A DNA stretch of 64,000 nucleotides, taken from positions 1 through 64,000 of the forward strand of contig NZ_ARQI01000121.1 in NCBI RefSeq assembly GCF_000384655.1. The letters run 5' to 3'. Position 1 is the first letter of the stretch, and each line of letters starts with the position of its first letter. Shown piece by piece: positions 1 to 64,000 of the stretch. The notes below the pieces were generated by a model. That model did not search any database. It was not told where the DNA came from and was given only the letters and a program-made list of their open reading frames with translations. The position numbers and the translations under genes were made by a program. Source of the DNA: Brachyspira innocens ATCC 29796. GTDB lineage: Bacteria > Spirochaetota > Brachyspiria > Brachyspirales > Brachyspiraceae.

Positions 1-146
1 TTTTTAGCTGTAGTTTTCTTTACTGTTGTATCTTTAACTTCTTCATCAGCTGTTTTTTTGGCCGCTGTAGCTTTTTTAGCTGTAGTTTTCTTTACCGTTT
101 CTTTGCTTTCTTCTTTTTTGTTTGTAGTAGTTTTTTTTGTTGCCAT
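1..146 (-). CDS. Lys/Ala/Thr-rich protein N-terminus (partial)
   Basis: A minus-strand frame opens with ATG at 146 and runs off the left edge, giving about 48 residues of MATKKTTT followed by Lys, Ala, Thr and Glu. The segment KKTTAKK recurs, and a roughly 23-base stretch at 1-23 is repeated near 77-99, so this is a low-complexity basic tail. Such tails occur on histone-H1-like proteins and as extensions of many spirochaete nucleic-acid-binding proteins. The globular part lies outside the window, so no function is given. It starts 5 bases after the stop of the upstream gene and is probably co-transcribed with it. Confidence 0.6.
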   Translation of the reverse strand, partial: MATKKTTTNKKEESKETVKKTTAKKATAAKKTADEEVKDTTVKKTTAK

Positions 147-150
147 ATTT

Positions 151-891
151 TTACTCTGTAATATTTTGTTTATTCTTAATTAATAGATTTCTTATAGTAT
201 TCATTGTTTTATCATCAAAAATGTTTTCTGTTATATTTCCTGTTTTTAAGGATTCTATAAGATAATTATTTAAGTTAATATCTTTGTTTAGATTGTATTT
301 TTTTGCTATATACACGCTATTGCACATAGAAAGTATTATTCTTAATTGATTGCCATTAGAAGAATACTTGTCTATAAGTTTCTGCGGGTCATCTATACCT
401 AAACAACTTAAATTATAACAAACTTTGAAAAAAAGTTTATCTACTGCCTGCTTAACCTGAGCTTCTTTTTTATTTTTTTTGTTTACAGTGTAAAGTATTG
501 AAAAATCCCTTACTTCAAAATTGCATACGGTAGCAAAAAACTTTTCCTGATGCGGCATAAGGTAATGATGGCTTTTCATTTTGGATTCTACTCTTGTAAT
601 AAAACCTTTTTCTTCTAAGGTGTCCAAAGATTTTACTATAGTAGCGTTTCCTCCTATACCAGCTTCATTAAGTATTTGAGAATGAGTAGTTTTAGCTATG
701 CCTAACTCATAATCATAATTTGCTACCAATGTTCTGTATACTTCTTTAGCAGACAGAGGCAGTTTTTTCCAAGTGTTGTTTTCTGTTATAGATTTTGGAA
801 TAAACGAACACATCGATGCTATAGATAAAAATGTTTCTTTATCTATATTTTTTAGCTGAGCTTTATTAATAATATCTAATATGTTTTCCAA
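151..891 (-). CDS. Winged-helix-like DNA-binding protein, unrecognised family
   Basis: This is a 246-residue soluble protein. Residues about 40-110 look like a winged helix: a helical LSAKEVYRTLVANYDYELG segment, then TTHSQILNEAGIGGNATIVK as a helix-turn-helix with the recognition helix, then LEEKGFITRVESKMKSHHY as the wing. The C-terminal half is helical and not recognised. The start is TTG at 891, with GGAG 7 bases upstream on the minus strand. It resembles replication-initiator or DnaD-like N-terminal folds only in general shape. The gene reads away from the 16S gene and towards the basic partial gene at 1-146. DNA binding is inferred and the exact role is unknown. Confidence 0.65.
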   Translation of the reverse strand: MENILDIINKAQLKNIDKETFLSIASMCSFIPKSITENNTWKKLPLSAKEVYRTLVANYDYELGIAKTTHSQILNEAGIGGNATIVKSLDTLEEKGFITRVESKMKSHHYLMPHQEKFFATVCNFEVRDFSILYTVNKKNKKEAQVKQAVDKLFFKVCYNLSCLGIDDPQKLIDKYSSNGNQLRIILSMCNSVYIAKKYNLNKDINLNNYLIESLKTGNITENIFDDKTMNTIRNLLIKNKQNITE

Positions 892-899
892 AATCTTAC

Positions 900-1480
900 T
901 CCAATCTTACAGGCTTATATAATATATCTAATTTAATATAAAATCAAGTTATTAAAAAAATATATTTTACTACTACATTATCCTTATCGGATTTTAAAGA
1001 TGTAAATTTATGTTCAAGTATTTTTTTATAATTTATAATGACAATTGCTTATAAATTATTCTGGGCAATTATTTACGGAAGTTTTTGTTTTTTATAGATA
1101 TTATTTTTTGTATTTGGAGTATTTTTTAGTTTTGTATTTTTTATATTTTTAATTATTTTTTATATTTCTTATCTCTTTTTTAGCTCTCTTATAATTATTT
1201 TTTATTATGAGTTTTTGTATTTTTAGGTGATTTTTGAGCTTTGAATTTTGTTTTTTAAGCGAAATTTTCTTTTTGAATTGGCTATTTTTATAATTTTTTA
1301 TTAAAATTTTTGTTTATTTGCTGTTTTTTATTGAATTTTTATTGGATTTTTATTGAATTAGAGAGAAAAAATTCCAGATTTTAAGCCAAAAGTGCAAAAA
1401 ATTTCCGTTTTTTTCTAGTTTTTCAGCCGAATTTTGGGCTTTTTTGATATTTTTTAGGTCTGAAATTGGCTAAAAAAGCA
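900..1480. other. T-rich intergenic region upstream of the 16S gene
   Basis: About 580 bases dominated by T runs and TTTTTAT/ATTTTT motifs with strong strand asymmetry (T over A from about 1080 to 1400). I see no convincing reading frame, RNA gene or long inverted repeat here. It separates the divergent minus-strand gene from the rRNA promoters and may act as an AT-rich upstream (UP-like) region. Confidence 0.5.
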
Positions 1481-1485
1481 CTAGT

Positions 1486-1515
1486 TTGATTTAACTTTTA
1501 TTAAAAATGTATAAT
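1486..1515 (+). promoter_or_regulatory. Candidate rRNA promoter P1
   Basis: TTGATT at 1486-1491 and TATAAT at 1510-1515 are separated by 18 bases, a good sigma-70-type match. It lies about 335 bases upstream of the mature 16S 5' end and directly downstream of the T-rich tract. A second candidate lies at 1583-1610. Inferred from sequence only. Confidence 0.5.
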
Positions 1516-1582
1516 ATGTATTATAAATCTTATTTTTGAATAAAAAACATAGAATTTTTGTTAAAAACACGCTTTTAAGCTA

Positions 1583-1610
1583 TTGTGTTTTTTGAGCCCT
1601 ATGCTATAAT
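1583..1610 (+). promoter_or_regulatory. Candidate rRNA promoter P2
   Basis: TTGTGT at 1583-1588 is followed after 16 bases by a perfect TATAAT at 1605-1610. Start of transcription would fall near 1617, about 50 bases before the processing stem that surrounds 16S. The -35 box matches only in the TTG half, so it may depend on the strong -10 box. Confidence 0.45.
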
Positions 1611-1668
1611 AATAAAACAGTTGATGAGAAACAAAAAACAAAACATCGACTGACACAAACAAAAAATA

Positions 1669-1694
1669 AAAGTTCTTTGAAATATGGATAGCAG
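1669..1694 (+). other. 5' arm of 16S processing stem, with boxA-like segment
   Basis: Bases 1669-1694 are complementary to 3392-3417 downstream of 16S over 26 positions, with one G-G mismatch and a few G-U pairs. This is the typical arrangement of an RNase III substrate that loops out the 16S precursor. The outer part of the arm contains AGTTCTTTGA at 1671-1680, similar to the boxA antitermination element of rRNA leaders, so the same bases may serve both roles. Confidence 0.75.
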
Positions 1695-1849
1695 AAGCAA
1701 TTTAAGAAAAACAAAACACAACTGGTGTAAATGAACTTAAGTTAAGTTCTATGACCCAACGGTTACAATTTGTAACATTTCTTTAAGTAAGTAAATCACT
1801 ATTCAGTAGAATAGTAAAATAAAGAATCATTTCAGATTCACAAAAGTGA

Positions 1850-3363
<1,514 letters not shown>

Positions 3364-3391
3364 ATTCGGAGATTGTCCGACTTAAATCTTA

Positions 3392-3417
3392 CTGCTATTC
3401 ATATTTGAAAGAATTTT
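3392..3417 (+). other. 3' arm of 16S processing stem
   Basis: Bases 3392-3417 (CTGCTATTCATATTTGAAAG and the next 6) pair with 1669-1694 upstream of 16S. The stem is 26 positions long with one mismatch. It lies between the mature 3' end and the terminator, as expected for RNase III processing of a single-gene rRNA transcript. Confidence 0.75.
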
Positions 3418-3447
3418 TCCATATTATATTTTTTATACCTCGTTAAT

Positions 3448-3476
3448 AAACTAGCCTTAATGGCTGGTTTTTTTGT
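3448..3476 (+). terminator. Rho-independent terminator of the 16S transcript
   Basis: AAACTAGCC and GGCTGGTTT form a 9-pair stem (one G-U) around a TTAAT loop, followed by a run of T. It closes the rRNA transcript and confirms that 16S is transcribed alone. Confidence 0.85.
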
Positions 3477-3625
3477 GTATTATTTATAGTTATTTGCTTG
3501 CCTTTTATTCTTCATTCTGCTATCATTATAAAATGAAAAATATCTCTTCTTTAGCAGAGATTTTACCTAATGTATATGATGAAAATAAGTACAATTTTTA
3601 ATTTATTAAATAAGAGGAATATTTT

Positions 3626-3955
3626 ATGTATCAGGATTTTAATAAAGCTGAATTAAAAAATTTGGGAAACGGACTTAAAAGAAAAATACTAGCTCATTCT
3701 GAAAATCTTATGACTGTTTATATGGAGTTTGATGAAGGTGCTGTAGCTGATATTCATGCTCATGATAATCATGAACAAATTACTTATATTATAGACGGAG
3801 AGTTTATATTTAATGTAAATGGCGAAGAGCATTTATGTAAGGCTGGAGATAGTCTTCATTTTGCAAAAAATATGACTCATGGCTGTAAATGTATTAAGAA
3901 TGGCAGATTATTAGATACCTTTACTCCAGAGAGAGAAGATTTTTTGAATAATTGA
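3626..3955 (+). CDS. Small single-domain cupin protein
   Basis: A 109-residue protein with a single cupin beta-barrel. Metal-binding motif 1 is visible as H44, H46 and E50 in IHAHDNHEQITY, followed by IIDGEF; motif 2 is degenerate but keeps H85 in MTHGC. Small cupins of this type bind a divalent metal and act as isomerases, oxygenases or sugar/ligand sensors, and the sequence alone does not decide which. AGAGGA lies about 8 bases before the ATG. The stop TGA at 3953-3955 overlaps the TTG of the next gene (TTGA), so the two are probably translationally coupled. Confidence 0.85.
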   Translation: MYQDFNKAELKNLGNGLKRKILAHSENLMTVYMEFDEGAVADIHAHDNHEQITYIIDGEFIFNVNGEEHLCKAGDSLHFAKNMTHGCKCIKNGRLLDTFTPEREDFLNN

Positions 3956-4827
3956 TTATGAATATAAATGAGGCTTTAATATATTATTCTAAACAATTAG
4001 AAAAAATTAATAATGATTATAAATTATCTTATATTGAGGCACAGACTATTATAATGCATACTCTTAATATATCTAAAACCAAATTAATATCTGAAGGTTT
4101 AAGAGAGCTAAAAGAAGAAGAGATAAAAGAAATAGAAGCCAATATAAAAAGACGCCTTAATTATGAACCTTTGGCATATATAATAAATAAAAAAGAGTTT
4201 TACGGTTTTGATTTTTATGTTGATGGTAATGTGCTTATACCAAGACCAGAAACTGAAGAGATTATTGATTTAGTACTTGATTATACAAAAGATAAAGATA
4301 ATATTTCTATATGTGATGTATGTTCTGGAAGTGGTAATATAGCTATTGTATTAAAAAAATTATTTATAGAGCAAAATAAAAATATTGATATTACAGCTAT
4401 TGAAATAAGTAATGGTGCAGTAGAAATTATAAATAAAAATGCGTTTAATATATTAGGCGATGAAAGATTAATAAATATAATAAATGCTGATGCCTTAAAA
4501 TATATACCTGATAAAAAATTTGATATAATAGTGTCAAATGCTCCTTATGTTCCTTTAAAAGATAAAGATTCTCTTCAAAAAGATTTGGAATTTGAACCTT
4601 TTAATGCTTTATATTCTGGAGATGATGGGCTTGATTTTTATAGGGATTTTTTAAATATTATAGATATATATTTAAAAGATAATGGGGCATTCTTTTTTGA
4701 GATAGGATATAATCAAGGGGATTCATTAATTAATATATGCTGTAATTTAAATATAGATAATGCCGAAGTAAAAAAAGATTTAAGTGCTAAAGACAGATTT
4801 TTAGTCTGCTATGATTTTATTACTTGA
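3952..4827 (+). CDS. prmC: Peptide chain release factor N5-glutamine methyltransferase
   Basis: Methylates the GGQ glutamine of release factors RF1/RF2 using S-adenosylmethionine. The 291-residue length fits PrmC/HemK: an N-terminal helical domain (residues about 5-75), the PRPETEEIIDLVL segment, and the SAM-binding ICDVCSGSGNIAIVL glycine motif near residue 120. The active-site loop, usually NPPY, reads SNAPYVP here; the DNA clearly encodes Ala. Two starts are possible: TTG at 3952 overlapping the cupin stop, or ATG at 3958. Neither has a strong Shine-Dalgarno. TTG is favoured because rimM in this window uses the same TTGA overlap. prfA is not adjacent. Confidence 0.9.
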   Translation: MIMNINEALIYYSKQLEKINNDYKLSYIEAQTIIMHTLNISKTKLISEGLRELKEEEIKEIEANIKRRLNYEPLAYIINKKEFYGFDFYVDGNVLIPRPETEEIIDLVLDYTKDKDNISICDVCSGSGNIAIVLKKLFIEQNKNIDITAIEISNGAVEIINKNAFNILGDERLINIINADALKYIPDKKFDIIVSNAPYVPLKDKDSLQKDLEFEPFNALYSGDDGLDFYRDFLNIIDIYLKDNGAFFFEIGYNQGDSLINICCNLNIDNAEVKKDLSAKDRFLVCYDFIT

Positions 4828-5164
4828 AATTGTATGTTATTTTTAAGACTATATATGAGGCAATTTTATATTTTTATACAGTTAATATTAAAAAATCATG
4901 TTATAATTTTATAAATTACATATTTAAGCCATATAAGTTTTTTATTATACATCATAAAATAACTTGGTTTCATAGCAAAGCCATAATATCATATATTAAG
5001 TTATTAGATTAATAATACAGCTATATACATATATAAAAATGTGTATTCTATATGCCTGCAGCATGAATAATTATATTTAAGTATTGATTTGTTTCAGTAA
5101 AAAAATGTAAATTGATAAACTTAATAATTTAATGCATGCATTTTCAAAATAAAAATTTAAAAGG

Positions 5165-5206
5165 TTAAAAAAATGCCCTCGGTCTATCGGGAAAATAAAC
5201 CGAGGG
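5165..5206 (-). terminator. Terminator of the lipoprotein/outer-membrane gene cluster
   Basis: CCCTCGGT at 5176-5183 and ACCGAGGG at 5199-5206 form an 8-pair GC-rich stem. On the minus strand it is followed by a run of seven T (plus-strand A7 at 5167-5173). It lies about 70 bases after the stop of the minus-strand gene at 5277-5768. Confidence 0.8.
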
Positions 5207-5276
5207 ACTTAAACGGGATATTTTTATATAAAAATCTACGTATTGTAAACCAGTTGTCTAACTATTAATAATTTAC

Positions 5277-5768
5277 TTACTGCCAAGTACCACCCATTAA
5301 ATATAATTGAATTTTTACAGTTTTTAAATTTGATGGCACATTATAAGCTGAAGAAGTTATTTGAACAGTTAAAGTAGCTGTTGAAGATCCAGTAGGAGTA
5401 CTATCCCAACTTGCAGAAGGAGTAAATGTTACATCTCCTTGATATTCATTTAAAACTCTTTTTAATTCAGCTAATATATAATTTTGAGAAACGCTTGCTC
5501 CATAGGTTCCGCTAGAATCAACGCTAAAACTATAATATCCATAATATGGGTAGCCTGAACCTTGTGAAAAATAAAATGTTACTCCGCTTGTGGTATCTGT
5601 AATAGTTTGTATTGATTGTAAAGCACTTAGTAACTGAGCCTCAGTTAACTCTTCAAGTCCAACTGTTCCTTCTATTACATCTGGTGCAGCTACACTTTTA
5701 GCACAGCTCATTGTAAATAATGATAAGCTCATTAATATAGATAAAATCAATAATAATTTTTTATTCAT
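5277..5768 (-). CDS. Small secreted lipoprotein, unrecognised
   Basis: 163 residues with a lipoprotein signal: MNKKLLL, a hydrophobic stretch and lipobox LFTMSC with the cysteine at about residue 22. The rest is Ser/Thr/Tyr/Gly-rich, with a YPYYGYYSFSV segment and predicted beta character. No known family was recognised. GGAG precedes the ATG by about 8 bases. It lies 23 bases downstream of the outer-membrane protein at 5792-7201 on the same strand and shares the terminator at 5165-5206, so it may be an accessory to those proteins. Membrane anchoring is inferred from the lipobox. Confidence 0.8.
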   Translation of the reverse strand: MNKKLLLILSILMSLSLFTMSCAKSVAAPDVIEGTVGLEELTEAQLLSALQSIQTITDTTSGVTFYFSQGSGYPYYGYYSFSVDSSGTYGASVSQNYILAELKRVLNEYQGDVTFTPSASWDSTPTGSSTATLTVQITSSAYNVPSNLKTVKIQLYLMGGTWQ

Positions 5769-5791
5769 TTTTTATCTCCTATTTTTCCGTA

Positions 5792-7201
5792 TTAATTAAA
5801 TCTGTAAGTTAATTGACCGCCGAAATTAAGATTATTAACACTTAAAGTATTTACTTCAGCAAATAAGTCAATATTAAAATCTTCACCTACAATGAAGCCC
5901 ATACCAAAGAAACCAGCTATACCAGCTTTAGTAGTTAATGATGTATTAACAGTTTTTAGGCTTTCATCTAATGAACCGTCTGCTTTTGCAGGTACTTGAG
6001 TTATCCAAGCAGCCTCTGCCTGTATCATCAAAGCAGTACCAGCTCTTAACTGCCACCATTCAACTGGCTGCCAAGTAGTACCTATAGGAAGTTCAGCATA
6101 AGGAACAAATCTTACATCACTTGTATATCCAACAGCACCAGTACTTGGGGTATTGCCTTCTTTTATGTTAATATTTCCAGTATTAGTTACTACCAAACCT
6201 AAAGAAAGTTTAGGCTCCATAGCTAATTTTACTTGATCATTAGCCAAGCTCCAAGATAATGGGAAACTAGCATATATATCGCCGTCAAAACGGTCTTTAC
6301 CTTGTTTGCTTTCATATTTAGTTTCTGTACCGTTTTCAGTATAACTTCCATTTTGACCAAAATTGTTATTAACACCAAACTCTAAATTAGCACCTACAGT
6401 GATACCAGTCATAGGACCTGCTGTAATACCCAAATTAAACTCTGGATTTAAGTATAAAGATATATAGTCATTATTTCCGTAATATACAATATTATCTTTA
6501 TCATTTCCAGTTGCCCCTTTTTGTTTTTGGTTGTCAGCATGGAAAACTATTCCTACAGGTATAGTCAATTTATGCTCGCCAAACTTTATAGAAGCAGCTA
6601 TTTCATGAGTCCAAACTCCGTTATTTGCTATCATAGAATAGTCTTGTTTTGTATTTTTATTTATAACTTTATTTAAGCTGTAAATACTTGCTCCTGTTCC
6701 AGTATTAGGCTGTAAACCAAAATAATAATGTACAGCTATAGTTTCGCTTATTCTTAAAGCAGCTCTTAAAGCCACTTGAGAATTGATAGTCCATAAATTT
6801 TGAGTAGTTGTTGTATTGCCGTTTTTGTCCTTTGTTATATCAGCACTATCATTGAATTTATATCTAGCAGCAAAGCCCAAATACATACCATTAGCAAAAG
6901 GAATACCGAAAGCACCTTGTACACCGCTGTTGAAAGTTGTAGAAGTTATATCAGCTGTACCGCCGCCATTCTGAGAAAAAGAACCGCCGCCTAAATATCC
7001 AGCAGAGAAGAATGCTCTTTGTAAATCAAATATATCTTTTGATTTTACTTTATCAGAATCTGTAGAAAACTGACCTGCTGTTGCTCTTTTTACTGCTGAA
7101 TTGTCTAATGTCCAAGTATCAGTGCCTTGAGCAAATACACAGGCAGAAATTAATGCATAGCCTAATAATACAAACTTTATTTTATTAAAAACTTTTAACA
7201 T
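5792..7201 (-). CDS. Outer-membrane beta-barrel-type surface protein, paralogue 1
   Basis: 469 residues with a Sec signal (cleavage expected after residue about 24, CVFAQG). The mature start is a block TIDNSAVKRATAGQFSTDSD-like, followed by alternating hydrophobic/polar strands and Gly/Asn-rich turns, and it ends in the barrel-type signature FGGQLTYRFN. It is a clear paralogue of the next upstream gene: both share the N-terminal block, FGEHKLT(I/V)P, GPMTGI, LANDQVKLAMEP-like and FGMGFIVGEDFNIDLFAEV segments, with divergent segments between. Major surface proteins of Brachyspira show this style, but I cannot assign it to a named Vsp. RBS is GGAGATAA before ATG. Confidence 0.8.
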   Translation of the reverse strand: MLKVFNKIKFVLLGYALISACVFAQGTDTWTLDNSAVKRATAGQFSTDSDKVKSKDIFDLQRAFFSAGYLGGGSFSQNGGGTADITSTTFNSGVQGAFGIPFANGMYLGFAARYKFNDSADITKDKNGNTTTTQNLWTINSQVALRAALRISETIAVHYYFGLQPNTGTGASIYSLNKVINKNTKQDYSMIANNGVWTHEIAASIKFGEHKLTIPVGIVFHADNQKQKGATGNDKDNIVYYGNNDYISLYLNPEFNLGITAGPMTGITVGANLEFGVNNNFGQNGSYTENGTETKYESKQGKDRFDGDIYASFPLSWSLANDQVKLAMEPKLSLGLVVTNTGNINIKEGNTPSTGAVGYTSDVRFVPYAELPIGTTWQPVEWWQLRAGTALMIQAEAAWITQVPAKADGSLDESLKTVNTSLTTKAGIAGFFGMGFIVGEDFNIDLFAEVNTLSVNNLNFGGQLTYRFN

Positions 7202-7225
7202 AAGTTATCTCCAAATATTATTTTA

Positions 7226-8611
7226 TTAATTAAATCTGTAAGTTAATTGACCGCCGAAGTTCATATTTATGAAACTTAAAGTGCCTACTTCTGCAAACAA
7301 GTCAATATTGAAGTCTTCTCCTACTATGAAGCCCATACCGAAGAATCCAGCTATACCAGACATTGTTTCATATGTAGTATTTTTATCAGTTTTTCCGCTA
7401 GCATCTTTAGATTGATTGATAGTAATATCAGCACCCAATAATAAAGCTGTACCGAATCTTAATTCATACCATTCAACAGGTCTCCATAATGTACCTATAG
7501 GAAGTTCTACATAAGGATTGATATTTAAATAATCTCTTCCATAATCAGTAACTGTCTGAGCAGCACCAGCTATACTTTGTTCCATTTTTCCAAAGTTATT
7601 TACATTAAAGTCTAAATTGATTTGAGGCTCCATAGCCAATGATACTTGATCATTAGCCAAGCTCCATTCCATAGGGAAACTAGCCCAAGCACCAACATTC
7701 ATACGCAAAGCTTTTTGAGTAGCTTTATATTCAGTTGTTAGATCTTTACCATTTCGACCTACATTGTTATTAAGTCCTACACCAAACTTAACTCCCATAT
7801 TGATACCAGTCATAGGTCCCATAGGAAGACTTAAGAAGAACTCTGGATTAAGATTTAATTTTACATAATCTTCTAGACCTTGATTATTACCATATTCTGC
7901 ATAATTTACATCAACATTATTTTGTTTACCTTTAGTTTTTACATTATTAGCATATATATCAACGCTTATAGGTACAGTTAATTTATGTTCGCCGAATTTT
8001 ATTGCTGCTGCTATTTCATGATTCCAATATGCATTATGAGTATATGTTTTGTAATCAGTTTGTGAAGTTTTATTAACTGTATGATCTATCTTGTATGTTA
8101 CAGTAGGATTAGCCATATTAGGATTTCCAATTTTTAAATTATAGTGAAGAGCCACCATCTCATTTATTCTGAAAGCTAATATAAAGTTACCTGTAGAATT
8201 TACAGTCCATTTATTTCCATTGTTTATATTTCCGTCTTTATCTGCTGTATAGTTAGCAGTGTCTTGTAGATTATATGCTGCTGCAAAACCTAAATACATG
8301 CCTCCTGGTAAAGCCACACCAAAAGCACCTTGAACACCATTATCTAATCCTGCAGCTGTTGCTGTACCGTTTCCACCTCCATTGATAGCTCTTGATGTTT
8401 GACCTAAATAGCCTGCTGAAAAGAAGGATCTTTCTAGGTCGAATATGTCTTTAGCTTTTACTTTGTCAGAGTCTGTAGAAAACTGACCTGCTGTTGCTCT
8501 TTTTACTGCAGAATTGTCTATAGTAAGATCAACTGCAAATGCTGATGATGAAATCATCAAAGAACCTAGTACTACGGCTAGGAACTTTGTTTTTTTGCTA
8601 ACTTTCTTCAT
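7226..8611 (-). CDS. Outer-membrane beta-barrel-type surface protein, paralogue 2
   Basis: 461 residues, first gene of the minus-strand cluster. The signal peptide MKKVSKKTKFLAVVLGSLM..SSAFA is followed by the shared block DNSAVKRATAGQFSTDSDKV. The C-terminus NMNFGGQLTYRFN matches the terminal aromatic signal of outer-membrane barrels. Conserved and variable segments alternate with paralogue 1, only 24 bases downstream, which suggests tandem duplication and possible exchange between copies. A GGAG ribosome site precedes ATG by 7 bases. The long AT-rich region 8612-9160 upstream presumably holds its promoter. Surface location is inferred from signal and C-terminus. Confidence 0.8.
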   Translation of the reverse strand: MKKVSKKTKFLAVVLGSLMISSSAFAVDLTIDNSAVKRATAGQFSTDSDKVKAKDIFDLERSFFSAGYLGQTSRAINGGGNGTATAAGLDNGVQGAFGVALPGGMYLGFAAAYNLQDTANYTADKDGNINNGNKWTVNSTGNFILAFRINEMVALHYNLKIGNPNMANPTVTYKIDHTVNKTSQTDYKTYTHNAYWNHEIAAAIKFGEHKLTVPISVDIYANNVKTKGKQNNVDVNYAEYGNNQGLEDYVKLNLNPEFFLSLPMGPMTGINMGVKFGVGLNNNVGRNGKDLTTEYKATQKALRMNVGAWASFPMEWSLANDQVSLAMEPQINLDFNVNNFGKMEQSIAGAAQTVTDYGRDYLNINPYVELPIGTLWRPVEWYELRFGTALLLGADITINQSKDASGKTDKNTTYETMSGIAGFFGMGFIVGEDFNIDLFAEVGTLSFINMNFGGQLTYRFN

Positions 8612-9164
8612 AAAGTTATCTCCTAAATTGTTTTTTTTATATCAATATTTGAAAAATATTTAATATACTATTACATAATGTGTAAAATTTCAATAATAAA
8701 TTCTAATTTTTAGTAAAAAATTTATAAAATATTGAATTTTTTAATATTAAAATAATTAATATATATAAGTAAAAAAATAACAATAAAAATACCAAATAAA
8801 TATAATTTATTCAGTATTTTTATTTCTTGAAAAAAGTTTTATTTACAATTAAATACGTAGAAAATAAATTTTTACCGAAAAAAATTACGTTTTTTTAAAA
8901 AAAAATTAAAATTACGCCTTATTTGTGTAGAAAATTTAAAAATTAATAGATTTATTTACAAACTTATTATAAATATTATCTAATTTTTAACATATACTGT
9001 ATTTTTATTGTAGTTTATATCCTATTATATAAATTTATTTTTTATATTTATTTTTTTATTTGTACATATTAGCTATGAGAATAATATTTATAAATTTAAA
9101 ATAGTATATTAAAAACTGCTAATAATTATTTATAGTGATTTAAAATATAATATTTTTTTCAAAT

Positions 9165-9440
9165 TTTATATATAGGCTTTGCCACGAAGTTCTTTACTAC
9201 TGAAGTAAGTATTGTTTGGTGTGCTGCTGTAAAAAGAATAATAAAAAAATTGACAAACTTAAAAATTTTCAATATATACTGGAACAATTTAATTTTGTCA
9301 ACTGATGCACTTTATGTAGAATTATCAACTTTTTTGTCGATTTCGTAGGCATGACTTTGTGCTTCACATGGCAAAGCCCCAGACATTAAAAACAAAATAT
9401 GATTTTATTTTTGACAAACTATATTTCTTTATGTATATAC
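9165..9440. repeat. Family B dispersed repeat, degenerate compound copy
   Basis: Contains two copies of the family B end in the same orientation: TTGACAAACTTAAAAATTTT.. at 9250-9280 and TTGACAAACTATATTTC.. at 9411-9440, each running into GTATATAC or AATATATAC. Between and before them are remnants of the hairpin core (GGCTTTGCC near 9176, GGCAAAGCCCC near 9370). The segment 9384-9430 reappears inverted at 12920-12963. It occupies the promoter-distal region between the surface-protein gene and the alcohol dehydrogenase. Confidence 0.65.
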
Positions 9441-9504
9441 TTTGTACTCAACTATAATGGAATATTTTTTATAAGTATAATAATTAAAAAAATTAAAATA
9501 CATA

Positions 9505-9535
9505 TTGACATTAGAGTGTACTTCAATGTTATAAT
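9505..9535 (+). promoter_or_regulatory. MerR-type promoter and operator of the alcohol dehydrogenase
   Basis: Consensus-perfect TTGACA (9505-9510) and TATAAT (9530-9535) are separated by 19 bases, longer than usual. The spacer holds the imperfect dyad TTAGAGTGTACTTCAA. Overlong spacers with a central dyad are the hallmark of promoters untwisted by MerR-family activators, and related regulators control aldehyde-responsive alcohol dehydrogenases in Firmicutes. No MerR gene is in this window. Confidence 0.55.
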
Positions 9536-9565
9536 GCTTTCATATTTTCAAGGAGTGATTTAAAT

Positions 9566-10651
9566 ATGCTATTAGATAATAATTTAGAAGAAGCTAATTC
9601 TGGAAAAAGAATCAATGCAAAAGGATACGCAGTTCACAGCAAAACGGATACGTTCAAACCATTTGAGTTTTCAAGACATTCTATGGGCGATAATGATATA
9701 CTTATAGAGATAATGTATGCAGGTATATGTCATAGTGATATACACTCAGCTAGAAGCGAATGGCATGAAGGTATATATCCTATGGTTCCGGGGCATGAGA
9801 TTGCTGGTAAAGTTGTTGCTGTCGGTAAGAATGTTACTAAGTTTAAAATAGGTGATTATGCAGGAGTAGGCTGTATGGTAAACTCATGCGGAGAATGCGA
9901 AGCCTGCAAAAAAAGTCATGAACAATTCTGTGAAAGAGGGCAAACTGTATTTACTTATGACTGTAAAGATCATTTTCATAATGATGAGCCTACTTACGGC
10001 GGATATTCAAATAATATAGTAGTAAGTGAAAAATTTGCTATTACTGTACCAAAAGATGCCCCAATGGAAAAAGTTGCTCCATTACTATGTGCAGGTATTA
10101 CAACTTATTCGCCTTTAAAATTTTCTGGAGTTAAAAAAGGGGATATAGTAGGAGTAGCTGGTTTTGGTGGACTTGGATCTATGGCAGTTAAATATGCTGT
10201 TAATATGGGAGCAGAAGTTTATGTATTTGCCCGCAATGACAAAAAGAAAAAAGAAGCATTAGAAATGGGAGCTAAAGATTTATTTACTTCTACAAAAGAT
10301 GTTCCAATACGTTTTGATTTGATTATATCTACAATACCTACAGGATATGATGTTAATAACTATGTTGATTTACTTAAATATGGTGGAGAGATGGCTATTG
10401 TAGGACTTCCTCCTGCTGAGCTTAAACAAAGTATAGATTTGGCAAGATTAATATTTGCAGGAGGTAAAAAAGTTTATGGCTCTATGATAGGAGGAATTAA
10501 AGAAACTCAGGAGATGCTTGATTTTTCTCTTAAACATAAAATATATCCAGAAACTGAAATAATATCGGCAAACCAAATAGATGAGGCATATCAAAAACTT
10601 ACTACAGGGCAGGCAAAGTTCAGATATGTAATAGATATGAAAACTCTTTAA
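9566..10651 (+). CDS. Zinc-dependent alcohol dehydrogenase (cinnamyl alcohol dehydrogenase type)
   Basis: 361-residue cytoplasmic medium-chain dehydrogenase, probably reducing aldehydes with NADPH. Catalytic-zinc ligands are visible in AGICHSDIHSAR and the GHEIAGKVVAVG segment; structural-zinc cysteines in CGECEACKKSHEQFC; the cofactor-binding glycine motif is GVAGFGGLGSMAVKYA, near residue 210. The overall pattern follows the CAD/YahK/YogA group. AAGGAG lies 10 bases before ATG. It is transcribed alone, from the MerR-like promoter at 9505-9535, and is followed by a hairpin terminator. The N-terminus has about 15 residues ahead of the usual family start (NAKGYAVHSK). Confidence 0.92.
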   Translation: MLLDNNLEEANSGKRINAKGYAVHSKTDTFKPFEFSRHSMGDNDILIEIMYAGICHSDIHSARSEWHEGIYPMVPGHEIAGKVVAVGKNVTKFKIGDYAGVGCMVNSCGECEACKKSHEQFCERGQTVFTYDCKDHFHNDEPTYGGYSNNIVVSEKFAITVPKDAPMEKVAPLLCAGITTYSPLKFSGVKKGDIVGVAGFGGLGSMAVKYAVNMGAEVYVFARNDKKKKEALEMGAKDLFTSTKDVPIRFDLIISTIPTGYDVNNYVDLLKYGGEMAIVGLPPAELKQSIDLARLIFAGGKKVYGSMIGGIKETQEMLDFSLKHKIYPETEIISANQIDEAYQKLTTGQAKFRYVIDMKTL

Positions 10652-10691
10652 TTTAAAAATTAGTTAATATTTTTGTTCATAAATATGTTTT

Positions 10692-10725
10692 TAGGCAGCA
10701 GTGTATTTATACTGCTGTCTTATTT
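10692..10725 (+). terminator. Terminator after the alcohol dehydrogenase
   Basis: GGCAGCAGTG (10694-10703) pairs with TACTGCTGTC (10710-10719) with two G-U pairs around a 6-base loop, then TTATTTTA. It lies about 40 bases after the dehydrogenase stop. Confidence 0.7.
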
Positions 10726-11107
10726 TATACCTAAACAATTATAATTTGTTAAAAATTAATTTTTGTAATTTAAAATATTTGCAGGGCTTTGCCCACCACT
10801 ATGTGTGCTACGCAGCACCCCCACTTCTTTTGTGACGCTGTCCGCCTTTGGTGTGACAACCTATATCATCGACAGGCTCGGATACGCTTCGCGAAAGACT
10901 GCATTTTTTACTAATATTTGGAGTATTAAGCTACTTTTAATACATATTTTTTAAATATAAAGCTGTAGCATATGCGTTTTTCGCTCTGCGTGCCATTGGC
11001 AGCTACTTTTTTGTGCGGCAAAAAAGTAGCTAACATATATATAAAGTGCCTCAGTTGACAAACTTAAAAATTTTCAGTATATACTAAAAATTTTTAAGTT
11101 TGTAAAT
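10726..11107. repeat. Family B dispersed repeat with hairpin core
   Basis: Begins with TATACCTAAACAATTATAAT and ends with TTGACAAACTTAAAAATTTT..GTATATAC, the two imperfect inverted ends of family B. Inside are GGGCTTTGCCC, CCCCCACTTCTTTTGTGACG and a CGCTCTGCG..TTTGTGCGGCAAAA hairpin region. At 11055-11107 two right ends meet tail to tail and form a near-perfect palindrome of about 50 bases centred on TATATA. The whole stretch between the dehydrogenase and nadR is repeat-derived. Confidence 0.8.
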
Positions 11108-11145
11108 TGTTAATTTAATACATTAAACAGAAGTTTATATATCAT

Positions 11146-12153
11146 TTATTTTTTAATTAATACATCTATTATAGAAACTGCCTTTTTAAATCTCGACTGA
11201 TAATCTCCATTTATAGAATGATATTTAATATTTAGACTATTAAGTATATCTTTTATTTGACTACTGTATTTTTCTCTGTTGTTTTTTATTACTTCGCTTC
11301 TGTCTCCGTCCTGAACAAAATCAACATCGGGCTCTAAAAATAATACGGCATCATATTTATTTATATTAATAATTGCTTTTGCTAATATTTCATTATTAAC
11401 TATATTTTCATCTTTCAAAAAATGCATATAAAAATTTGTAATTACAGCATCAGTATCTATAAATAATATTTTATTGCTATGTTCTAATGCCTTTATTTCG
11501 TTTAATTTATGAGTTAAAAGGATTTCTGTAAAATCCTCTGAAAGCATAAGCAAGTCAGTACCAGATTTTTCTGATAATTCTCTGCCTGCTTCTTCTATAT
11601 AGTTGGTATTATAATAATTAGCCAAATTAATTGTAAGCGTTGACTTTCCTGTACTTTCGCTTCCCAAGAGCAGAACCTTTTTTGTATAATAAGGCTTTAC
11701 TATATTAGGTAAATAATCCCAGTATTTATAAACATTTTCTCTTATCTTTGTAGAACTTATTTCATCTCTCTCTATAAATACTAACTTAGAATCTTTATAA
11801 TACCTTGTATAAAAAGAATCTTTATTTTTATAATCATCTCCCAAAAATACTGCATCAATCTTTTCACCTATAGCATTTTTTATTTTTATAGAATCATCTT
11901 CCCATAAATCTTCTGTATAATCTTCTTTTGTTTTGGCATTATCTTCTATAAATATAATTTTTACATTTCCTATATGTTTGGTTAATTGATAAAGCCATCT
12001 GTATCTTATTTTTCTATCAATTTCATTTCTATTATTTCCAACGCATAAAATTATATAAAGAGTTTTGCATTGATTAGCTGCTTCTATTATGCATCTTACA
12101 TGACCAAGATGGATTGGATTAAATGATCCTGCATACATTCCAACATTATACAT
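11146..12153 (-). CDS. nadR: NMN adenylyltransferase / ribosylnicotinamide kinase, NadR-type
   Basis: 335 residues with two catalytic domains of NAD salvage. The N-terminal adenylyltransferase has GSFNPIHLGH (residues 9-18, histidines 15 and 18) and ISSTKIREN near 132. The C-terminal kinase has P-loop GSESTGKST starting at residue 164 and phosphorylates nicotinamide riboside to NMN. The helix-turn-helix repressor domain of enteric NadR is absent, as in many other bacteria. It starts 34 bases after pnuC on the same strand, with GGAG before ATG, so uptake and activation of nicotinamide riboside are encoded together. Confidence 0.93.
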   Translation of the reverse strand: MYNVGMYAGSFNPIHLGHVRCIIEAANQCKTLYIILCVGNNRNEIDRKIRYRWLYQLTKHIGNVKIIFIEDNAKTKEDYTEDLWEDDSIKIKNAIGEKIDAVFLGDDYKNKDSFYTRYYKDSKLVFIERDEISSTKIRENVYKYWDYLPNIVKPYYTKKVLLLGSESTGKSTLTINLANYYNTNYIEEAGRELSEKSGTDLLMLSEDFTEILLTHKLNEIKALEHSNKILFIDTDAVITNFYMHFLKDENIVNNEILAKAIININKYDAVLFLEPDVDFVQDGDRSEVIKNNREKYSSQIKDILNSLNIKYHSINGDYQSRFKKAVSIIDVLIKK

Positions 12154-12187
12154 AAAAAACTCCGAATCATATATTTTATTATTTTTA

Positions 12188-12919
12188 TTAAATATTTACT
12201 TTATCAGTTTTTGAACCATTTGCTTCTTTGTACCATTTTATAAGCATAAATAAAGCATTAACTAAATAAACACTCCACATAAGCAAAGTTGCTATATTAT
12301 CTCCTCCGCTTGAAAAATTAATATACCATATAGAAATATTTAAAATATTTACTAATATCCACATTATCCACTGTTCAGAGCATCTTTTTATGCATAGTAT
12401 CTGTGCGGTTACAGCAAATACTGTACTTGCACTGTCTGCAAAAGGAAGAGAACCTCCCAATTTTTTTAATATAAGTCCGTAAATAAATATAGATATAAAA
12501 GAAAAAGCAAATATTATAATTTTATATTTATTATTTAATTTTGTTTTTATAACTTCTTTGCTTTCACTATTTAAGTTCCTGCTCCAAAGTATAAACCCAG
12601 CTATGTTCATGGGGATATAATAAAAAACATTGAGCATAAACTCGCCATAGTATTTAGCATTAAAAGCAATATACGAATAAAGAATAGTATTAATCATTCC
12701 AAATATGTATGAAGATAATTTTCCTTTACCAGTTAGAATTACGCATAATATACCGCTTATTGATGATACTATGCCTATAATATTTTCTTTCCAATATAGA
12801 GAAAGAGATAATATTATTGTACTTGCCGTTACAATCCATAATACTTCTACAGCTTTCCAATTTTTGAGTTCATTTTTTATAAAATTTTTCATTGTAGTGT
12901 TTTTAATTATATTATACAT
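12188..12919 (-). CDS. pnuC: Nicotinamide riboside transporter PnuC
   Basis: About 240 residues with seven predicted membrane segments. Family traits include GKGKLSSYIFGMINTILYSYIA, the FYIPMNIAGFILW segment, and the C-terminal WILVNILNISIWY..LMWSVYLVNALFMLI. It moves nicotinamide riboside across the inner membrane and feeds NadR encoded directly downstream. The start is uncertain: ATG at 12919 or 12892; neither has a clear Shine-Dalgarno, and the first lies within the edge of a family B repeat fragment, which may have replaced the original upstream region. Confidence 0.9.
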   Translation of the reverse strand: MYNIIKNTTMKNFIKNELKNWKAVEVLWIVTASTIILSLSLYWKENIIGIVSSISGILCVILTGKGKLSSYIFGMINTILYSYIAFNAKYYGEFMLNVFYYIPMNIAGFILWSRNLNSESKEVIKTKLNNKYKIIIFAFSFISIFIYGLILKKLGGSLPFADSASTVFAVTAQILCIKRCSEQWIMWILVNILNISIWYINFSSGGDNIATLLMWSVYLVNALFMLIKWYKEANGSKTDKVNI

Positions 12920-12970
12920 AAACAACTATAATTTGTCAAAAACAAAGTCATATTTTGTTTTTAATGTAAT
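12917..12970. repeat. Family B repeat fragment at the pnuC start
   Basis: AACAACTATAATTTGTCAAA followed by AACAAAGTCATATTTTGTTT matches, inverted, the segment 9384-9430 upstream of the alcohol dehydrogenase. It is one end of a family B element without its partner end. It abuts or overlaps the first codons of pnuC and so probably supplies its 5' leader. Confidence 0.6.
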
Positions 12971-13196
12971 AGTACCAACTGCTAAATAGTTATTTTATCA
13001 TCACTCTGTATAAGTTGTACATATGCTCAAAATAAAGTGCATTTTTAAACTTTTTTAAAGACTTAATAAAAACATAAAAAATATATATAAAATTAAATTA
13101 ATAACTTGACAATTATAATTATTATTAATATCATAAATATATGAAACTTGTTATTGAATTAAGCTCCAGCAATATCTAAAAAAGTTTATTGTTTGG

Positions 13197-13260
13197 GGCA
13201 TACTAAAAAACTTTATACTTCTGCATCTCTTAAGCAGATTTGTAATATTTTTTAGTATAT
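13197..13260 (+). other. Large hairpin upstream of the MATE transporter
   Basis: TACTAAAAAA at about 13200 pairs with TTTTTTAGTA at about 13248, enclosing a second stem TCTGC/GCAGA around a short loop. It lies 30-90 bases before the transporter start. It could be an upstream terminator or leader structure; the tip is not obviously related to families A-C. Confidence 0.45.
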
Positions 13261-13287
13261 TTGTGTTTTATATTCAAGGAAAGTTTC

Positions 13288-14562
13288 ATGTATTTAATTA
13301 AATTTTCATTTATATTATTTATTTCAAATATACTTCAATATTTATACAGCATTGCAGATATAATATTCATCTCGCATTTTGAAAGTGATAATGCAGTTGC
13401 CGCATTAGGAAACTGTGCTTCTTTAATGTTTGTTATAACTTCTATATCTGTTGGTCTTTCTATAGGAGGAGCTGTAGTAATTTCAAAATATAAAGGATCT
13501 AAAGATGATACAAAATATAAGCAAAGTATAGGAAGTTTATTATTTTTATCTCTTGTATCATCTATTATAATTTCATTAGCAGGATTAATATTTTATAAAC
13601 AAATATTAACTTTTATGAATATTCCAAAAGAGGCTTTTAATTATGCCTGCAATTATATAAAAATAATATTTACGGGTGTAATTTTTATGTTTTTATATAG
13701 TGCTCTATACTCTGTAATCAAAGCAAGCTCAAAAGAAAAAGTTTCTTTATGCTTTATATTTATAGCAGCTTTGACAAATATTATACTTGATTTTGTATTT
13801 GTATATATATTAAAATTATCTGTAAAAGGTGCTGCTTTGGCTACTGTTATATCTCAGGCTTTAAGTTTTTTATTATCATTATACTACACTAGAAAAATTA
13901 TTAGTTTTAATATTAATACTTCAATACTAAAAGAGCTTATATTTACTTCTTTTCCATGCATATTTCAAATACTTATAATAAATATATCTTATTTTGCTGT
14001 TAATATAATGATGAATAAATACGATATAATAGTAGGATTTACAATAGGACTAAAAATAAACACTTTCATAGGTATAATATCTTGGTCATACGGAGAGGCT
14101 TTAAGCATACTCACTGCAAAAAGTCTTGGAGAGAGAAATTATAAAAAAATAAAAGATACTGTTATCTCTGCTTTATTTTTTAATACTTTAACTACGGCAT
14201 TTGCTATTGTCTTTATACATTTATTTGCCAGAGATATCATCAATATATTTTACAGCAGAAATGAGAAAACTGTAAATGATATAATATTTTATCTTAAAGT
14301 ATGTGCTTCATTTAATGGTATTATATATGCTTTGATGTATATGCTTGATAGTTTTCTTATAGGCATTCAAAAATCATATTTATCTTTTATTAATGCGGTT
14401 ATAGATTCTCTATTTTTTAAGATAATAATTTCAATAATTTTAGAAAAACATATAGGTTTTTTGGGCATATATTTATCTATGGCACTTTCTCCTATAATAC
14501 CAGCCTTTATAGGGGTTATTTATTTTTTAATATTCATAAAAAAATACAGATTAAATAATTAA
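13288..14562 (+). CDS. MATE-family multidrug/sodium antiporter
   Basis: About 424 residues with 12 predicted membrane helices in two six-helix halves. MATE traits: IADIIFISHFESDNAVAALG in helix 1, and SVGLSIGGAVVISKYKG in helix 2. Proteins of this family export drugs or metabolites in exchange for Na+ or H+; the substrate cannot be told from sequence. I chose the ATG at 13288 because AAGGAAAG precedes it at normal spacing; an upstream TTG in frame is unlikely. It is a single gene, convergent with hsp20, sharing the terminator at 14579-14609. Confidence 0.9.
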   Translation: MYLIKFSFILFISNILQYLYSIADIIFISHFESDNAVAALGNCASLMFVITSISVGLSIGGAVVISKYKGSKDDTKYKQSIGSLLFLSLVSSIIISLAGLIFYKQILTFMNIPKEAFNYACNYIKIIFTGVIFMFLYSALYSVIKASSKEKVSLCFIFIAALTNIILDFVFVYILKLSVKGAALATVISQALSFLLSLYYTRKIISFNINTSILKELIFTSFPCIFQILIINISYFAVNIMMNKYDIIVGFTIGLKINTFIGIISWSYGEALSILTAKSLGERNYKKIKDTVISALFFNTLTTAFAIVFIHLFARDIINIFYSRNEKTVNDIIFYLKVCASFNGIIYALMYMLDSFLIGIQKSYLSFINAVIDSLFFKIIISIILEKHIGFLGIYLSMALSPIIPAFIGVIYFLIFIKKYRLNN

Positions 14563-14578
14563 TTCATCTAAATAAAAA

Positions 14579-14609
14579 AGGCGTACACAGTTTATTTCTG
14601 TATACGCCT
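14579..14609. terminator. Bidirectional terminator between MATE gene and hsp20
   Basis: AGGCGTACACAG (14579-14590) and CTGTATACGCCT (14598-14609) form a 12-position stem with one mismatch around a TTTATTT loop. A-rich sequence on the left and T-rich on the right let it work on both strands of this convergent gene pair. Confidence 0.8.
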
Positions 14610-14654
14610 AATTATTATTATGGATTATATCTTATGAATTAAAGTAAGTTAATT

Positions 14655-15077
14655 TTACTCTCCTTTTACTTCTATTTTTTTCTCATATTTAAGCTCTTCT
14701 TTCTTTGGAAGAATCACTATCAATACTCCATTATTCAAATTAGCCTGAATGTTTTCTACATCAATACCTTTTGTACTGATATTAAAACTTTGTTCATAGC
14801 TTGAAACAACTTCTTCTTTTGACTCTCCGTTTTCTGCTTTAACCATTTTTTTACGTTTTGCAGAAATAGAAAGTATATTTTCTTTTATTCCTATTTCCAA
14901 ATCTTCTTTTTTAACACCCGGCATATCCATTTCTATGCAGTAGCTTTTTTCATCTTCTTCTATCCTATAATCAGGAAATCTGTTTTCATAATCTCTATAG
15001 CGGTTTAATGCATTATTATATCTATTAGCATTTGAAAAAATTGAATGTAAAGTTGGTACAAATATTCTTCTTGACAT
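14655..15077 (-). CDS. Small heat-shock protein (Hsp20/alpha-crystallin), copy 1
   Basis: 140 residues forming an ATP-independent holdase chaperone. The alpha-crystallin domain spans about residues 40-135, with YCIEMDMPGVKKEDLEIGI, the ISAKRKK strand and the closing GVLIVILPKKEE, an IXI-like C-terminal motif region. It is a close paralogue of the gene at 15522-15944; the domain is almost identical, while the first 35 residues differ. AGGAG lies 6 bases before ATG. A stem-loop sits in its leader (15098-15152). No CIRCE element is seen near it. It may be transcribed with or separately from copy 2, since a repeat lies between them. Confidence 0.93.
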   Translation of the reverse strand: MSRRIFVPTLHSIFSNANRYNNALNRYRDYENRFPDYRIEEDEKSYCIEMDMPGVKKEDLEIGIKENILSISAKRKKMVKAENGESKEEVVSSYEQSFNISTKGIDVENIQANLNNGVLIVILPKKEELKYEKKIEVKGE

Positions 15078-15097
15078 ATGAACTCCTATTATATATA

Positions 15098-15152
15098 AAA
15101 ATTACTCGCTTAAGGGCTCTGTTTGCTTCGCCAACAGACGCTCGTAATTTTT
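15098..15152 (-). promoter_or_regulatory. Stem-loop in the hsp20 copy 1 leader
   Basis: AAAATTAC near 15097 pairs with GTAATTTT near 15143, and an inner stem TCTGTT/AACAGA encloses TGCTTCGCC. On the minus strand this structure lies about 20-75 bases before the ATG and just ahead of the AGGAG. A leader hairpin in front of a small heat-shock gene suggests a thermosensor or mRNA-stability element, but no pairing with the Shine-Dalgarno itself is obvious. Confidence 0.4.
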
Positions 15153-15165
15153 ATTTGGCTTTTTC

Positions 15166-15400
15166 TTTATATACTAAAAATTTTTAAGTTTGTCAAAAAT
15201 TAGTTTTTATGTTTTTAATATTTTCGGGGACTAGCCCCCGAACCCCCACTTCTTTTGGTGACCCAAAGAAGCAAAAGGACTGCATTTTTACTAAAATATA
15301 GCTATTGTAATACATTTTATTAATACTCAATAATACTTTATATTATTTACATTTATAAATAACTAAAATTTTACAAACTATATTTGTTTAGGTATATATA
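15166..15400. repeat. Family B dispersed repeat between the two hsp20 genes
   Basis: Left end ATACTAAAAATTTTTAAGTT then TGTCAAAAATTAG; right end TTACAAACTATATTTGTTTA then GGTATATA, an imperfect inverted pair. The core at 15226-15290 is GGGGACTAGCCCCCGAACCC then CACTTCTTTTGGTGACCC and AAAGAAGCAAAAGGACTGCA. The element is inserted between tandem hsp20 paralogues. Confidence 0.85.
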
Positions 15401-15475
15401 AAATTACTTTATATAACTATCTATTTTATTTAGTTTTATTACAAAATTATTAACTTATTTACTTTCTTAAACTGT

Positions 15476-15502
15476 CAGTGATAATTTTTTAGCTTATCAC
15501 TG
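15476..15502 (-). terminator. Hairpin after hsp20 copy 2
   Basis: CAGTGATAA (15476-15484) and TTATCACTG (15494-15502) form a perfect 9-pair stem around TTTTTTAGC. It lies 20 bases past the minus-strand stop of hsp20 copy 2. The T run after it is weak, so it may stabilise the mRNA end rather than terminate strongly. Confidence 0.5.
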
Positions 15503-15521
15503 AACAATTTATACTTTTTAA

Positions 15522-15944
15522 TTATTCTATATTTATCTTTTTCTCAAATTTAAGTTCTTCTTTCTTTGGAAGAATTACTTTAAGAACTCCGTTATTCAAG
15601 TTAGCTTCAATATTTTCTACATCAATACCTTTTGTACTGATATTAAAACTTTGTTCATAGCTTGAAACAACCTCTTCTTTTGATTCTCCGTTTTCTGATT
15701 TTTTTACTTTTTTACGTTTAGCTGATATAGAAAGTATATTCTCTTTTATACCTATATCCAAATCTTCTTTTTTTACGCCCGGCATATCCATTTCTATGCA
15801 GTAGCTTTTTTCATCTTCTTCTATATTGTAGTGAGGCATTTTTTTTATTTCATCACTAGCATATAAGTTATTAAACGCATTATCAAAACCTCTGAAATCA
15901 TCTAAAACAGAATGTAAAGCAGGTAAAAATATTCTTCTATCCAT
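15522..15944 (-). CDS. Small heat-shock protein (Hsp20/alpha-crystallin), copy 2
   Basis: 140 residues; the same architecture as copy 1, with the alpha-crystallin domain from about residue 40 (YCIEMDMPGVKKEDLDIGI) to LKVILPKKEELKFEKKI. Both proteins begin with a short (M)xRRIF(V/L)PxLHS motif, then diverge until IEEDEKSYC, so only the oligomerisation arm differs. Such pairs can form mixed oligomers. AAGGAG lies 8 bases before ATG. It is the upstream member of the tandem pair. Confidence 0.93.
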   Translation of the reverse strand: MDRRIFLPALHSVLDDFRGFDNAFNNLYASDEIKKMPHYNIEEDEKSYCIEMDMPGVKKEDLDIGIKENILSISAKRKKVKKSENGESKEEVVSSYEQSFNISTKGIDVENIEANLNNGVLKVILPKKEELKFEKKINIE

Positions 15945-16236
15945 AATTAAAACTCCTTTTATATTAATTAACTTTTATATTTCTTAAATCTTATATTAAA
16001 GCCTTTATCTTAGCTTTAAGCAGCTTTAATATTTGCTACACTATTATATATGCAAGAATTATGCCAATTATTTTTAAAATATTGTATATTATTTATACAT
16101 TTATGGTAGGGTTTTATTTGAAAACATTATATAAAGATAAATATATGTTTAATTTTTATACTTAATTTATAATGGTTTTGTATATGAATTATACTAATTT
16201 TTTAAAGTGATATTATAAATGTATAACTTTAATAAT

Positions 16237-16268
16237 AGGCAGTTAAAACAAAAATGCTCTAACTGCCT
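16237..16268 (-). terminator. Terminator of the RsiV-like lipoprotein gene
   Basis: AGGCAGTTA (16237-16245) and TAACTGCCT (16260-16268) form a perfect 9-pair stem. It lies 27 bases downstream of the minus-strand stop and is followed on that strand by TATTATT. Confidence 0.65.
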
Positions 16269-16294
16269 AATGATATTTATTTTTTATACTATTT

Positions 16295-17347
16295 TTATAT
16301 AAACAAATAATAAAGCGGAGATTCTTCTTTTACAAAAGGCTTTAACTCATTAAAATCAAAACTTATCTCTGTTATTCCAGTAGAATACGGAGCTATATCA
16401 TAAGCCTGCCATACGAAGTTAATTGAATTAGGAAGTATTCTAAATGTTGAACTTTCTAATGTTATGGCATTAAAATCAAAGTAATCTTCTTTAGTGCTTC
16501 CAGTCTTTAATATTTTTTCTCTCATTAATGATATTAAATTAGGATTATTAAAATCACTTATTAGATCTCTTATAGTAATGAGATTAGAACTCTCCAAAGA
16601 AAAAACTTCCTGAATATTTGCTGTATTGCCATGAGCTCCTCCTGTATACATAGAAGAATAATTATCAAGTGCTATTACTCTGCTGTCTATATAACCTACA
16701 TTAACAGTATTATCTATTTCATAAGTTATATTGCTTGAACCTACATATAATAAAGCTTTCCATTCATTATAATAATTATCACATTCTTCTTCTATGTACA
16801 TTATAGAATTATCAATATTTAATGTTTCATTTTCATTATTTTTACTGAATGAAAATGAAGTTCTATGATATGAAAATATAGAATTACTTATAATATCATT
16901 TTTGTAATAATCTATAATATTAGCATAATATACTGGCAGATTTCTATTAAGAGAAAACTCCATATCTTTAACTTCATTACTTTCATCATATTTTATTTCC
17001 GCACTAAAAACTATATCATCGCTCAATACACCATTTATAGTGGCATGCATATTATTATTTTCATCTACTTCCTGCATGTTTAATTTATTATTATTAATAC
17101 TTCCAGTAATTAATGCCTTTTTATTTTTTGTATAATAATATCCGCTTATACTGTTTTTATTACTATTAACATACAAATACATAGAAGCCTTTTCTCCCGA
17201 TATATTACCGCTAAGCATATAGAACTTTGATTCTTCTATAGAGGAGCCATTTTTAATATCAGCATTATTATTAGATGAAGATGCATTTTTACCACATGAA
17301 ACTATAATTATTATTAATAAGAAAATATATACAAACCTTTTTAACAT
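16295..17347 (-). CDS. Lipoprotein with RsiV-like (DUF4163/DUF3298) domain
   Basis: 350 residues. Signal MLKRFVYIFLLIIIIVSC with the lipobox cysteine at residue 18 predicts a membrane-anchored lipoprotein. A first beta-rich part (about 35-130) is unrecognised; the rest matches the RsiV-like layout, with YSSMYTGGAHGN near residue 235 and the closing QAYDIAPYSTGITEISFDFN motif. In Bacillus this domain binds lysozyme, but most members are of unknown ligand. It is monocistronic, with a hairpin after the stop. Neighbours are repeats and hsp20 genes and give no functional hint. Confidence 0.8.
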   Translation of the reverse strand: MLKRFVYIFLLIIIIVSCGKNASSSNNNADIKNGSSIEESKFYMLSGNISGEKASMYLYVNSNKNSISGYYYTKNKKALITGSINNNKLNMQEVDENNNMHATINGVLSDDIVFSAEIKYDESNEVKDMEFSLNRNLPVYYANIIDYYKNDIISNSIFSYHRTSFSFSKNNENETLNIDNSIMYIEEECDNYYNEWKALLYVGSSNITYEIDNTVNVGYIDSRVIALDNYSSMYTGGAHGNTANIQEVFSLESSNLITIRDLISDFNNPNLISLMREKILKTGSTKEDYFDFNAITLESSTFRILPNSINFVWQAYDIAPYSTGITEISFDFNELKPFVKEESPLYYLFI

Positions 17348-17501
17348 AAAAAATACCTTCTATTTTTTTACTATAACTTTAAATATATAAATAAAAGACA
17401 AATAATCAATAAAGTTATTAAAATTATTATAAATAATTGACTTTTTATAGGATTAATAATATCATTAAAAAATATAAATTTCTTCTAAAAAAGAGGCTAA
17501 A

Positions 17502-18362
17502 ATGGATAAAGAAAGAATAGAAAATGTAGAGTTAATACTATCTCACCCAGATAATTTGAATATAAAATGGACAGGTCAAAGCGATTTGGTAAGACAGATA
17601 ATGGCAGCTTGGCATGTAATCTCAGAAGATGATATACCGCTCAATCCTAGAATAGTAGGCAAACCTGGTGCTGGAAAAACTACACTTTCATACTATGCCG
17701 CTAAAGAGCTTCTAAAAAGAGATGTTTATATATTTCAATGTACTGTTGATACAAGACCAGAAGATTTGATAGTAATACCTGTAATATCTGAAAATAATAA
17801 AATTAATTATCATGCCTCAAGTTTGGTAACAGCTATGATTAAAGGCGGAGTTGCCATACTAGATGAAGGAAACAGAATGAGCGAAAAAACTTGGGCTTCT
17901 CTTGCTCCGCTTCTTGATGACAGAAGATATGTAGAAAGCGTAATAGCTGGTATAAAAATAAAAGCTCACCCTGATTTTAGAATAATAGTTACTATGAATG
18001 ATGATGCCAGTACATTTGAACTTCCAGAATATATACATTCGCGTCTTCAGCCTACTATAGAACTTCCTTTCCCTGATGTTAAAGAAGAGTATGATATACT
18101 AAGAATGAATCTTCCTTTTGCTGATGATGAAATATTAAAAATTACTGTAGGATTTCTTCAAAAATCGCATATACATAATGCTTCTTTCTCTGTAAGAGAT
18201 GGCATTAATATGGCTAGATATGCTATGAAACTATATAAAAGCAATATCGCCTCAAGCCGAGATACAGCATTTTTAATAGCTTTAAAATCTGTACTTGGAA
18301 CTGAAGGACTTAGAATACTTAGTCTTAATATAGATGACGAGAATAATGCAAGCACAAGATAA
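17502..18362 (+). CDS. MoxR/CbbQ-type AAA+ ATPase
   Basis: 286 residues. Walker A is GKPGAGKT at 53-60, Walker B is GGVAILDEGNRMS with D121-E122, a sensor segment FRIIVTMNDD follows near 170, and an arginine-bearing YIHSRLQPTIEL segment follows. This is the MoxR/AAA_5 group, chaperone-like ATPases normally paired with a VWA-domain partner. No VWA gene is nearby. Its stop TAA (18360-18362) lies exactly at the TAATA flank of a family A element, so the present C-terminus may have been set by insertion. AGAGG lies about 8 bases before ATG. Confidence 0.85.
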   Translation: MDKERIENVELILSHPDNLNIKWTGQSDLVRQIMAAWHVISEDDIPLNPRIVGKPGAGKTTLSYYAAKELLKRDVYIFQCTVDTRPEDLIVIPVISENNKINYHASSLVTAMIKGGVAILDEGNRMSEKTWASLAPLLDDRRYVESVIAGIKIKAHPDFRIIVTMNDDASTFELPEYIHSRLQPTIELPFPDVKEEYDILRMNLPFADDEILKITVGFLQKSHIHNASFSVRDGINMARYAMKLYKSNIASSRDTAFLIALKSVLGTEGLRILSLNIDDENNASTR

Positions 18363-26524: not shown

Positions 26525-27880
26525 TTACATTAATTTGTTTAAATCATCTATAGACATACCCATACCCTCTAGGGACTTTGCGAGCTTATCCATCTTTTTA
26601 GTACTGCCCATCATGTTTTTCATCATAGTAAATTGTTTTATTAACTGATTTACATCATAAACACTTTGACCGCTTCCTTTGGATATTCTCATTTTTCTTG
26701 AATTATTCAAAGGAAATAGGGCTAATCTTTCTTTTTTGGTCATTGACTGTATAATAGCTTTATATTTCTTAAACTTCTCTTCTTCACGGCTTAAAAGCTC
26801 TGTATCAATATTAGCCATACCAGGTATCATAGAAGTCATTTTACTGATACCGCCCATTTTAGTAGTAGCTTCTATTTGTTTTAAGAAATCATTATAATCG
26901 AAGTTATTTTCTATAACTTTTTGAAGCATCTCTTTAGCTTCTTTTTCACTTATAGCGGCACGGGCTTTTTCTACAAGTTTTACAATATCGCCCATACCAA
27001 GTATCTGACCTGCAACTCTTTTTGCATCAAATACATCTATATCATCTATATGTTCACCCACGCCAACAAATTTAACTGGGGAGCCTGTAGCGTATTTTAA
27101 TGATAATGCGGCACCGCCTCTTACCCCAGAGTCGAATTTTGTAAGTATTACGCCATTTATGCCTATGTTGCTTTGGAAACTTTTAGCCACATCATAAACA
27201 CTCTGACCTGCAGTAGAGTCCACAACCAATAATTTTTCAGTAACATCGGCTGAGTTTACAACGCGTCTAAGCTCCATCATCATATCTTCATCTATTTCCA
27301 AACGGCCTGCAGTATCAACTAATATCATGTTGTACTGTTCTTTTTTGGCTATAGCAAGAGCTTTTTTGAGTATTTTATATGCTTTTTTCTCTTTAGTGTC
27401 TATATGATATGGAACTCCTACTTCTCTAGCAAGTACGGCAAGCTGTTCCATAGCGGCAGGTCTATGTACGTCAAGACCAACCATCATAACGCGTCTTTTA
27501 TCTTTATAGTATTTTGCTAATTTGGCTGTTGTAGTAGTTTTACCAGAACCTTGTAAACCGAATAATAATGTGATAGTAGTTTTTTCTACAGGTTCTAATT
27601 TAAGACCGCTTTCGCCTTCGCCTATCATATTAACCAATGTATCATGAACATCGGCTATAAATTGATTGGCAGGTTCCACGCCTTCTATTTTTTCTTTTCC
27701 TATAGCTCTGTTTGTAGCTTCTTCTAGGAATTTGTTAGCTGCTTCTAAAGATACATCTGCTGATAATAGTGCCTCTTTTATAGTAATAAGGCTGTCAGTT
27801 ATATCTTTATCTGTTAGCACTTTTTTGCCGTGTATTTTAGAGAATACATTAGATATAGATTTCGTTAAATTATCAAACAC
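26525..27880 (-). CDS. ffh: Signal recognition particle protein Ffh (SRP54)
   Basis: 451 residues. The N domain, then the GTPase G domain with G1 GLQGSGKTTTTAKLA near 110, DTAGRLEIDEDM near 190, TKFDSGVRGGAALS near 250, and the methionine-rich M domain from about 300 to the C-terminus (MTSMIPGMANID, MKNMMGSTKKMD). It binds 4.5S RNA and signal sequences and targets membrane proteins to FtsY. The start is GTG with AAGG upstream. It is the first gene of a conserved translation/secretion operon. Confidence 0.96.
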   Translation of the reverse strand: MFDNLTKSISNVFSKIHGKKVLTDKDITDSLITIKEALLSADVSLEAANKFLEEATNRAIGKEKIEGVEPANQFIADVHDTLVNMIGEGESGLKLEPVEKTTITLLFGLQGSGKTTTTAKLAKYYKDKRRVMMVGLDVHRPAAMEQLAVLAREVGVPYHIDTKEKKAYKILKKALAIAKKEQYNMILVDTAGRLEIDEDMMMELRRVVNSADVTEKLLVVDSTAGQSVYDVAKSFQSNIGINGVILTKFDSGVRGGAALSLKYATGSPVKFVGVGEHIDDIDVFDAKRVAGQILGMGDIVKLVEKARAAISEKEAKEMLQKVIENNFDYNDFLKQIEATTKMGGISKMTSMIPGMANIDTELLSREEEKFKKYKAIIQSMTKKERLALFPLNNSRKMRISKGSGQSVYDVNQLIKQFTMMKNMMGSTKKMDKLAKSLEGMGMSIDDLNKLM

Positions 27881-27959
27881 TAAAATTAACCTTAAATAAA
27901 CATATTACTTCCAATACCATATTATACATAATATCTTTAAAAAGTCAATATTTAGAGTG

Positions 27960-28240
27960 CTTTAACAAAAAATAATATATACTGAAACGATTTTATTTTA
28001 TTAATTTGTATATTTTATAGATGTATTATAAACTTTTTTGATGTATAAAAAGTTTTAAAATATAAAAATACTGCTATTTTATAATTTAGGTTATGTATTA
28101 AATGTAAGATAATATTAGTTTTTTACTAAAAAATGTAGTCTTTCGACTTACTACATTATTCTGCAGCGTACAAAAGAAACTGTGTGTGGTATGACTGTAT
28201 GCTTAGAAGCAAAGTCCATATATAAAATACAAAATTAATT
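27960..28240. repeat. Eroded family B-like repeat upstream of ffh
   Basis: Starts near ATATATACTGAAACGATTTT and contains TTTTTACTAAAAAATGTAGT at 28121-28140, then GTACAAAAGAAACTGTGTGT and AGCAAAGTCC, which line up with the core order TGCAGT, CAAAAGAA, GGGG, GGGCAAAG in other copies. Much divergence; no coding content. It fills the gap between ffh and the ABC permeases. Confidence 0.4.
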
Positions 28241-28252
28241 ATGAAACATATA

Positions 28253-29101
28253 CTATTTACCGCTGCCGCCTGTCATGCCTTTTACTAGGAATTTTCTAAA
28301 TATTATAGCGAGCAATGCAGGAGGAAATATGGCTAGAAGTCCTGCTGCAGTTGTTATGCCGTACTGTATAGTATCTTTGGATACAAATTCTGAGGCAACT
28401 ATTGATATGGGCTTTGTAGCAGCCGAGCTTGCCAAAATAAGCGGTATCTGAAACTGTCCCCAAGACATTAGAAATACAAGAAGAAATGCTGATAATATAA
28501 TAGGTGCTGATATTGGGATCATTACTCTAAAGAGAACATCTATTTCATTGCAGCCGTCTATGTAAGATGCCTCTTCTATTTCTACTGGTATGGTTTCAAA
28601 ATAATTAGATATTAACCAAGTATTAATCGGCAGAAATGAAGTTACATATACTAAAGATAATGCAAATAAATTATCAAGCAATGACATTAATGAAAACATT
28701 CTATAAAGCGGTATTATAGTTGTAAATGCAGGTATTGCCATAGATATAAGTATCAAAGTTTTTACTATGTTTCTGCCTTTAAACTTCATCTTCGATACAG
28801 CATATGCACACATAATCGAAAAAGGAAGACATAAAAATATTGTTATAAAAGCTGTTTTTACAGAATTAATTACTCCTATGAAAAACATTTTAGATTGTCT
28901 TGAAGAGGCTGTGAAAATTTTTATATAATTATCCATTGTAGGTTCTTTAGGCAAAAAATAAGAAGTGTTTTTAAACATCTCATATTCTGGCGTAAAGCTC
29001 ACAATTACAGCCCAAGCTATAGGACCCAAAATTATTAATACAAAAAATATTACAGATATATAATATAAAAAATTTATTCTTTTATTTTTTTTATTGTTCA
29101 T
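28253..29101 (-). CDS. Sugar ABC transporter permease, MalG type
   Basis: 282 residues, six predicted membrane helices. The EAA loop that docks on the ATPase reads IEEASYIDGCNEIDVLFRVM then IPISAP near residue 185. Belongs to the carbohydrate-uptake (CUT1) permeases, and pairs with the MalF-type permease encoded 53 bases upstream. No clear Shine-Dalgarno before ATG. Neither ATPase nor sugar enzymes are adjacent; a shared MsmK/UgpC-type ATPase elsewhere is likely. The substrate is not predictable here. Confidence 0.9.
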   Translation of the reverse strand: MNNKKNKRINFLYYISVIFFVLIILGPIAWAVIVSFTPEYEMFKNTSYFLPKEPTMDNYIKIFTASSRQSKMFFIGVINSVKTAFITIFLCLPFSIMCAYAVSKMKFKGRNIVKTLILISMAIPAFTTIIPLYRMFSLMSLLDNLFALSLVYVTSFLPINTWLISNYFETIPVEIEEASYIDGCNEIDVLFRVMIPISAPIILSAFLLVFLMSWGQFQIPLILASSAATKPISIVASEFVSKDTIQYGITTAAGLLAIFPPALLAIIFRKFLVKGMTGGSGK

Positions 29102-29154
29102 AAATATTTATGTCTTATTTTTTCCTTAAATATAATATTAATTATTAAAATGTT

Positions 29155-30027
29155 TTATAAATAGTCAATTTTCTTAGACATAGATTTTATATATAATATC
29201 CCTAAAGTACCCGATACTATCATAACTAAATATGTTAATGCACTTCCTCTTCCGAAATCAAGAAAAGAAAATGTAGTCATATAGTCTTCAAGAAGTATAG
29301 TTTTTCCCAAATTGCTGTAACCTGAAATAGTTATAACCTCATCAAAAACATTTATTGCTGATATGGATGTGAAAGTTATAATAATACCCAAAGCAGGTAC
29401 TAAAAGAGGTAAGGTTACTCTTGTAAACATTTGGAATTTATTTGCCCCGTCAATACTAGCCGCATCATAAAGTACATCAGGTATAGCACGCATAGATGAT
29501 AGAAGAACAATAGAACAAAATGGTATATTTCTCCAAGCAACAACTATTGCTATAATAAGCATTAATGAATATCTATTAGATAAATACTGTATAGGCTCAT
29601 CTATAATATTTAAATTATATAAAATCTTATTAAGAAATCCATATCCGGGATAGAATATCCATTTCCAAAGTATACCATTAACCACTGGAGGTAAAGCCCA
29701 AGGTATAACAGCTATAGCCATGAGTATATTTTTTAATCTGCTCTCAAAATTAAGTATACTTGCAAATAAAAGTCCTAATAATACGCATATTATAACTACT
29801 ATAACCATTATTATTATACTGTTTTGAAGCGAATACCAAAAATCAAATGATTTTAATGTATATATATAATTATCAAAACCTATAAATGCCGTATCTTTCG
29901 GAGCTGTTAATTTCATTTTTCGTAAACTATAAAAGAATGTAACTATTATAGGATACAAAACAAAAACTGCCATAATTACAACAGCAGGCAGTATTAATAT
30001 ATAAGGCAATACTTTATTCTTTTTCAT
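29155..30027 (-). CDS. Sugar ABC transporter permease, MalF type
   Basis: 290 residues with six predicted membrane helices. N-terminal VLPYILILPAVVIMAVFVLY and PIIVTFFYSLRK are typical of UgpA/MalF-like permeases; the EAA loop is LYDAASIDGANKFQMFTRVT then LPLLVP near residue 195. Upstream member of the permease pair on the minus strand. The family 1 binding protein at 32587-33831 on the opposite strand probably belongs to the same importer. Confidence 0.9.
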   Translation of the reverse strand: MKKNKVLPYILILPAVVIMAVFVLYPIIVTFFYSLRKMKLTAPKDTAFIGFDNYIYTLKSFDFWYSLQNSIIIMVIVVIICVLLGLLFASILNFESRLKNILMAIAVIPWALPPVVNGILWKWIFYPGYGFLNKILYNLNIIDEPIQYLSNRYSLMLIIAIVVAWRNIPFCSIVLLSSMRAIPDVLYDAASIDGANKFQMFTRVTLPLLVPALGIIITFTSISAINVFDEVITISGYSNLGKTILLEDYMTTFSFLDFGRGSALTYLVMIVSGTLGILYIKSMSKKIDYL

Positions 30028-30143
30028 AATCCAAAAATATTTTGTAACTTCTTATTAAAATATAACTAAAGTATTAAAATTTGTCAAATTAGATTTGTTT
30101 TAAAATTATTTCAATGTTTATTTTAGTAATAAATATGCTTAAA

Positions 30144-30402
30144 TAATAGACTTGTTTCAAAAGTACTTGACAAACAATTTTGTAAGTTTGTCATTTTATG
30201 CTAAATTAAATAATATTAATTATAATTTAATTAAATGTTTTATATGTTGTATAAACTGTATGTTTAAGCTCCAAAATGCAGTTCTTTTGGTTCTTTTATA
30301 CCAATAAAAGAACTGGAGTTGCCGAAGGCACGCAGAGCGGGGGCAAAGCCCCTTTAAAAATATTAAATAAAATTTAAATTTAGTTTTGAAACAAGTCTAA
30401 TA
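30144..30402. mobile_element. Family A MITE-like element, single-core copy
   Basis: GACTTGTTTCAAAA at 30149-30162 and its inverse TTTTGAAACAAGTC at 30384-30397 are perfect 14-base terminal repeats, flanked by TAATA at 30144-30148 and 30398-30402. Length between flanks is about 250. The core at 30270-30355 has TGCAGTTCTTTTGGTTCTTT, a short tip, AATAAAAGAACTGGAGTTGC and GGGGGCAAAGCCCC. The same family and same flanks as 18360-18820. It lies between the permeases and the TPR gene. Confidence 0.85.
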
Positions 30403-30533
30403 TATCAAAACTATTCATATATTTTAAAAATATCTTAAATTAAAAATATTCATTTTTCGACAAAATATAATAGTTAGTTTTCCTTTATTAATTTTATTCA
30501 AAAATATTATCAAATAAAATTAATATTTATTAA

Positions 30534-32216
30534 TCAAAATTTGCTGTCTCTAAGCATATAGTTAAACTGATTTCTTGTATAAACTTTTATTTTATTATTA
30601 TGCATAGCATAACTTCTGGCACTGCTTGTAAGTTCTACAGGAAGTATAAGTATTCCGTTTTTTGCTCCAGCCTCATTAATAAGAAGTATAAAATCTCTTA
30701 TAATAAGCTCGCCAACTTCTGTATTTTTCCATCTTTTAAAAGATATTAATGTTAAATCTTTTTTATTTTTATTTGAAGCAAATGCCAAGTAATTAACTTC
30801 ATCTCCATAATCATAATCTATTAAATGATCATTATATTCCTGTACAGCAGAATACATAAGTTTTTTTTGTATTATATCTTGGCATATACTCTTAAAAGAT
30901 GCTAAAGTTATATCATATATTTTATCCACTTTTTTTAGTATAACACTTTCTGACGAAGCATTATTTTCATTTATACCGCATTCTAATAATATTTTTTCTA
31001 TATCCATAGTTTTTTCAAGCTGAGCAAAATCCAGTATACTGTCAATATTATTAAAACTGCTTTCCCATAATTTTACACTGTTTTCCCAAATATCTATATA
31101 CTGCTTATCAACATACTTTTCATAATTTTCATTTTTATATTTTTCATCATCTTCAATCTGCATATTATTTCTTAATTTCTGAAGCTGCTGTGAAGCTTTT
31201 GAAATTTCAAATAAATATTTAAAAATTCCGTCTAAATCATACATATCAAACTCAGGAGCATTAAAAAGTCTTATATGCTCAAAATAGCTTATAGCACTAT
31301 TAACATCTTTGATAAAATAATTATAAAAAGCAAAATCAAGTATAATAGCTATTTCATCTTTTTTTATTTCATTAATTTTATACTGTGCGGAAAGTTTATT
31401 ATAAAGCTCTATAAACTCATCAGTATCATCAGATTTATATAATATGTATAAATATATTCTGTTTATATAAAATTTATATTTTAGGTTAGTATTTATAGAC
31501 CTTAAAGACAAAATAGACTCAGCAAAGCTTTTAGCAGTATTTATTTCATCGGTGGCTATGTATAATGATATTAATATTTTTTCAACCAATGTCATATCAT
31601 CATAATCTTCTTCTATATTTGATATATTTCTGCTTAATCTCTTATGAAGCTCTTCAAGCATAGTAATAATTTTTTTATAATCCTGTGTCATAAAATAACA
31701 TATTGCCGCTGTTTTTAATTCATCTATTTCGAAGTCACTTTTATTATTAAGTACTCTGTTAAAATATTCGCATGCTAATTTATATGCTCCTTCTTTTCCA
31801 AGTATAACAGCTGCTTTTAGAGAATAATAACTATTACTTGGCTCTAATTGTGCTATTTTTAAAATACATTTGATACTTTCTTCTTTTTTATCTATTCTTT
31901 CATATAACCCCTCTAACTTTTTATATATATTTATCTCTTCTCCTTCAAAGTATTTTAAATCCATTAATTTTTGATATTTTTCTACAGCATTTTCTATGAA
32001 ATTATACTGTTCCTCCAAAACGGCAAGTTCATATATAGAATTATAATCTTTAGGATTGGCATCAATTTTTCTTTGAAGTTCGTCCATTTTCTTTTTTATA
32101 TTTTTAGGTTTATAATAACTGTTAGCTGATGATATACTTCTTACAAATAAAATAATTCCTATTACTATTAATATAGATACTGGAACTATCAATATATACA
32201 TATATAGATTAAACAT
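30534..32216 (-). CDS. Membrane-anchored TPR protein with C-terminal Mrr-like nuclease-fold domain
   Basis: 560 residues. One N-terminal transmembrane helix (about 5-27) anchors a long TPR-like helical region (about 40-350: NPKDYNSIYELAVLEEQYNF, LEPSNSYYSLKAAVILGKEG and similar). The last 150 residues resemble the Mrr/restriction-endonuclease-like fold: LTLISFKRWKNTEVGELIIR then GILILPVELTSSARSYAM and VYTRNQF. The lysine of the QxK position is kept as SFK, but upstream acidic residues are not certain. Similar architectures occur in spirochaetes; function is unknown. AGGAAG precedes ATG. It is not linked to restriction genes. Confidence 0.75.
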   Translation of the reverse strand: MFNLYMYILIVPVSILIVIGIILFVRSISSANSYYKPKNIKKKMDELQRKIDANPKDYNSIYELAVLEEQYNFIENAVEKYQKLMDLKYFEGEEINIYKKLEGLYERIDKKEESIKCILKIAQLEPSNSYYSLKAAVILGKEGAYKLACEYFNRVLNNKSDFEIDELKTAAICYFMTQDYKKIITMLEELHKRLSRNISNIEEDYDDMTLVEKILISLYIATDEINTAKSFAESILSLRSINTNLKYKFYINRIYLYILYKSDDTDEFIELYNKLSAQYKINEIKKDEIAIILDFAFYNYFIKDVNSAISYFEHIRLFNAPEFDMYDLDGIFKYLFEISKASQQLQKLRNNMQIEDDEKYKNENYEKYVDKQYIDIWENSVKLWESSFNNIDSILDFAQLEKTMDIEKILLECGINENNASSESVILKKVDKIYDITLASFKSICQDIIQKKLMYSAVQEYNDHLIDYDYGDEVNYLAFASNKNKKDLTLISFKRWKNTEVGELIIRDFILLINEAGAKNGILILPVELTSSARSYAMHNNKIKVYTRNQFNYMLRDSKF

Positions 32217-32586
32217 AATTTTTATCTTCCTAAAATCAGAATTATATTATAACTATTTTAAGATTGAAAATAAATTAATACAACATGGTTATTATAAAAA
32301 AATAAAAAATTATATAAAATTGCTGCTCAAAAAACTTATTTTATCTTTATGTTTAGAATGTATTTTTGAACTTTGGATAAGTTTTACAGGCTAATAATTA
32401 AATTTTTTGCTTCTGATCCATTAAGCACTATAGAAATATATCGATATAAACAGACTGCCAATCCTTTTACTTCTCTTAAAATATATTCTTTCATTTTTTA
32501 TAATTTCGTAAATCTATTGACATTAATACATAATAGTATATATTCTATTGAAAATTTCACTCATTACAAATTATAGGAGTAAAAAC

Positions 32587-33831
32587 ATGAAAAAAATATT
32601 ATTTTTATCCGCTGTCATTTTGATATCAGCATTTTTTGCTGTTTCCTGCGGAGGTCAGAAAAGCTCTTCAGAAAACTCAATAACAGTAATGGTTCCAGAC
32701 TGGGCGGTACCTTCTGATGAAATGCTTAATGCATTTAAAAATGAAACTGGAATAACTGTTAATATGAATGTTATGGCTTGGGAAAATATAAGAGATAAAA
32801 TATCAATAGCGGCTGCTGGAGGAGCTGCTGCTGCTGATGTTGTAGAAGTAGACTGGTCTTGGGTAGGAGAATTTAACAGTGCAGATTGGCTTGAACCTAT
32901 AGAATTAAGCCAAGAAGAAATTAATGCTATGCCTTCTATACAGCCTTTTATAATAGATGGTAAAGTTTTAGCTCTTCCTTATGCTAATGATTTCCGTTTG
33001 GCTTATTATAATAAAAAACATTTTGAAGAAGCTGGCATTACTGAAGCTCCAAAATCTTGGGACGATGTTTATAATGCTTTAATAGCTATAAAAAATGCAG
33101 GTGTAACTAAATATCCTTTTTCTATGCCTTTAAATGCTGATGAATCTTGCACTACTTCATTAATATGGATGGCATATTCAAAATACGGAGTAGTATTCAA
33201 TGAAGATGGCACTTTAAATAAAGATGCTGTACTTGGATCATTAGAGTTTATAAACAAAATGGCTAATATTGATAACTTGATTGATCCTGCTTGTAAAACT
33301 TCTACAGGTATGGACGCTTATAGAAGAATCAATTCTGGAGAGGCTAGTTTTATAGTAGGGCCTACTTCTTTTGTAAGCAGAGTACAAGATCCTAATGAAT
33401 CTCAAGTGGTAGGAGATGTTATACCTATACTTCTTCCGGGTGCTGAAGGTCCTTCTCCAAAAACTTTTGCTTTACCTGAAGGTGTAGGCGTAATAAAATT
33501 ATCTAAAAACAAAGAAGCTGCAATGAAATTTGTAAAATGGTTTAATTCTCCAGAGATACAAAAACAATTAAACTATGTACAAAATACTATGCCTACAAGA
33601 ACTTCAGTTATGGAAGAGCTTATTAATGAAGGCAAATTAAAAAACACTGGTGCTTTGCTTGAAGAGTCTACTTTGATATCAAGCCCATTCCCAAAAGGTG
33701 TTCCTAGCTATTATTCTGAAATGACTACTGCTATATTTAATGCTGTTAATGAAATGGTTTTAGGAGCAAAAACTCCTGAAGAAGCATTTAATGCTATGGA
33801 TACAAAAATTAAAGAATTAGTTTCAAGATAA
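32587..33831 (+). CDS. Family 1 extracellular solute-binding lipoprotein (sugar ABC transporter)
   Basis: 414 residues from the ATG at 32587, chosen because GGAG lies 9 bases upstream and the sequence begins as a lipoprotein signal (MKKILFLSAVILISAFFAVS then the lipobox cysteine, residue 20). The mature part is a periplasmic binding protein of the MalE/UgpB group: ITVMVPDWAVPSDEMLNAFK, ANDFRLAYYNKKHFEEAGI, PKSWDDVYNAL, and FVKWFNSPEIQKQL near the end. It probably feeds the permeases at 28253-30027 despite opposite orientation and a gene in between. Confidence 0.9.
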   Translation: MKKILFLSAVILISAFFAVSCGGQKSSSENSITVMVPDWAVPSDEMLNAFKNETGITVNMNVMAWENIRDKISIAAAGGAAAADVVEVDWSWVGEFNSADWLEPIELSQEEINAMPSIQPFIIDGKVLALPYANDFRLAYYNKKHFEEAGITEAPKSWDDVYNALIAIKNAGVTKYPFSMPLNADESCTTSLIWMAYSKYGVVFNEDGTLNKDAVLGSLEFINKMANIDNLIDPACKTSTGMDAYRRINSGEASFIVGPTSFVSRVQDPNESQVVGDVIPILLPGAEGPSPKTFALPEGVGVIKLSKNKEAAMKFVKWFNSPEIQKQLNYVQNTMPTRTSVMEELINEGKLKNTGALLEESTLISSPFPKGVPSYYSEMTTAIFNAVNEMVLGAKTPEEAFNAMDTKIKELVSR

Positions 33832-33852
33832 TTTTATTAAGATTTAATAATA

Positions 33853-33890
33853 TTAGGGCATTGCTTTTTTAAGTGATGCCTTTATTTTTT
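33853..33890 (+). terminator. Terminator after the solute-binding protein
   Basis: GGGCATTGC and GTGATGCCTTT form an imperfect stem around a T/A loop, followed by ATTTTTT. It lies about 22 bases after the stop codon. Confidence 0.6.
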
Positions 33891-33925
33891 ATATATTACT
33901 AATTATAATTTTATATTTTTGCAAA

Positions 33926-34264
33926 TCTATACTGAAAATTTTTAAGTTTGTCAATTTTTTGTTGTTCTTTTTCCCGCCTTCGCTCTGCGGGCTTCGCCAA
34001 AAGAACCATACGAAGTACGCCTACAGCGAAAGTGCAAGTGTAAAAAATTAGTACTAAATCATACTAAAGTTGTGTTACATGTAAGATAGTTTTAGTAAAT
34101 TAAAGCCCAAATGTATCCTTTCGCGTCTGCGGGCTGTGCCTGCTTCTTTGTGGCACGCCACGGGCGGACAGCGTCCAAAAGAAGTAGGGTCTGGGGCAAA
34201 GCCCCAGATATCAAAACAAAAATATAACTTTACTTTTAACAAAATATAATTGTTTAGGTATAAT
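33926..34264. repeat. Family B dispersed repeat with two hairpin cores
   Basis: Left end CTATACTGAAAATTTTTAAG then TTTGTCAA; right end TTTAACAAAATATAATTGTT then TAGGTATAA. It carries two cores in opposite sense: 33965-34035 (CCCGCCTTCGCTCTGCGGGC, AAAAGAACCATACGAAG) and 34100-34210 (CTTTCGCGTCTGCGGGCTGT, GGCACGCCACGGGCGGACAG, CAAAAGAAGTAGGGTC, GGGGCAAAGCCCC). Its size fits the compound layout of the element at 18360-18820. Confidence 0.8.
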
Positions 34265-34432
34265 TATTATTTATTAATAACATAAAACATTTTGTATAAA
34301 TAACTATAAGCTGTATACCATGCTGCAAATGTGCTTATTATTGGGTGATTACTCTTTCATTTGGTTGTGTATGTTATTTGATTGAATATACAATAGAGGC
34401 ATATCTGAACGAATATTATGGGAAACTTACAG

Positions 34433-34462
34433 TTGACAAACTTAAAAATTTTTATATCTACT
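34433..34462. repeat. Isolated family B end fragment
   Basis: GTTGACAAACTTAAAAATTT then TTATATCTA matches one end of family B without a core or a partner end within the expected distance. It abuts the terminator of the PepSY-like genes. Confidence 0.6.
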
Positions 34463-34468
34463 GCAATA

Positions 34469-34510
34469 AAAAAGAACAGAGTGTTAAATATATTATACTC
34501 TGTTCTTTTA
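34469..34510 (-). terminator. Terminator of the PepSY-like gene pair
   Basis: AAAAAGAACAGAGT (34469-34482) and ACTCTGTTCTTTTA (34497-34510) form a strong stem of about 13 pairs. A-rich sequence to its left gives a T run on the minus strand. It lies 22 bases past the stop of the gene at 34532-34783. Confidence 0.85.
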
Positions 34511-34531
34511 TTTTAATGTTTTATATTTCTA

Positions 34532-34783
34532 TTAATCGTCCCATTCCTGACCTAATAGCTGACCAGATTTATCAATGTATAATTCCATCATATTATTCAT
34601 TTTTACTTTATATACATTATAGTGTTCCATCTCTACTGCCCAAATTTGAGCCTGAGGATATGTTCTTCTAGCTGTAGCAAGTACTGCCTGAGGAACCTGA
34701 TTAAGAGGTACATACCAATCAGCAAATAAAGCTGAAGTACTTAAAACTGTTAAAGCTGCTAATAAACAAAGTATTTTTTTCAT
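34532..34783 (-). CDS. Small secreted PepSY-like (DUF2874-type) protein
   Basis: 83 residues: a Sec signal (MKKILCLLAALTVLSTSALF then ADW) and one PepSY-like/beta-lactamase-inhibitor-like half unit with LNQVPQAVLATARRTYPQAQ, then a repeat of beta strands ending MMELYIDKSGQLLGQEWDD. The last 17 residues are almost identical to the end of the larger neighbour upstream, so it is a one-module paralogue. GGAG precedes ATG. Such small periplasmic domains are common and mostly unassigned. Confidence 0.8.
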   Translation of the reverse strand: MKKILCLLAALTVLSTSALFADWYVPLNQVPQAVLATARRTYPQAQIWAVEMEHYNVYKVKMNNMMELYIDKSGQLLGQEWDD

Positions 34784-34829
34784 ATTTTTTCTCCTTTTTT
34801 AATTAAATTATTTTTTATAAAATTATAAA

Positions 34830-35432
34830 TTAATCGTCCCATTTTTGACCTAATAACTGTCCGTTGTTGTCTATATATAATTCCATCATATTATTTAATT
34901 TTATTTCAAATGTAGTGAATTGTTTTTCTATTTTTACTATGGCAGCATTAGGATAAGTTCTTTTTACTGTATTCATAACGTTAGCTGGAAGTATAGTAGC
35001 AGGCATATTTCCGTAGCATTTAACTTCTTTCCAATCGCCGTTAGGGAAGAAATCTATTTGTGTTCCGTTTTCTAAATATACTTCAATATCGTCCCAATCT
35101 CTTTCTATAAAAGTTACTTTTACATTAGCAAAATGCTGTTTGATAAAGTTTTGAGCATTTTGAGGTATAGATGATAATTGAACTCCATATCCATATTGTG
35201 CGTTATTTTGACCTTGCTGAGCATAAGGATCTTGATAATTATTTTGAGGGTCTGGCTGTACTTGAGGCTGACCATAAGGGTCTTGATATCCTCCTTGACC
35301 GCCTTGCTGACCATAAGGATCCTGATATCCTCCCTGCTGATTATCATAGTATCCATTGTACTGAGCAAATAATGAACCTGTACATATTGCTAAAACAAAA
35401 AGTATTGATAATGATTTTTTTATTGTAGTCAT
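34830..35432 (-). CDS. Secreted PepSY-like protein with Gln/Tyr-rich repeat
   Basis: About 200 residues from the ATG at 35432 (MTTIKKSLSILFVLAICTGS), chosen because AAAGGGG lies upstream. After the signal comes a low-complexity part of QDPYGQQGG-like repeats, then a tandem pair of PepSY-like half units: VQLSSIPQNAQNFIKQHFAN with DIEVYLENGTQIDFFPNGDW, and MPATILPANVMNTVKRTYPN with NNMMELYIDNNGQLLGQKWDD. Periplasmic location is inferred. It is followed after 47 bases by the single-module paralogue, and both end at one terminator. Confidence 0.8.
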   Translation of the reverse strand: MTTIKKSLSILFVLAICTGSLFAQYNGYYDNQQGGYQDPYGQQGGQGGYQDPYGQPQVQPDPQNNYQDPYAQQGQNNAQYGYGVQLSSIPQNAQNFIKQHFANVKVTFIERDWDDIEVYLENGTQIDFFPNGDWKEVKCYGNMPATILPANVMNTVKRTYPNAAIVKIEKQFTTFEIKLNNMMELYIDNNGQLLGQKWDD

Positions 35433-35474
35433 AAAAACTAGCCCCTTTATTAATTGTTTCATTTGTAAAGACAT

Positions 35475-36046
35475 GTTGCTTACTGGTAAATTATCTTTAC
35501 ATTATAATTATAGTATATTTATTAAATAATGTCAATTAAATTTACTATTTTTTTACTAAAATTTTACATTTTTTCTTTCATAAATTGCTATAATAGGCTT
35601 ATTACAAAATTAAATATAGAATTTTTATGATAATGTTTTTACATACTAAATTAATTATTATTATATATAAATATTACACAAAAGTATGTCTCGTATTATA
35701 ACTTTACTCTGTATATAAGTAGCTTTGCAGAAATTATAAAATAAAAATTAATTATAAAAAATATCAGTATTATTTGAAAATATTTTTTATTTGTAATTTA
35801 AGTAACTAGTATTTTTATATAAGTTTTTTATCATTAAAGTAATTTTTTGTTAATGATAATAAAAATTGAAAAATCACAAAATATTATTTATAATCTCATA
35901 TATAACTTTAATAAGATAAAATAATCATAATATTAAATAAAAAAATATATTTAGTATAACAAGTAAAACTTCTTGATTTTAATATACAATTATTATATAA
36001 TAGTAGGAACAAAAATAAATAAAAAAAATAATTAACGGTAACCATC
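35475..36046. other. AT-rich intergenic region between divergent genes
   Basis: About 570 bases, extremely AT-rich, between the divergent PepSY-like gene and asd. No reading frame or family A-C repeat was found. ATTATATAATAG near 35990-36002 could be the -10 region of asd. asd itself lacks a good Shine-Dalgarno (AACGGTAACCATC before ATG). Confidence 0.4.
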
Positions 36047-37129
36047 ATGAAAAAAGTAAATTTATGTTTATTAGGAGCTTCTGGTGCTGTTGGTCAGGAG
36101 ATGCTCAAAGTACTAGAAGAGAGAAAATTTCCAATTAATGAATTAAGATTGCTTGGAAACAGAGAAGCTGGAAAAAAAGTAGTATTCAATAAAAAAGAAT
36201 ACACAATAGAAAAAGTAACTAAAGATTCGTTTAACAATATGGATATTACATTAGTTGCTGTAGGTGCTGATTTGAGTAAAAAGCTTAGTCCTGAAGCAGT
36301 AAAGGCTGGAAGTATTGTTGTAGATAACAGCAGTGCTTTTAGAATGGATAAGAATGTTCCTTTGGTTGTTCCAGAGGTGAATCCTGATGATGTTAAATTA
36401 CACAAAGGTATAATATCTAATCCTAACTGTTCTACAATAATAGCTTTAGTAGCTTTAGCTCCGCTTCATAAGTTTGGTAAAATTAAACGTATTATAGCTT
36501 CTACTTATCAGGCTGTTTCTGGTGCTGGTAAAGAGGGTATGGAAGAGTTGGAACAGCAATTACAAGATTATGTTGCTGGAAACAAACTTAAAAACAGTAC
36601 TTTTAAATATCAAATACTTCATAACTTAATCCCTCAAATAGATTCATTTGATAAAAATGGATACACTAAAGAAGAGTTAAAAATGACTAATGAAGGTAGA
36701 AAAATCCTTCATGCACCTGATATGCAGATAAGCTGTACTTGTGTAAGAGTACCTGTTATAAGAAGTCATAGTGAAGCTATTACTATAGAAACAGAAAAGA
36801 AAATTACTGTAAAAAAAGCAAGAGATTTATTATCAAAAGCTAAAGGTGTTAAAGTAGTTGATGATCCAGAGAAGTTCAGATACCCTATGCCTTTAGATAC
36901 ATCAGATCAAGATGATATATTTGTAGGAAGAATAAGAGAAGATATCAGTGCTAAAAACTCATTAGTATTATGGTGTGCTGGAGACCAAATAAGAAAAGGA
37001 GCTGCTACAAATGCTGTTCAGATAGCAGAATTACTTTTACCAGAATTAGAAAAGAAAGGTGAAGAAGCTCCTGCTAAAAAAACTGCAGCAAAAAGAACTT
37101 GCGTAAGAAAAAAAGCAGCAAAAAAATAA
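36047..37129 (+). CDS. asd: Aspartate-semialdehyde dehydrogenase
   Basis: 360 residues. NADP-dependent reduction of aspartyl phosphate to aspartate semialdehyde, feeding diaminopimelate, threonine and methionine. The nucleotide motif LGASGAVGQEML lies at residues 9-20; the catalytic cysteine is C128 in SNPNCST; VPVIRSHSEAITIE carries later active-site residues. The enzyme core ends at about residue 338 (AVQIAELLLPELE); a 20-residue basic tail GEEAPAKKTAAKRTCVRKKA extends it, which is unusual for Asd. Single gene with its own terminator. Confidence 0.95.
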   Translation: MKKVNLCLLGASGAVGQEMLKVLEERKFPINELRLLGNREAGKKVVFNKKEYTIEKVTKDSFNNMDITLVAVGADLSKKLSPEAVKAGSIVVDNSSAFRMDKNVPLVVPEVNPDDVKLHKGIISNPNCSTIIALVALAPLHKFGKIKRIIASTYQAVSGAGKEGMEELEQQLQDYVAGNKLKNSTFKYQILHNLIPQIDSFDKNGYTKEELKMTNEGRKILHAPDMQISCTCVRVPVIRSHSEAITIETEKKITVKKARDLLSKAKGVKVVDDPEKFRYPMPLDTSDQDDIFVGRIREDISAKNSLVLWCAGDQIRKGAATNAVQIAELLLPELEKKGEEAPAKKTAAKRTCVRKKAAKK

Positions 37130-37153
37130 ATCATTAATATTTTTATTATATAG

Positions 37154-37191
37154 AGAGGGGTTTTTATTTTTTACAAAACTCCTCTTTTTTT
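37154..37191 (+). terminator. Terminator after asd
   Basis: AGAGGGGTTTT (37154-37164) and AAAACTCCTCT (37175-37185) form an 11-position stem with one G-U, followed by T7. Confidence 0.85.
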
Positions 37192-37294
37192 ATGTTTATA
37201 AGGCTTGATATTAATCTTAAAAAGCTCATTATCATCTAGTTTATACTTACTTTTTATTAGTGTACATTTATATTTTATAATATATAATATAATT

Positions 37295-38143
37295 ATGAAT
37301 ATTTATATTGATTTAAATTTATTATCAGATTTTGAAAAAGATAAGGATATATATAAGCTGATATTAGAATCACATCAAAAAAATACTAATTATTTTTATT
37401 CTCCAGCACATCTTTATGATTTAGATTCTGCTGGTTTAAAAGATAATGATCCGCAAAAAAGAATAGATAAATTATTATTTCTACAAAATATTGTTTCTAA
37501 TAATTATTTAGTTTTAGATAAAAAGTTAAATACCATCTTAAAAAGCAATAGTTCTCCAAATATATTTACATCAAACAAATATTATCCTGGTTATGCTCAA
37601 AAAAAATTATCCAACATTTTATCAAATAGAGATGCTATAATTGAATTACAAGGATTATTAAATTCTAATATACCAATAGATATATTAGAAAAAAATATAA
37701 AAAATCGTATGAATGATGAAGATTATAAAAAAGAAAGAAGAATTTTATTAGATAATAAAAAATATAGAATTAAGTTAAATAATTTTAAATTTCATATACA
37801 AGATAGATTAAAAATATTGAAAAAAGAAAAATCATTATTTGATATAATTGAATTTTCTTACGATGATATGGATTATATAGAAGATATTGAAATAATTATA
37901 AAAGAGATACTCATCAATAAAGAACTATCTGTCAAAAAATTAAAATTTATAGATAATGTAAAAAATACAGATTCAGATTTTATGCATTGTTTTTTTGCTA
38001 CTTATTGTGATTATTTTGTTACTAGGGATAGGATATTATTCGCAAAATCATCCTTTATATACAAATTTTTAAATGAAGAAATGAAAATAGATATAAGAAC
38101 TAAAGTAATTACATTAGATGAGTTTTTAGAGTTAATTAAATAA
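37295..38143 (+). CDS. PIN-like domain protein, putative ribonuclease
   Basis: About 282 residues. The N-terminus MNIYIDLNLLSDF and the C-terminus HCFFATYCDYFVTRDRILFA then VITLDEFLELI have the look of the first and last strands of a PIN domain, with Asp residues in the usual metal-binding places (YID, FAT-CDY, TRD). A long helical, Lys-rich insertion (about residues 60-230) separates them. I chose ATG 37295 because the fold starts there. TATAAT lies 7 bases before it, so a leaderless transcript is possible. Partner antitoxin not seen. Moderate certainty for the fold, none for the target. Confidence 0.6.
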   Translation: MNIYIDLNLLSDFEKDKDIYKLILESHQKNTNYFYSPAHLYDLDSAGLKDNDPQKRIDKLLFLQNIVSNNYLVLDKKLNTILKSNSSPNIFTSNKYYPGYAQKKLSNILSNRDAIIELQGLLNSNIPIDILEKNIKNRMNDEDYKKERRILLDNKKYRIKLNNFKFHIQDRLKILKKEKSLFDIIEFSYDDMDYIEDIEIIIKEILINKELSVKKLKFIDNVKNTDSDFMHCFFATYCDYFVTRDRILFAKSSFIYKFLNEEMKIDIRTKVITLDEFLELIK

Positions 38144-38154
38144 TATGATATATT

Positions 38155-38408
38155 AATAATTTTAAATTTTGTTATTAAAAAATAAATTTTATTTTTTAAT
38201 ATATGGGGCTTTGCCCCACACCCCACTTCTTTTGGTGCCCCAAAGAAGCAAAATGGCTATATTTTGCTTAAATTAATAATCTATTTTACATGTAAAACAA
38301 TTTTAGTATGATTTAGTATTAATTTTATACTTGCACTTTTTGGTTATTTTTGCGGTGGGAAAAAGAACAATTAAAAAAATTGACAAACTTAAAAATTTTT
38401 AGTATATA
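38155..38408. repeat. Family B dispersed repeat before dppA
   Basis: Left part AATAATTTTAAATTTTGTTA is a degenerate end; the right end is TTGACAAACTTAAAAATTTT then TAGTATATA (38380-38408). The core at 38203-38265 is GGGGCTTTGCCCCACACCCC, ACTTCTTTTGGTGCCCCAAA then GAAGCAAAATGGCTATATTT. A TGCGGTGGGAAAAAGAACA remnant follows near 38350. Confidence 0.8.
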
Positions 38409-38579
38409 AAATAGTTTTCAAATATTTAATTATTAAAATTAAACTTTTATAGTTAGTATATGTTTATTAAAAAATACTACAAAAAAATAAAAATCAATAA
38501 TTAATATATTGAATAAAATCAGAAATATAATATAGTTTTTAATCATTAAAAATAAATTTTTAAATGTTAGAGGAATTAT

Positions 38580-39386
38580 ATGAAAGTTTTTATTAGTGCA
38601 GATATTGAGGGAATTACTACAACTACACAATGGCCTGATACGGATGCAGGAAGTTTAACTTATAAAGAGCATACCCTGCAAATGACTAAAGAGGTTAATG
38701 CAGCATGCGAGGGAGCTATTGAGGCTGGTGCTAAAGAAATATTTGTAAAAGATGCACATGACTCTGCTATGAATATAGATCAAACAGCTTTGCCCGAATG
38801 CGTTAAGATACATAGAAGATGGAGCGGAGATCCTTATTCTATGGTAGAAGGTATTGATGAGAGCTTTGATGCAGCTATGTTTATTGGGTATCATAATGCA
38901 GCTTCTATTGGAAATAATCCGCTTTCGCATACCATGAATACCAGAAATGTATATGTTAAACTTAATGAAGTTCTTGCAAGCGAGTTTATGTTTTTCAGTT
39001 ATGCAGCAGCTTATAGGAAAGTACCTACAGTATTTTTGTCTGGTGATAAAGGATTATGCGAAGAGGCTATGAAGATGAATCCTAATCACCCTAATTTGAT
39101 AACACTTCCTGTAAAAGAGGGTATAGGCTATTCTACTATTAATTATTCTCCAAATTTAATGGTAAAGATGATTAAAGAGAAAACTAAAGAGGCATTAAGT
39201 CTGGATTTTAAGGGTAAATTATTAAAACTACCTAATCATTTTAAACTTGAAGTTTGCTATAAAGAACATGGTTATGCTCATAAAGTGTCATTTTATCCTA
39301 ATGCTAAAAAAATTAATGATACTACTGTAGTTTTTGAAAATAATGATTATTATGAGATATTAAGAGCCTTGAAATTTATATTATAA
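38580..39386 (+). CDS. dppA: DppA-type D-aminopeptidase (M55 family)
   Basis: 268 residues. Zinc peptidase that removes N-terminal D-amino acids from short peptides, forming a decameric ring in Bacillus DppA. The metal ligands start at D8 and E10 in ISADIEGITT, with KDAHDSAMN near 60 and FIGYHNAAS near 102; HTMNTRNVYVKLN carries family residues. AGAGGAA lies 6 bases before ATG. In Bacillus it is linked to a dipeptide transporter; here it stands alone with its own terminator and may serve cell-wall peptide recycling. Confidence 0.92.
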   Translation: MKVFISADIEGITTTTQWPDTDAGSLTYKEHTLQMTKEVNAACEGAIEAGAKEIFVKDAHDSAMNIDQTALPECVKIHRRWSGDPYSMVEGIDESFDAAMFIGYHNAASIGNNPLSHTMNTRNVYVKLNEVLASEFMFFSYAAAYRKVPTVFLSGDKGLCEEAMKMNPNHPNLITLPVKEGIGYSTINYSPNLMVKMIKEKTKEALSLDFKGKLLKLPNHFKLEVCYKEHGYAHKVSFYPNAKKINDTTVVFENNDYYEILRALKFIL

Positions 39387-39417
39387 ATTTTATAATATAA
39401 TAGTCCGATAACTTATG

Positions 39418-39462
39418 AAAGCCTTCTTAAAAAATAAGTCTTTTTAAGGAGGCTTTTTTATT
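39418..39462 (+). terminator. Terminator after dppA
   Basis: AAAGCCTTCTTAAAAA and TTTTTAAGGAGGCTTTTT form a long stem with a small internal mismatch around ATAAGTC, followed by T. It lies about 32 bases after the dppA stop. Confidence 0.8.
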
Positions 39463-39496
39463 ATCAAGAATTTTTAAATCATTTATGGGAAACACT

Positions 39497-39997
39497 ATGC
39501 CAGAGATTTGGGATGTTTATAATAGAAATAAGAAAAAAACAGGACGTATTCATCAGAGGGGACTTCCTTTAAGAAAAAATGAGTATCATATAGTTATACA
39601 TGCTTGGGTGGTAAACAGTAATGATGAAGTTATAATGACTAAAAGACACAAAAGTAAAAAAATATGTCCTAATAAATGGGAGTGTACCGAAGGCTCTATA
39701 CTTTCTGGAGAAAACAGTATTGAAGGAGCTGTAAGAGAGCTTAAAGAAGAGATTGGCTTGTCATTTGAAAAAGAGGAAGGTATATTTTTAACTTCTTTTA
39801 TACTTGAACGTTCAAAAACTATAATAGATGCATTTATGTTTAGAAGAGATGTAAAATTAGAAGATTTAGTTTTGCAGGAAAATGAAGTAAGTGAAGCTAT
39901 GATAGTTAACAGAGAAAAATATTTTGAGATGTGCCAAAACAAAAAAATTATCTCTTCTATAAGATATTTTTATGATATTTATGATAAACTTAAATAA
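39497..39997 (+). CDS. Nudix hydrolase
   Basis: 166 residues from the ATG at 39497 (MPEIWDVYNRNKKKTGRIHQ); an ATG 12 bases earlier is also possible. The Nudix box is GSILSGENSIEGAVRELKEE then IGL near residue 85, fully consistent with Gx5Ex7REUxEExGU. The N-terminal WDVYN..KKTGRIHQRG pattern is that of IDI/YfcD-like Nudix proteins. Substrate not predictable. The next gene begins 19 bases later on the same strand, so the two may form a small operon. Confidence 0.88.
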   Translation: MPEIWDVYNRNKKKTGRIHQRGLPLRKNEYHIVIHAWVVNSNDEVIMTKRHKSKKICPNKWECTEGSILSGENSIEGAVRELKEEIGLSFEKEEGIFLTSFILERSKTIIDAFMFRRDVKLEDLVLQENEVSEAMIVNREKYFEMCQNKKIISSIRYFYDIYDKLK

Positions 39998-40016
39998 TTT
40001 TTTAGGAGAATAAAAA

Positions 40017-40430
40017 ATGCAGTATGTGAAGTTTGGAAGCAGAAGGGGAAATGAAGGAGAGATAAAACTTCTTGATATATTTTATAATCATAATATAGTG
40101 TTTGCTGAAGTGAAAGCTGGAGCTCAAAAAGTAAAGGAGAAGAAGTTTTTAAAAGGCACAAAAATAATGATAGCAGACGGACTTACTACAGTTGCCGTTG
40201 CTATTGCCAAAAGTGATTCTGATTCTTTAGATAAATTTAATATTAAGTTTAATAAAAATGAAATAGAGAGAGTAAATATTTCAGATTGGGTAATAGCAGC
40301 GAAAGTAAAAATATATAAACTTAAAGAAGAAGATTATTTTCCTGCTACTATAGGCAAATTTTATCATATAAAAAATAAAGACAAAATAAAATTAATAGAT
40401 GAGCTTATTGAAAAATATTCAAAAGATTAA
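40017..40430 (+). CDS. Uncharacterised 137-residue protein
   Basis: Small soluble protein, 137 residues, with no signal peptide or membrane segment. It has a basic N-terminal half (YVKFGSRRGNEGEIKLLDIF, AGAQKVKEKKFLKGTKIMIA) and an acidic/basic C-terminus ending LIDELIEKYSKD. No family recognised. TTAGGAGAATAAAA precedes ATG, a good ribosome site. It follows the Nudix gene after 19 bases. Confidence 0.75.
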   Translation: MQYVKFGSRRGNEGEIKLLDIFYNHNIVFAEVKAGAQKVKEKKFLKGTKIMIADGLTTVAVAIAKSDSDSLDKFNIKFNKNEIERVNISDWVIAAKVKIYKLKEEDYFPATIGKFYHIKNKDKIKLIDELIEKYSKD

Positions 40431-40438
40431 ATATGTTT

Positions 40439-40522
40439 TTATTCTTTTTTTCCTTTGATTTTCTCTATTAAACTAACTATTGCAAATATAATCAGCCCGA
40501 TTATACAGCTAATTCCTCACAT
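40439..40522 (-). pseudogene. Possible remnant of a very small membrane-protein gene
   Basis: On the minus strand, CGGAG is followed after 11 bases by ATG TGA, and the codons after that TGA read GISCIIGLIIFAIVSLIEKI then KGKKE and stop, a typical single-helix micro-protein with a basic end. The second-codon stop, or a one-base shift near it, would prevent normal translation. It could be a broken gene or chance. Confidence 0.25.
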
Positions 40523-40622
40523 ATATAAAATAACTCCGTACTTGTATTTTATTGTATTATACCCTAGTGTAGTATAATGTCAATAGTGCTGGAATTATAA
40601 TGTTTTTATATATAATCAATAA

Positions 40623-41039
40623 TCATTCGCCTATGATTTTTATTAATACTCTTTTTAATCTTTTTCCGTCATATTCTCCGTAAAAAATTTGCTCCCAAGT
40701 TCCGAAATCTAATTTTCCATCTGTAACAGCTACAACAACCTCTCTTCCCATTAATTGTCTTTTCATGTGAGCATCAGCATTATCTTCATATCCATTATGT
40801 TTATACTGACTATGAGGTTTTTCTGGGGCTAATTTTTCAAGCCAAACTTCAAAATCATTATGAAGTCCGCTTTCATCATCATTTATAAATACGCTTGCTG
40901 TTATATTCATAGCATTGCATAATATTAGTCCTTCTTTTATACCGCTTTCATCTAAACATTTTTGCACTTCTGGTGTTATATTAATGTATCCCCTTCTTTT
41001 AGGATAATTGATTTCTAATACTTTTCTATAAGATTTCAT
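40623..41039 (-). CDS. yjbQ: YjbQ family protein (UPF0047)
   Basis: 138 residues. Family traits include [40 protein letters not shown], the [20 protein letters not shown] segment and [14 protein letters not shown] near the end. YjbQ proteins form trimers; the E. coli member shows weak thiamine-phosphate synthase activity and the true role is uncertain. GGAG precedes ATG by about 7 bases. It lies 42 bases downstream of the peptidase-like gene on the same strand. Confidence 0.92.
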
Positions 41040-41081
41040 TATTTTTCTCCAAATTATATTTTTTATGTTTTGAATTAAATA

Positions 41082-42332
41082 TTATTCCATACCGTATATT
41101 TTTAAGAATTCGCTTAATATAGTATGCATAATTATTCTTTTTTTATCATAATCTAAATTTCTAGTTAATTCTATTCCGAAAGATTCTATATTTTTTTTAG
41201 CGGCATAATATGTTATAGTAGTAGGCATAGGATAATACATTTGTCTGAATTTAAATTTCATAGGCTCTATTCTTGAATTAATATTATTAAGCACACTCAC
41301 AACTTTATCATCTAATTTTCTGCTGTCATATATAATAGAATCTCCGAAAAACTCTTTAAATCCGTTTCCCTCATGAAGAGTAAGCACTACATCTATATCA
41401 TATTCATCAAGCATTTTCATGTACTCTTTAGCTAATTTATCAGTATCGGTTCTGCTTACTTTTTTGTCAAAGAATCTGTTATTAATATCCTGTCCCTCTA
41501 TTGCCCTAGTATTTTTTCTGTATGCTTCAGGTACAGCAATAGGTACTATAGTAAGGCTTCCTTTTTTTATAGGCATATTAATTCTTTCCATAGCAACATC
41601 AGTTCCTACTCTTTCGCTTCCATGCGGAACTATCAAAAATATATTAGGTCCTTTTTCAGGGTGAACTACTCTATATATTGTGTTTTCGTTTTTTGTTCCT
41701 TCCATTATTTTGAAATTGTATCTGTCTATATCTTCATTGAGATGGCTTGCTACTTCCATTTCTAATTGTCTTGATACGCTTTCTATTAACGATTTTTCAT
41801 TTTCTGTTGTTCTGTATGGTCCGTCAAGAATAGGTATTATAGAAGTTTTATGATTAGGCTCTAAAAAATAACTTACACCTAAAGATGATGAAGGTGTTAT
41901 TTTTACAGCATTATTATATGTTATTACTGATATTTTATCATCATATGCTACAACAGCAAATGATTTTCCTTTAAAGTCATATCCTCTATTGTCTTTTGTT
42001 ATAGTCATTTGTATATCATCATTATGTTTGCTTTTTATATACATGTATCCAGAATGCAAAGTAAAATTGTTGCTTTCGTATGTTAATTTTGAACTCGGCA
42101 TAAGTATAATAGATTTCTCTCCGTTATCCATTACCAAATATGATTCTTCTTTTGTAGATATTGAAAAATAATCGTCTGGAAAACTTTTCTTAACATCTAT
42201 ATCAGCATGCTCTTCATTAACTATTACAGATGCTTCTCCCTGTCTTGATATTACTTTGAAACTATTAGCAAATAGTAAATTGCTTAATGTTATCATAAAA
42301 GAGTATATTAATATGTATTTAATAATTTTCAT
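41082..42332 (-). CDS. Exported FecR-like / M14-M99-type metallocarboxypeptidase fusion
   Basis: 416 residues with a Sec signal (MKIIKYILIYSFMITLSNLL then FANS). Residues about 25-165 look like a FecR-type beta domain (VISRQGEASVIVNEE.. GYMYIKSKHN). The rest resembles M14/M99 carboxypeptidases: metal ligands H237 and E240 in IVPHGSERVG, NNRFF near 285, H320 in LTLHEGNGF, and the catalytic-type glutamate E388 in SFGIELT. M99 includes Csd4, the peptidoglycan peptidase that sets helical cell shape, so a murein role in a spiral cell is an attractive but untested guess. Confidence 0.75.
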   Translation of the reverse strand: MKIIKYILIYSFMITLSNLLFANSFKVISRQGEASVIVNEEHADIDVKKSFPDDYFSISTKEESYLVMDNGEKSIILMPSSKLTYESNNFTLHSGYMYIKSKHNDDIQMTITKDNRGYDFKGKSFAVVAYDDKISVITYNNAVKITPSSSLGVSYFLEPNHKTSIIPILDGPYRTTENEKSLIESVSRQLEMEVASHLNEDIDRYNFKIMEGTKNENTIYRVVHPEKGPNIFLIVPHGSERVGTDVAMERINMPIKKGSLTIVPIAVPEAYRKNTRAIEGQDINNRFFDKKVSRTDTDKLAKEYMKMLDEYDIDVVLTLHEGNGFKEFFGDSIIYDSRKLDDKVVSVLNNINSRIEPMKFKFRQMYYPMPTTITYYAAKKNIESFGIELTRNLDYDKKRIIMHTILSEFLKIYGME

Positions 42333-42617
42333 AGTAAAAGCCGTTATATTTAAAATATCGTTTTAATTGTCGAATTAATAGAAAAATGCTTTAAATAAAA
42401 AAGTTTTGTAAAAAAATATGATTATATATTCTGTAAATATCAAAAATATGCTCTATTTATGCTAGTTCAATTATGTAAATATCAAGAAATTAAGTTCTTC
42501 AAGACTTTTTCTTTACATTGTTTTTACAAATATATCAAAAATATGTAGTATATGTATAAAATATATCGATATTATTCTATATTTGTAAATATTTTGTAAA
42601 ATAATTGTAAAATAATA

Positions 42618-42645
42618 TTGCAAAAAATACGCTCTCTGCTATAAT
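42618..42645 (+). promoter_or_regulatory. Promoter of the 126-residue PepSY-like gene
   Basis: TTGCAA (42618-42623) and TATAAT (42640-42645) separated by 16 bases, followed by a leader with AAGGAG 6 bases before the ATG at 42690. The 230 bases before it are AT-rich without other recognised features. Confidence 0.55.
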
Positions 42646-42689
42646 AATAAATGTAAAGAGATTTTACAATAACCGTTAAGGAGATACAA

Positions 42690-43070
42690 ATGACTAATAA
42701 TTTAAAACTTTTTATAAAAATAACACCTAGTAAGCTTCCAGAAAATATAAGAAATTTTATAGCTCTTAATTACAGTAAAGCAAAAATAGTTTATATTGAT
42801 AAAGTTAAAGATGAATACGAAATAAAATTGAGCAATGGAATATATATTAACTTTGATAAAAATGGTTCTTGGAATTATATAAGCAGCGATGATAAATTAT
42901 CTGAAAATATACTTCCTAAAAATATAGCACATAAAGTAAAAAGCATAATGAAAAAATATAAAAATACCTATGTATTTGAAATTAATAGAAGAATAGAGTT
43001 TTACAGAATAAGATTAACTAATTCATTAGAATTACGTATAAGACATAATGGTGAAATACTACTTGCATAA
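42690..43070 (+). CDS. Cytoplasmic PepSY-like (DUF2874-type) paralogue
   Basis: 126 residues, two PepSY-like half units: ITPSKLPENIRNFIALNYSK with IKLSNGIYINFDKNGSWNYI, and LSENILPKNIAHKVKSIMKK with IRLTNSLELRIRHNGEILLA. The layout and the L-P-x-x-I/V spacing match the secreted proteins at 34532-35432, but there is no signal peptide, so this copy should stay in the cytoplasm unless the start is wrong. It has its own promoter and terminator. Confidence 0.75.
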   Translation: MTNNLKLFIKITPSKLPENIRNFIALNYSKAKIVYIDKVKDEYEIKLSNGIYINFDKNGSWNYISSDDKLSENILPKNIAHKVKSIMKKYKNTYVFEINRRIEFYRIRLTNSLELRIRHNGEILLA

Positions 43071-43104
43071 TTTTATTATTGTATCTCTTTAAGTTTTTTA
43101 TTAT

Positions 43105-43140
43105 AAAGGTCTGAGTTCTTTAGAGGATTCAGACCTTTTT
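43105..43140 (+). terminator. Terminator after the cytoplasmic PepSY-like gene
   Basis: AAAGGTCTGA (43105-43114) and TCAGACCTTT (43129-43138) are a perfect 10-pair stem followed by T. Confidence 0.85.
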
Positions 43141-43354
43141 ATTATCAAATATAACACAAAAAATCATCTGCTATTTCAAATATGTAAAAAATATATATAG
43201 ATATACTTCAATTATTATAATTTTTTATAAAAGATATATAATTGTAAAATATAATTGCCTAATAATATTTTTTATTAAATAATCATGATAGATGATATTT
43301 ATTTAATATGATAGTATTATAATCAAATTAAAGTTGTAAGAGGAATAAAATATT

Positions 43355-44206
43355 ATGATAAAAAAAACAATCTATATTTCGGCATTTGTATTTTTATTAA
43401 TGACAGTAAGCTGCAGCAAAAAAAACAATAATACCACTAATCCAATTCTTGAAGAAACAAAATACACAGTTAAAGGTATTGACAGTAAATACGATGCTGT
43501 TTGGAAATTTTTTAATGCTGATGAAAAAGGAGCAGAAGCTGTAGATGTTTCTATATCTGACGGCGGAGTTAATAATTTAGTAATTTCTAATAAATCAGAA
43601 AAAGTGAGTTTTTCAAAAGACAGTATTTACAGCTGCGAGAAAGAGGAAAGTAATATATATTATCAAAGGTATTTCGGATATATTATAAGTGATGGAAAAT
43701 GGGTAGGCGAGATTCATTTCCCAATTTATGATGAAACAGTTGGTTATGTTTATATAAAAAATAGAACAACTTCAGATATAATTTGCGGAATTATAGATAA
43801 AGCACCAGGAGAAAAAAATGGAATAGATTCACATTTCTATGGAACAAGAGTTAATACAGATAAAAACGGATTAAAAAGAACTTTAGATATAAATGAAAAA
43901 TTTGTTACATATTCTGAAAATGATCAAGTAAAGGTAAAAATACCTTCTGTTTTCTTTGAAGGAAGCTGGAGTAGTGTAGGGCAAATAGATGAGTATACAA
44001 TATTTCAAGGTCTTTTATATGATGGCATTTGGATAAAAAGCCATGATAATGATGCAAGTATATTGCCTAATTTATATTTCTTATATGCTGATTATAACCG
44101 TAAACTTGATATAAAATTAAGATATGATAATGTGCCTATTTCAGCTAAATATATAGAAAAAGAAACTATAATATCTCCAGATAATATTCAATATTCAAAA
44201 CGTTAA
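43355..44206 (+). CDS. Lipoprotein, unrecognised
   Basis: 283 residues. Signal MIKKTIYISAFVFLLMTVSC with the lipobox cysteine at residue 20, then a Ser/Lys/Asn-rich linker and a beta-rich body (GIDSKYDAVWKFFNADEKG, YVYIKNRTTSDIICGIIDKA). No known family recognised. AGAGGAA lies 11 bases before ATG. A strong terminator follows, so it is monocistronic. The next feature is the flaB leader, 320 bases on; nothing links the two functionally. Confidence 0.78.
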   Translation: MIKKTIYISAFVFLLMTVSCSKKNNNTTNPILEETKYTVKGIDSKYDAVWKFFNADEKGAEAVDVSISDGGVNNLVISNKSEKVSFSKDSIYSCEKEESNIYYQRYFGYIISDGKWVGEIHFPIYDETVGYVYIKNRTTSDIICGIIDKAPGEKNGIDSHFYGTRVNTDKNGLKRTLDINEKFVTYSENDQVKVKIPSVFFEGSWSSVGQIDEYTIFQGLLYDGIWIKSHDNDASILPNLYFLYADYNRKLDIKLRYDNVPISAKYIEKETIISPDNIQYSKR

Positions 44207-44247
44207 AAAATAAATATAATAAATAATTGATAAAATATAATGATTGT

Positions 44248-44276
44248 GCAGGCCCTTAAATAGGGTCTGCTTTTTT
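44248..44276 (+). terminator. Terminator after the 283-residue lipoprotein
   Basis: GCAGGCCCT (44248-44256) and AGGGTCTGC (44262-44270) form a 9-pair stem with one G-U, followed by T6. Confidence 0.85.
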
Positions 44277-44531
44277 ATTGTGAGAGTTTTCAAATTTTTT
44301 TCATTTAATTTTTATTAAAATCATCTTTTTGGCTAAAGTTTTTATATAAAAAAATAATGTTTATAAGAAAATTAACTTGAATTTTTAATATTCATAATGA
44401 TTTTTTATATAATTAAAAACAAAATTTCTAAAAAATAGAGTTCTTAAATACGTTTCTCACATAAAAAATGTATAAAACGTAGTAAATAATCTTAATTTTA
44501 AAATTTTTTAAGAAAAAAAAGAAAAAAATGC

Positions 44532-44559
44532 TAAACCAAATTAAACTTTATGCCGAGAA
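44532..44559 (+). promoter_or_regulatory. Candidate sigma-28 (FliA) promoter of flaB
   Basis: TAAA (44532-44535) and GCCGAGAA (44552-44559) are separated by 16 bases, close to the FliA pattern TAAA-N15-GCCGATAA. It lies about 255 bases before the flaB start, which implies a long untranslated leader. No strong sigma-70 pair is closer. Confidence 0.55.
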
Positions 44560-44565
44560 GACCGA

Positions 44566-44808
44566 AAATTATTGTATAGCAAAATGAGAGTTCAAGTATT
44601 TGGCGGTCTCGAACTCCCTGTTTGCTTAGTTGATACCATATAATTTGATAAGAATATAATTATTGGCGTGATTATATTCTTATATAGGATTTAATGGTAT
44701 TTTTGGCAACTTTATATAGTCATTAAAGATTGTCGGAATACCTTAAATTCTCTTTAATATTTTTTGCCAATTAGGCACGGATGCCTTTTTGAATAAATAT
44801 CATGGAGG
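44566..44808 (+). promoter_or_regulatory. Highly structured flaB leader with GGA hairpins
   Basis: A series of perfect inverted repeats: GAGTTC/GAACTC (44588, 44611); ATACCAT/ATGGTAT (44633-44639, 44694-44700) enclosing a 13-pair stem ATAAGAATATAAT with its inverse (44648-44660, 44671-44683); TTGGCAA/TTGCCAA (44703-44709, 44764-44770) enclosing ATTAAAGA/TCTTTAAT (44722-44729, 44751-44758); and AGGCA-CGGA-TGCCT then T5 (44773-44790). The last hairpin shows GGA in its loop 13 bases before a GGAGG Shine-Dalgarno, the two-site pattern of CsrA targets; it can also be read as a short terminator. Confidence 0.7.
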
Positions 44809-44814
44809 ATGACG

Positions 44815-45672
44815 ATGATCATCAATAACAACATTAGTGCTATAAATGCACAACGTACTTTAAAATTCAGAAACGTAGATCTTTCTAAAGACATGGCTGC
44901 TCTTTCTTCTGGAATGAGAATCAACAGAGCTGGTGATGATGCTTCTGGACTTGCTGTATCTGAAAAAATGCGTACTCAAATCCGCGGTTTACGTCAGGCT
45001 GAAAGAAACACTCAAGACGGTATATCTTTCATCCAAACTACTGAAGGTTACCTTCAAGAAAGCCAAGACATTTTACAAAGAATACGTGAATTGTCTGTAC
45101 AATCTGCTAACGGTATTTATACTGATGCTGACAGAATGCTTATTCAAGTTGAAGTTTCTCAATTAGTTGATGAAGTTAACCGTATTGCTAGCCAAGCTCA
45201 ATTCAATACTCTTAACATGTTAACTGGAAGATTTGCTAACCCTAACGAAGGCGGAGCTCCTGTTGCTTCTATGTGGTTTCATATGGGGGCAAACATGGAC
45301 GAAAGAAGAAGAGTTTATATAGGAACTATGACTGCTGCTGCTTTAGGTTTACAAACTGCTGAAGGTACTGGTATATCTATTTCTTCTATCGACAAAGCTA
45401 ACAGTGCTATAGGTATAGTTGATGAGGCTTTAATGAAAGTTTCTAAACAAAGATCTAATTTAGGTGCTTATCAAAACAGATTAGAGCTTACTGCTCAAGG
45501 CTTAATGATAGCTTATGAAAACACTGCAGCTTCTGAAAGCAGAATAAGAGATACTGATATGGCTGAAACTTCTGTTAAATTCGCTAAAGACCAAATATTA
45601 AGTCAGGCTAATTTAGCTATGTTGGCTCAAGCTAATACTATGAACCAAGGTGCTTTACGTTTGATTCAATAA
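44815..45672 (+). CDS. flaB: Flagellar core filament protein (flagellin) FlaB
   Basis: About 285 residues from [18 protein letters not shown]. Start at 44815 rather than 44809, because GGAGG (44804-44808) then has a 6-base spacer. N-terminal D0/D1 coiled coil includes [21 protein letters not shown]-terminal D1/D0 has the matching helices ending [16 protein letters not shown]. The variable D2/D3 domain is almost absent (short [17 protein letters not shown] middle), as in periplasmic spirochaete flagellins, which are built of FlaB cores with an FlaA sheath. C-ending codons are more frequent than in the neighbours, fitting high expression. Which FlaB paralogue this is cannot be fixed here. Confidence 0.95.
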
Positions 45673-45704
45673 TTAATTAAAGTACGTTTATAGCAAACTA
45701 ATTT

Positions 45705-45750
45705 AAAAATAGCTGGTCTCATTAATTTTAATGGGACTGGCTATTTTTTT
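45705..45750 (+). terminator. Terminator after flaB
   Basis: AAAAATAGCTGGTCTCATTA (45705-45724) and its near-perfect inverse at 45729-45750, about 18 pairs with a four-base loop, ending in T7. An unusually long, strong terminator, in line with a highly transcribed gene. Confidence 0.9.
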
Positions 45751-45763
45751 ATAATCTAATTAC

Positions 45764-46088
45764 AACCCCTCCCTTTAAAATCAGATGTTTTAATTTTTTA
45801 TTATAGCTTTATTAATATTTAAAGCTATAACTATTAAAAGTACGCCCGCCCAAGCGTTTTATAAATTTATTGTTTCCCTTCCCCGCACGTTTAATTAAAT
45901 TTTGAATATTAATAAAATTTGTATTTTTTATTTTATTTATATTTTATTAATTTTTTTCTACGTGCGGGTAGAATAGACTATAATATTTCAATAAAGCTAG
46001 GGTGGGTGCCTTAAATAACAGATGAAACTACAAAATATAGTGAGTATTAAAATTGCAGTATGAATTATAAATTTTAAAGGGCGGGGGT
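45764..46088. repeat. Family C element: three concentric inverted repeats
   Basis: Outer pair ACCCCTCCCTTTAAAAT (45764-) and ATTTTAAAGGGCGGGGGT (46071-46088); middle pair ACGCCCGCCCAAGCGTTTT (45842-) and AAAGCTAGGGTGGGTGCCTT (45993-46012); inner pair CCCCGCACGTTTAA (45881-) and TACGTGCGGGTAGA (45959-45972). The arms are GC-rich islands in AT-rich filler. It lies between the convergent flaB and the DUF285 genes. No coding content. Confidence 0.8.
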
Positions 46089-46106
46089 AAAATAAAATCT
46101 TATTTT

Positions 46107-47948
46107 TTAATTTTCTATATACCAAGAAGGTTCATGTTTTTCTACAAGTGAATCTGAAAAAGCATATTTCATATTAATCTCATTTGACAATTTCCAAGAC
46201 TCTAAATCCTGATTAAAATTTGAGCAGTTATAAAATGCAAACGATATATTTTTAATATTAGATAGATTCCATTTATCTAAAGGCTGATTAAAGTTTGAAG
46301 CACTATGAAACATTCCATTTATAGATTCAATATTACTCATATCCCAATCATTTAAAGGCTGATTAAAACTCTTAGCATCTTTAAACATAGCATCGGCATA
46401 TTTTACTTTGCTTACATTCCATTTAGAAATATCCTGATTAAAAGAATACGCACTTTTAAACATAAAGCTCATTATTTCTACATTAGATGTATTCCATCTG
46501 CTTAAATCACCATCAAAACTAACACAATCTGAAAACATAAAACTCATATACTTGACATTAGAAACGTCCCAATTATTAAGAGGCTGATTGAATCTAGTAC
46601 ACCCTGAAAACATATATTCCATATTAATAACATTAGATACATTCCAATTCTCTATATTATGATTAAAATATATAGCTCCTTTAAATATGTTATGCATATC
46701 TTTTACGTTTGAAGTGTCCCAAGTTTCAATACCGTCAAATTTTTTAAGTTTTGAGTTCTGAAACAATCCAGACATGTCAGTTATTAAGCTAGTATCTATT
46801 TTATTAAATTTTATTTTTTCTTTTATTAATTTTAATAATTCTATTTTATCTTTAGGTTTATATTTTTCATTTTCTTTTAATTTGATATTATTAGCCTTTA
46901 ATTTTTTATATTCTTTTATAATATCTTCTTTATTATCAATGAGTTCCTTTAATTCATCATAATAAGTATTTTCAAGTTTTTTAATAAAATCTTTAAGTTT
47001 ATTATATTTTAGAACTTCTTTATACACTTCTTTTATATCGCAGTTTTCAAGCATTAATAAAAGTTTTTTTCTATCACTTCCTTTGGAAAGAAAATAAATA
47101 TTTAATATAGACTTCACATTTTTAAAAGAAGAAGCACCCGAAAAAAACTCCCTAATAAAACAAGCTTCATTAATAATCCAATTTTCTATAGAATGATTAA
47201 AACTCTCAGCACCACTAAACATATATGACATACTAATTGCATTAAAAACATTCCAGTTTCCAATATCCTGATTAAAACTTTTAGCATTAAAAAACATATA
47301 GTTCATATATAAAACATTAGAAGTATCCCATTTATCAAGCGGCTGATTAAAGTTATAAGCATTCTCAAACATACCAAGCATTTTTTCTGTTTTGCTGACA
47401 TTCCAATTATTAAGAGCCTGATTAAAATTATAAGCCTTTGAAAACATACTTTGCATATTTTCTACATTAGAGGTATCCCAATTATTTAAATCCTGATTGA
47501 AATTTACAGCTTTATAAAACATACATCTCATACTGATAACTTTAGAAGTATCCCATTTATCTAAAGGCTGATTAAAATTTTTGGCTTCAGAAAACATAAA
47601 TTCCATATTTGTTACATTAGATACATTCCAATCATTTAATGGCTGATTAAAGTTTTTAGCACTTGCAAATATCCCGAACATATTAGTAACTTTTGAAACA
47701 TTCCAATTATTTATATTTGAATTAAAGTTTACAGCCCCCATAAACATATCTGACATATCTGTAACATTAGATGTATTCCAAATTTCAATTCCATCAAAAT
47801 TTTCTCTCTTACTATTTTCAAATAATCTGCTCATATCAGTAATTAAACTTGTATCAATACTTCCAAGATTAATGCTTTCATCCTTAACTAATTTTTTTAA
47901 TTCTTCTTTATTTTTTGGTTTAAATCGTTTTTCCATTTTCTTATCCAT
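46107..47948 (-). CDS. DUF285 repeat protein, two solenoid modules
   Basis: 613 residues, about 17 repeats of roughly 25 residues of the type FNQPLDNWNVSNVKDMSSMF (DUF285, bacterial surface 26-residue repeat). Two modules, each opened by a cap (KPKNKEELKKLVKDESINLG then DTSLITDMS; second cap near residue 365) and the protein closing with PSWYIEN. A charged helical linker (about 275-365, ending in ELKELIDNKEDIIKEYKKL) joins them. No signal peptide or lipobox is seen, although the family is usually called surface-exposed. The ribosome site is weak; the upstream bases belong to a direct repeat at 47948-48048. Confidence 0.88.
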   Translation of the reverse strand: MDKKMEKRFKPKNKEELKKLVKDESINLGSIDTSLITDMSRLFENSKRENFDGIEIWNTSNVTDMSDMFMGAVNFNSNINNWNVSKVTNMFGIFASAKNFNQPLNDWNVSNVTNMEFMFSEAKNFNQPLDKWDTSKVISMRCMFYKAVNFNQDLNNWDTSNVENMQSMFSKAYNFNQALNNWNVSKTEKMLGMFENAYNFNQPLDKWDTSNVLYMNYMFFNAKSFNQDIGNWNVFNAISMSYMFSGAESFNHSIENWIINEACFIREFFSGASSFKNVKSILNIYFLSKGSDRKKLLLMLENCDIKEVYKEVLKYNKLKDFIKKLENTYYDELKELIDNKEDIIKEYKKLKANNIKLKENEKYKPKDKIELLKLIKEKIKFNKIDTSLITDMSGLFQNSKLKKFDGIETWDTSNVKDMHNIFKGAIYFNHNIENWNVSNVINMEYMFSGCTRFNQPLNNWDVSNVKYMSFMFSDCVSFDGDLSRWNTSNVEIMSFMFKSAYSFNQDISKWNVSKVKYADAMFKDAKSFNQPLNDWDMSNIESINGMFHSASNFNQPLDKWNLSNIKNISFAFYNCSNFNQDLESWKLSNEINMKYAFSDSLVEKHEPSWYIEN

Positions 47949-48048
47949 TATTGTTATATTCGCCTACGCTATTAATATCTAATAACTTTTCAGTTATTAG
48001 ATGCTTCGGCTCATTCGTTATTGTTATATTCGCCTACGCTATTAATAT
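47948..48048. repeat. 31-base direct repeat around a hairpin upstream of a DUF285 gene
   Basis: TTATTGTTATATTCGCCTAC then GCTATTAATAT occurs exactly at 47948-47978 and 48018-48048. Between the copies a perfect palindrome CTAATAAC/GTTATTAG (47979-47986, 47993-48000) forms a hairpin. The left copy touches the ATG of the minus-strand gene at 47948, the right copy ends 8 bases before the stop of the upstream gene. Confidence 0.75.
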
Positions 48049-48056
48049 GTAATTTA

Positions 48057-50393
48057 TTATTGTACCAAATTTTCAAGCATCAATATAGAACCAAACATAA
48101 ATCTATCAACTAAATCTTTATTATTTTCTGATATATTTAATATTTTTAATACTATTTCTATCATATCTCCAAAGTCAGCATTATCTCTGCTAATACCATT
48201 TGTTGATATATCTAATACTAAACCGCTTACTTTCTCTTCAAATTTATATCCATCTATTGTGTAATAATCTTCATAATATTCATTAAAAGGATATTTATTA
48301 ACAAAATTTTTTAACTTAGATAATTTATATTCACCATTATATGAATAAAATTCTTTTTCTAAATCATCAATAACTCTTAATTGATTAATAGGCTGAACAA
48401 TCTCATAATCTGATAATTGTTTTTTCCATTTTTCTATAATATCATTATCCATTTCTTTTACATATGCTAAACTAATATAATTATTTTCATTGATTTTTAC
48501 TTCATTATCATTATAATCAGTAAAACTTCCATCAGTTAAATATCTGAATGTTGTTATAAAATTATTTTCATCATATAAGTTCCAAATTAATTTAACAGCA
48601 TACACATTAAAAAAATAATTATCTATATAAACAGATTTCCAAAAATTATAAGAATATTTTCTTCCATTCATTAAAAGATATATCATTTTATATCTTTGAC
48701 TTTTTACAATATTTTTTATTTCTTTTTTAATAAAAGTTATTTCTGATTTTAACTCTTTAGAAAAAGTTTTAGGTGCTGTTTTTAATTCTTTATTATTATT
48801 CATAATATGAAGCTCCATATTATCATCAATAAAAAGTTTATATTCTTTATCTTCAGCATATACTATTCTCTCGCCATTCTTATCAAGATTAAAATCAGGA
48901 ACTAATAAATCATCTAATTCATATCTTTCAACTTTCATTCTATTAGCTATAGTTTCAAGTGCTAATTCGGCTGCATTTTTTATGCTTTCTATTTTTGATT
49001 TTAAAGATGTATCGCAAAGTAATTTTAATGCATATTTATTTTTATTTAAAGCTAAAATATAAACATAGTATGAACGAGGATAAAACTCTTTTTTTAAACT
49101 TTTTACATAATCTTCTACTATTTTACCATCTCCATATATACCGCAAATAATTCTCGAAGCTAATTTACTTCTGTCACTTAAAAATATTTCATAAGATACA
49201 TTTCTAAAACTTTCTATATCAAGCAAATTAATAATATCATCAATAATTTCTAATCTTACAACATTATCTTTCACTTTTAAATAACTTCCGTAAATAAATC
49301 TAATCATCTTTAAACTTATTTTTGTTTTTCTCTCTTTAGTAAAGATAGTATATTTATCATCTATAAATTTTATACTTTTATCAAATGACTTATCATAATT
49401 ATTATTAACATATTCTTCTGCCTCTTCAATATTTTGAAAAATTATTTTATTAGAATAATCTTCTATTTCATTTTTAAGTTCATTTTCAAAATCTTTTTCT
49501 AATCTTGAAACAAAAGAAATAATTTTTTTATTAATTGAATTTTTTAAAGTCTTATGCCACAATTTAACATCCACTTTTTGTAAATTTTCATCTTCATAAT
49601 ATTTATCATAAAATAAATAGCATAATAAATTAATAGGTTCTTTTTTAGAATATATTTCATCAAGCATTTCTTCTGGTAATATATAATCAATATCTTCTTT
49701 TATATTATCAAAATTCCATTTATAAGGAATTATTTTAAAACTATTAGCACGATTAAATATAAAACTAATACTTTTTACCTTGCTTATATCCCAATTATTT
49801 AAATCCTGATTAAAAGATGAAGCATTTGCAAACATAAAGCTCATATATTTTACGCTTTTTATATTCCAATTACTTATATTTTGATTAAAGCTTGTACATC
49901 CATTAAACATAGAATTCATATTTGTTACTTTTGAAACATTCCAATTACTAATGTCTTGATTAAATAAACTGCATTCTTTAAACATAGAGCTCATACTCTC
50001 AACATTAGAAGTGTCCCAGTTATTTAGAGGCTGATTAAATTTAACACAGCCGTCAAAAATTCTTGTCATATCTTTTACTTTATTAATATTCCAGCTATTT
50101 AAAGGCTGATTAAAGTTAATACATTTAGAGAATAAACAAGACATATCTGTAACTTTAGAAGTATCCCAACTATTTAGAGGCTGATTAAACTCTCTGCATT
50201 CTTTAAACATACTGCTCATATTTTTAACATTAGACACGTCCCAAGTTTCTATACCTGAGAAATCTTCTCTTTCACTGCTTCTAAATAATTCGCTCATATC
50301 AGTAATTAAACCAGTATCAATACTGCCAAGATTTATATTTTCATCTTCTACTAATTTTTTTAATTCTTCTTTTGTTTGAGGTTTGTATTTCAT
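48057..50393 (-). CDS. DUF285 repeat module fused to a DUF4132-type domain
   Basis: 778 residues. Residues about 1-215 are the cap (KPQTKEELKKLVEDENINLG) and seven DUF285 repeats. A helical stretch follows, and from about 320 the sequence reads as a DUF4132 protein: HEAT-like helices, ERYELDDLLVPDFNLDKNGE, a LLMNGRKYSYNFWKSVYIDN segment, KLIWNLYDENNFITTFRYLT and KKQLSDYEIVQPINQL. DUF4132 domains, often with WGR domains, are of unknown function. No signal peptide, so a cytoplasmic protein is expected. AAGGAAA precedes ATG. This is the middle gene of three DUF285 genes. Confidence 0.82.
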   Translation of the reverse strand: MKYKPQTKEELKKLVEDENINLGSIDTGLITDMSELFRSSEREDFSGIETWDVSNVKNMSSMFKECREFNQPLNSWDTSKVTDMSCLFSKCINFNQPLNSWNINKVKDMTRIFDGCVKFNQPLNNWDTSNVESMSSMFKECSLFNQDISNWNVSKVTNMNSMFNGCTSFNQNISNWNIKSVKYMSFMFANASSFNQDLNNWDISKVKSISFIFNRANSFKIIPYKWNFDNIKEDIDYILPEEMLDEIYSKKEPINLLCYLFYDKYYEDENLQKVDVKLWHKTLKNSINKKIISFVSRLEKDFENELKNEIEDYSNKIIFQNIEEAEEYVNNNYDKSFDKSIKFIDDKYTIFTKERKTKISLKMIRFIYGSYLKVKDNVVRLEIIDDIINLLDIESFRNVSYEIFLSDRSKLASRIICGIYGDGKIVEDYVKSLKKEFYPRSYYVYILALNKNKYALKLLCDTSLKSKIESIKNAAELALETIANRMKVERYELDDLLVPDFNLDKNGERIVYAEDKEYKLFIDDNMELHIMNNNKELKTAPKTFSKELKSEITFIKKEIKNIVKSQRYKMIYLLMNGRKYSYNFWKSVYIDNYFFNVYAVKLIWNLYDENNFITTFRYLTDGSFTDYNDNEVKINENNYISLAYVKEMDNDIIEKWKKQLSDYEIVQPINQLRVIDDLEKEFYSYNGEYKLSKLKNFVNKYPFNEYYEDYYTIDGYKFEEKVSGLVLDISTNGISRDNADFGDMIEIVLKILNISENNKDLVDRFMFGSILMLENLVQ

Positions 50394-50648
50394 TGTTATG
50401 TTTCCTTAACATTTTTTATAATTCTATATTCTTTTATATATTTTTCAATTTTAAAACTATATAACGAATAAATTTTGTATAAAGTTTTTAATACAATAAC
50501 AAAGATAGATTATTGTACATCATTTCAATTATATCATTTGTTTTTTTTAAGCTTTGGCAAAAAAAGTTGATATAATATTTAATTAGTTCATTTTATATAT
50601 ATAATTTTAATAAAGTTAAAAAATTATTATATTAAAACTTAATAAAAA

Positions 50649-52658
50649 TTAATCTTTATACCAAGAAGGAGTATTATTTTTCATTGCTGAGTTATCAAAC
50701 ATATCTCTCATACGATTAGGCTCTGCTTTGGATACATTCCAAGATTCTAAATTCTGATTAAAACTTTCAGCTTCATAAAATACAGAGTTCATATATTCTA
50801 CATTGGAAACGTCCCAATTATCTAAAGGCTGATTAAATGATGAAGCATAACGAAACATTGTACTAATACTTATAACATTAGAAACATTCCAATTATTAAG
50901 AGGCTGATTAAAACTTCTAGCATTATCAAACATCATTGACATATCTTTAACATTACTTACATTCCAATTATCTAAAGGCTGATTGAAACTAGAAAATTTA
51001 AACATAGCTTTCATATTAATAACATTAGATACATTCCACTTGTCTAAAGCACTATTAAAATTAACAGCTCCTTGAAACATGCTGCCCATATTTTCTACAT
51101 TATATACGTCCCAATCATTAATATTTTGATTAAAGCTTTCAGCATAATAAAACATTGATGACATATCTTTTACATTAGAAACATTCCATTTGTCTAAAGG
51201 CTGATTAAAACTTTCACAATTAGCAAACATAGCTCTCATATCAGAAACTTTAGATACATTCCAATCATTAAGAGGATTATCAAATTTTTTACATTTTTTA
51301 AACATAGAACTTATATTCTCAACTTTTGAAACGTCCCAGCTTTCAATATTATGATTAAAAGCTAATGCTCCTTCAAACATACTTTCCATATTTACTACAT
51401 TAGATACATTCCAAGTTTCTATACCGTCAAACTTTTTTAATTTAGAATCTTTAAAAAGATTGCTCATATCTGTTATTAAGCTAGTATCTATTTTATCAAG
51501 TTTTGTTTTATCTGCTATTAGTTTTATCAATTCATTTTTATTTTTTGGCTTATGCATTTTAGTTTGTTTACTATATTTTTTATCTTTTTTGGTTTCTGAT
51601 TTCTTTTCTGATTTTTCTAATTCTTTATACTCTTTTATAATATCTTCTTTACTGTCAATAAGCTCTTTTAATTCTTCATAATGAATATTTTCTATTTTTT
51701 TTAAAACTTCAGATACTGCTTTTTTATTGTATTTTAATCCTATTTTATAAACTTCTTTTATATCAAATTTATTTGTAATCTCTTCAATATTTTTTGTAGC
51801 AGATTTTGAGCTTTGAAAAGAATATATTTTTAAAACTAAATCTAATGAAACATTATTAAAAATTCTATCAAATTCTTTAACTTTTTTAAAATTCCAATTT
51901 TTAATATTATCAGGATTAAAAGATGAAGCATTAAAAAAAGCTTGATTCATATATTCTATTTTTTCTGTTTTCCAACTGTTTAAATCCTGATTAAATGAAG
52001 AGGCATTATAAAACATATTTACTATACTTTTTAAATTAGAAGTATTCCAATTATCTAAAGGCTGATTAAAATTAAAAGCTCTTTCAAACATATTATCCAT
52101 AAATTCTACATTGAAAATATCCCAGCTATTTAAAGGCTGATTAAACTTTGAAGCTCCAAAAAACATACCATTCATACAGTCAACTTTAGAAGTATCCCAA
52201 TTATCCAAAGGTTCATTAAACATTATACAGCCGTAAAACATTTCTCTCATACTTGTTACATTAGAAACGTCCCAGCTACTTATATTTTGATTAAAACTTT
52301 CAGCATTCTTAAACATCTCCATCATATACTGAACATTAGAAGTATCCCATTTATCTAAAGGCTGATTAAATGTTTTAGCACCGCAAAACATAGCAGACAT
52401 AACCGTAACATTAGATACATTCCAATCATTTATATTATGATTAAAATTAACTGCATTTTTAAACATACCGCTCATACTTGTTACATTAGAAATGTCCCAA
52501 GTTTCTATACCTGAAAAATCTTCTCTTATATTATTAAAAAATAAAGTACTCATATCAGTTATTAAACTCGTATCAATACTTCCAAGATTAATGCTTTCAT
52601 CCTGAACTAATTTTTTTAATTCTTCTTTAGTTTTTGGCTTAAATTGTTTTTCTGACAT
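50649..52658 (-). CDS. DUF285 repeat protein, two solenoid modules (largest repeat array)
   Basis: 669 residues from the ATG at 52658 (MSEKQFKPKTKEELKKLVQD), chosen because GGAG lies 9 bases upstream; an in-frame ATG 8 codons earlier lacks such a site. It has about 18 repeats in two modules, the second cap being MHKPKNKNELIKLIADKTKL then DTSLITDMS near residue 390, and a closing PSWYKD. The linker has the same ELKELIDSKEDIIKEYKEL motif as the 613-residue protein, followed by a Lys-rich hinge. No signal peptide. First gene of the three on the minus strand. Confidence 0.88.
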   Translation of the reverse strand: MSEKQFKPKTKEELKKLVQDESINLGSIDTSLITDMSTLFFNNIREDFSGIETWDISNVTSMSGMFKNAVNFNHNINDWNVSNVTVMSAMFCGAKTFNQPLDKWDTSNVQYMMEMFKNAESFNQNISSWDVSNVTSMREMFYGCIMFNEPLDNWDTSKVDCMNGMFFGASKFNQPLNSWDIFNVEFMDNMFERAFNFNQPLDNWNTSNLKSIVNMFYNASSFNQDLNSWKTEKIEYMNQAFFNASSFNPDNIKNWNFKKVKEFDRIFNNVSLDLVLKIYSFQSSKSATKNIEEITNKFDIKEVYKIGLKYNKKAVSEVLKKIENIHYEELKELIDSKEDIIKEYKELEKSEKKSETKKDKKYSKQTKMHKPKNKNELIKLIADKTKLDKIDTSLITDMSNLFKDSKLKKFDGIETWNVSNVVNMESMFEGALAFNHNIESWDVSKVENISSMFKKCKKFDNPLNDWNVSKVSDMRAMFANCESFNQPLDKWNVSNVKDMSSMFYYAESFNQNINDWDVYNVENMGSMFQGAVNFNSALDKWNVSNVINMKAMFKFSSFNQPLDNWNVSNVKDMSMMFDNARSFNQPLNNWNVSNVISISTMFRYASSFNQPLDNWDVSNVEYMNSVFYEAESFNQNLESWNVSKAEPNRMRDMFDNSAMKNNTPSWYKD

Positions 52659-52974
52659 AATAATATCTCCACTTAAAATCAATTTAAATATTTATTAATA
52701 TGAAAAATAAAATTTTTAATAAAAAAATCTTGCTCCTATAAAAAACAGTAGAATTATACACTATAAAAAAAGAAATGTAAATATATACATTATTCTTTAT
52801 ATTTGATTATTCTAAAATTATTTATATAGTGTTTATTAAATTTATAATCTTTATGTATGTAAAATATATTGTCAGAGATGCATATATAGTGAGCATTAAA
52901 GCTAAAATAATATTGAAAAAAATATAAGTTGTATTTATACTAGTTTAATAAATATAATAAATGAGGGATTTTTT

Positions 52975-53607
52975 ATGACAGTTCAGGAAGAATATTTTCA
53001 AAGATTATCTTTAGTTTTAAAAGAAAAGTTTAATAAAAAAGGCTTTGCTTTTGACAGTTTCAGTAGTAAGGAAGAGGCAAAGAAATTTGTATTATCTCTT
53101 ATAAAAGAGAATGATACTATTACATTCGGCGGAAGCACATCAGTTAATCAAATGGGCATATTAGAAGATTTGAAAAACTATAAAAATTTTGTTGATAGAA
53201 ATAATAAAGAATTAAAATCAGAAGCAGAGATAAAAGCATTTACAAGCGATGTTTATTTATGTTCGGCTAATGCTGTAACAAAGAATGGTGATATAGTATC
53301 TACAGATGGAGGCGGAAACAGAGTTGCTGCTACTATTTATGGACCTAAAAAAGTATTTTTGATTGTAGGAAGAAATAAAGTTTGTAATACTGTAGAAGAA
53401 GCTGTAAAAAGAGTAAGAAGTATTGCGGCAGGAGAAAACTCTGTAAGATTTAAAGTAGATAATCCTTGCTGCAGAGGTGATATGATTTGCGATGAGGAAA
53501 AATGCGATATAGAAAATAGATTATGTTCATATACTATTATAGTTAATAAATGCCATATAAAGGACAGAATACATATAATATTTATAGATGAGGAATTAGG
53601 ATTTTAG
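52975..53607 (+). CDS. LUD-domain protein (LutC/YkgG-like)
   Basis: 210 residues. LUD fold with TITFGGSTSVNQMGI near 60, YLCSANAVTKNGDIVSTDGG then GNRVAATIYGP near 110, the VGRNKVCNTVEEAVKRVRSI segment and a C-terminal cysteine cluster NPCCRGDMICDEEKCDIENR then LC. Related proteins act in lactate oxidation complexes with iron-sulfur partners (LutA/LutB), but none is adjacent, as with many stand-alone LUD genes in anaerobes. TGAGGG lies 6-11 bases before ATG. Single gene with a strong terminator. Confidence 0.9.
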   Translation: MTVQEEYFQRLSLVLKEKFNKKGFAFDSFSSKEEAKKFVLSLIKENDTITFGGSTSVNQMGILEDLKNYKNFVDRNNKELKSEAEIKAFTSDVYLCSANAVTKNGDIVSTDGGGNRVAATIYGPKKVFLIVGRNKVCNTVEEAVKRVRSIAAGENSVRFKVDNPCCRGDMICDEEKCDIENRLCSYTIIVNKCHIKDRIHIIFIDEELGF

Positions 53608-53627
53608 TTTTGTTACTTTTATAATTA

Positions 53628-53668
53628 AAAAAATCAGCAGGCATTTATATTTGTCTGCTGATTTTTTT
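53628..53668 (+). terminator. Terminator after the LUD gene
   Basis: AAAAATCAGCAGGCA and TGTCTGCTGATTTTT form a stem of about 14 pairs followed by T7. Confidence 0.88.
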
Positions 53669-53724
53669 AGTTTTAATATTAGTTTTAATAAAATAAATTT
53701 TAAACTTTTTAAGTTTACACAAAT

Positions 53725-53759
53725 AAAAAAGGCTTACTAACTTAATAGCAAGCCTTTTT
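53725..53759 (-). terminator. Terminator of the DUF2723 gene
   Basis: AAAAAAGGCTT (53725-53735) and AAGCCTTTTT (53750-53759) form a 10-pair stem, with a T run on the minus strand. It lies 16 bases past the minus-strand stop. Confidence 0.8.
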
Positions 53760-53774
53760 ATTAAAATCTTATTT

Positions 53775-56700
53775 TTACTGTCCGTTATTCATAGAAGCCA
53801 AGTACTGCATTATCTGAAGTCTTCTGCTTTCTACATCTTTATCCAAATTGGCTATAACATCATTAGTTGCTGCTAAAGGCGACATTACTCTTTTGAAGTC
53901 ATTATATATATTTAAAGCCTCTATAACTTTGTTTTGTTCTATATATATATGACCTATAGCATACAAAGCAAATGCTCCGTCTTGAGTAAGATCATTAGTA
54001 TATTTTGAATACGTGCTTACTGCTTCATCATACATTTTACTGTTAAGATATATATTAGCTAAATCAAATTCAAGTCCTGTTCTTTCGTCTTTAGTTAGAT
54101 CTCTCATTTTTAGAGTATCAATCAATGTATTTATAGAGCTTGCAGTGTCTCCTATATTAGCATAAAGTATTGATATATCTTTATTAACAGCTACCATATG
54201 CTCTCTTGTTCTTGCTCTTTTTCTAGCCTCTAATTTTGCCCATAAAGTTTCTTCTATATCCTGTCTGTTTTGATATATATAATTAGCATAGGAAGAATAG
54301 CTTTCAAAAGTATCTTCTTTCATAGCCTGAGCTTTTAGATTATCAGCCTGCTGTCTTGTAGTTTTAAGCTGAGCATCTATTCTTCCCATAAATTGTTTTA
54401 TCTGCTGATAAGTTTGATTCTGCTCTCTTGCAGCATCTCCCATATCTTTTCCTCTGTGGAAAGTTTTTTCTGCTCTAGTAAGCACATCTTTGGCTTTATT
54501 TAAATACTCTGACTCTTTATCATAAGGAGTGTCTTTTGAACGTGCTAAATATTCATAAGAAGCAGCCAAATTAAAGTAGGCAGGATAAATAAGTTTTTCT
54601 AGCTTTATAAGCTCTTCAAACATTAAAGCGGCTCTCTCATAGTTTCCATCCATAATAGCCTGATTGCCCACAGCAAAGTATACATTAGACATATCAAAGC
54701 CTATAGTAAGCATTCTATCTTCTTCCTGCTTTTTTAAGTCCTGAAACTCTGCTATTTTTTTATTAGCTTCATCTCTGGTAATACCATTTTTGGCAATGTC
54801 TCCATTACCCATAAAGCCTAAAAGTTTCTGATATGTTTTTATTCTTCTATTATACATATCTATTTTGGCAAGAGAATATGAACTTACAAATATTTCTCTG
54901 GTTAAAAAGTCATAATGAGAAATCTCTTCAGGAGTTCCCTGCATAGTATAGCTGTTCCAGTAATCCTCTTCTGTTTTAAACTCTGGGAAAGGAAGCTCAT
55001 ACATTTTTACGAAAGTTATCTCTTCATTTCCGTCATAAATATTTTTTCTTGCTGCGGAAATTAAGCCTTCATCTAATAATGCATTTAAGTCAGCTGCTAA
55101 TTTGTCATTCTCATAATCTCTTTTTAAATGCTCTTTAGCAATATCTTTATAGTCATTAACAGTAAGAACCTTAAAGAACTCCAACTCATCAACTAAAGCA
55201 TATTTAATAGGCTGAACTTTAAATACCAAGCCATAAGCTTTAAAGTAATAATCTCCAAGTCTGTAAAGTCCGTCTCGTCTCCAAGCCATATAATAAGGTC
55301 TTCCAGATTCTATAAAGTCTTTATCAACGGCATCGCTTATATCTCCAAGCCATCTGCCGTCAGTTTTCATAAGGTTTCCATATATTCTTTCAAATACATT
55401 GCCTTTTTGGTCATATATTTTCAAATCTGGTCTTCTTCTTTCAACCATAGTGTAATATACAAGACCGAATACTTGGTTATCGCCTCCCTCTGTAGCGAAT
55501 ATAGCATTGTCTGGAAGAGAGTTCATCATATTGTATGAATAGTCATGGTTGCTAAAATCTTTTGAGTTATTATTACGGCTTAAATTCATTACAAATATAG
55601 GTATCATTATTGCAAATATTGCTATAAGCGATATTGCATGATAAGGTTTTAATTGTGTATCAGCACTCTCTTCTTTAGCAGGTTTTAATACATTTTTTAT
55701 ATTAGTATTAAAATATTCCATATACCACTGAATACCAAAGCCTATTATTACAAGCATATATAAAGTTGCTGGAAGGAAGAATACTTCTACAAATGATAAA
55801 GTTCTAACACTTGGAGGAGGATTAGTATATGCCATAAGCGATACGGCAAAACTTAAAAGTCCAAATACTGAGAATATACCTATAAACTTATTTTTCTTAA
55901 ATATTTGAAATAATCCTGGTATTAAGAACAATAATCCTAAAACTGTTAATTGAGTTTTAAATATATTTATCAAGGCAGATACCTGTTCTGGGTGAAGTAT
56001 GAAAGCAGCAGCAACATCGTTTCCAGAAGTACCGTATTGCTTTCTATGGATCATACTAAATAAATAACTTAAATTCTCCCAGCCTGAAGGTTCATTTAAT
56101 TGTCCCCAGTTTAGAGGCGGCAAAGCTCTTGCTCTTATAGGCATGTACGCATATATCATAACTCCTACTGCAAGCATTAAAAGCATTTTATAATATGATA
56201 TTGATATACCTGTTATAAAGTCATTATCATTATTAAACTTATCTATTTTACATAAGAAATATCTATACACTAAGCACCAAACAAGTACTAAAAATAAAGG
56301 CCAGAATACTAAAAACATTCCCTTATATAAAGTAGGGTAGAATGGAGCTTTAAGATTCTGTATCATATCTGGTCTTAAATAAGAACCGTTTGCAAGTGCT
56401 GTAAATATATCGCTCATTATATTCATATCAGCAAAAGGCTTAAATATTATAGAAAATATTGAATCATTAGAAGCTACTCCCGGAGGGAAATATAAATATG
56501 CTTCATAATTCATAATAAATCTATAGTATCCGAAACCGCCTATAAATAATAATACCAAAAATACGAATATTGATATAAATGAAGTTTCTATATGATTAAT
56601 ATATCTGTCTTTATGTACCAAAAATAACACTATGGCTATAAATAAAAGAGGAGCAAAAGCGAAAGGCAAAGTTACATGGTGATTTGCAAGTGCTACACCA

Positions 56701-57509
56701 TAGAGAAATCCGAAAGCCATTAAATATTTATTTCCGTAATAAGGGACTTCATCATCAGCATGTTTCCATACATTTTCAAACCAGTAAACAAGTATTAAAA
56801 GCATAGAAGCTATTTGAAGTATGTTCAAACTGTAAACTTCTGCCATAGTAGCCTGTGCCCACATATTATCAGATATAGCGAATGCAATACTTGCAAAAAG
56901 TGCTGGTATTTGTACTATTGGAGAAAATCCTCTTTCAACTCTGTTTTGTCCAAGCACTTTTACCATAATAAGATAGAAGAAAATCATAGCAATAGCGGCA
57001 CAAGTACCAGAAAATAAATTGGTTCTCCAAGCAATATTTCCTACTGGTATATAAGTAAATAATTTGGACATTAAAGTATAGAAAGGATATCCTGGGGCAT
57101 GTCCTACACCCAAGAAGTAAGCAGCCGTTGTAAGCTCTCCGTTATCTCCTGCTGAAAGCGAAGGAGTGAGTGTAAATAAATACAAAAAGAATGTGAAAAG
57201 AAAAGCTATAGCAGCAAATATTGCATCTATTTTTGAAAGATGATATGGTTTTACTTCATATCTTTTAAAAATAGGTTCCTCATTATCTTTTTTTGAGAAT
57301 AGTTTTGAAAGTATATTTCCGCTGTTTTCTTTATTAGATTTTTCTTTTTTATTATTTTTTGTACTAGTTTTTTGACTGTTTTGCAGATTATTAATATATT
57401 CTTCTATTAACTCTCTGTCTTTTTCTAGCTTTTTTGTAAGCTCATCAATGCTTTTATTTTTATAATTAGCTTTGATATATTCTTTTTCCAGATGTGAAAG
57501 TTTTGCCAT
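53775..57509 (-). CDS. DUF2723 (TMEM260-like) membrane protein with TPR C-terminus
   Basis: 1244 residues. The N-terminal 80 are charged and helical; residues about 95-640 are a polytopic membrane domain of DUF2723, recognised by FLYLFTLTPSLSAGDNGELT then TAAYFLGVGHAPGYPFYTLM, the GT-C-like acidic loop (GDNGE), and the ANHHVTLPFAFAP segment. The rest is a soluble part, ending in TPR-like repeats (PAYFNLAASYEYLARS, FALYAIGHIYIEQNKVIEAL). Eukaryotic TMEM260 is an O-mannosyltransferase, so glycosyl transfer from a lipid-linked sugar to exported protein is plausible. AGAGG precedes ATG. Confidence 0.88.
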   Translation of the reverse strand: MAKLSHLEKEYIKANYKNKSIDELTKKLEKDRELIEEYINNLQNSQKTSTKNNKKEKSNKENSGNILSKLFSKKDNEEPIFKRYEVKPYHLSKIDAIFAAIAFLFTFFLYLFTLTPSLSAGDNGELTTAAYFLGVGHAPGYPFYTLMSKLFTYIPVGNIAWRTNLFSGTCAAIAMIFFYLIMVKVLGQNRVERGFSPIVQIPALFASIAFAISDNMWAQATMAEVYSLNILQIASMLLILVYWFENVWKHADDEVPYYGNKYLMAFGFLYGVALANHHVTLPFAFAPLLFIAIVLFLVHKDRYINHIETSFISIFVFLVLLFIGGFGYYRFIMNYEAYLYFPPGVASNDSIFSIIFKPFADMNIMSDIFTALANGSYLRPDMIQNLKAPFYPTLYKGMFLVFWPLFLVLVWCLVYRYFLCKIDKFNNDNDFITGISISYYKMLLMLAVGVMIYAYMPIRARALPPLNWGQLNEPSGWENLSYLFSMIHRKQYGTSGNDVAAAFILHPEQVSALINIFKTQLTVLGLLFLIPGLFQIFKKNKFIGIFSVFGLLSFAVSLMAYTNPPPSVRTLSFVEVFFLPATLYMLVIIGFGIQWYMEYFNTNIKNVLKPAKEESADTQLKPYHAISLIAIFAIMIPIFVMNLSRNNNSKDFSNHDYSYNMMNSLPDNAIFATEGGDNQVFGLVYYTMVERRRPDLKIYDQKGNVFERIYGNLMKTDGRWLGDISDAVDKDFIESGRPYYMAWRRDGLYRLGDYYFKAYGLVFKVQPIKYALVDELEFFKVLTVNDYKDIAKEHLKRDYENDKLAADLNALLDEGLISAARKNIYDGNEEITFVKMYELPFPEFKTEEDYWNSYTMQGTPEEISHYDFLTREIFVSSYSLAKIDMYNRRIKTYQKLLGFMGNGDIAKNGITRDEANKKIAEFQDLKKQEEDRMLTIGFDMSNVYFAVGNQAIMDGNYERAALMFEELIKLEKLIYPAYFNLAASYEYLARSKDTPYDKESEYLNKAKDVLTRAEKTFHRGKDMGDAAREQNQTYQQIKQFMGRIDAQLKTTRQQADNLKAQAMKEDTFESYSSYANYIYQNRQDIEETLWAKLEARKRARTREHMVAVNKDISILYANIGDTASSINTLIDTLKMRDLTKDERTGLEFDLANIYLNSKMYDEAVSTYSKYTNDLTQDGAFALYAIGHIYIEQNKVIEALNIYNDFKRVMSPLAATNDVIANLDKDVESRRLQIMQYLASMNNGQ

Positions 57510-57624
57510 TAATTATTTACCTCTTTTTATTTATAAAAAATCATATATCTTAATAGTGACATATTAAATAAATAATTTAAAGAATTAAAAGAAATATTTT
57601 TTAACAAATATATTTTAGTTAAAA

Positions 57625-57690
57625 AATGCAGTCCTTTTGCTTCTTTGGGTCACCAAAAGAAGTGGGGTGCGGGGCAAAGCCCTGCAAAAA
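57625..57690. repeat. Solitary hairpin core without family A/B ends
   Basis: AAAATGCAGTCCTTTTGCTT, CTTTGGGTCACCAAAAGAAG, TGGGGTGCGGGGCAAAGCCC: almost identical to the core at 18475-18535, but neither family A nor family B terminal repeats lie within 150 bases. It is in the gap between the divergent DUF2723 gene and the small membrane protein. Confidence 0.75.
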
Positions 57691-57823
57691 TTAACTATAA
57701 TAGTAGAATATTATATAATAAAATCGCTTATTATTCAAGAATGTAAAACCTATTTTGTATTGAAATAAAATAAGTTTTAAATTATAGTATAATTATATTT
57801 AGAAGGCATATTTAGGAAATAAA

Positions 57824-58303
57824 ATGAAATTCTTAAAAAAAATAGATATTATATTAATACTCATTATAATTTCTTACATGTTTTATAATGATTTGATAAA
57901 AAATAATAATAAAAACTTAGAAAACAATATTCATAAATTAAACTATATAGAAAACAACTATATTATAGAAAACAATTATAATACAGACTCTGAAATTGAA
58001 TATCAAAATATAAGAATAAGAAGAAGATACAGACATGATCTTGACCTTGAAGGGGACAGAGTCTTTATTATGTTCACAGGCTCTCTTATTATAGGTTTTT
58101 TATTTAGTTTGATATTATTATCAAAAAATAAATTCTATAAAAAAGAATTAATTACTGCTAAAATAACACTCATTTTATCTGTTATAATTACAGGGATAAT
58201 TATTTTTATAAATTATGAGAATATAAAAAACATATTGGAGTATTTATCTTTACCTATAGGCTTTATAATAGGCTTTGTATTGGCAAGATTAATAATTAAA
58301 TAA
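57824..58303 (+). CDS. Small membrane protein, paralogue of 61320-61886
   Basis: 159 residues: an N-terminal hydrophobic helix (about 7-24), a polar Asn/Glu/Tyr-rich middle with an Arg-rich motif NIRIRRRYRHDLD (about 65-77), and three further membrane helices (IMFTGSLIIGFLFSLILL, KITLILSVIITGIIIFI, LSLPIGFIIGFVLARLII). It shares layout and motifs (FYND/FYNE after helix 1; IxENxYNxDxxIExxxIRRxxRxRD) with 61320-61886. No family recognised. AGGAAA precedes ATG. A family C remnant follows its stop by 30 bases. Confidence 0.7.
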   Translation: MKFLKKIDIILILIIISYMFYNDLIKNNNKNLENNIHKLNYIENNYIIENNYNTDSEIEYQNIRIRRRYRHDLDLEGDRVFIMFTGSLIIGFLFSLILLSKNKFYKKELITAKITLILSVIITGIIIFINYENIKNILEYLSLPIGFIIGFVLARLIIK

Positions 58304-58332
58304 AAATAATATATTTACTTAAACTTTATTTT

Positions 58333-58470
58333 TATTCCCGCCCTTTAAGATTTGTAAACCTATTTTTATTAATAAACTTCATCTACATTTAAAAGTTACA
58401 TTTATAATTTTTAACACTCACCAATTTTTTTTAAATTTATTATTCTATTACCGCACGTAGAATTAAACTA
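58333..58470. repeat. Family C remnant, left half
   Basis: CCCGCCCTTTAAGATTTGTA (58337-) equals the outer arm of the family C copy at 60928, and the next 80 bases are also shared (CTACATTTAAAAGTTACATT near 58382). ACCGCACGTAGAATTAAA near 58451 corresponds to the inner arm, but the right-hand arms are missing. The remaining bases up to 58690 are AT-rich without recognised features. Confidence 0.65.
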
Positions 58471-58758
58471 AAAATATATATTTATTTATAATTCAAATTT
58501 TATCATTCTTTAAATTTCATTTACTGTGTGTTAAATCTAATCAAAGCCTAATATATATTATAATTAATCTTTCAGCTAAATATAAAATACAATTCATAAA
58601 TAACAACAAAAAAGTAACTATATATTGAATAATCAAACTATTAAAATATATTTTTATACTTTTTTTGTACACAACTATATTTTTATAGTAAATAAACATT
58701 GACAAAAAATAAAGCTCATAGTACTTTTTTTACAAAATATTATTTAAGAGGTTATAAA

Positions 58759-59997
58759 ATGAAAAAAATTATTTATTTATTTATGGTATTTTTGACAATT
58801 GTCAATTTTTGGGGATGTGCTAAAAATAACAATGTTACTGCTCCTTCTTCAAGTATTAAAAAAACTGAAATTTCGTTTTCATATTTAGATGATCAATATC
58901 AAATTTCAGAAAATAAAACCGATAATATTCTCATGAAAACAAAAGATATAGCAGAAAATTTTTCTTTAATATCAAAAAAAACAGGAGAAAACGAATATAC
59001 TGCTATAATAACTGATGAACAAAATAATATATCTGTTGCTATGGTATATAAAGATAATAAAGAATTTCCAGATCATATTTCTTTTTCTAAAGATGATAAT
59101 TTAATTAGAGGTACAGCTTCAGATCATGTTAATGGGGCATTTGATGTATTGTGGAGTATGAATGGTATGGAAGAAGTTTTTTATAATATTAAATTATCTG
59201 ATGATATATATAATTATAATAATATTTCTTCTTTAGATTCAAAAGAAAATTATCAGGCTAAAACTCTAATTATAAGTTTAAAAATATGGGATGCTATTAA
59301 TAATTATGTTCAGGATAGTAATAATCAGCCTAAAGGAAGATTTTTCTTTTTTATTTTTGGAGTAATAGCAGCAGTTGCCGCAGTAACAGCTGCAACAGTA
59401 GCCACATTCGTTACGGCATTAGTAGTAACAGCTGTAGTATTAACTATAGGAGCAATAGTATCTACTCCAGTTGTTCCGCCAGCAATAAAACCAAATCCTG
59501 AAGAACCTGATGTATACCCAAAAGTTCCAACTTTTAATGTATTATATAATGGAGAAAAAATAGATAATAATACTACATTTACAATAGATTATGATACAGG
59601 AGAGATAAATATGAGAAAATCAGTTATGTTAAATCCTGAGTATTATAAGAATGCAAGACTAACTTTAAATCCTGCATATTCTGCTAATAATAATAGCGAT
59701 GTTGTTAACAATGTTGGTGTTTTTGCAAATTTAGACGGAAATCATGGAGATCCTATTTCATTAATAAATGCTTATTATAATTTTTTTATGAATGAGGAGC
59801 AAATTGGTTTTAGTAAAGATAATGAATATAAAATAGCGGATTTAGGATTCTCAAAAAGTAATTATATGAAATTGGATATAGTTAAAAAAAATCAAACTCC
59901 TGATAATTTTAATAATTTAATTTTAAAATTTGTATTTACAAATAATGTAAAAATATTTGGTAAAATTGGAAAAGAATTTAAAATTCAAATAAATTAG
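58759..59997 (+). CDS. Lipoprotein with an internal Ala/Val-rich membrane segment
   Basis: 412 residues from the ATG at 58759, chosen for AAGAGG 6 bases upstream and the signal MKKIIYLFMVFLTIVNFWGC (lipobox FWGC, cysteine at 20). After a beta-rich part (about 30-195) comes a striking hydrophobic stretch FFFFIFGVIAAVAAVTAATV then ATFVTALVVTAVVLTIGAIV, long enough to cross a membrane once or twice, a Pro-rich hinge (VVPPAIKPNPEEPDVYPKVP), and a C-terminal domain of about 140 residues. No family recognised. The barrel-like gene follows after 11 bases, so they form one operon. Confidence 0.72.
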   Translation: MKKIIYLFMVFLTIVNFWGCAKNNNVTAPSSSIKKTEISFSYLDDQYQISENKTDNILMKTKDIAENFSLISKKTGENEYTAIITDEQNNISVAMVYKDNKEFPDHISFSKDDNLIRGTASDHVNGAFDVLWSMNGMEEVFYNIKLSDDIYNYNNISSLDSKENYQAKTLIISLKIWDAINNYVQDSNNQPKGRFFFFIFGVIAAVAAVTAATVATFVTALVVTAVVLTIGAIVSTPVVPPAIKPNPEEPDVYPKVPTFNVLYNGEKIDNNTTFTIDYDTGEINMRKSVMLNPEYYKNARLTLNPAYSANNNSDVVNNVGVFANLDGNHGDPISLINAYYNFFMNEEQIGFSKDNEYKIADLGFSKSNYMKLDIVKKNQTPDNFNNLILKFVFTNNVKIFGKIGKEFKIQIN

Positions 59998-60008
59998 GAA
60001 ATTATCTT

Positions 60009-60860
60009 ATGAAAATAAAGTTACTCTTAACCATCATCATAACTATTTTATTGTTTAATATTCATATTTTATATTCAATGAAATTTTCTCCTGAATTTGG
60101 TATATTTATGAATATAGGGGCTTCAAAAATTTTTACTAAAACAGAAGTTGATCAAAATGAATATTCATACCTTGTTGATTTTAGAACTATAAAAGGGGGT
60201 ATATTTTTAGATTTTGAAGCTGTTTTGCAATTAGGTGCAAAATATAATATTAATAATAATATTGTTACTGGCTTAACTTCCCTTTTAGAAATAGGATATA
60301 GTCCTTATATAATAAGCACAAAATATGAAGGTGAAAGTGATAGTATATATTATATCTTCACTGATAGAGTTATTCTTTATAGTTTAGTTTTAGGAGCTTT
60401 AGAGAAAATAGTTTTTAACAATTTTTCTATAGGTATAGGAGCAGGTGTATTATTTCCAATATCTGGTTTTGCTGCATCTAATCATCCTAGGAATATAATA
60501 TCAGTAATGCCTAGTGAAAATTTATCAATAATTTCACCATATAATAGTAAATTAGATTATGCATATATAAAAAAGCTATTTAAAGTTCCTGTTGCTCCCT
60601 ATATAAAGATAACAGCAGAATATGCATTCAAGCCTTATAAAATGGATAATGCTGAAATTGATTTTGTACTTGGAGCATATTTAAGTTATAACTTTGGTAT
60701 GCAGTATGATGTTTCTGTATTGAATAGTAATATACCAAAGCAGGGAGATAATGGACTTATCATACCTGGTATATCTAGTAAAGATATGTTCTATAAATAT
60801 GATTATTCCAATTTGGATTTTGGGGTTACATTTGGTGTTTCTTTTAGAGCTTTAGAATAA
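60009..60860 (+). CDS. Outer-membrane barrel-like protein, partner of the upstream lipoprotein
   Basis: 283 residues. Signal MKIKLLLTIIITILLFNIHI then LYSM, followed by alternating beta strands (FSPEFGIFMNIGAS, GIFLDFEAVLQLGAKYNI, AEIDFVLGAYLSYNFGMQYD) and an ending DFGVTFGVSFRALE, the type seen in small outer-membrane barrels. No known family recognised. It begins 11 bases after the lipoprotein gene. The pair is bracketed by two paralogous small membrane proteins and family C repeats. A strong terminator follows. Confidence 0.7.
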   Translation: MKIKLLLTIIITILLFNIHILYSMKFSPEFGIFMNIGASKIFTKTEVDQNEYSYLVDFRTIKGGIFLDFEAVLQLGAKYNINNNIVTGLTSLLEIGYSPYIISTKYEGESDSIYYIFTDRVILYSLVLGALEKIVFNNFSIGIGAGVLFPISGFAASNHPRNIISVMPSENLSIISPYNSKLDYAYIKKLFKVPVAPYIKITAEYAFKPYKMDNAEIDFVLGAYLSYNFGMQYDVSVLNSNIPKQGDNGLIIPGISSKDMFYKYDYSNLDFGVTFGVSFRALE

Positions 60861-60873
60861 TTTGATATTTGAT

Positions 60874-60912
60874 AAAAACCGTTATGATAGTGAATATATC
60901 ATGGCGGTTTTT
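60874..60912 (+). terminator. Terminator after the barrel-like gene
   Basis: AAAAACCGTTATGATA (60874-) and TATCATGGCGGTTTTT (60897-60912) form a stem of about 14 pairs, then T/A-rich sequence. Confidence 0.82.
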
Positions 60913-60927
60913 AATTTTATTCTAATT

Positions 60928-61250
60928 CCCCGCCCTTTAAGATTTGTAAGCCTTATTTTTATTAATAATCTTCATTTACATTTAAAAGTTACATTTATAT
61001 TTTTAACGCCCGCCCAAGTGTTGATTAACTTTTGAAACTTACTCAACGCACGTTAAACGTATTACTAAAAAACAACTAAATTATAACTACAAAATGTATT
61101 GATTTTTTTAGCTTCATTCTGCGTGCGTAAATGGGACTGTAAATTTAAATAACACTTTGGGTGGGTGCTAATAGATGTTAACTAAACATTAAAAAAAGAA
61201 AAAGCAGCAATTTAGAATGAAGTAAAAAAAGATAGAGGGTGGGGGTTATA
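60928..61250. repeat. Family C element: concentric inverted repeats, second copy
   Basis: Outer arms CCCCGCCCTTTAAGATTTGT (60929-) and GATAGAGGGTGGGGGTTATA (61231-61250); middle arms CGCCCGCCCAAGTGTTGATT (61006-) and CACTTTGGGTGGGTGCTA (61152-); inner arms CAACGCACGTTAAACG (61043-) and CTGCGTGCGTAAATGG (61118-). The layout and spacing equal those of 45764-46088, with changed bases in both arms. It lies between the barrel-like gene and the second small membrane protein. Confidence 0.8.
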
Positions 61251-61319
61251 GTAAAATTCCTTGAAATAAAAATTATTTAAATTTATAATAAATGAAGGAT
61301 TATTAAAAAGGTAGGTATT

Positions 61320-61886
61320 ATGAAAATTAGTGTATTAGCAGTTGTATTAATTATTCTTTCTTTTATATTTTATAATGAAATGGCAAAATATCATTATAGT
61401 ATAGAAAAAAGTAATAATGAAGAAAACAACATCTATAATGGAAACTACATAATAAGTGATAATAATGTTATTTTAGAAAATAGTTATAATTTTGATAATG
61501 GTATAGAAACTAAAGAAATTCGCCGTATCCACAGATGGAGAGATTATAGAGATCATCCTAATGTAGATTTTGAAGAGGATTCAAAAGATTTATTTATTAG
61601 ATTAGTAATAATATTTTTTATAGGATGTGCTATCATAGGCATTTTGGCAGAGATGCTTTTTTTTAAGAATTACTCTTATAAATTTTATCTTATTGTATTT
61701 ACGGTAATTCTTATAATGAGTTTGGCTATTATTTATAAAATACATGGAAACATGGCTATTTTTAATATGATCGGAAGTATCGAAAGCATGATAGAGTTAT
61801 TAGCTTTCTTTTCTGGCGGTATACTATCATTTATAGCATTGAGAATTAGTAAATACCTTAGGGATAATGATAAAAAAAATGAATAA
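61320..61886 (+). CDS. Small membrane protein, paralogue of 57824-58303
   Basis: 188 residues with an N-terminal hydrophobic helix (MKISVLAVVLIILSFIFYNE), a polar middle with the motif ILENSYNFDNGIETKEIRRI then HRWRDYRDHP, and three predicted membrane helices (LVIIFFIGCAIIGILAEMLF, FYLIVFTVILIMSLAIIY, IELLAFFSGGILSFIAL). Same plan as 57824-58303 but more acidic before helix 2. No family recognised. AAAGGTAGG lies 6 bases before ATG. It follows a family C element. Confidence 0.7.
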   Translation: MKISVLAVVLIILSFIFYNEMAKYHYSIEKSNNEENNIYNGNYIISDNNVILENSYNFDNGIETKEIRRIHRWRDYRDHPNVDFEEDSKDLFIRLVIIFFIGCAIIGILAEMLFFKNYSYKFYLIVFTVILIMSLAIIYKIHGNMAIFNMIGSIESMIELLAFFSGGILSFIALRISKYLRDNDKKNE

Positions 61887-62038
61887 TTTTGTTTTTAATT
61901 ATTGATTTAGGTACTTAAAAAAATTTATTTAATCAGTAAAATTTTTCAACTGTATTACAAATAGCGTCTGAATTTGTCATAGATATAGTTTATAATTTGT
62001 ATTATACTAAAATTATATAAAACTATAAGGACAAAAAT

Positions 62039-63067
62039 ATGAACAGATTAGGACTTGTTCTTGCAGGAGGCGGAGGAAAAGGCTCTTATCAAATAGGAGT
62101 ATGGAAAGCATTTAGAGAATTTGGTTTTGACAAATATATTTATGCTATTTCTGGTACTTCTGTAGGGGCTTTGAATGCATGCTTAATATATCAAAATGAT
62201 TATGAGAAAGCTGAGAAAATTTGGCTTAATGAAGTGCAGGATAAAATACTTTCTTTTGATGCTGAAAATTTAGTAAAAAGCATTTCAAAAATTTTAATAC
62301 CATTAGGTATACCTATGACTAGAATTATAGCTTTAGCTGGAGTAATTGCCTCAAGCGGTATATTTTCTAGAGACGGACTTTTAAGCCTTATTGATAAATA
62401 TTTAGATTTTGATTATTTACTTAATACAGATGATCCGCTTTATGCTGCATGCTTGGCTGTACAAAATTTTAATGTGCATTATTTTTCGATAAATAAAAGC
62501 GAAAGAGAGAAAATAAGAAAAATACTTCTTGCCACAAGTGCCATTCCTTTTGTATTTGATAAAGAAGTTATTGACGGTACAACATATATAGACGGAGGCA
62601 TTCCTATTGTAGGGGATAATATACCTATAAGACCGCTTTATGATTTGGGATGCAATATGGTTGTAGTTGTACATTTAAGCAGGGAGTCTATTATAAAAAG
62701 AGAGGAGTTTCCTAATTTAAAAATAATAGAAATAGTGCCTCAGGAAGATTTGGGAGGACTTATAAAAGGTACTTTAAATTTTTCTTCATCAGCTATGAGT
62801 TCGCATATTGAACAAGGCTATAATGATGCTAAAAGAATATTAAAGCCCGTATTTGATATGGCAGCTACACAATTTGAACTTTTACAGTCTATTAAAAAAA
62901 TGTATATTGATGAACAGGAATATAAACATAAGATGAAATTAATCAAAGAAGAAAGACATAATATAAAAAATGATATACAAAAAATAGCTATTGAAAATAA
63001 TATTAAAATTAACTATACTGATGATATAAAAAAATTAAATAACAATAATAATAAAAACATAAAATAA
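62039..63067 (+). CDS. Patatin-like phospholipase (RssA-type)
   Basis: 342 residues. Ser-Asp lipid acyl hydrolase: oxyanion motif GGGGKG at 10-15, nucleophile S41 in SGTSVGALNA, catalytic D185 in TYIDGGIPI. The C-terminal region from about 270 is helical and charged, ending in a low-complexity Asn/Lys run, beyond the usual domain. No signal peptide, so it is cytoplasmic or peripherally membrane-bound. The next gene starts 12 bases after the stop and is probably in the same transcript. AAGGACAAAAATATG gives an AAGGA ribosome site. Confidence 0.92.
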   Translation: MNRLGLVLAGGGGKGSYQIGVWKAFREFGFDKYIYAISGTSVGALNACLIYQNDYEKAEKIWLNEVQDKILSFDAENLVKSISKILIPLGIPMTRIIALAGVIASSGIFSRDGLLSLIDKYLDFDYLLNTDDPLYAACLAVQNFNVHYFSINKSEREKIRKILLATSAIPFVFDKEVIDGTTYIDGGIPIVGDNIPIRPLYDLGCNMVVVVHLSRESIIKREEFPNLKIIEIVPQEDLGGLIKGTLNFSSSAMSSHIEQGYNDAKRILKPVFDMAATQFELLQSIKKMYIDEQEYKHKMKLIKEERHNIKNDIQKIAIENNIKINYTDDIKKLNNNNNKNIK

Positions 63068-63079
63068 AGGCGGTTTTTT

Positions 63080-64000: not shown

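Follow-up and report, generated by a model that had tools for sequence, protein, structure and literature searches.

Some ninety base pairs downstream of a flagellin gene in Brachyspira innocens lies an intergenic element in which three GC-rich arms are followed by the same three arms in inverted order. The initial annotation of this DNA proposed that the nested symmetry is itself under selection, and the question raised by the locus is whether pairing of the arms, or some other property, is what has been preserved. Here, we describe the element within the window (the whole stretch of 64,000 nucleotides that was analysed), its relatives in other Brachyspira genomes, and its placement on the chromosome.

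The element and its copies in the window

The window contains two full copies in which outer, middle and inner arms stand in nested inverted order, as established by inspection of the sequence and its inverted repeats. Both lie where the initial annotation had placed them, and both are recognized by R1, a sequence-only model built on 27 copies from the same 3.28-Mb draft genome (G000), copies 1 and 2 included. Copy 1 also matches R1 on the other strand (E = 1e-30). A third copy had been described as a half copy at 58333-58470; it is real, but it is a decayed longer copy rather than a half only, since the R1 match extends over 58332-58616. It has an outer arm (58337-58343) and an inner arm (58451-58458), and its middle arm and right inner arm (~58525) are degenerate. 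The features are as follows, with the basis for each in parentheses.

44809..45672, + strand: flagellin gene, upstream of copy 1 (Pfam Flagellin_N and Flagellin_C)
45705-45748: terminator-like hairpin of the flagellin gene, ahead of copy 1 (inverted repeat I3)
45766..46085, no strand: copy 1, full palindromic element and main subject of this study (R1 match 45763-46098, E = 4e-47, training copy)
45767..45773, + strand: copy 1 outer left arm O, CCCTCCC followed by TTTAAA (sequence, inverted repeat)
45843..45851, + strand: copy 1 middle left arm M, CGCCCGCCC followed by AAGCG (sequence)
45883..45890, + strand: copy 1 inner left arm I, CCGCACGT (sequence)
45960..45967, - strand: copy 1 inner right arm I', ACGTGCGG (sequence)
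46000..46006, - strand: copy 1 middle right arm M', GGGTGGG (sequence)
46079..46085, - strand: copy 1 outer right arm O', GGGCGGG preceded by TTTAAA (sequence, inverted repeat)
46107..47948, - strand: DUF285 repeat protein gene, convergent with the flagellin gene across copy 1
58332..58616, no strand: copy 3, decayed (R1 match, E = 1e-14; sequence)
60928..61243, no strand: copy 2, full palindromic element (R1 match 60925-61257, E = 2e-46, training copy)
61007..61015, + strand: copy 2 middle left arm, CGCCCGCCC (sequence)
61047..61052, + strand: copy 2 inner left arm, CGCACG (sequence)
61122..61127, - strand: copy 2 inner right arm, CGTGCG (sequence)
61159..61165, - strand: copy 2 middle right arm, GGGTGGG (sequence)

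One 16S rRNA gene (window 1849-3363) shares the contig with these elements.

Pairing and sequence constraint in the arms

Pairing was assessed in 182 distinct, oriented copies from at least six genomes by means of orientation-controlled shuffles and half-versus-half alignments. Left halves matched the reverse complement of their own right halves, read inward, at 0.462 against an expected 0.478, and whole-half alignment scores were 19.2 within copies and 21.6 between copies. The statement that arms differ between copies while pairing is kept within each copy therefore fails, as a left arm in these 182 copies matches the right arm of its own copy no better than that of another. An excess of compensatory changes within copies was not seen, the covariation term of RNAalifold was only -0.13, and the extensions that follow CGCACG differ between the two halves, being GT in one and CA in the other. 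Since the arms do not co-vary in further copies, the proposal that the symmetry itself is selected is refuted; what stands is the organised, conserved element of three arm pairs.

These results bear directly on the possibility that the element is a structured RNA, either a riboregulator or a bidirectional terminator, that acts through its nested stems. The RNA of one copy folds strongly (z = -7.8), G-U pairing between left and right arms is frequent, and the elements are located downstream of genes. The strong fold is not evidence of selection, however, because any sequence with matching GC arms would fold, and copy 2, folded as DNA, gives an unremarkable score (z = -1.9). Furthermore, copies 1 and 2 are already preceded by terminator-like hairpins of their own, as found in an inverted-repeat search, and within the window the only Rfam matches above the gathering cut-off were to 16S rRNA, with none for the element. 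A structured RNA would also leave unexplained the clustering around the replication origin described below. We regard this explanation as very unlikely, and the oriented shuffles and half-versus-half alignments rule out an RNA or single-stranded DNA hairpin maintained by selection for pairing.

Constraint is evident instead in the arm sequences and in their spacing. When element places in G000 and its close relative G009 were anchored by flanking DNA and compared, the arms differed at 4.8% of positions, the flanks at 6.9% and the spacers at 18.2% (p = 6e-26), a spacer value to which comparison of paralogous array units may have contributed. Among 135 pseudo-motifs drawn from these alignments, only 1.5% were as conserved as the arms (mean divergence, 17.1%), and spacer columns containing G or C diverged by 53% between the two genomes. 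M and I are 37-39 bp apart in 92% of scored halves, O and M are mostly 76-81 bp apart, and the core measures 78-84 bp in all copies despite otherwise very variable spacers. Judged from these alignments, selection is on the sequence of the arms and not on their pairing. The arms are repeated motifs in inverted order, an arrangement that fits putative DNA-binding sites rather than a hairpin, and conservation of sequence and spacing without co-variation gives the element the appearance of an ordered set of DNA-protein sites.

A repeat family confined to Brachyspira

The canonical unit consists of O (CCCRCCCTTT), ~78 bp, M (CRCCCRCCCAAG), 38 bp, I (AACGCACG), a core of ~80 bp, and then I', M' and O'; the conserved arm sequences are CCCRCCC, CCCRCCCAAG and CGCACG. 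Units are ~330 bp long, intergenic, and often arranged in head-to-tail arrays with a period of ~349 bp. A different type of array, with shorter tandem cores at a spacing of ~235 bp rather than 349 bp, is present in one genome (G010:C1 2494037-2495625). Searching genomes for the arms at their spacing, a check suggested in the initial annotation, bore out the element: 24 of the 26 Brachyspira genomes contain 2-144 copies each of the core pattern CGCACG-N65..95-CGTGCG, while the reversed control pattern has no match in any of the 26, which argues that the element did not arise by chance. The core pattern is missing from G001 and G003 and nearly absent from G019. With a copy number that ranges from 0 to 144, and with two to three species almost devoid of it, the element cannot be essential to the genus. 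G000 carries ~89 full and partial copies, and many of its contigs (C36, C57, C75, C76, C79, C84, C88, C95, C106 and C119) terminate within element arrays, indicating that the arrays break short-read assemblies.

In a wider scan of one genome per species, a longer pattern matched 25 stretches, among which the full model supported only those from Brachyspira (B. hampsonii, Brachyspira sp. G79 and three uncultured Brachyspira genomes). Matches to the pattern outside the genus failed the full model, and an origin in another genus was rejected. A phage or plasmid origin was likewise rejected, as a search of plasmids, phages and viral contigs found no element. The family is thus real, specific to these gut spirochetes, and apparently undescribed; the literature searched, which included few subscription journals, yielded no published description of it, in agreement with the earlier remark that no named equivalent is known.

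Cores are intergenic in 180 of 182 cases, and their neighbouring genes are convergent in 54 cases and divergent in 16, compared with a background of 209:208; this excess indicates that the elements avoid promoter regions. The same intergenic places are occupied in G000 and G009 with differing numbers of units; at L070:3173-3743, for example, G000 has one unit more. Comparison of the flanks in these two genomes showed 349-bp units being gained and lost at fixed loci, and no clean empty site was seen. At four arrays (L061:1547-2305, L067:4322-4830, L069:1325-2150 and L072:1164-1699) the left and right flanks match separate places in G009. The repeats therefore coincide with rearrangement breakpoints, and these arrays are likely to be such breakpoints. 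Published work describes symmetric inversions in Brachyspira (PMC3163572, PMC3532143).

The breakpoints, the known inversions and the turnover of units at fixed loci are what would be expected if the elements were recombination leftovers or amplified fragments that act mainly as substrates for inversions around the origin, without any further role. This explanation accounts neither for purifying selection on short arms nor for the fixed spacing of the half-sites, and homologous recombination alone would not create a cluster at the origin; we consider it improbable.

The main rival to reading the arms as sites for a host chromosome protein is a non-coding selfish palindromic repeat, MITE-like or of some other kind. 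It would have been spread by an enzyme whose recognition sites are the arms, and it would insert, or be retained, preferentially in 3' intergenic gaps close to the origin. A copy number that is high in some lineages and zero in others keeps this alternative alive; dispersal over 3' and intergenic places, terminal inverted repeats that are imperfect, and the presence of both tandem units and partial copies also accord with it. Against it, copies in G000 and G009 keep their places while their arms resist change, and a limited check revealed no parent element sharing these ends. The Y1 transposase (PF01797; RAYT/TnpA-REP) was found in none of the 26 genomes, whereas control genomes did match. This result rules out REPIN- or IS200-like mobility, and it also answers a concern of the initial annotation, that the elements might be debris of a known insertion sequence, as far as the IS200/IS605 type is concerned. 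We judge a selfish repeat to be possible but doubtful, in part because of the chromosomal distribution presented next.

Placement around the origin and a putative role

In G009 the element cluster lies opposite dnaA. Across the genomes measured, the distance from dnaA to the cluster centre, and likewise to the parS-like sites, ranges from 0.53 to 0.98 of the half-chromosome. The suggestion that the family marks the terminus did not survive a comparison with GC skew, gene strand bias, parS and published work. The sign of both GC skew and gene strand bias switches at the element cluster, and parS-like sites form one locus per genome, at the skew switch, with 0 control matches. Published skew analysis had also placed the Brachyspira origin away from dnaA (PMC3163572, PMC3532143). 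The single parS locus thus marks the origin indicated by GC skew in Brachyspira, a long way from dnaA. Where sequence was read, this locus lies upstream of an rsmI-like gene, with ParB encoded elsewhere. The parS loci are as follows.

G009:C1 1592520-1593241
G004:C1 1676260-1677173
G007:C1 3037832-3038050
G010:C1 1883088-1883214
G015:C8 2254053

Five assemblies show copies clustered at the origin as defined by parS and the GC-skew switch. Kolmogorov-Smirnov (KS) p values for the distance of element clusters from parS were 2e-10 in G009, 2e-8 in G004, 7e-6 in G007 and 2e-10 on the main contig of G015; clustering in G010 is weak (KS p = 0.03; Rayleigh 0.065). In G009 all 33 of 33 clusters fall within the origin-proximal half. 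Non-coding DNA is only 1.0-1.6x denser near the origin (a non-coding fraction of 0.177 vs 0.111 in G009), a difference too small to account for the clustering. By simple arithmetic, a ~2-fold dosage gradient would place ~58% of copies in the origin-proximal half, rather than the 33/33 observed, which argues further against a selfish repeat. In G004 and G007 an element core with its middle arm lies between the two parS sites; the interval was also read in G001, G009 and G010 and contains no element core. The parS contig of G000 (C88) has element arrays near both of its ends. Directional, KOPS-like sites were considered and rejected, since a tally of best strands in G007 showed no strand polarity, the orientations being balanced on both chromosome arms (12/12 and 8/8).

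Several known site families resemble the element in part. The Noc (NBS) and SlmA (SBS) sites likewise number in the tens and are palindromes scattered along the chromosome but absent from its terminus, with ~70 Noc sites (PMC4331003). A terminus-poor distribution of this kind is seen for the Brachyspira element, most strongly in G009 and weakly in G010, and intergenic sites for a DNA-binding protein would fit it as well. In contrast, each NBS or SBS is one short palindrome, and these sites cover most of the chromosome, whereas the Brachyspira sites are ~330 bp long, six-part, often tandem, and found mainly around the origin. Each Brachyspira genome encodes exactly one PF02195 protein and no Noc-like ParB paralogue, so that a Noc-type paralogue is ruled out as the binder and the element is not a member of the Noc family. 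It shares with parS itself a palindromic form and clustering near the origin, but its sequence is unrelated to TGTTTCACGTGAAACA; canonical parS is separate, with one locus per genome, and the parS consensus was not found within elements, the parS sites lying outside them.

In E. coli, families of sites define chromosome domains: 23 matS sites, bound by MatP, span 800 kb of Ter, and the Ori macrodomain has a single 17-bp maoS site for MaoP (PMC5023128). The Brachyspira element would be alike in this putative role. Unlike maoS, it is present as tens of long sites around the origin, and Brachyspira stands outside the Enterobacteria, with no homologous protein known.

REP/BIME/REPIN and ERIC sequences are palindromes that occur between genes in high copy number, with a bias to the 3' side; their arms are conserved while their spacers vary, and REPINs persist vertically. 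The Brachyspira element shares the REPIN-type combination of a high-copy intergenic palindrome, conserved arms and a variable spacer. It differs in that its units are ~10x longer, with three arm pairs and 349-bp tandem arrays, and, compared with REPINs, in being clustered at the origin in genomes without a RAYT/Y1 transposase.

Taken together, we favour, with a probability of roughly 0.45, the interpretation that the family comprises dispersed cis-acting DNA sites for a putative protein that marks or organises the origin domain. Each site would present six GC-rich half-sites (O-M-I ... I'-M'-O') at fixed spacing within AT-rich intergenic DNA, mostly downstream of genes, and a sequence-specific protein may bind these half-sites as a large symmetric complex. 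Such a multi-part operator would be dyad symmetric and without direction, its copies being most abundant across the origin region and becoming sparse or disappearing toward the terminus. With complexes distributed over several hundred kilobases, the origin domain would be marked or organised. The complexes might achieve this by bridging or condensing the domain, by aiding segregation together with the single ParB-parS locus, or by signalling to division. The elements are probably docking sites for this putative chromosome-organising protein, and they could themselves be used as bait for it.

The element is thus of more interest for its chromosomal place than for its symmetry. To our knowledge, no multi-copy site family that defines an origin macrodomain has been described. 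Should a chromosome-organising protein bind these sites, the origin domain of Brachyspira would be an example of one marked by numerous dispersed palindromes. The full description, a multi-site DNA system specifying the origin domain through tens of long six-part palindromes, in some species with one between the parS sites, bound by a putative protein at an origin far from dnaA, is put forward only tentatively. Even if the family is selfish, its origin clustering and its presence at breakpoints would explain draft assemblies that end in arrays, and may help to explain the known inversions around the origin.

Finally, tying the Brachyspira origin to the parS locus shows where oriC should be sought, dnaA having misled earlier annotation. 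The spacing between paired parS sites varies from 99 to 966 bp across species (pairs in 13 genomes), as though the interval had received no element unit, part of one, a single one or two. The spacings of 498-966 bp in G008, G014, G021, G022 and G024 predict that one or two full units lie inside; sequence was read for the pairs of G004, G007 and G010.

Follow-up and report, generated by a model that had tools for sequence, protein, structure and literature searches.

A DUF285 solenoid joined to a short DUF4132 module in Brachyspira innocens, and candidate MoxR, DUF5682 and VWA partners of the module

The window (the whole analyzed stretch of Brachyspira innocens ATCC 29796 DNA, 64,000 nucleotides long) encodes on its minus strand a 778-aa protein whose open reading frame (ORF) starts with an ATG at position 50393. 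A solenoid protein is encoded on either side of it (sisters 1 and 2). The features of the locus are as follows:

46107..47948, minus strand: sister 1, solenoid-linker-solenoid protein of 613 aa (ORF list, N-cap and linker HMMs)
46932..47129, minus strand: linker of sister 1, residues 274 to 339 (linker HMM)
48057..50393, minus strand: fusion CDS, 778 aa, DUF285 solenoid, helical linker and DUF4132 module (ORF list and Pfam)
48060..48359, minus strand: C-terminal alpha/beta domain, residues 679 to 778, weakly YugN/KA1-like (Z 8.4, 93 aligned residues)
48378..48791, minus strand: Pfam DUF4132 core, residues 535 to 672, with the FRYxxDGS and W..QL.DYE..QP..Q motifs (Pfam, alignment)
48879..49439, minus strand: helical HEAT/ARM-like portion of the DUF4132 module, residues 319 to 505 (predicted models, structure comparison)
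49440..49673, minus strand: helical linker, residues 241 to 318, common to both sister proteins (linker HMM, profile-profile comparison)
49674..50252, minus strand: DUF285/PARCEL repeats, LRR-like solenoid, residues 48 to 240 (Pfam, TIGR02167, VIA)
50091..50168, minus strand: extra repeat unit, codons about 76 to 101, not in the orthologues of genomes G005, G006 and G009 (ortholog comparison)
50253..50393, minus strand: N-terminal cap, residues 1 to 47 (sequence, our own N-cap HMM, helix 8-16 in the AlphaFold model)
50402..50407, minus strand: AAGGAA, Shine-Dalgarno-like, about 10 nt 5' of the ATG (read from the sequence)
50649..52682, minus strand: sister 2, solenoid-linker-solenoid protein of 677 aa counted from a TTG; the ATG at 52658 is the likelier start (ORF list, HMMs)
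51654..51848, minus strand: linker of sister 2, residues 279 to 343 (linker HMM)

The original prediction, that this ORF joins seven DUF285 repeats to a DUF4132-type domain, is borne out. Within the one 778-aa ORF, Pfam finds DUF285 (PF03382; E 1.5e-68, 228.5 bits against a cut-off of 25) and, in residues 535 to 672 of the C-terminal region, DUF4132 (PF13569; E 1.8e-21, 77.3 bits against a gathering cut-off of 27). NCBIfam detects PARCEL repeats (TIGR02167) in the solenoid, and the repeat tryptophans are separated by seven 25-residue intervals. The DUF4132 match spans profile positions 2 to 140 of 179; the short DUF4132 forms of Brachyspira stop at about position 141 to 144 and the long forms reach 170 to 177, and Pfam does not require a full-length profile match for membership in the family. 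Both motif segments that had been quoted for DUF4132 are present inside the 460-residue module (residues 319 to 778). The homology extends past the Pfam core over the whole of this module, which is homologous from one end to the other to a stand-alone DUF4132 protein of 465 aa in the same genome. We read the module as a shortened member of the DUF4132 family. Among the residues that are invariant in the long forms, the fusion keeps W604, FRY616-618, D621, W656, Q659, Y663, QP667-668, Q671 and R764, and FRY616-618, Asp621, Trp656, Gln667-Pro668, Gln671 and Arg764 are invariant in 13/13 fusion-type rows compared. In contrast with long DUF4132, position 644 has Tyr in place of His in this protein and Ser in most fusion modules, and Tyr replaces the Trp of GRKW. 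By eye, no signal peptide or lipobox is present in the N terminus of the fusion, MKYKPQTKEELKKLV, which opens the N-cap directly, or in the N termini of the own-genome paralogues.

The AlphaFold model of the whole fusion has a mean pLDDT of 89.7, and that of the module alone 91.3. The closest fold to the modelled solenoid is TpLRR of T. pallidum (6mlx; VIA Z 14.5, 196 residues aligned, rmsd 3.9), and many further LRR proteins rank after it in the same comparison. The solenoid is thus predicted to be a leucine-rich-repeat-like fold. The resemblance of the last 100 residues to YugN/KA1-type domains is weak and possibly reflects a common arrangement, and we attach no functional claim to it. Foldseek comparison of either model (whole fusion or module alone) with the PDB gave no significant match, with the same result for the viral library, and a PDB sequence search with the module gave no match.

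Variability at each repeat position was determined from 120 repeat units of 14 own-genome proteins. W1, F13, F19 and N20 of the repeat are nearly fixed, and positions 7, 8, 10, 11, 14, 15, 17 and 18 are hypervariable. These variable positions lie on the repeat surface, a pattern that would fit a binding surface carried by a fixed framework. Most differences between the fusion and its orthologues in G005, G006 and G009 fall in codons 26 to 150. In these comparisons dS is about 0.23 to 0.25 in the solenoid and 0.055 to 0.073 in the module, a solenoid/module ratio of 3.2 to 4.6, bearing in mind that repeat misalignment can inflate solenoid dS. In two other pairs with differing repeat number the ratio is about 2.5 to 2.9, and for most of the rest it does not exceed about 1.5. 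The dN/dS of the module (about 0.2 to 0.28) indicates purifying selection. At this locus, then, the solenoid appears to vary and the module does not, and the likeliest reading is exchange or gain of repeats, to which misalignment may add. Among the loci compared, no recent donor of the variable solenoid block was better than the orthologues themselves.

The B. innocens genome (3.28 Mb) has 16 DUF4132 genes. About 11 are DUF285 fusions in one ORF, with 1 split by a frameshift; the remainder are four genes of 900 to 1145 aa without another Pfam domain and the 465-aa stand-alone gene. Fusions were also read in 14 more genomes of the genus, with split genes in 2 of these, and large Brachyspira genomes carry about 10 to 11 fusion paralogues each. 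Three genomes of the genus are without DUF285, and 2 of the 3 retain stand-alone or long DUF4132 (loci L075 and L170). In a tree of 78 modules, all 40 fusion-type modules form one clade (support 100/100), and the stand-alone clade branches between the fusions and the long forms together with the Ruminococcus, Lachnospiraceae and Bacteroides outgroups. Because all 40 fusion-type modules fall in this one clade, the fusions have a single origin, in which a short DUF4132 module acquired an N-terminal solenoid-linker unit once. Among the Spirochaetota sampled (392 genomes, 34 with DUF4132), DUF285-DUF4132 fusions were found in Brachyspira only, and the solenoid cap and linker are absent from the nine loci read in spirochaetes outside the genus. 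Beyond these 392 genomes, the best 78 loci of one scan make up the entire reach of the fusion search into other phyla. Other spirochaetes encode DUF5724-DUF4132-DUF7737 proteins of 1650 to 1860 aa (L161, L164 and L165, in G146, G364 and G327), and another genus of the same family encodes a 441-aa protein with DUF4132-DUF7737 alone (L162).

Frameshifts or small indels interrupt several copies of the fusion (L023:14800-14960, L149:2020-2230, L084:1680-1880, L060 and L073). Slippage-driven phase variation was considered and set aside: two split copies share a break point, at the end of the solenoid and within or beside A-runs, the others break elsewhere, and assembly error is possible. Flagellin-like genes adjoin two fusion arrays (44809-45672 in the window and L023:5623-6426), and the one on contig C102 looks internally shortened; with only these two unlinked cases, a flagellin neighborhood was rejected as a feature of the arrays. 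In G017 (L065:2523-3084), an ORF cut by the contig end joins ankyrin repeats (Ank_4, 8e-6) to a DUF285 solenoid directly downstream of a window-type fusion. At another locus (C83, L028:8614-10576), an AbiLi-like ATPase gene and, after it, a gene of 208 aa that by eye resembles RloB lie about 1.8 kb from the fusion gene. A phage or viral origin of the module was also rejected, since viral contigs gave no relative of it and the listed phage-record matches cover the solenoid alone. Plasmid records gave only matches of about 22 to 23% to distant DUF4132, several of them in chromosome-size records.

It had also been suggested that the solenoid takes the place of a WGR domain, and this is not supported. 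WGR has no match in the B. innocens genome at E<=1 and none in the fusion protein, and the nearest DUF4132 kin have a long helical N terminus or no N-terminal partner. At the thresholds used, WGR was likewise unseen in 24 other DUF4132 proteins (16 long relatives, six from other spirochaetes and two from E. coli). On these results displacement of WGR by the solenoid was rejected, as they give no sign of it. WGR together with DUF4132 is on record in LIC_12901 of Leptospira interrogans (LRR, WGR and DUF4132; 1616 aa), the sole DUF4132-listed protein in the LRR table of that study (PMC11674859). LIC_12901 is a like fusion, a spirochaete protein with an LRR-type solenoid and DUF4132. By the description in that paper, however, it has WGR and six LRRs; the Brachyspira proteins lack WGR, are built from DUF285 repeats and a short module, and number about 11 in one genome.

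The helical linker was noted to resemble the linkers of the two sisters, and the two prove to be homologous (profile-profile probability 96.7%, E 4.3e-10). A linker HMM built from 11 own-genome fusions matches both sisters (4.4e-8 and 2e-5; best unrelated protein, 0.31) and also matches a solenoid-linker protein at 3.9e-29. Neither the fusion nor the sister linker profile shows any alignment with the stretch that precedes the module in long DUF4132 proteins, and in the profile comparison the linker is missing from DUF4132 proteins without a solenoid. Inheritance of the linker from the helical region of long DUF4132 was rejected on this lack of similarity. Since the linkers align with each other but not with long DUF4132, the linker belongs with the solenoid.

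The further suggestion that the sisters derive from a fusion, a second solenoid having replaced DUF4132, finds backing in the linker homology, but the replacement step is not required. Solenoid-linker proteins of 486 to 502 aa that have neither a second solenoid nor DUF4132 occur in six genomes (G016, G002, G020, G014, G025 and G009). Their orthologues in G022, in G008 and at another G014 locus extend into a second solenoid, so that the second solenoid is gained or lost between orthologues. In G016 the stop codon of the solenoid-linker gene lies a few bases before the start of a downstream solenoid gene, and joining of neighboring genes would account for the sisters without DUF4132. The linker tree unites the sister linkers in a single clade opposite all fusion linkers (97/85), and nesting within the fusions is therefore not demanded; their position beside C126-type fusions is not significant (83/58), and grouping of the sisters with window-type fusions is not rejected (p-AU 0.36). 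A stand-alone DUF285 gene lies closely downstream of the fusion in C126, G002, G020 and L084 (about 20 bp in the C126 type, beside which the sister linkers fall), which makes the replacement route possible, though not needed. With the linker absent from solenoid-free DUF4132 proteins as well, we consider replacement an improbable origin of the sisters.

Gene order in relatives points to partners for DUF4132. In E. coli the order is DUF4132-DUF4132-AAA_5 (YehL-type MoxR)-DUF5682-VWA_CoxE-SWIM, and we take these DUF4132 genes to be those of the yehH/yehI-molR region. With E. coli YehL and DUF5682 as queries, MoxR and DUF5682 homologues were found directly downstream of DUF4132 at the loci of the nearest outgroup, Ruminococcus and Bacteroides; several of these loci also have VWA. 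The core of the E. coli DUF4132 proteins is homologous to that of Brachyspira, where the MoxR, DUF5682 and VWA families exist too, but the E. coli proteins are about 1200 aa long, have no solenoid and are operon encoded, whereas in Brachyspira the genes are dispersed and DUF4132 is multiplied. Compared with its 16 DUF4132 genes, B. innocens has one each of YehL-like MoxR (43% identity over 390 aa; found in 24/26 genomes of the genus), DUF5682 (E 9.7e-83) and clear YehP-like VWA (VWA_CoxE; 36% over 369 aa, E 1e-87), with all three identities confirmed by Pfam. These three genes are on different contigs and unlinked, and none adjoins the DUF4132 genes read. The MoxR gene is at C122:70917-72011, the VWA gene at L191:577-1710 and the DUF5682 gene on C81. 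Within a few kilobases of the YehL-like MoxR gene lie genes that by eye resemble a type I CRISPR-Cas operon (L180:11156-19168, on C122). Among 366 spirochaete genomes outside the genus, DUF4132 occurs in 9, strong DUF5682 in 7 and both in 5 (Fisher 5e-8, uncorrected for relatedness). MoxR ATPases have been described as chaperone-like, with VWA proteins as their usual cofactors (PMC3893208), and in conflict systems MoxR-vWA pairs have variable third components (PMC7159879). Based on gene clustering in relatives, the own-genome partners, co-occurrence and this literature, we infer that DUF4132 may be a subunit of a YehL-type machine, and that Brachyspira would have multiplied this subunit and given most copies a variable LRR-like head. 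The ternary systems (VMAP, iSTAND) likewise combine a MoxR-vWA pair, a third component and variable parts; the likeness is functional only, and YehL is unnamed in the main text of PMC7159879.

As our preferred reading, possible rather than probable, we propose that the fusions are cytosolic, interchangeable recognition subunits that share one MoxR-VWA machine. The variable LRR-like solenoid would bind a putative ligand that is probably a protein; the constant DUF4132 module would hand this ligand to the genome's single MoxR-VWA machine, or switch the machine. The binding role of the solenoid, the contact with MoxR-VWA and the outcome are the parts that we infer. Counting against the proposal, solenoid dS is raised here and in two further pairs, whereas most of the pairs tested show no such rise, and none of the partner genes of Brachyspira adjoins a DUF4132 gene that was read. 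The fusions have also lost residues fixed in the long forms (the His at 644 and the GRKW Trp), and partner binding may therefore have been lost as well. If so, the solenoid would tether a DUF4132 module that has no MoxR-VWA role and some other cytosolic task (scaffolding or protein-protein binding), and the expansion would be relaxed duplication of a repeat-prone gene. The alteration of these residues in all fusions, the split copies and the unlinked partner genes are consistent with this alternative, but the core motifs kept in every fusion-type row compared and the purifying selection on the module are not what it would lead one to expect, and we regard it as somewhat unlikely.

A role in anti-phage defense, in which the solenoid would recognize phage proteins and DUF4132 would signal cell arrest via MoxR-VWA, seems quite improbable. 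MoxR-VWA ternary conflict systems with variable effectors have been described (PMC7159879), paralogue number and repeat content vary, and three own-genome fusion loci are near defense-like genes: a type I methylase (C52), a DUF262/HEC-06-like gene (C96) and an AbiLi-like ATPase (C83). Most fusions nevertheless lie amid housekeeping genes, none of the fusion, sister and long DUF4132 proteins that were tested matches a PADLOC family (best E 0.27), and viral contigs yielded no relative of the module. More doubtful still is the idea, in line with the usual description of DUF285/BspA-like proteins, that the fusions are displayed on the cell surface or secreted and make contact with the host. DUF285/PARCEL/BspA-like proteins have the same 25-residue repeat as the fusion and are frequently membrane targeted (PMC2996958), and BspA antigens are among the Brachyspira outer-membrane candidates (PMC3532143). 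However, those examples are mostly described as surface proteins, lipoproteins or ORFs annotated without function, whereas the Brachyspira repeat is N-terminal and fused to DUF4132, in proteins that lack a signal peptide or lipobox by eye, and DUF4132 kin are encoded alongside cytosolic AAA+ proteins.

A fuller form of our proposal, which we think unlikely as a whole, is a hub-and-spoke arrangement of one MoxR-VWA-DUF5682 AAA+ machine and about a dozen cytosolic LRR-DUF4132 receptors whose repeat surfaces would diversify by gain and exchange of repeats. If true, Brachyspira would have a bacterial counterpart to LRR receptor repertoires. BspA/PARCEL repeats appear to serve here as N-terminal heads of proteins that by eye have no signal, not as surface proteins. 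DUF4132 is widespread, and its occurrence in these fusions suggests a module that can carry different recognition heads. The gene links point to a YehL-type MoxR, DUF5682 and VWA as its likely partners, and with these partners named, the function of DUF4132 and of the partners becomes testable.
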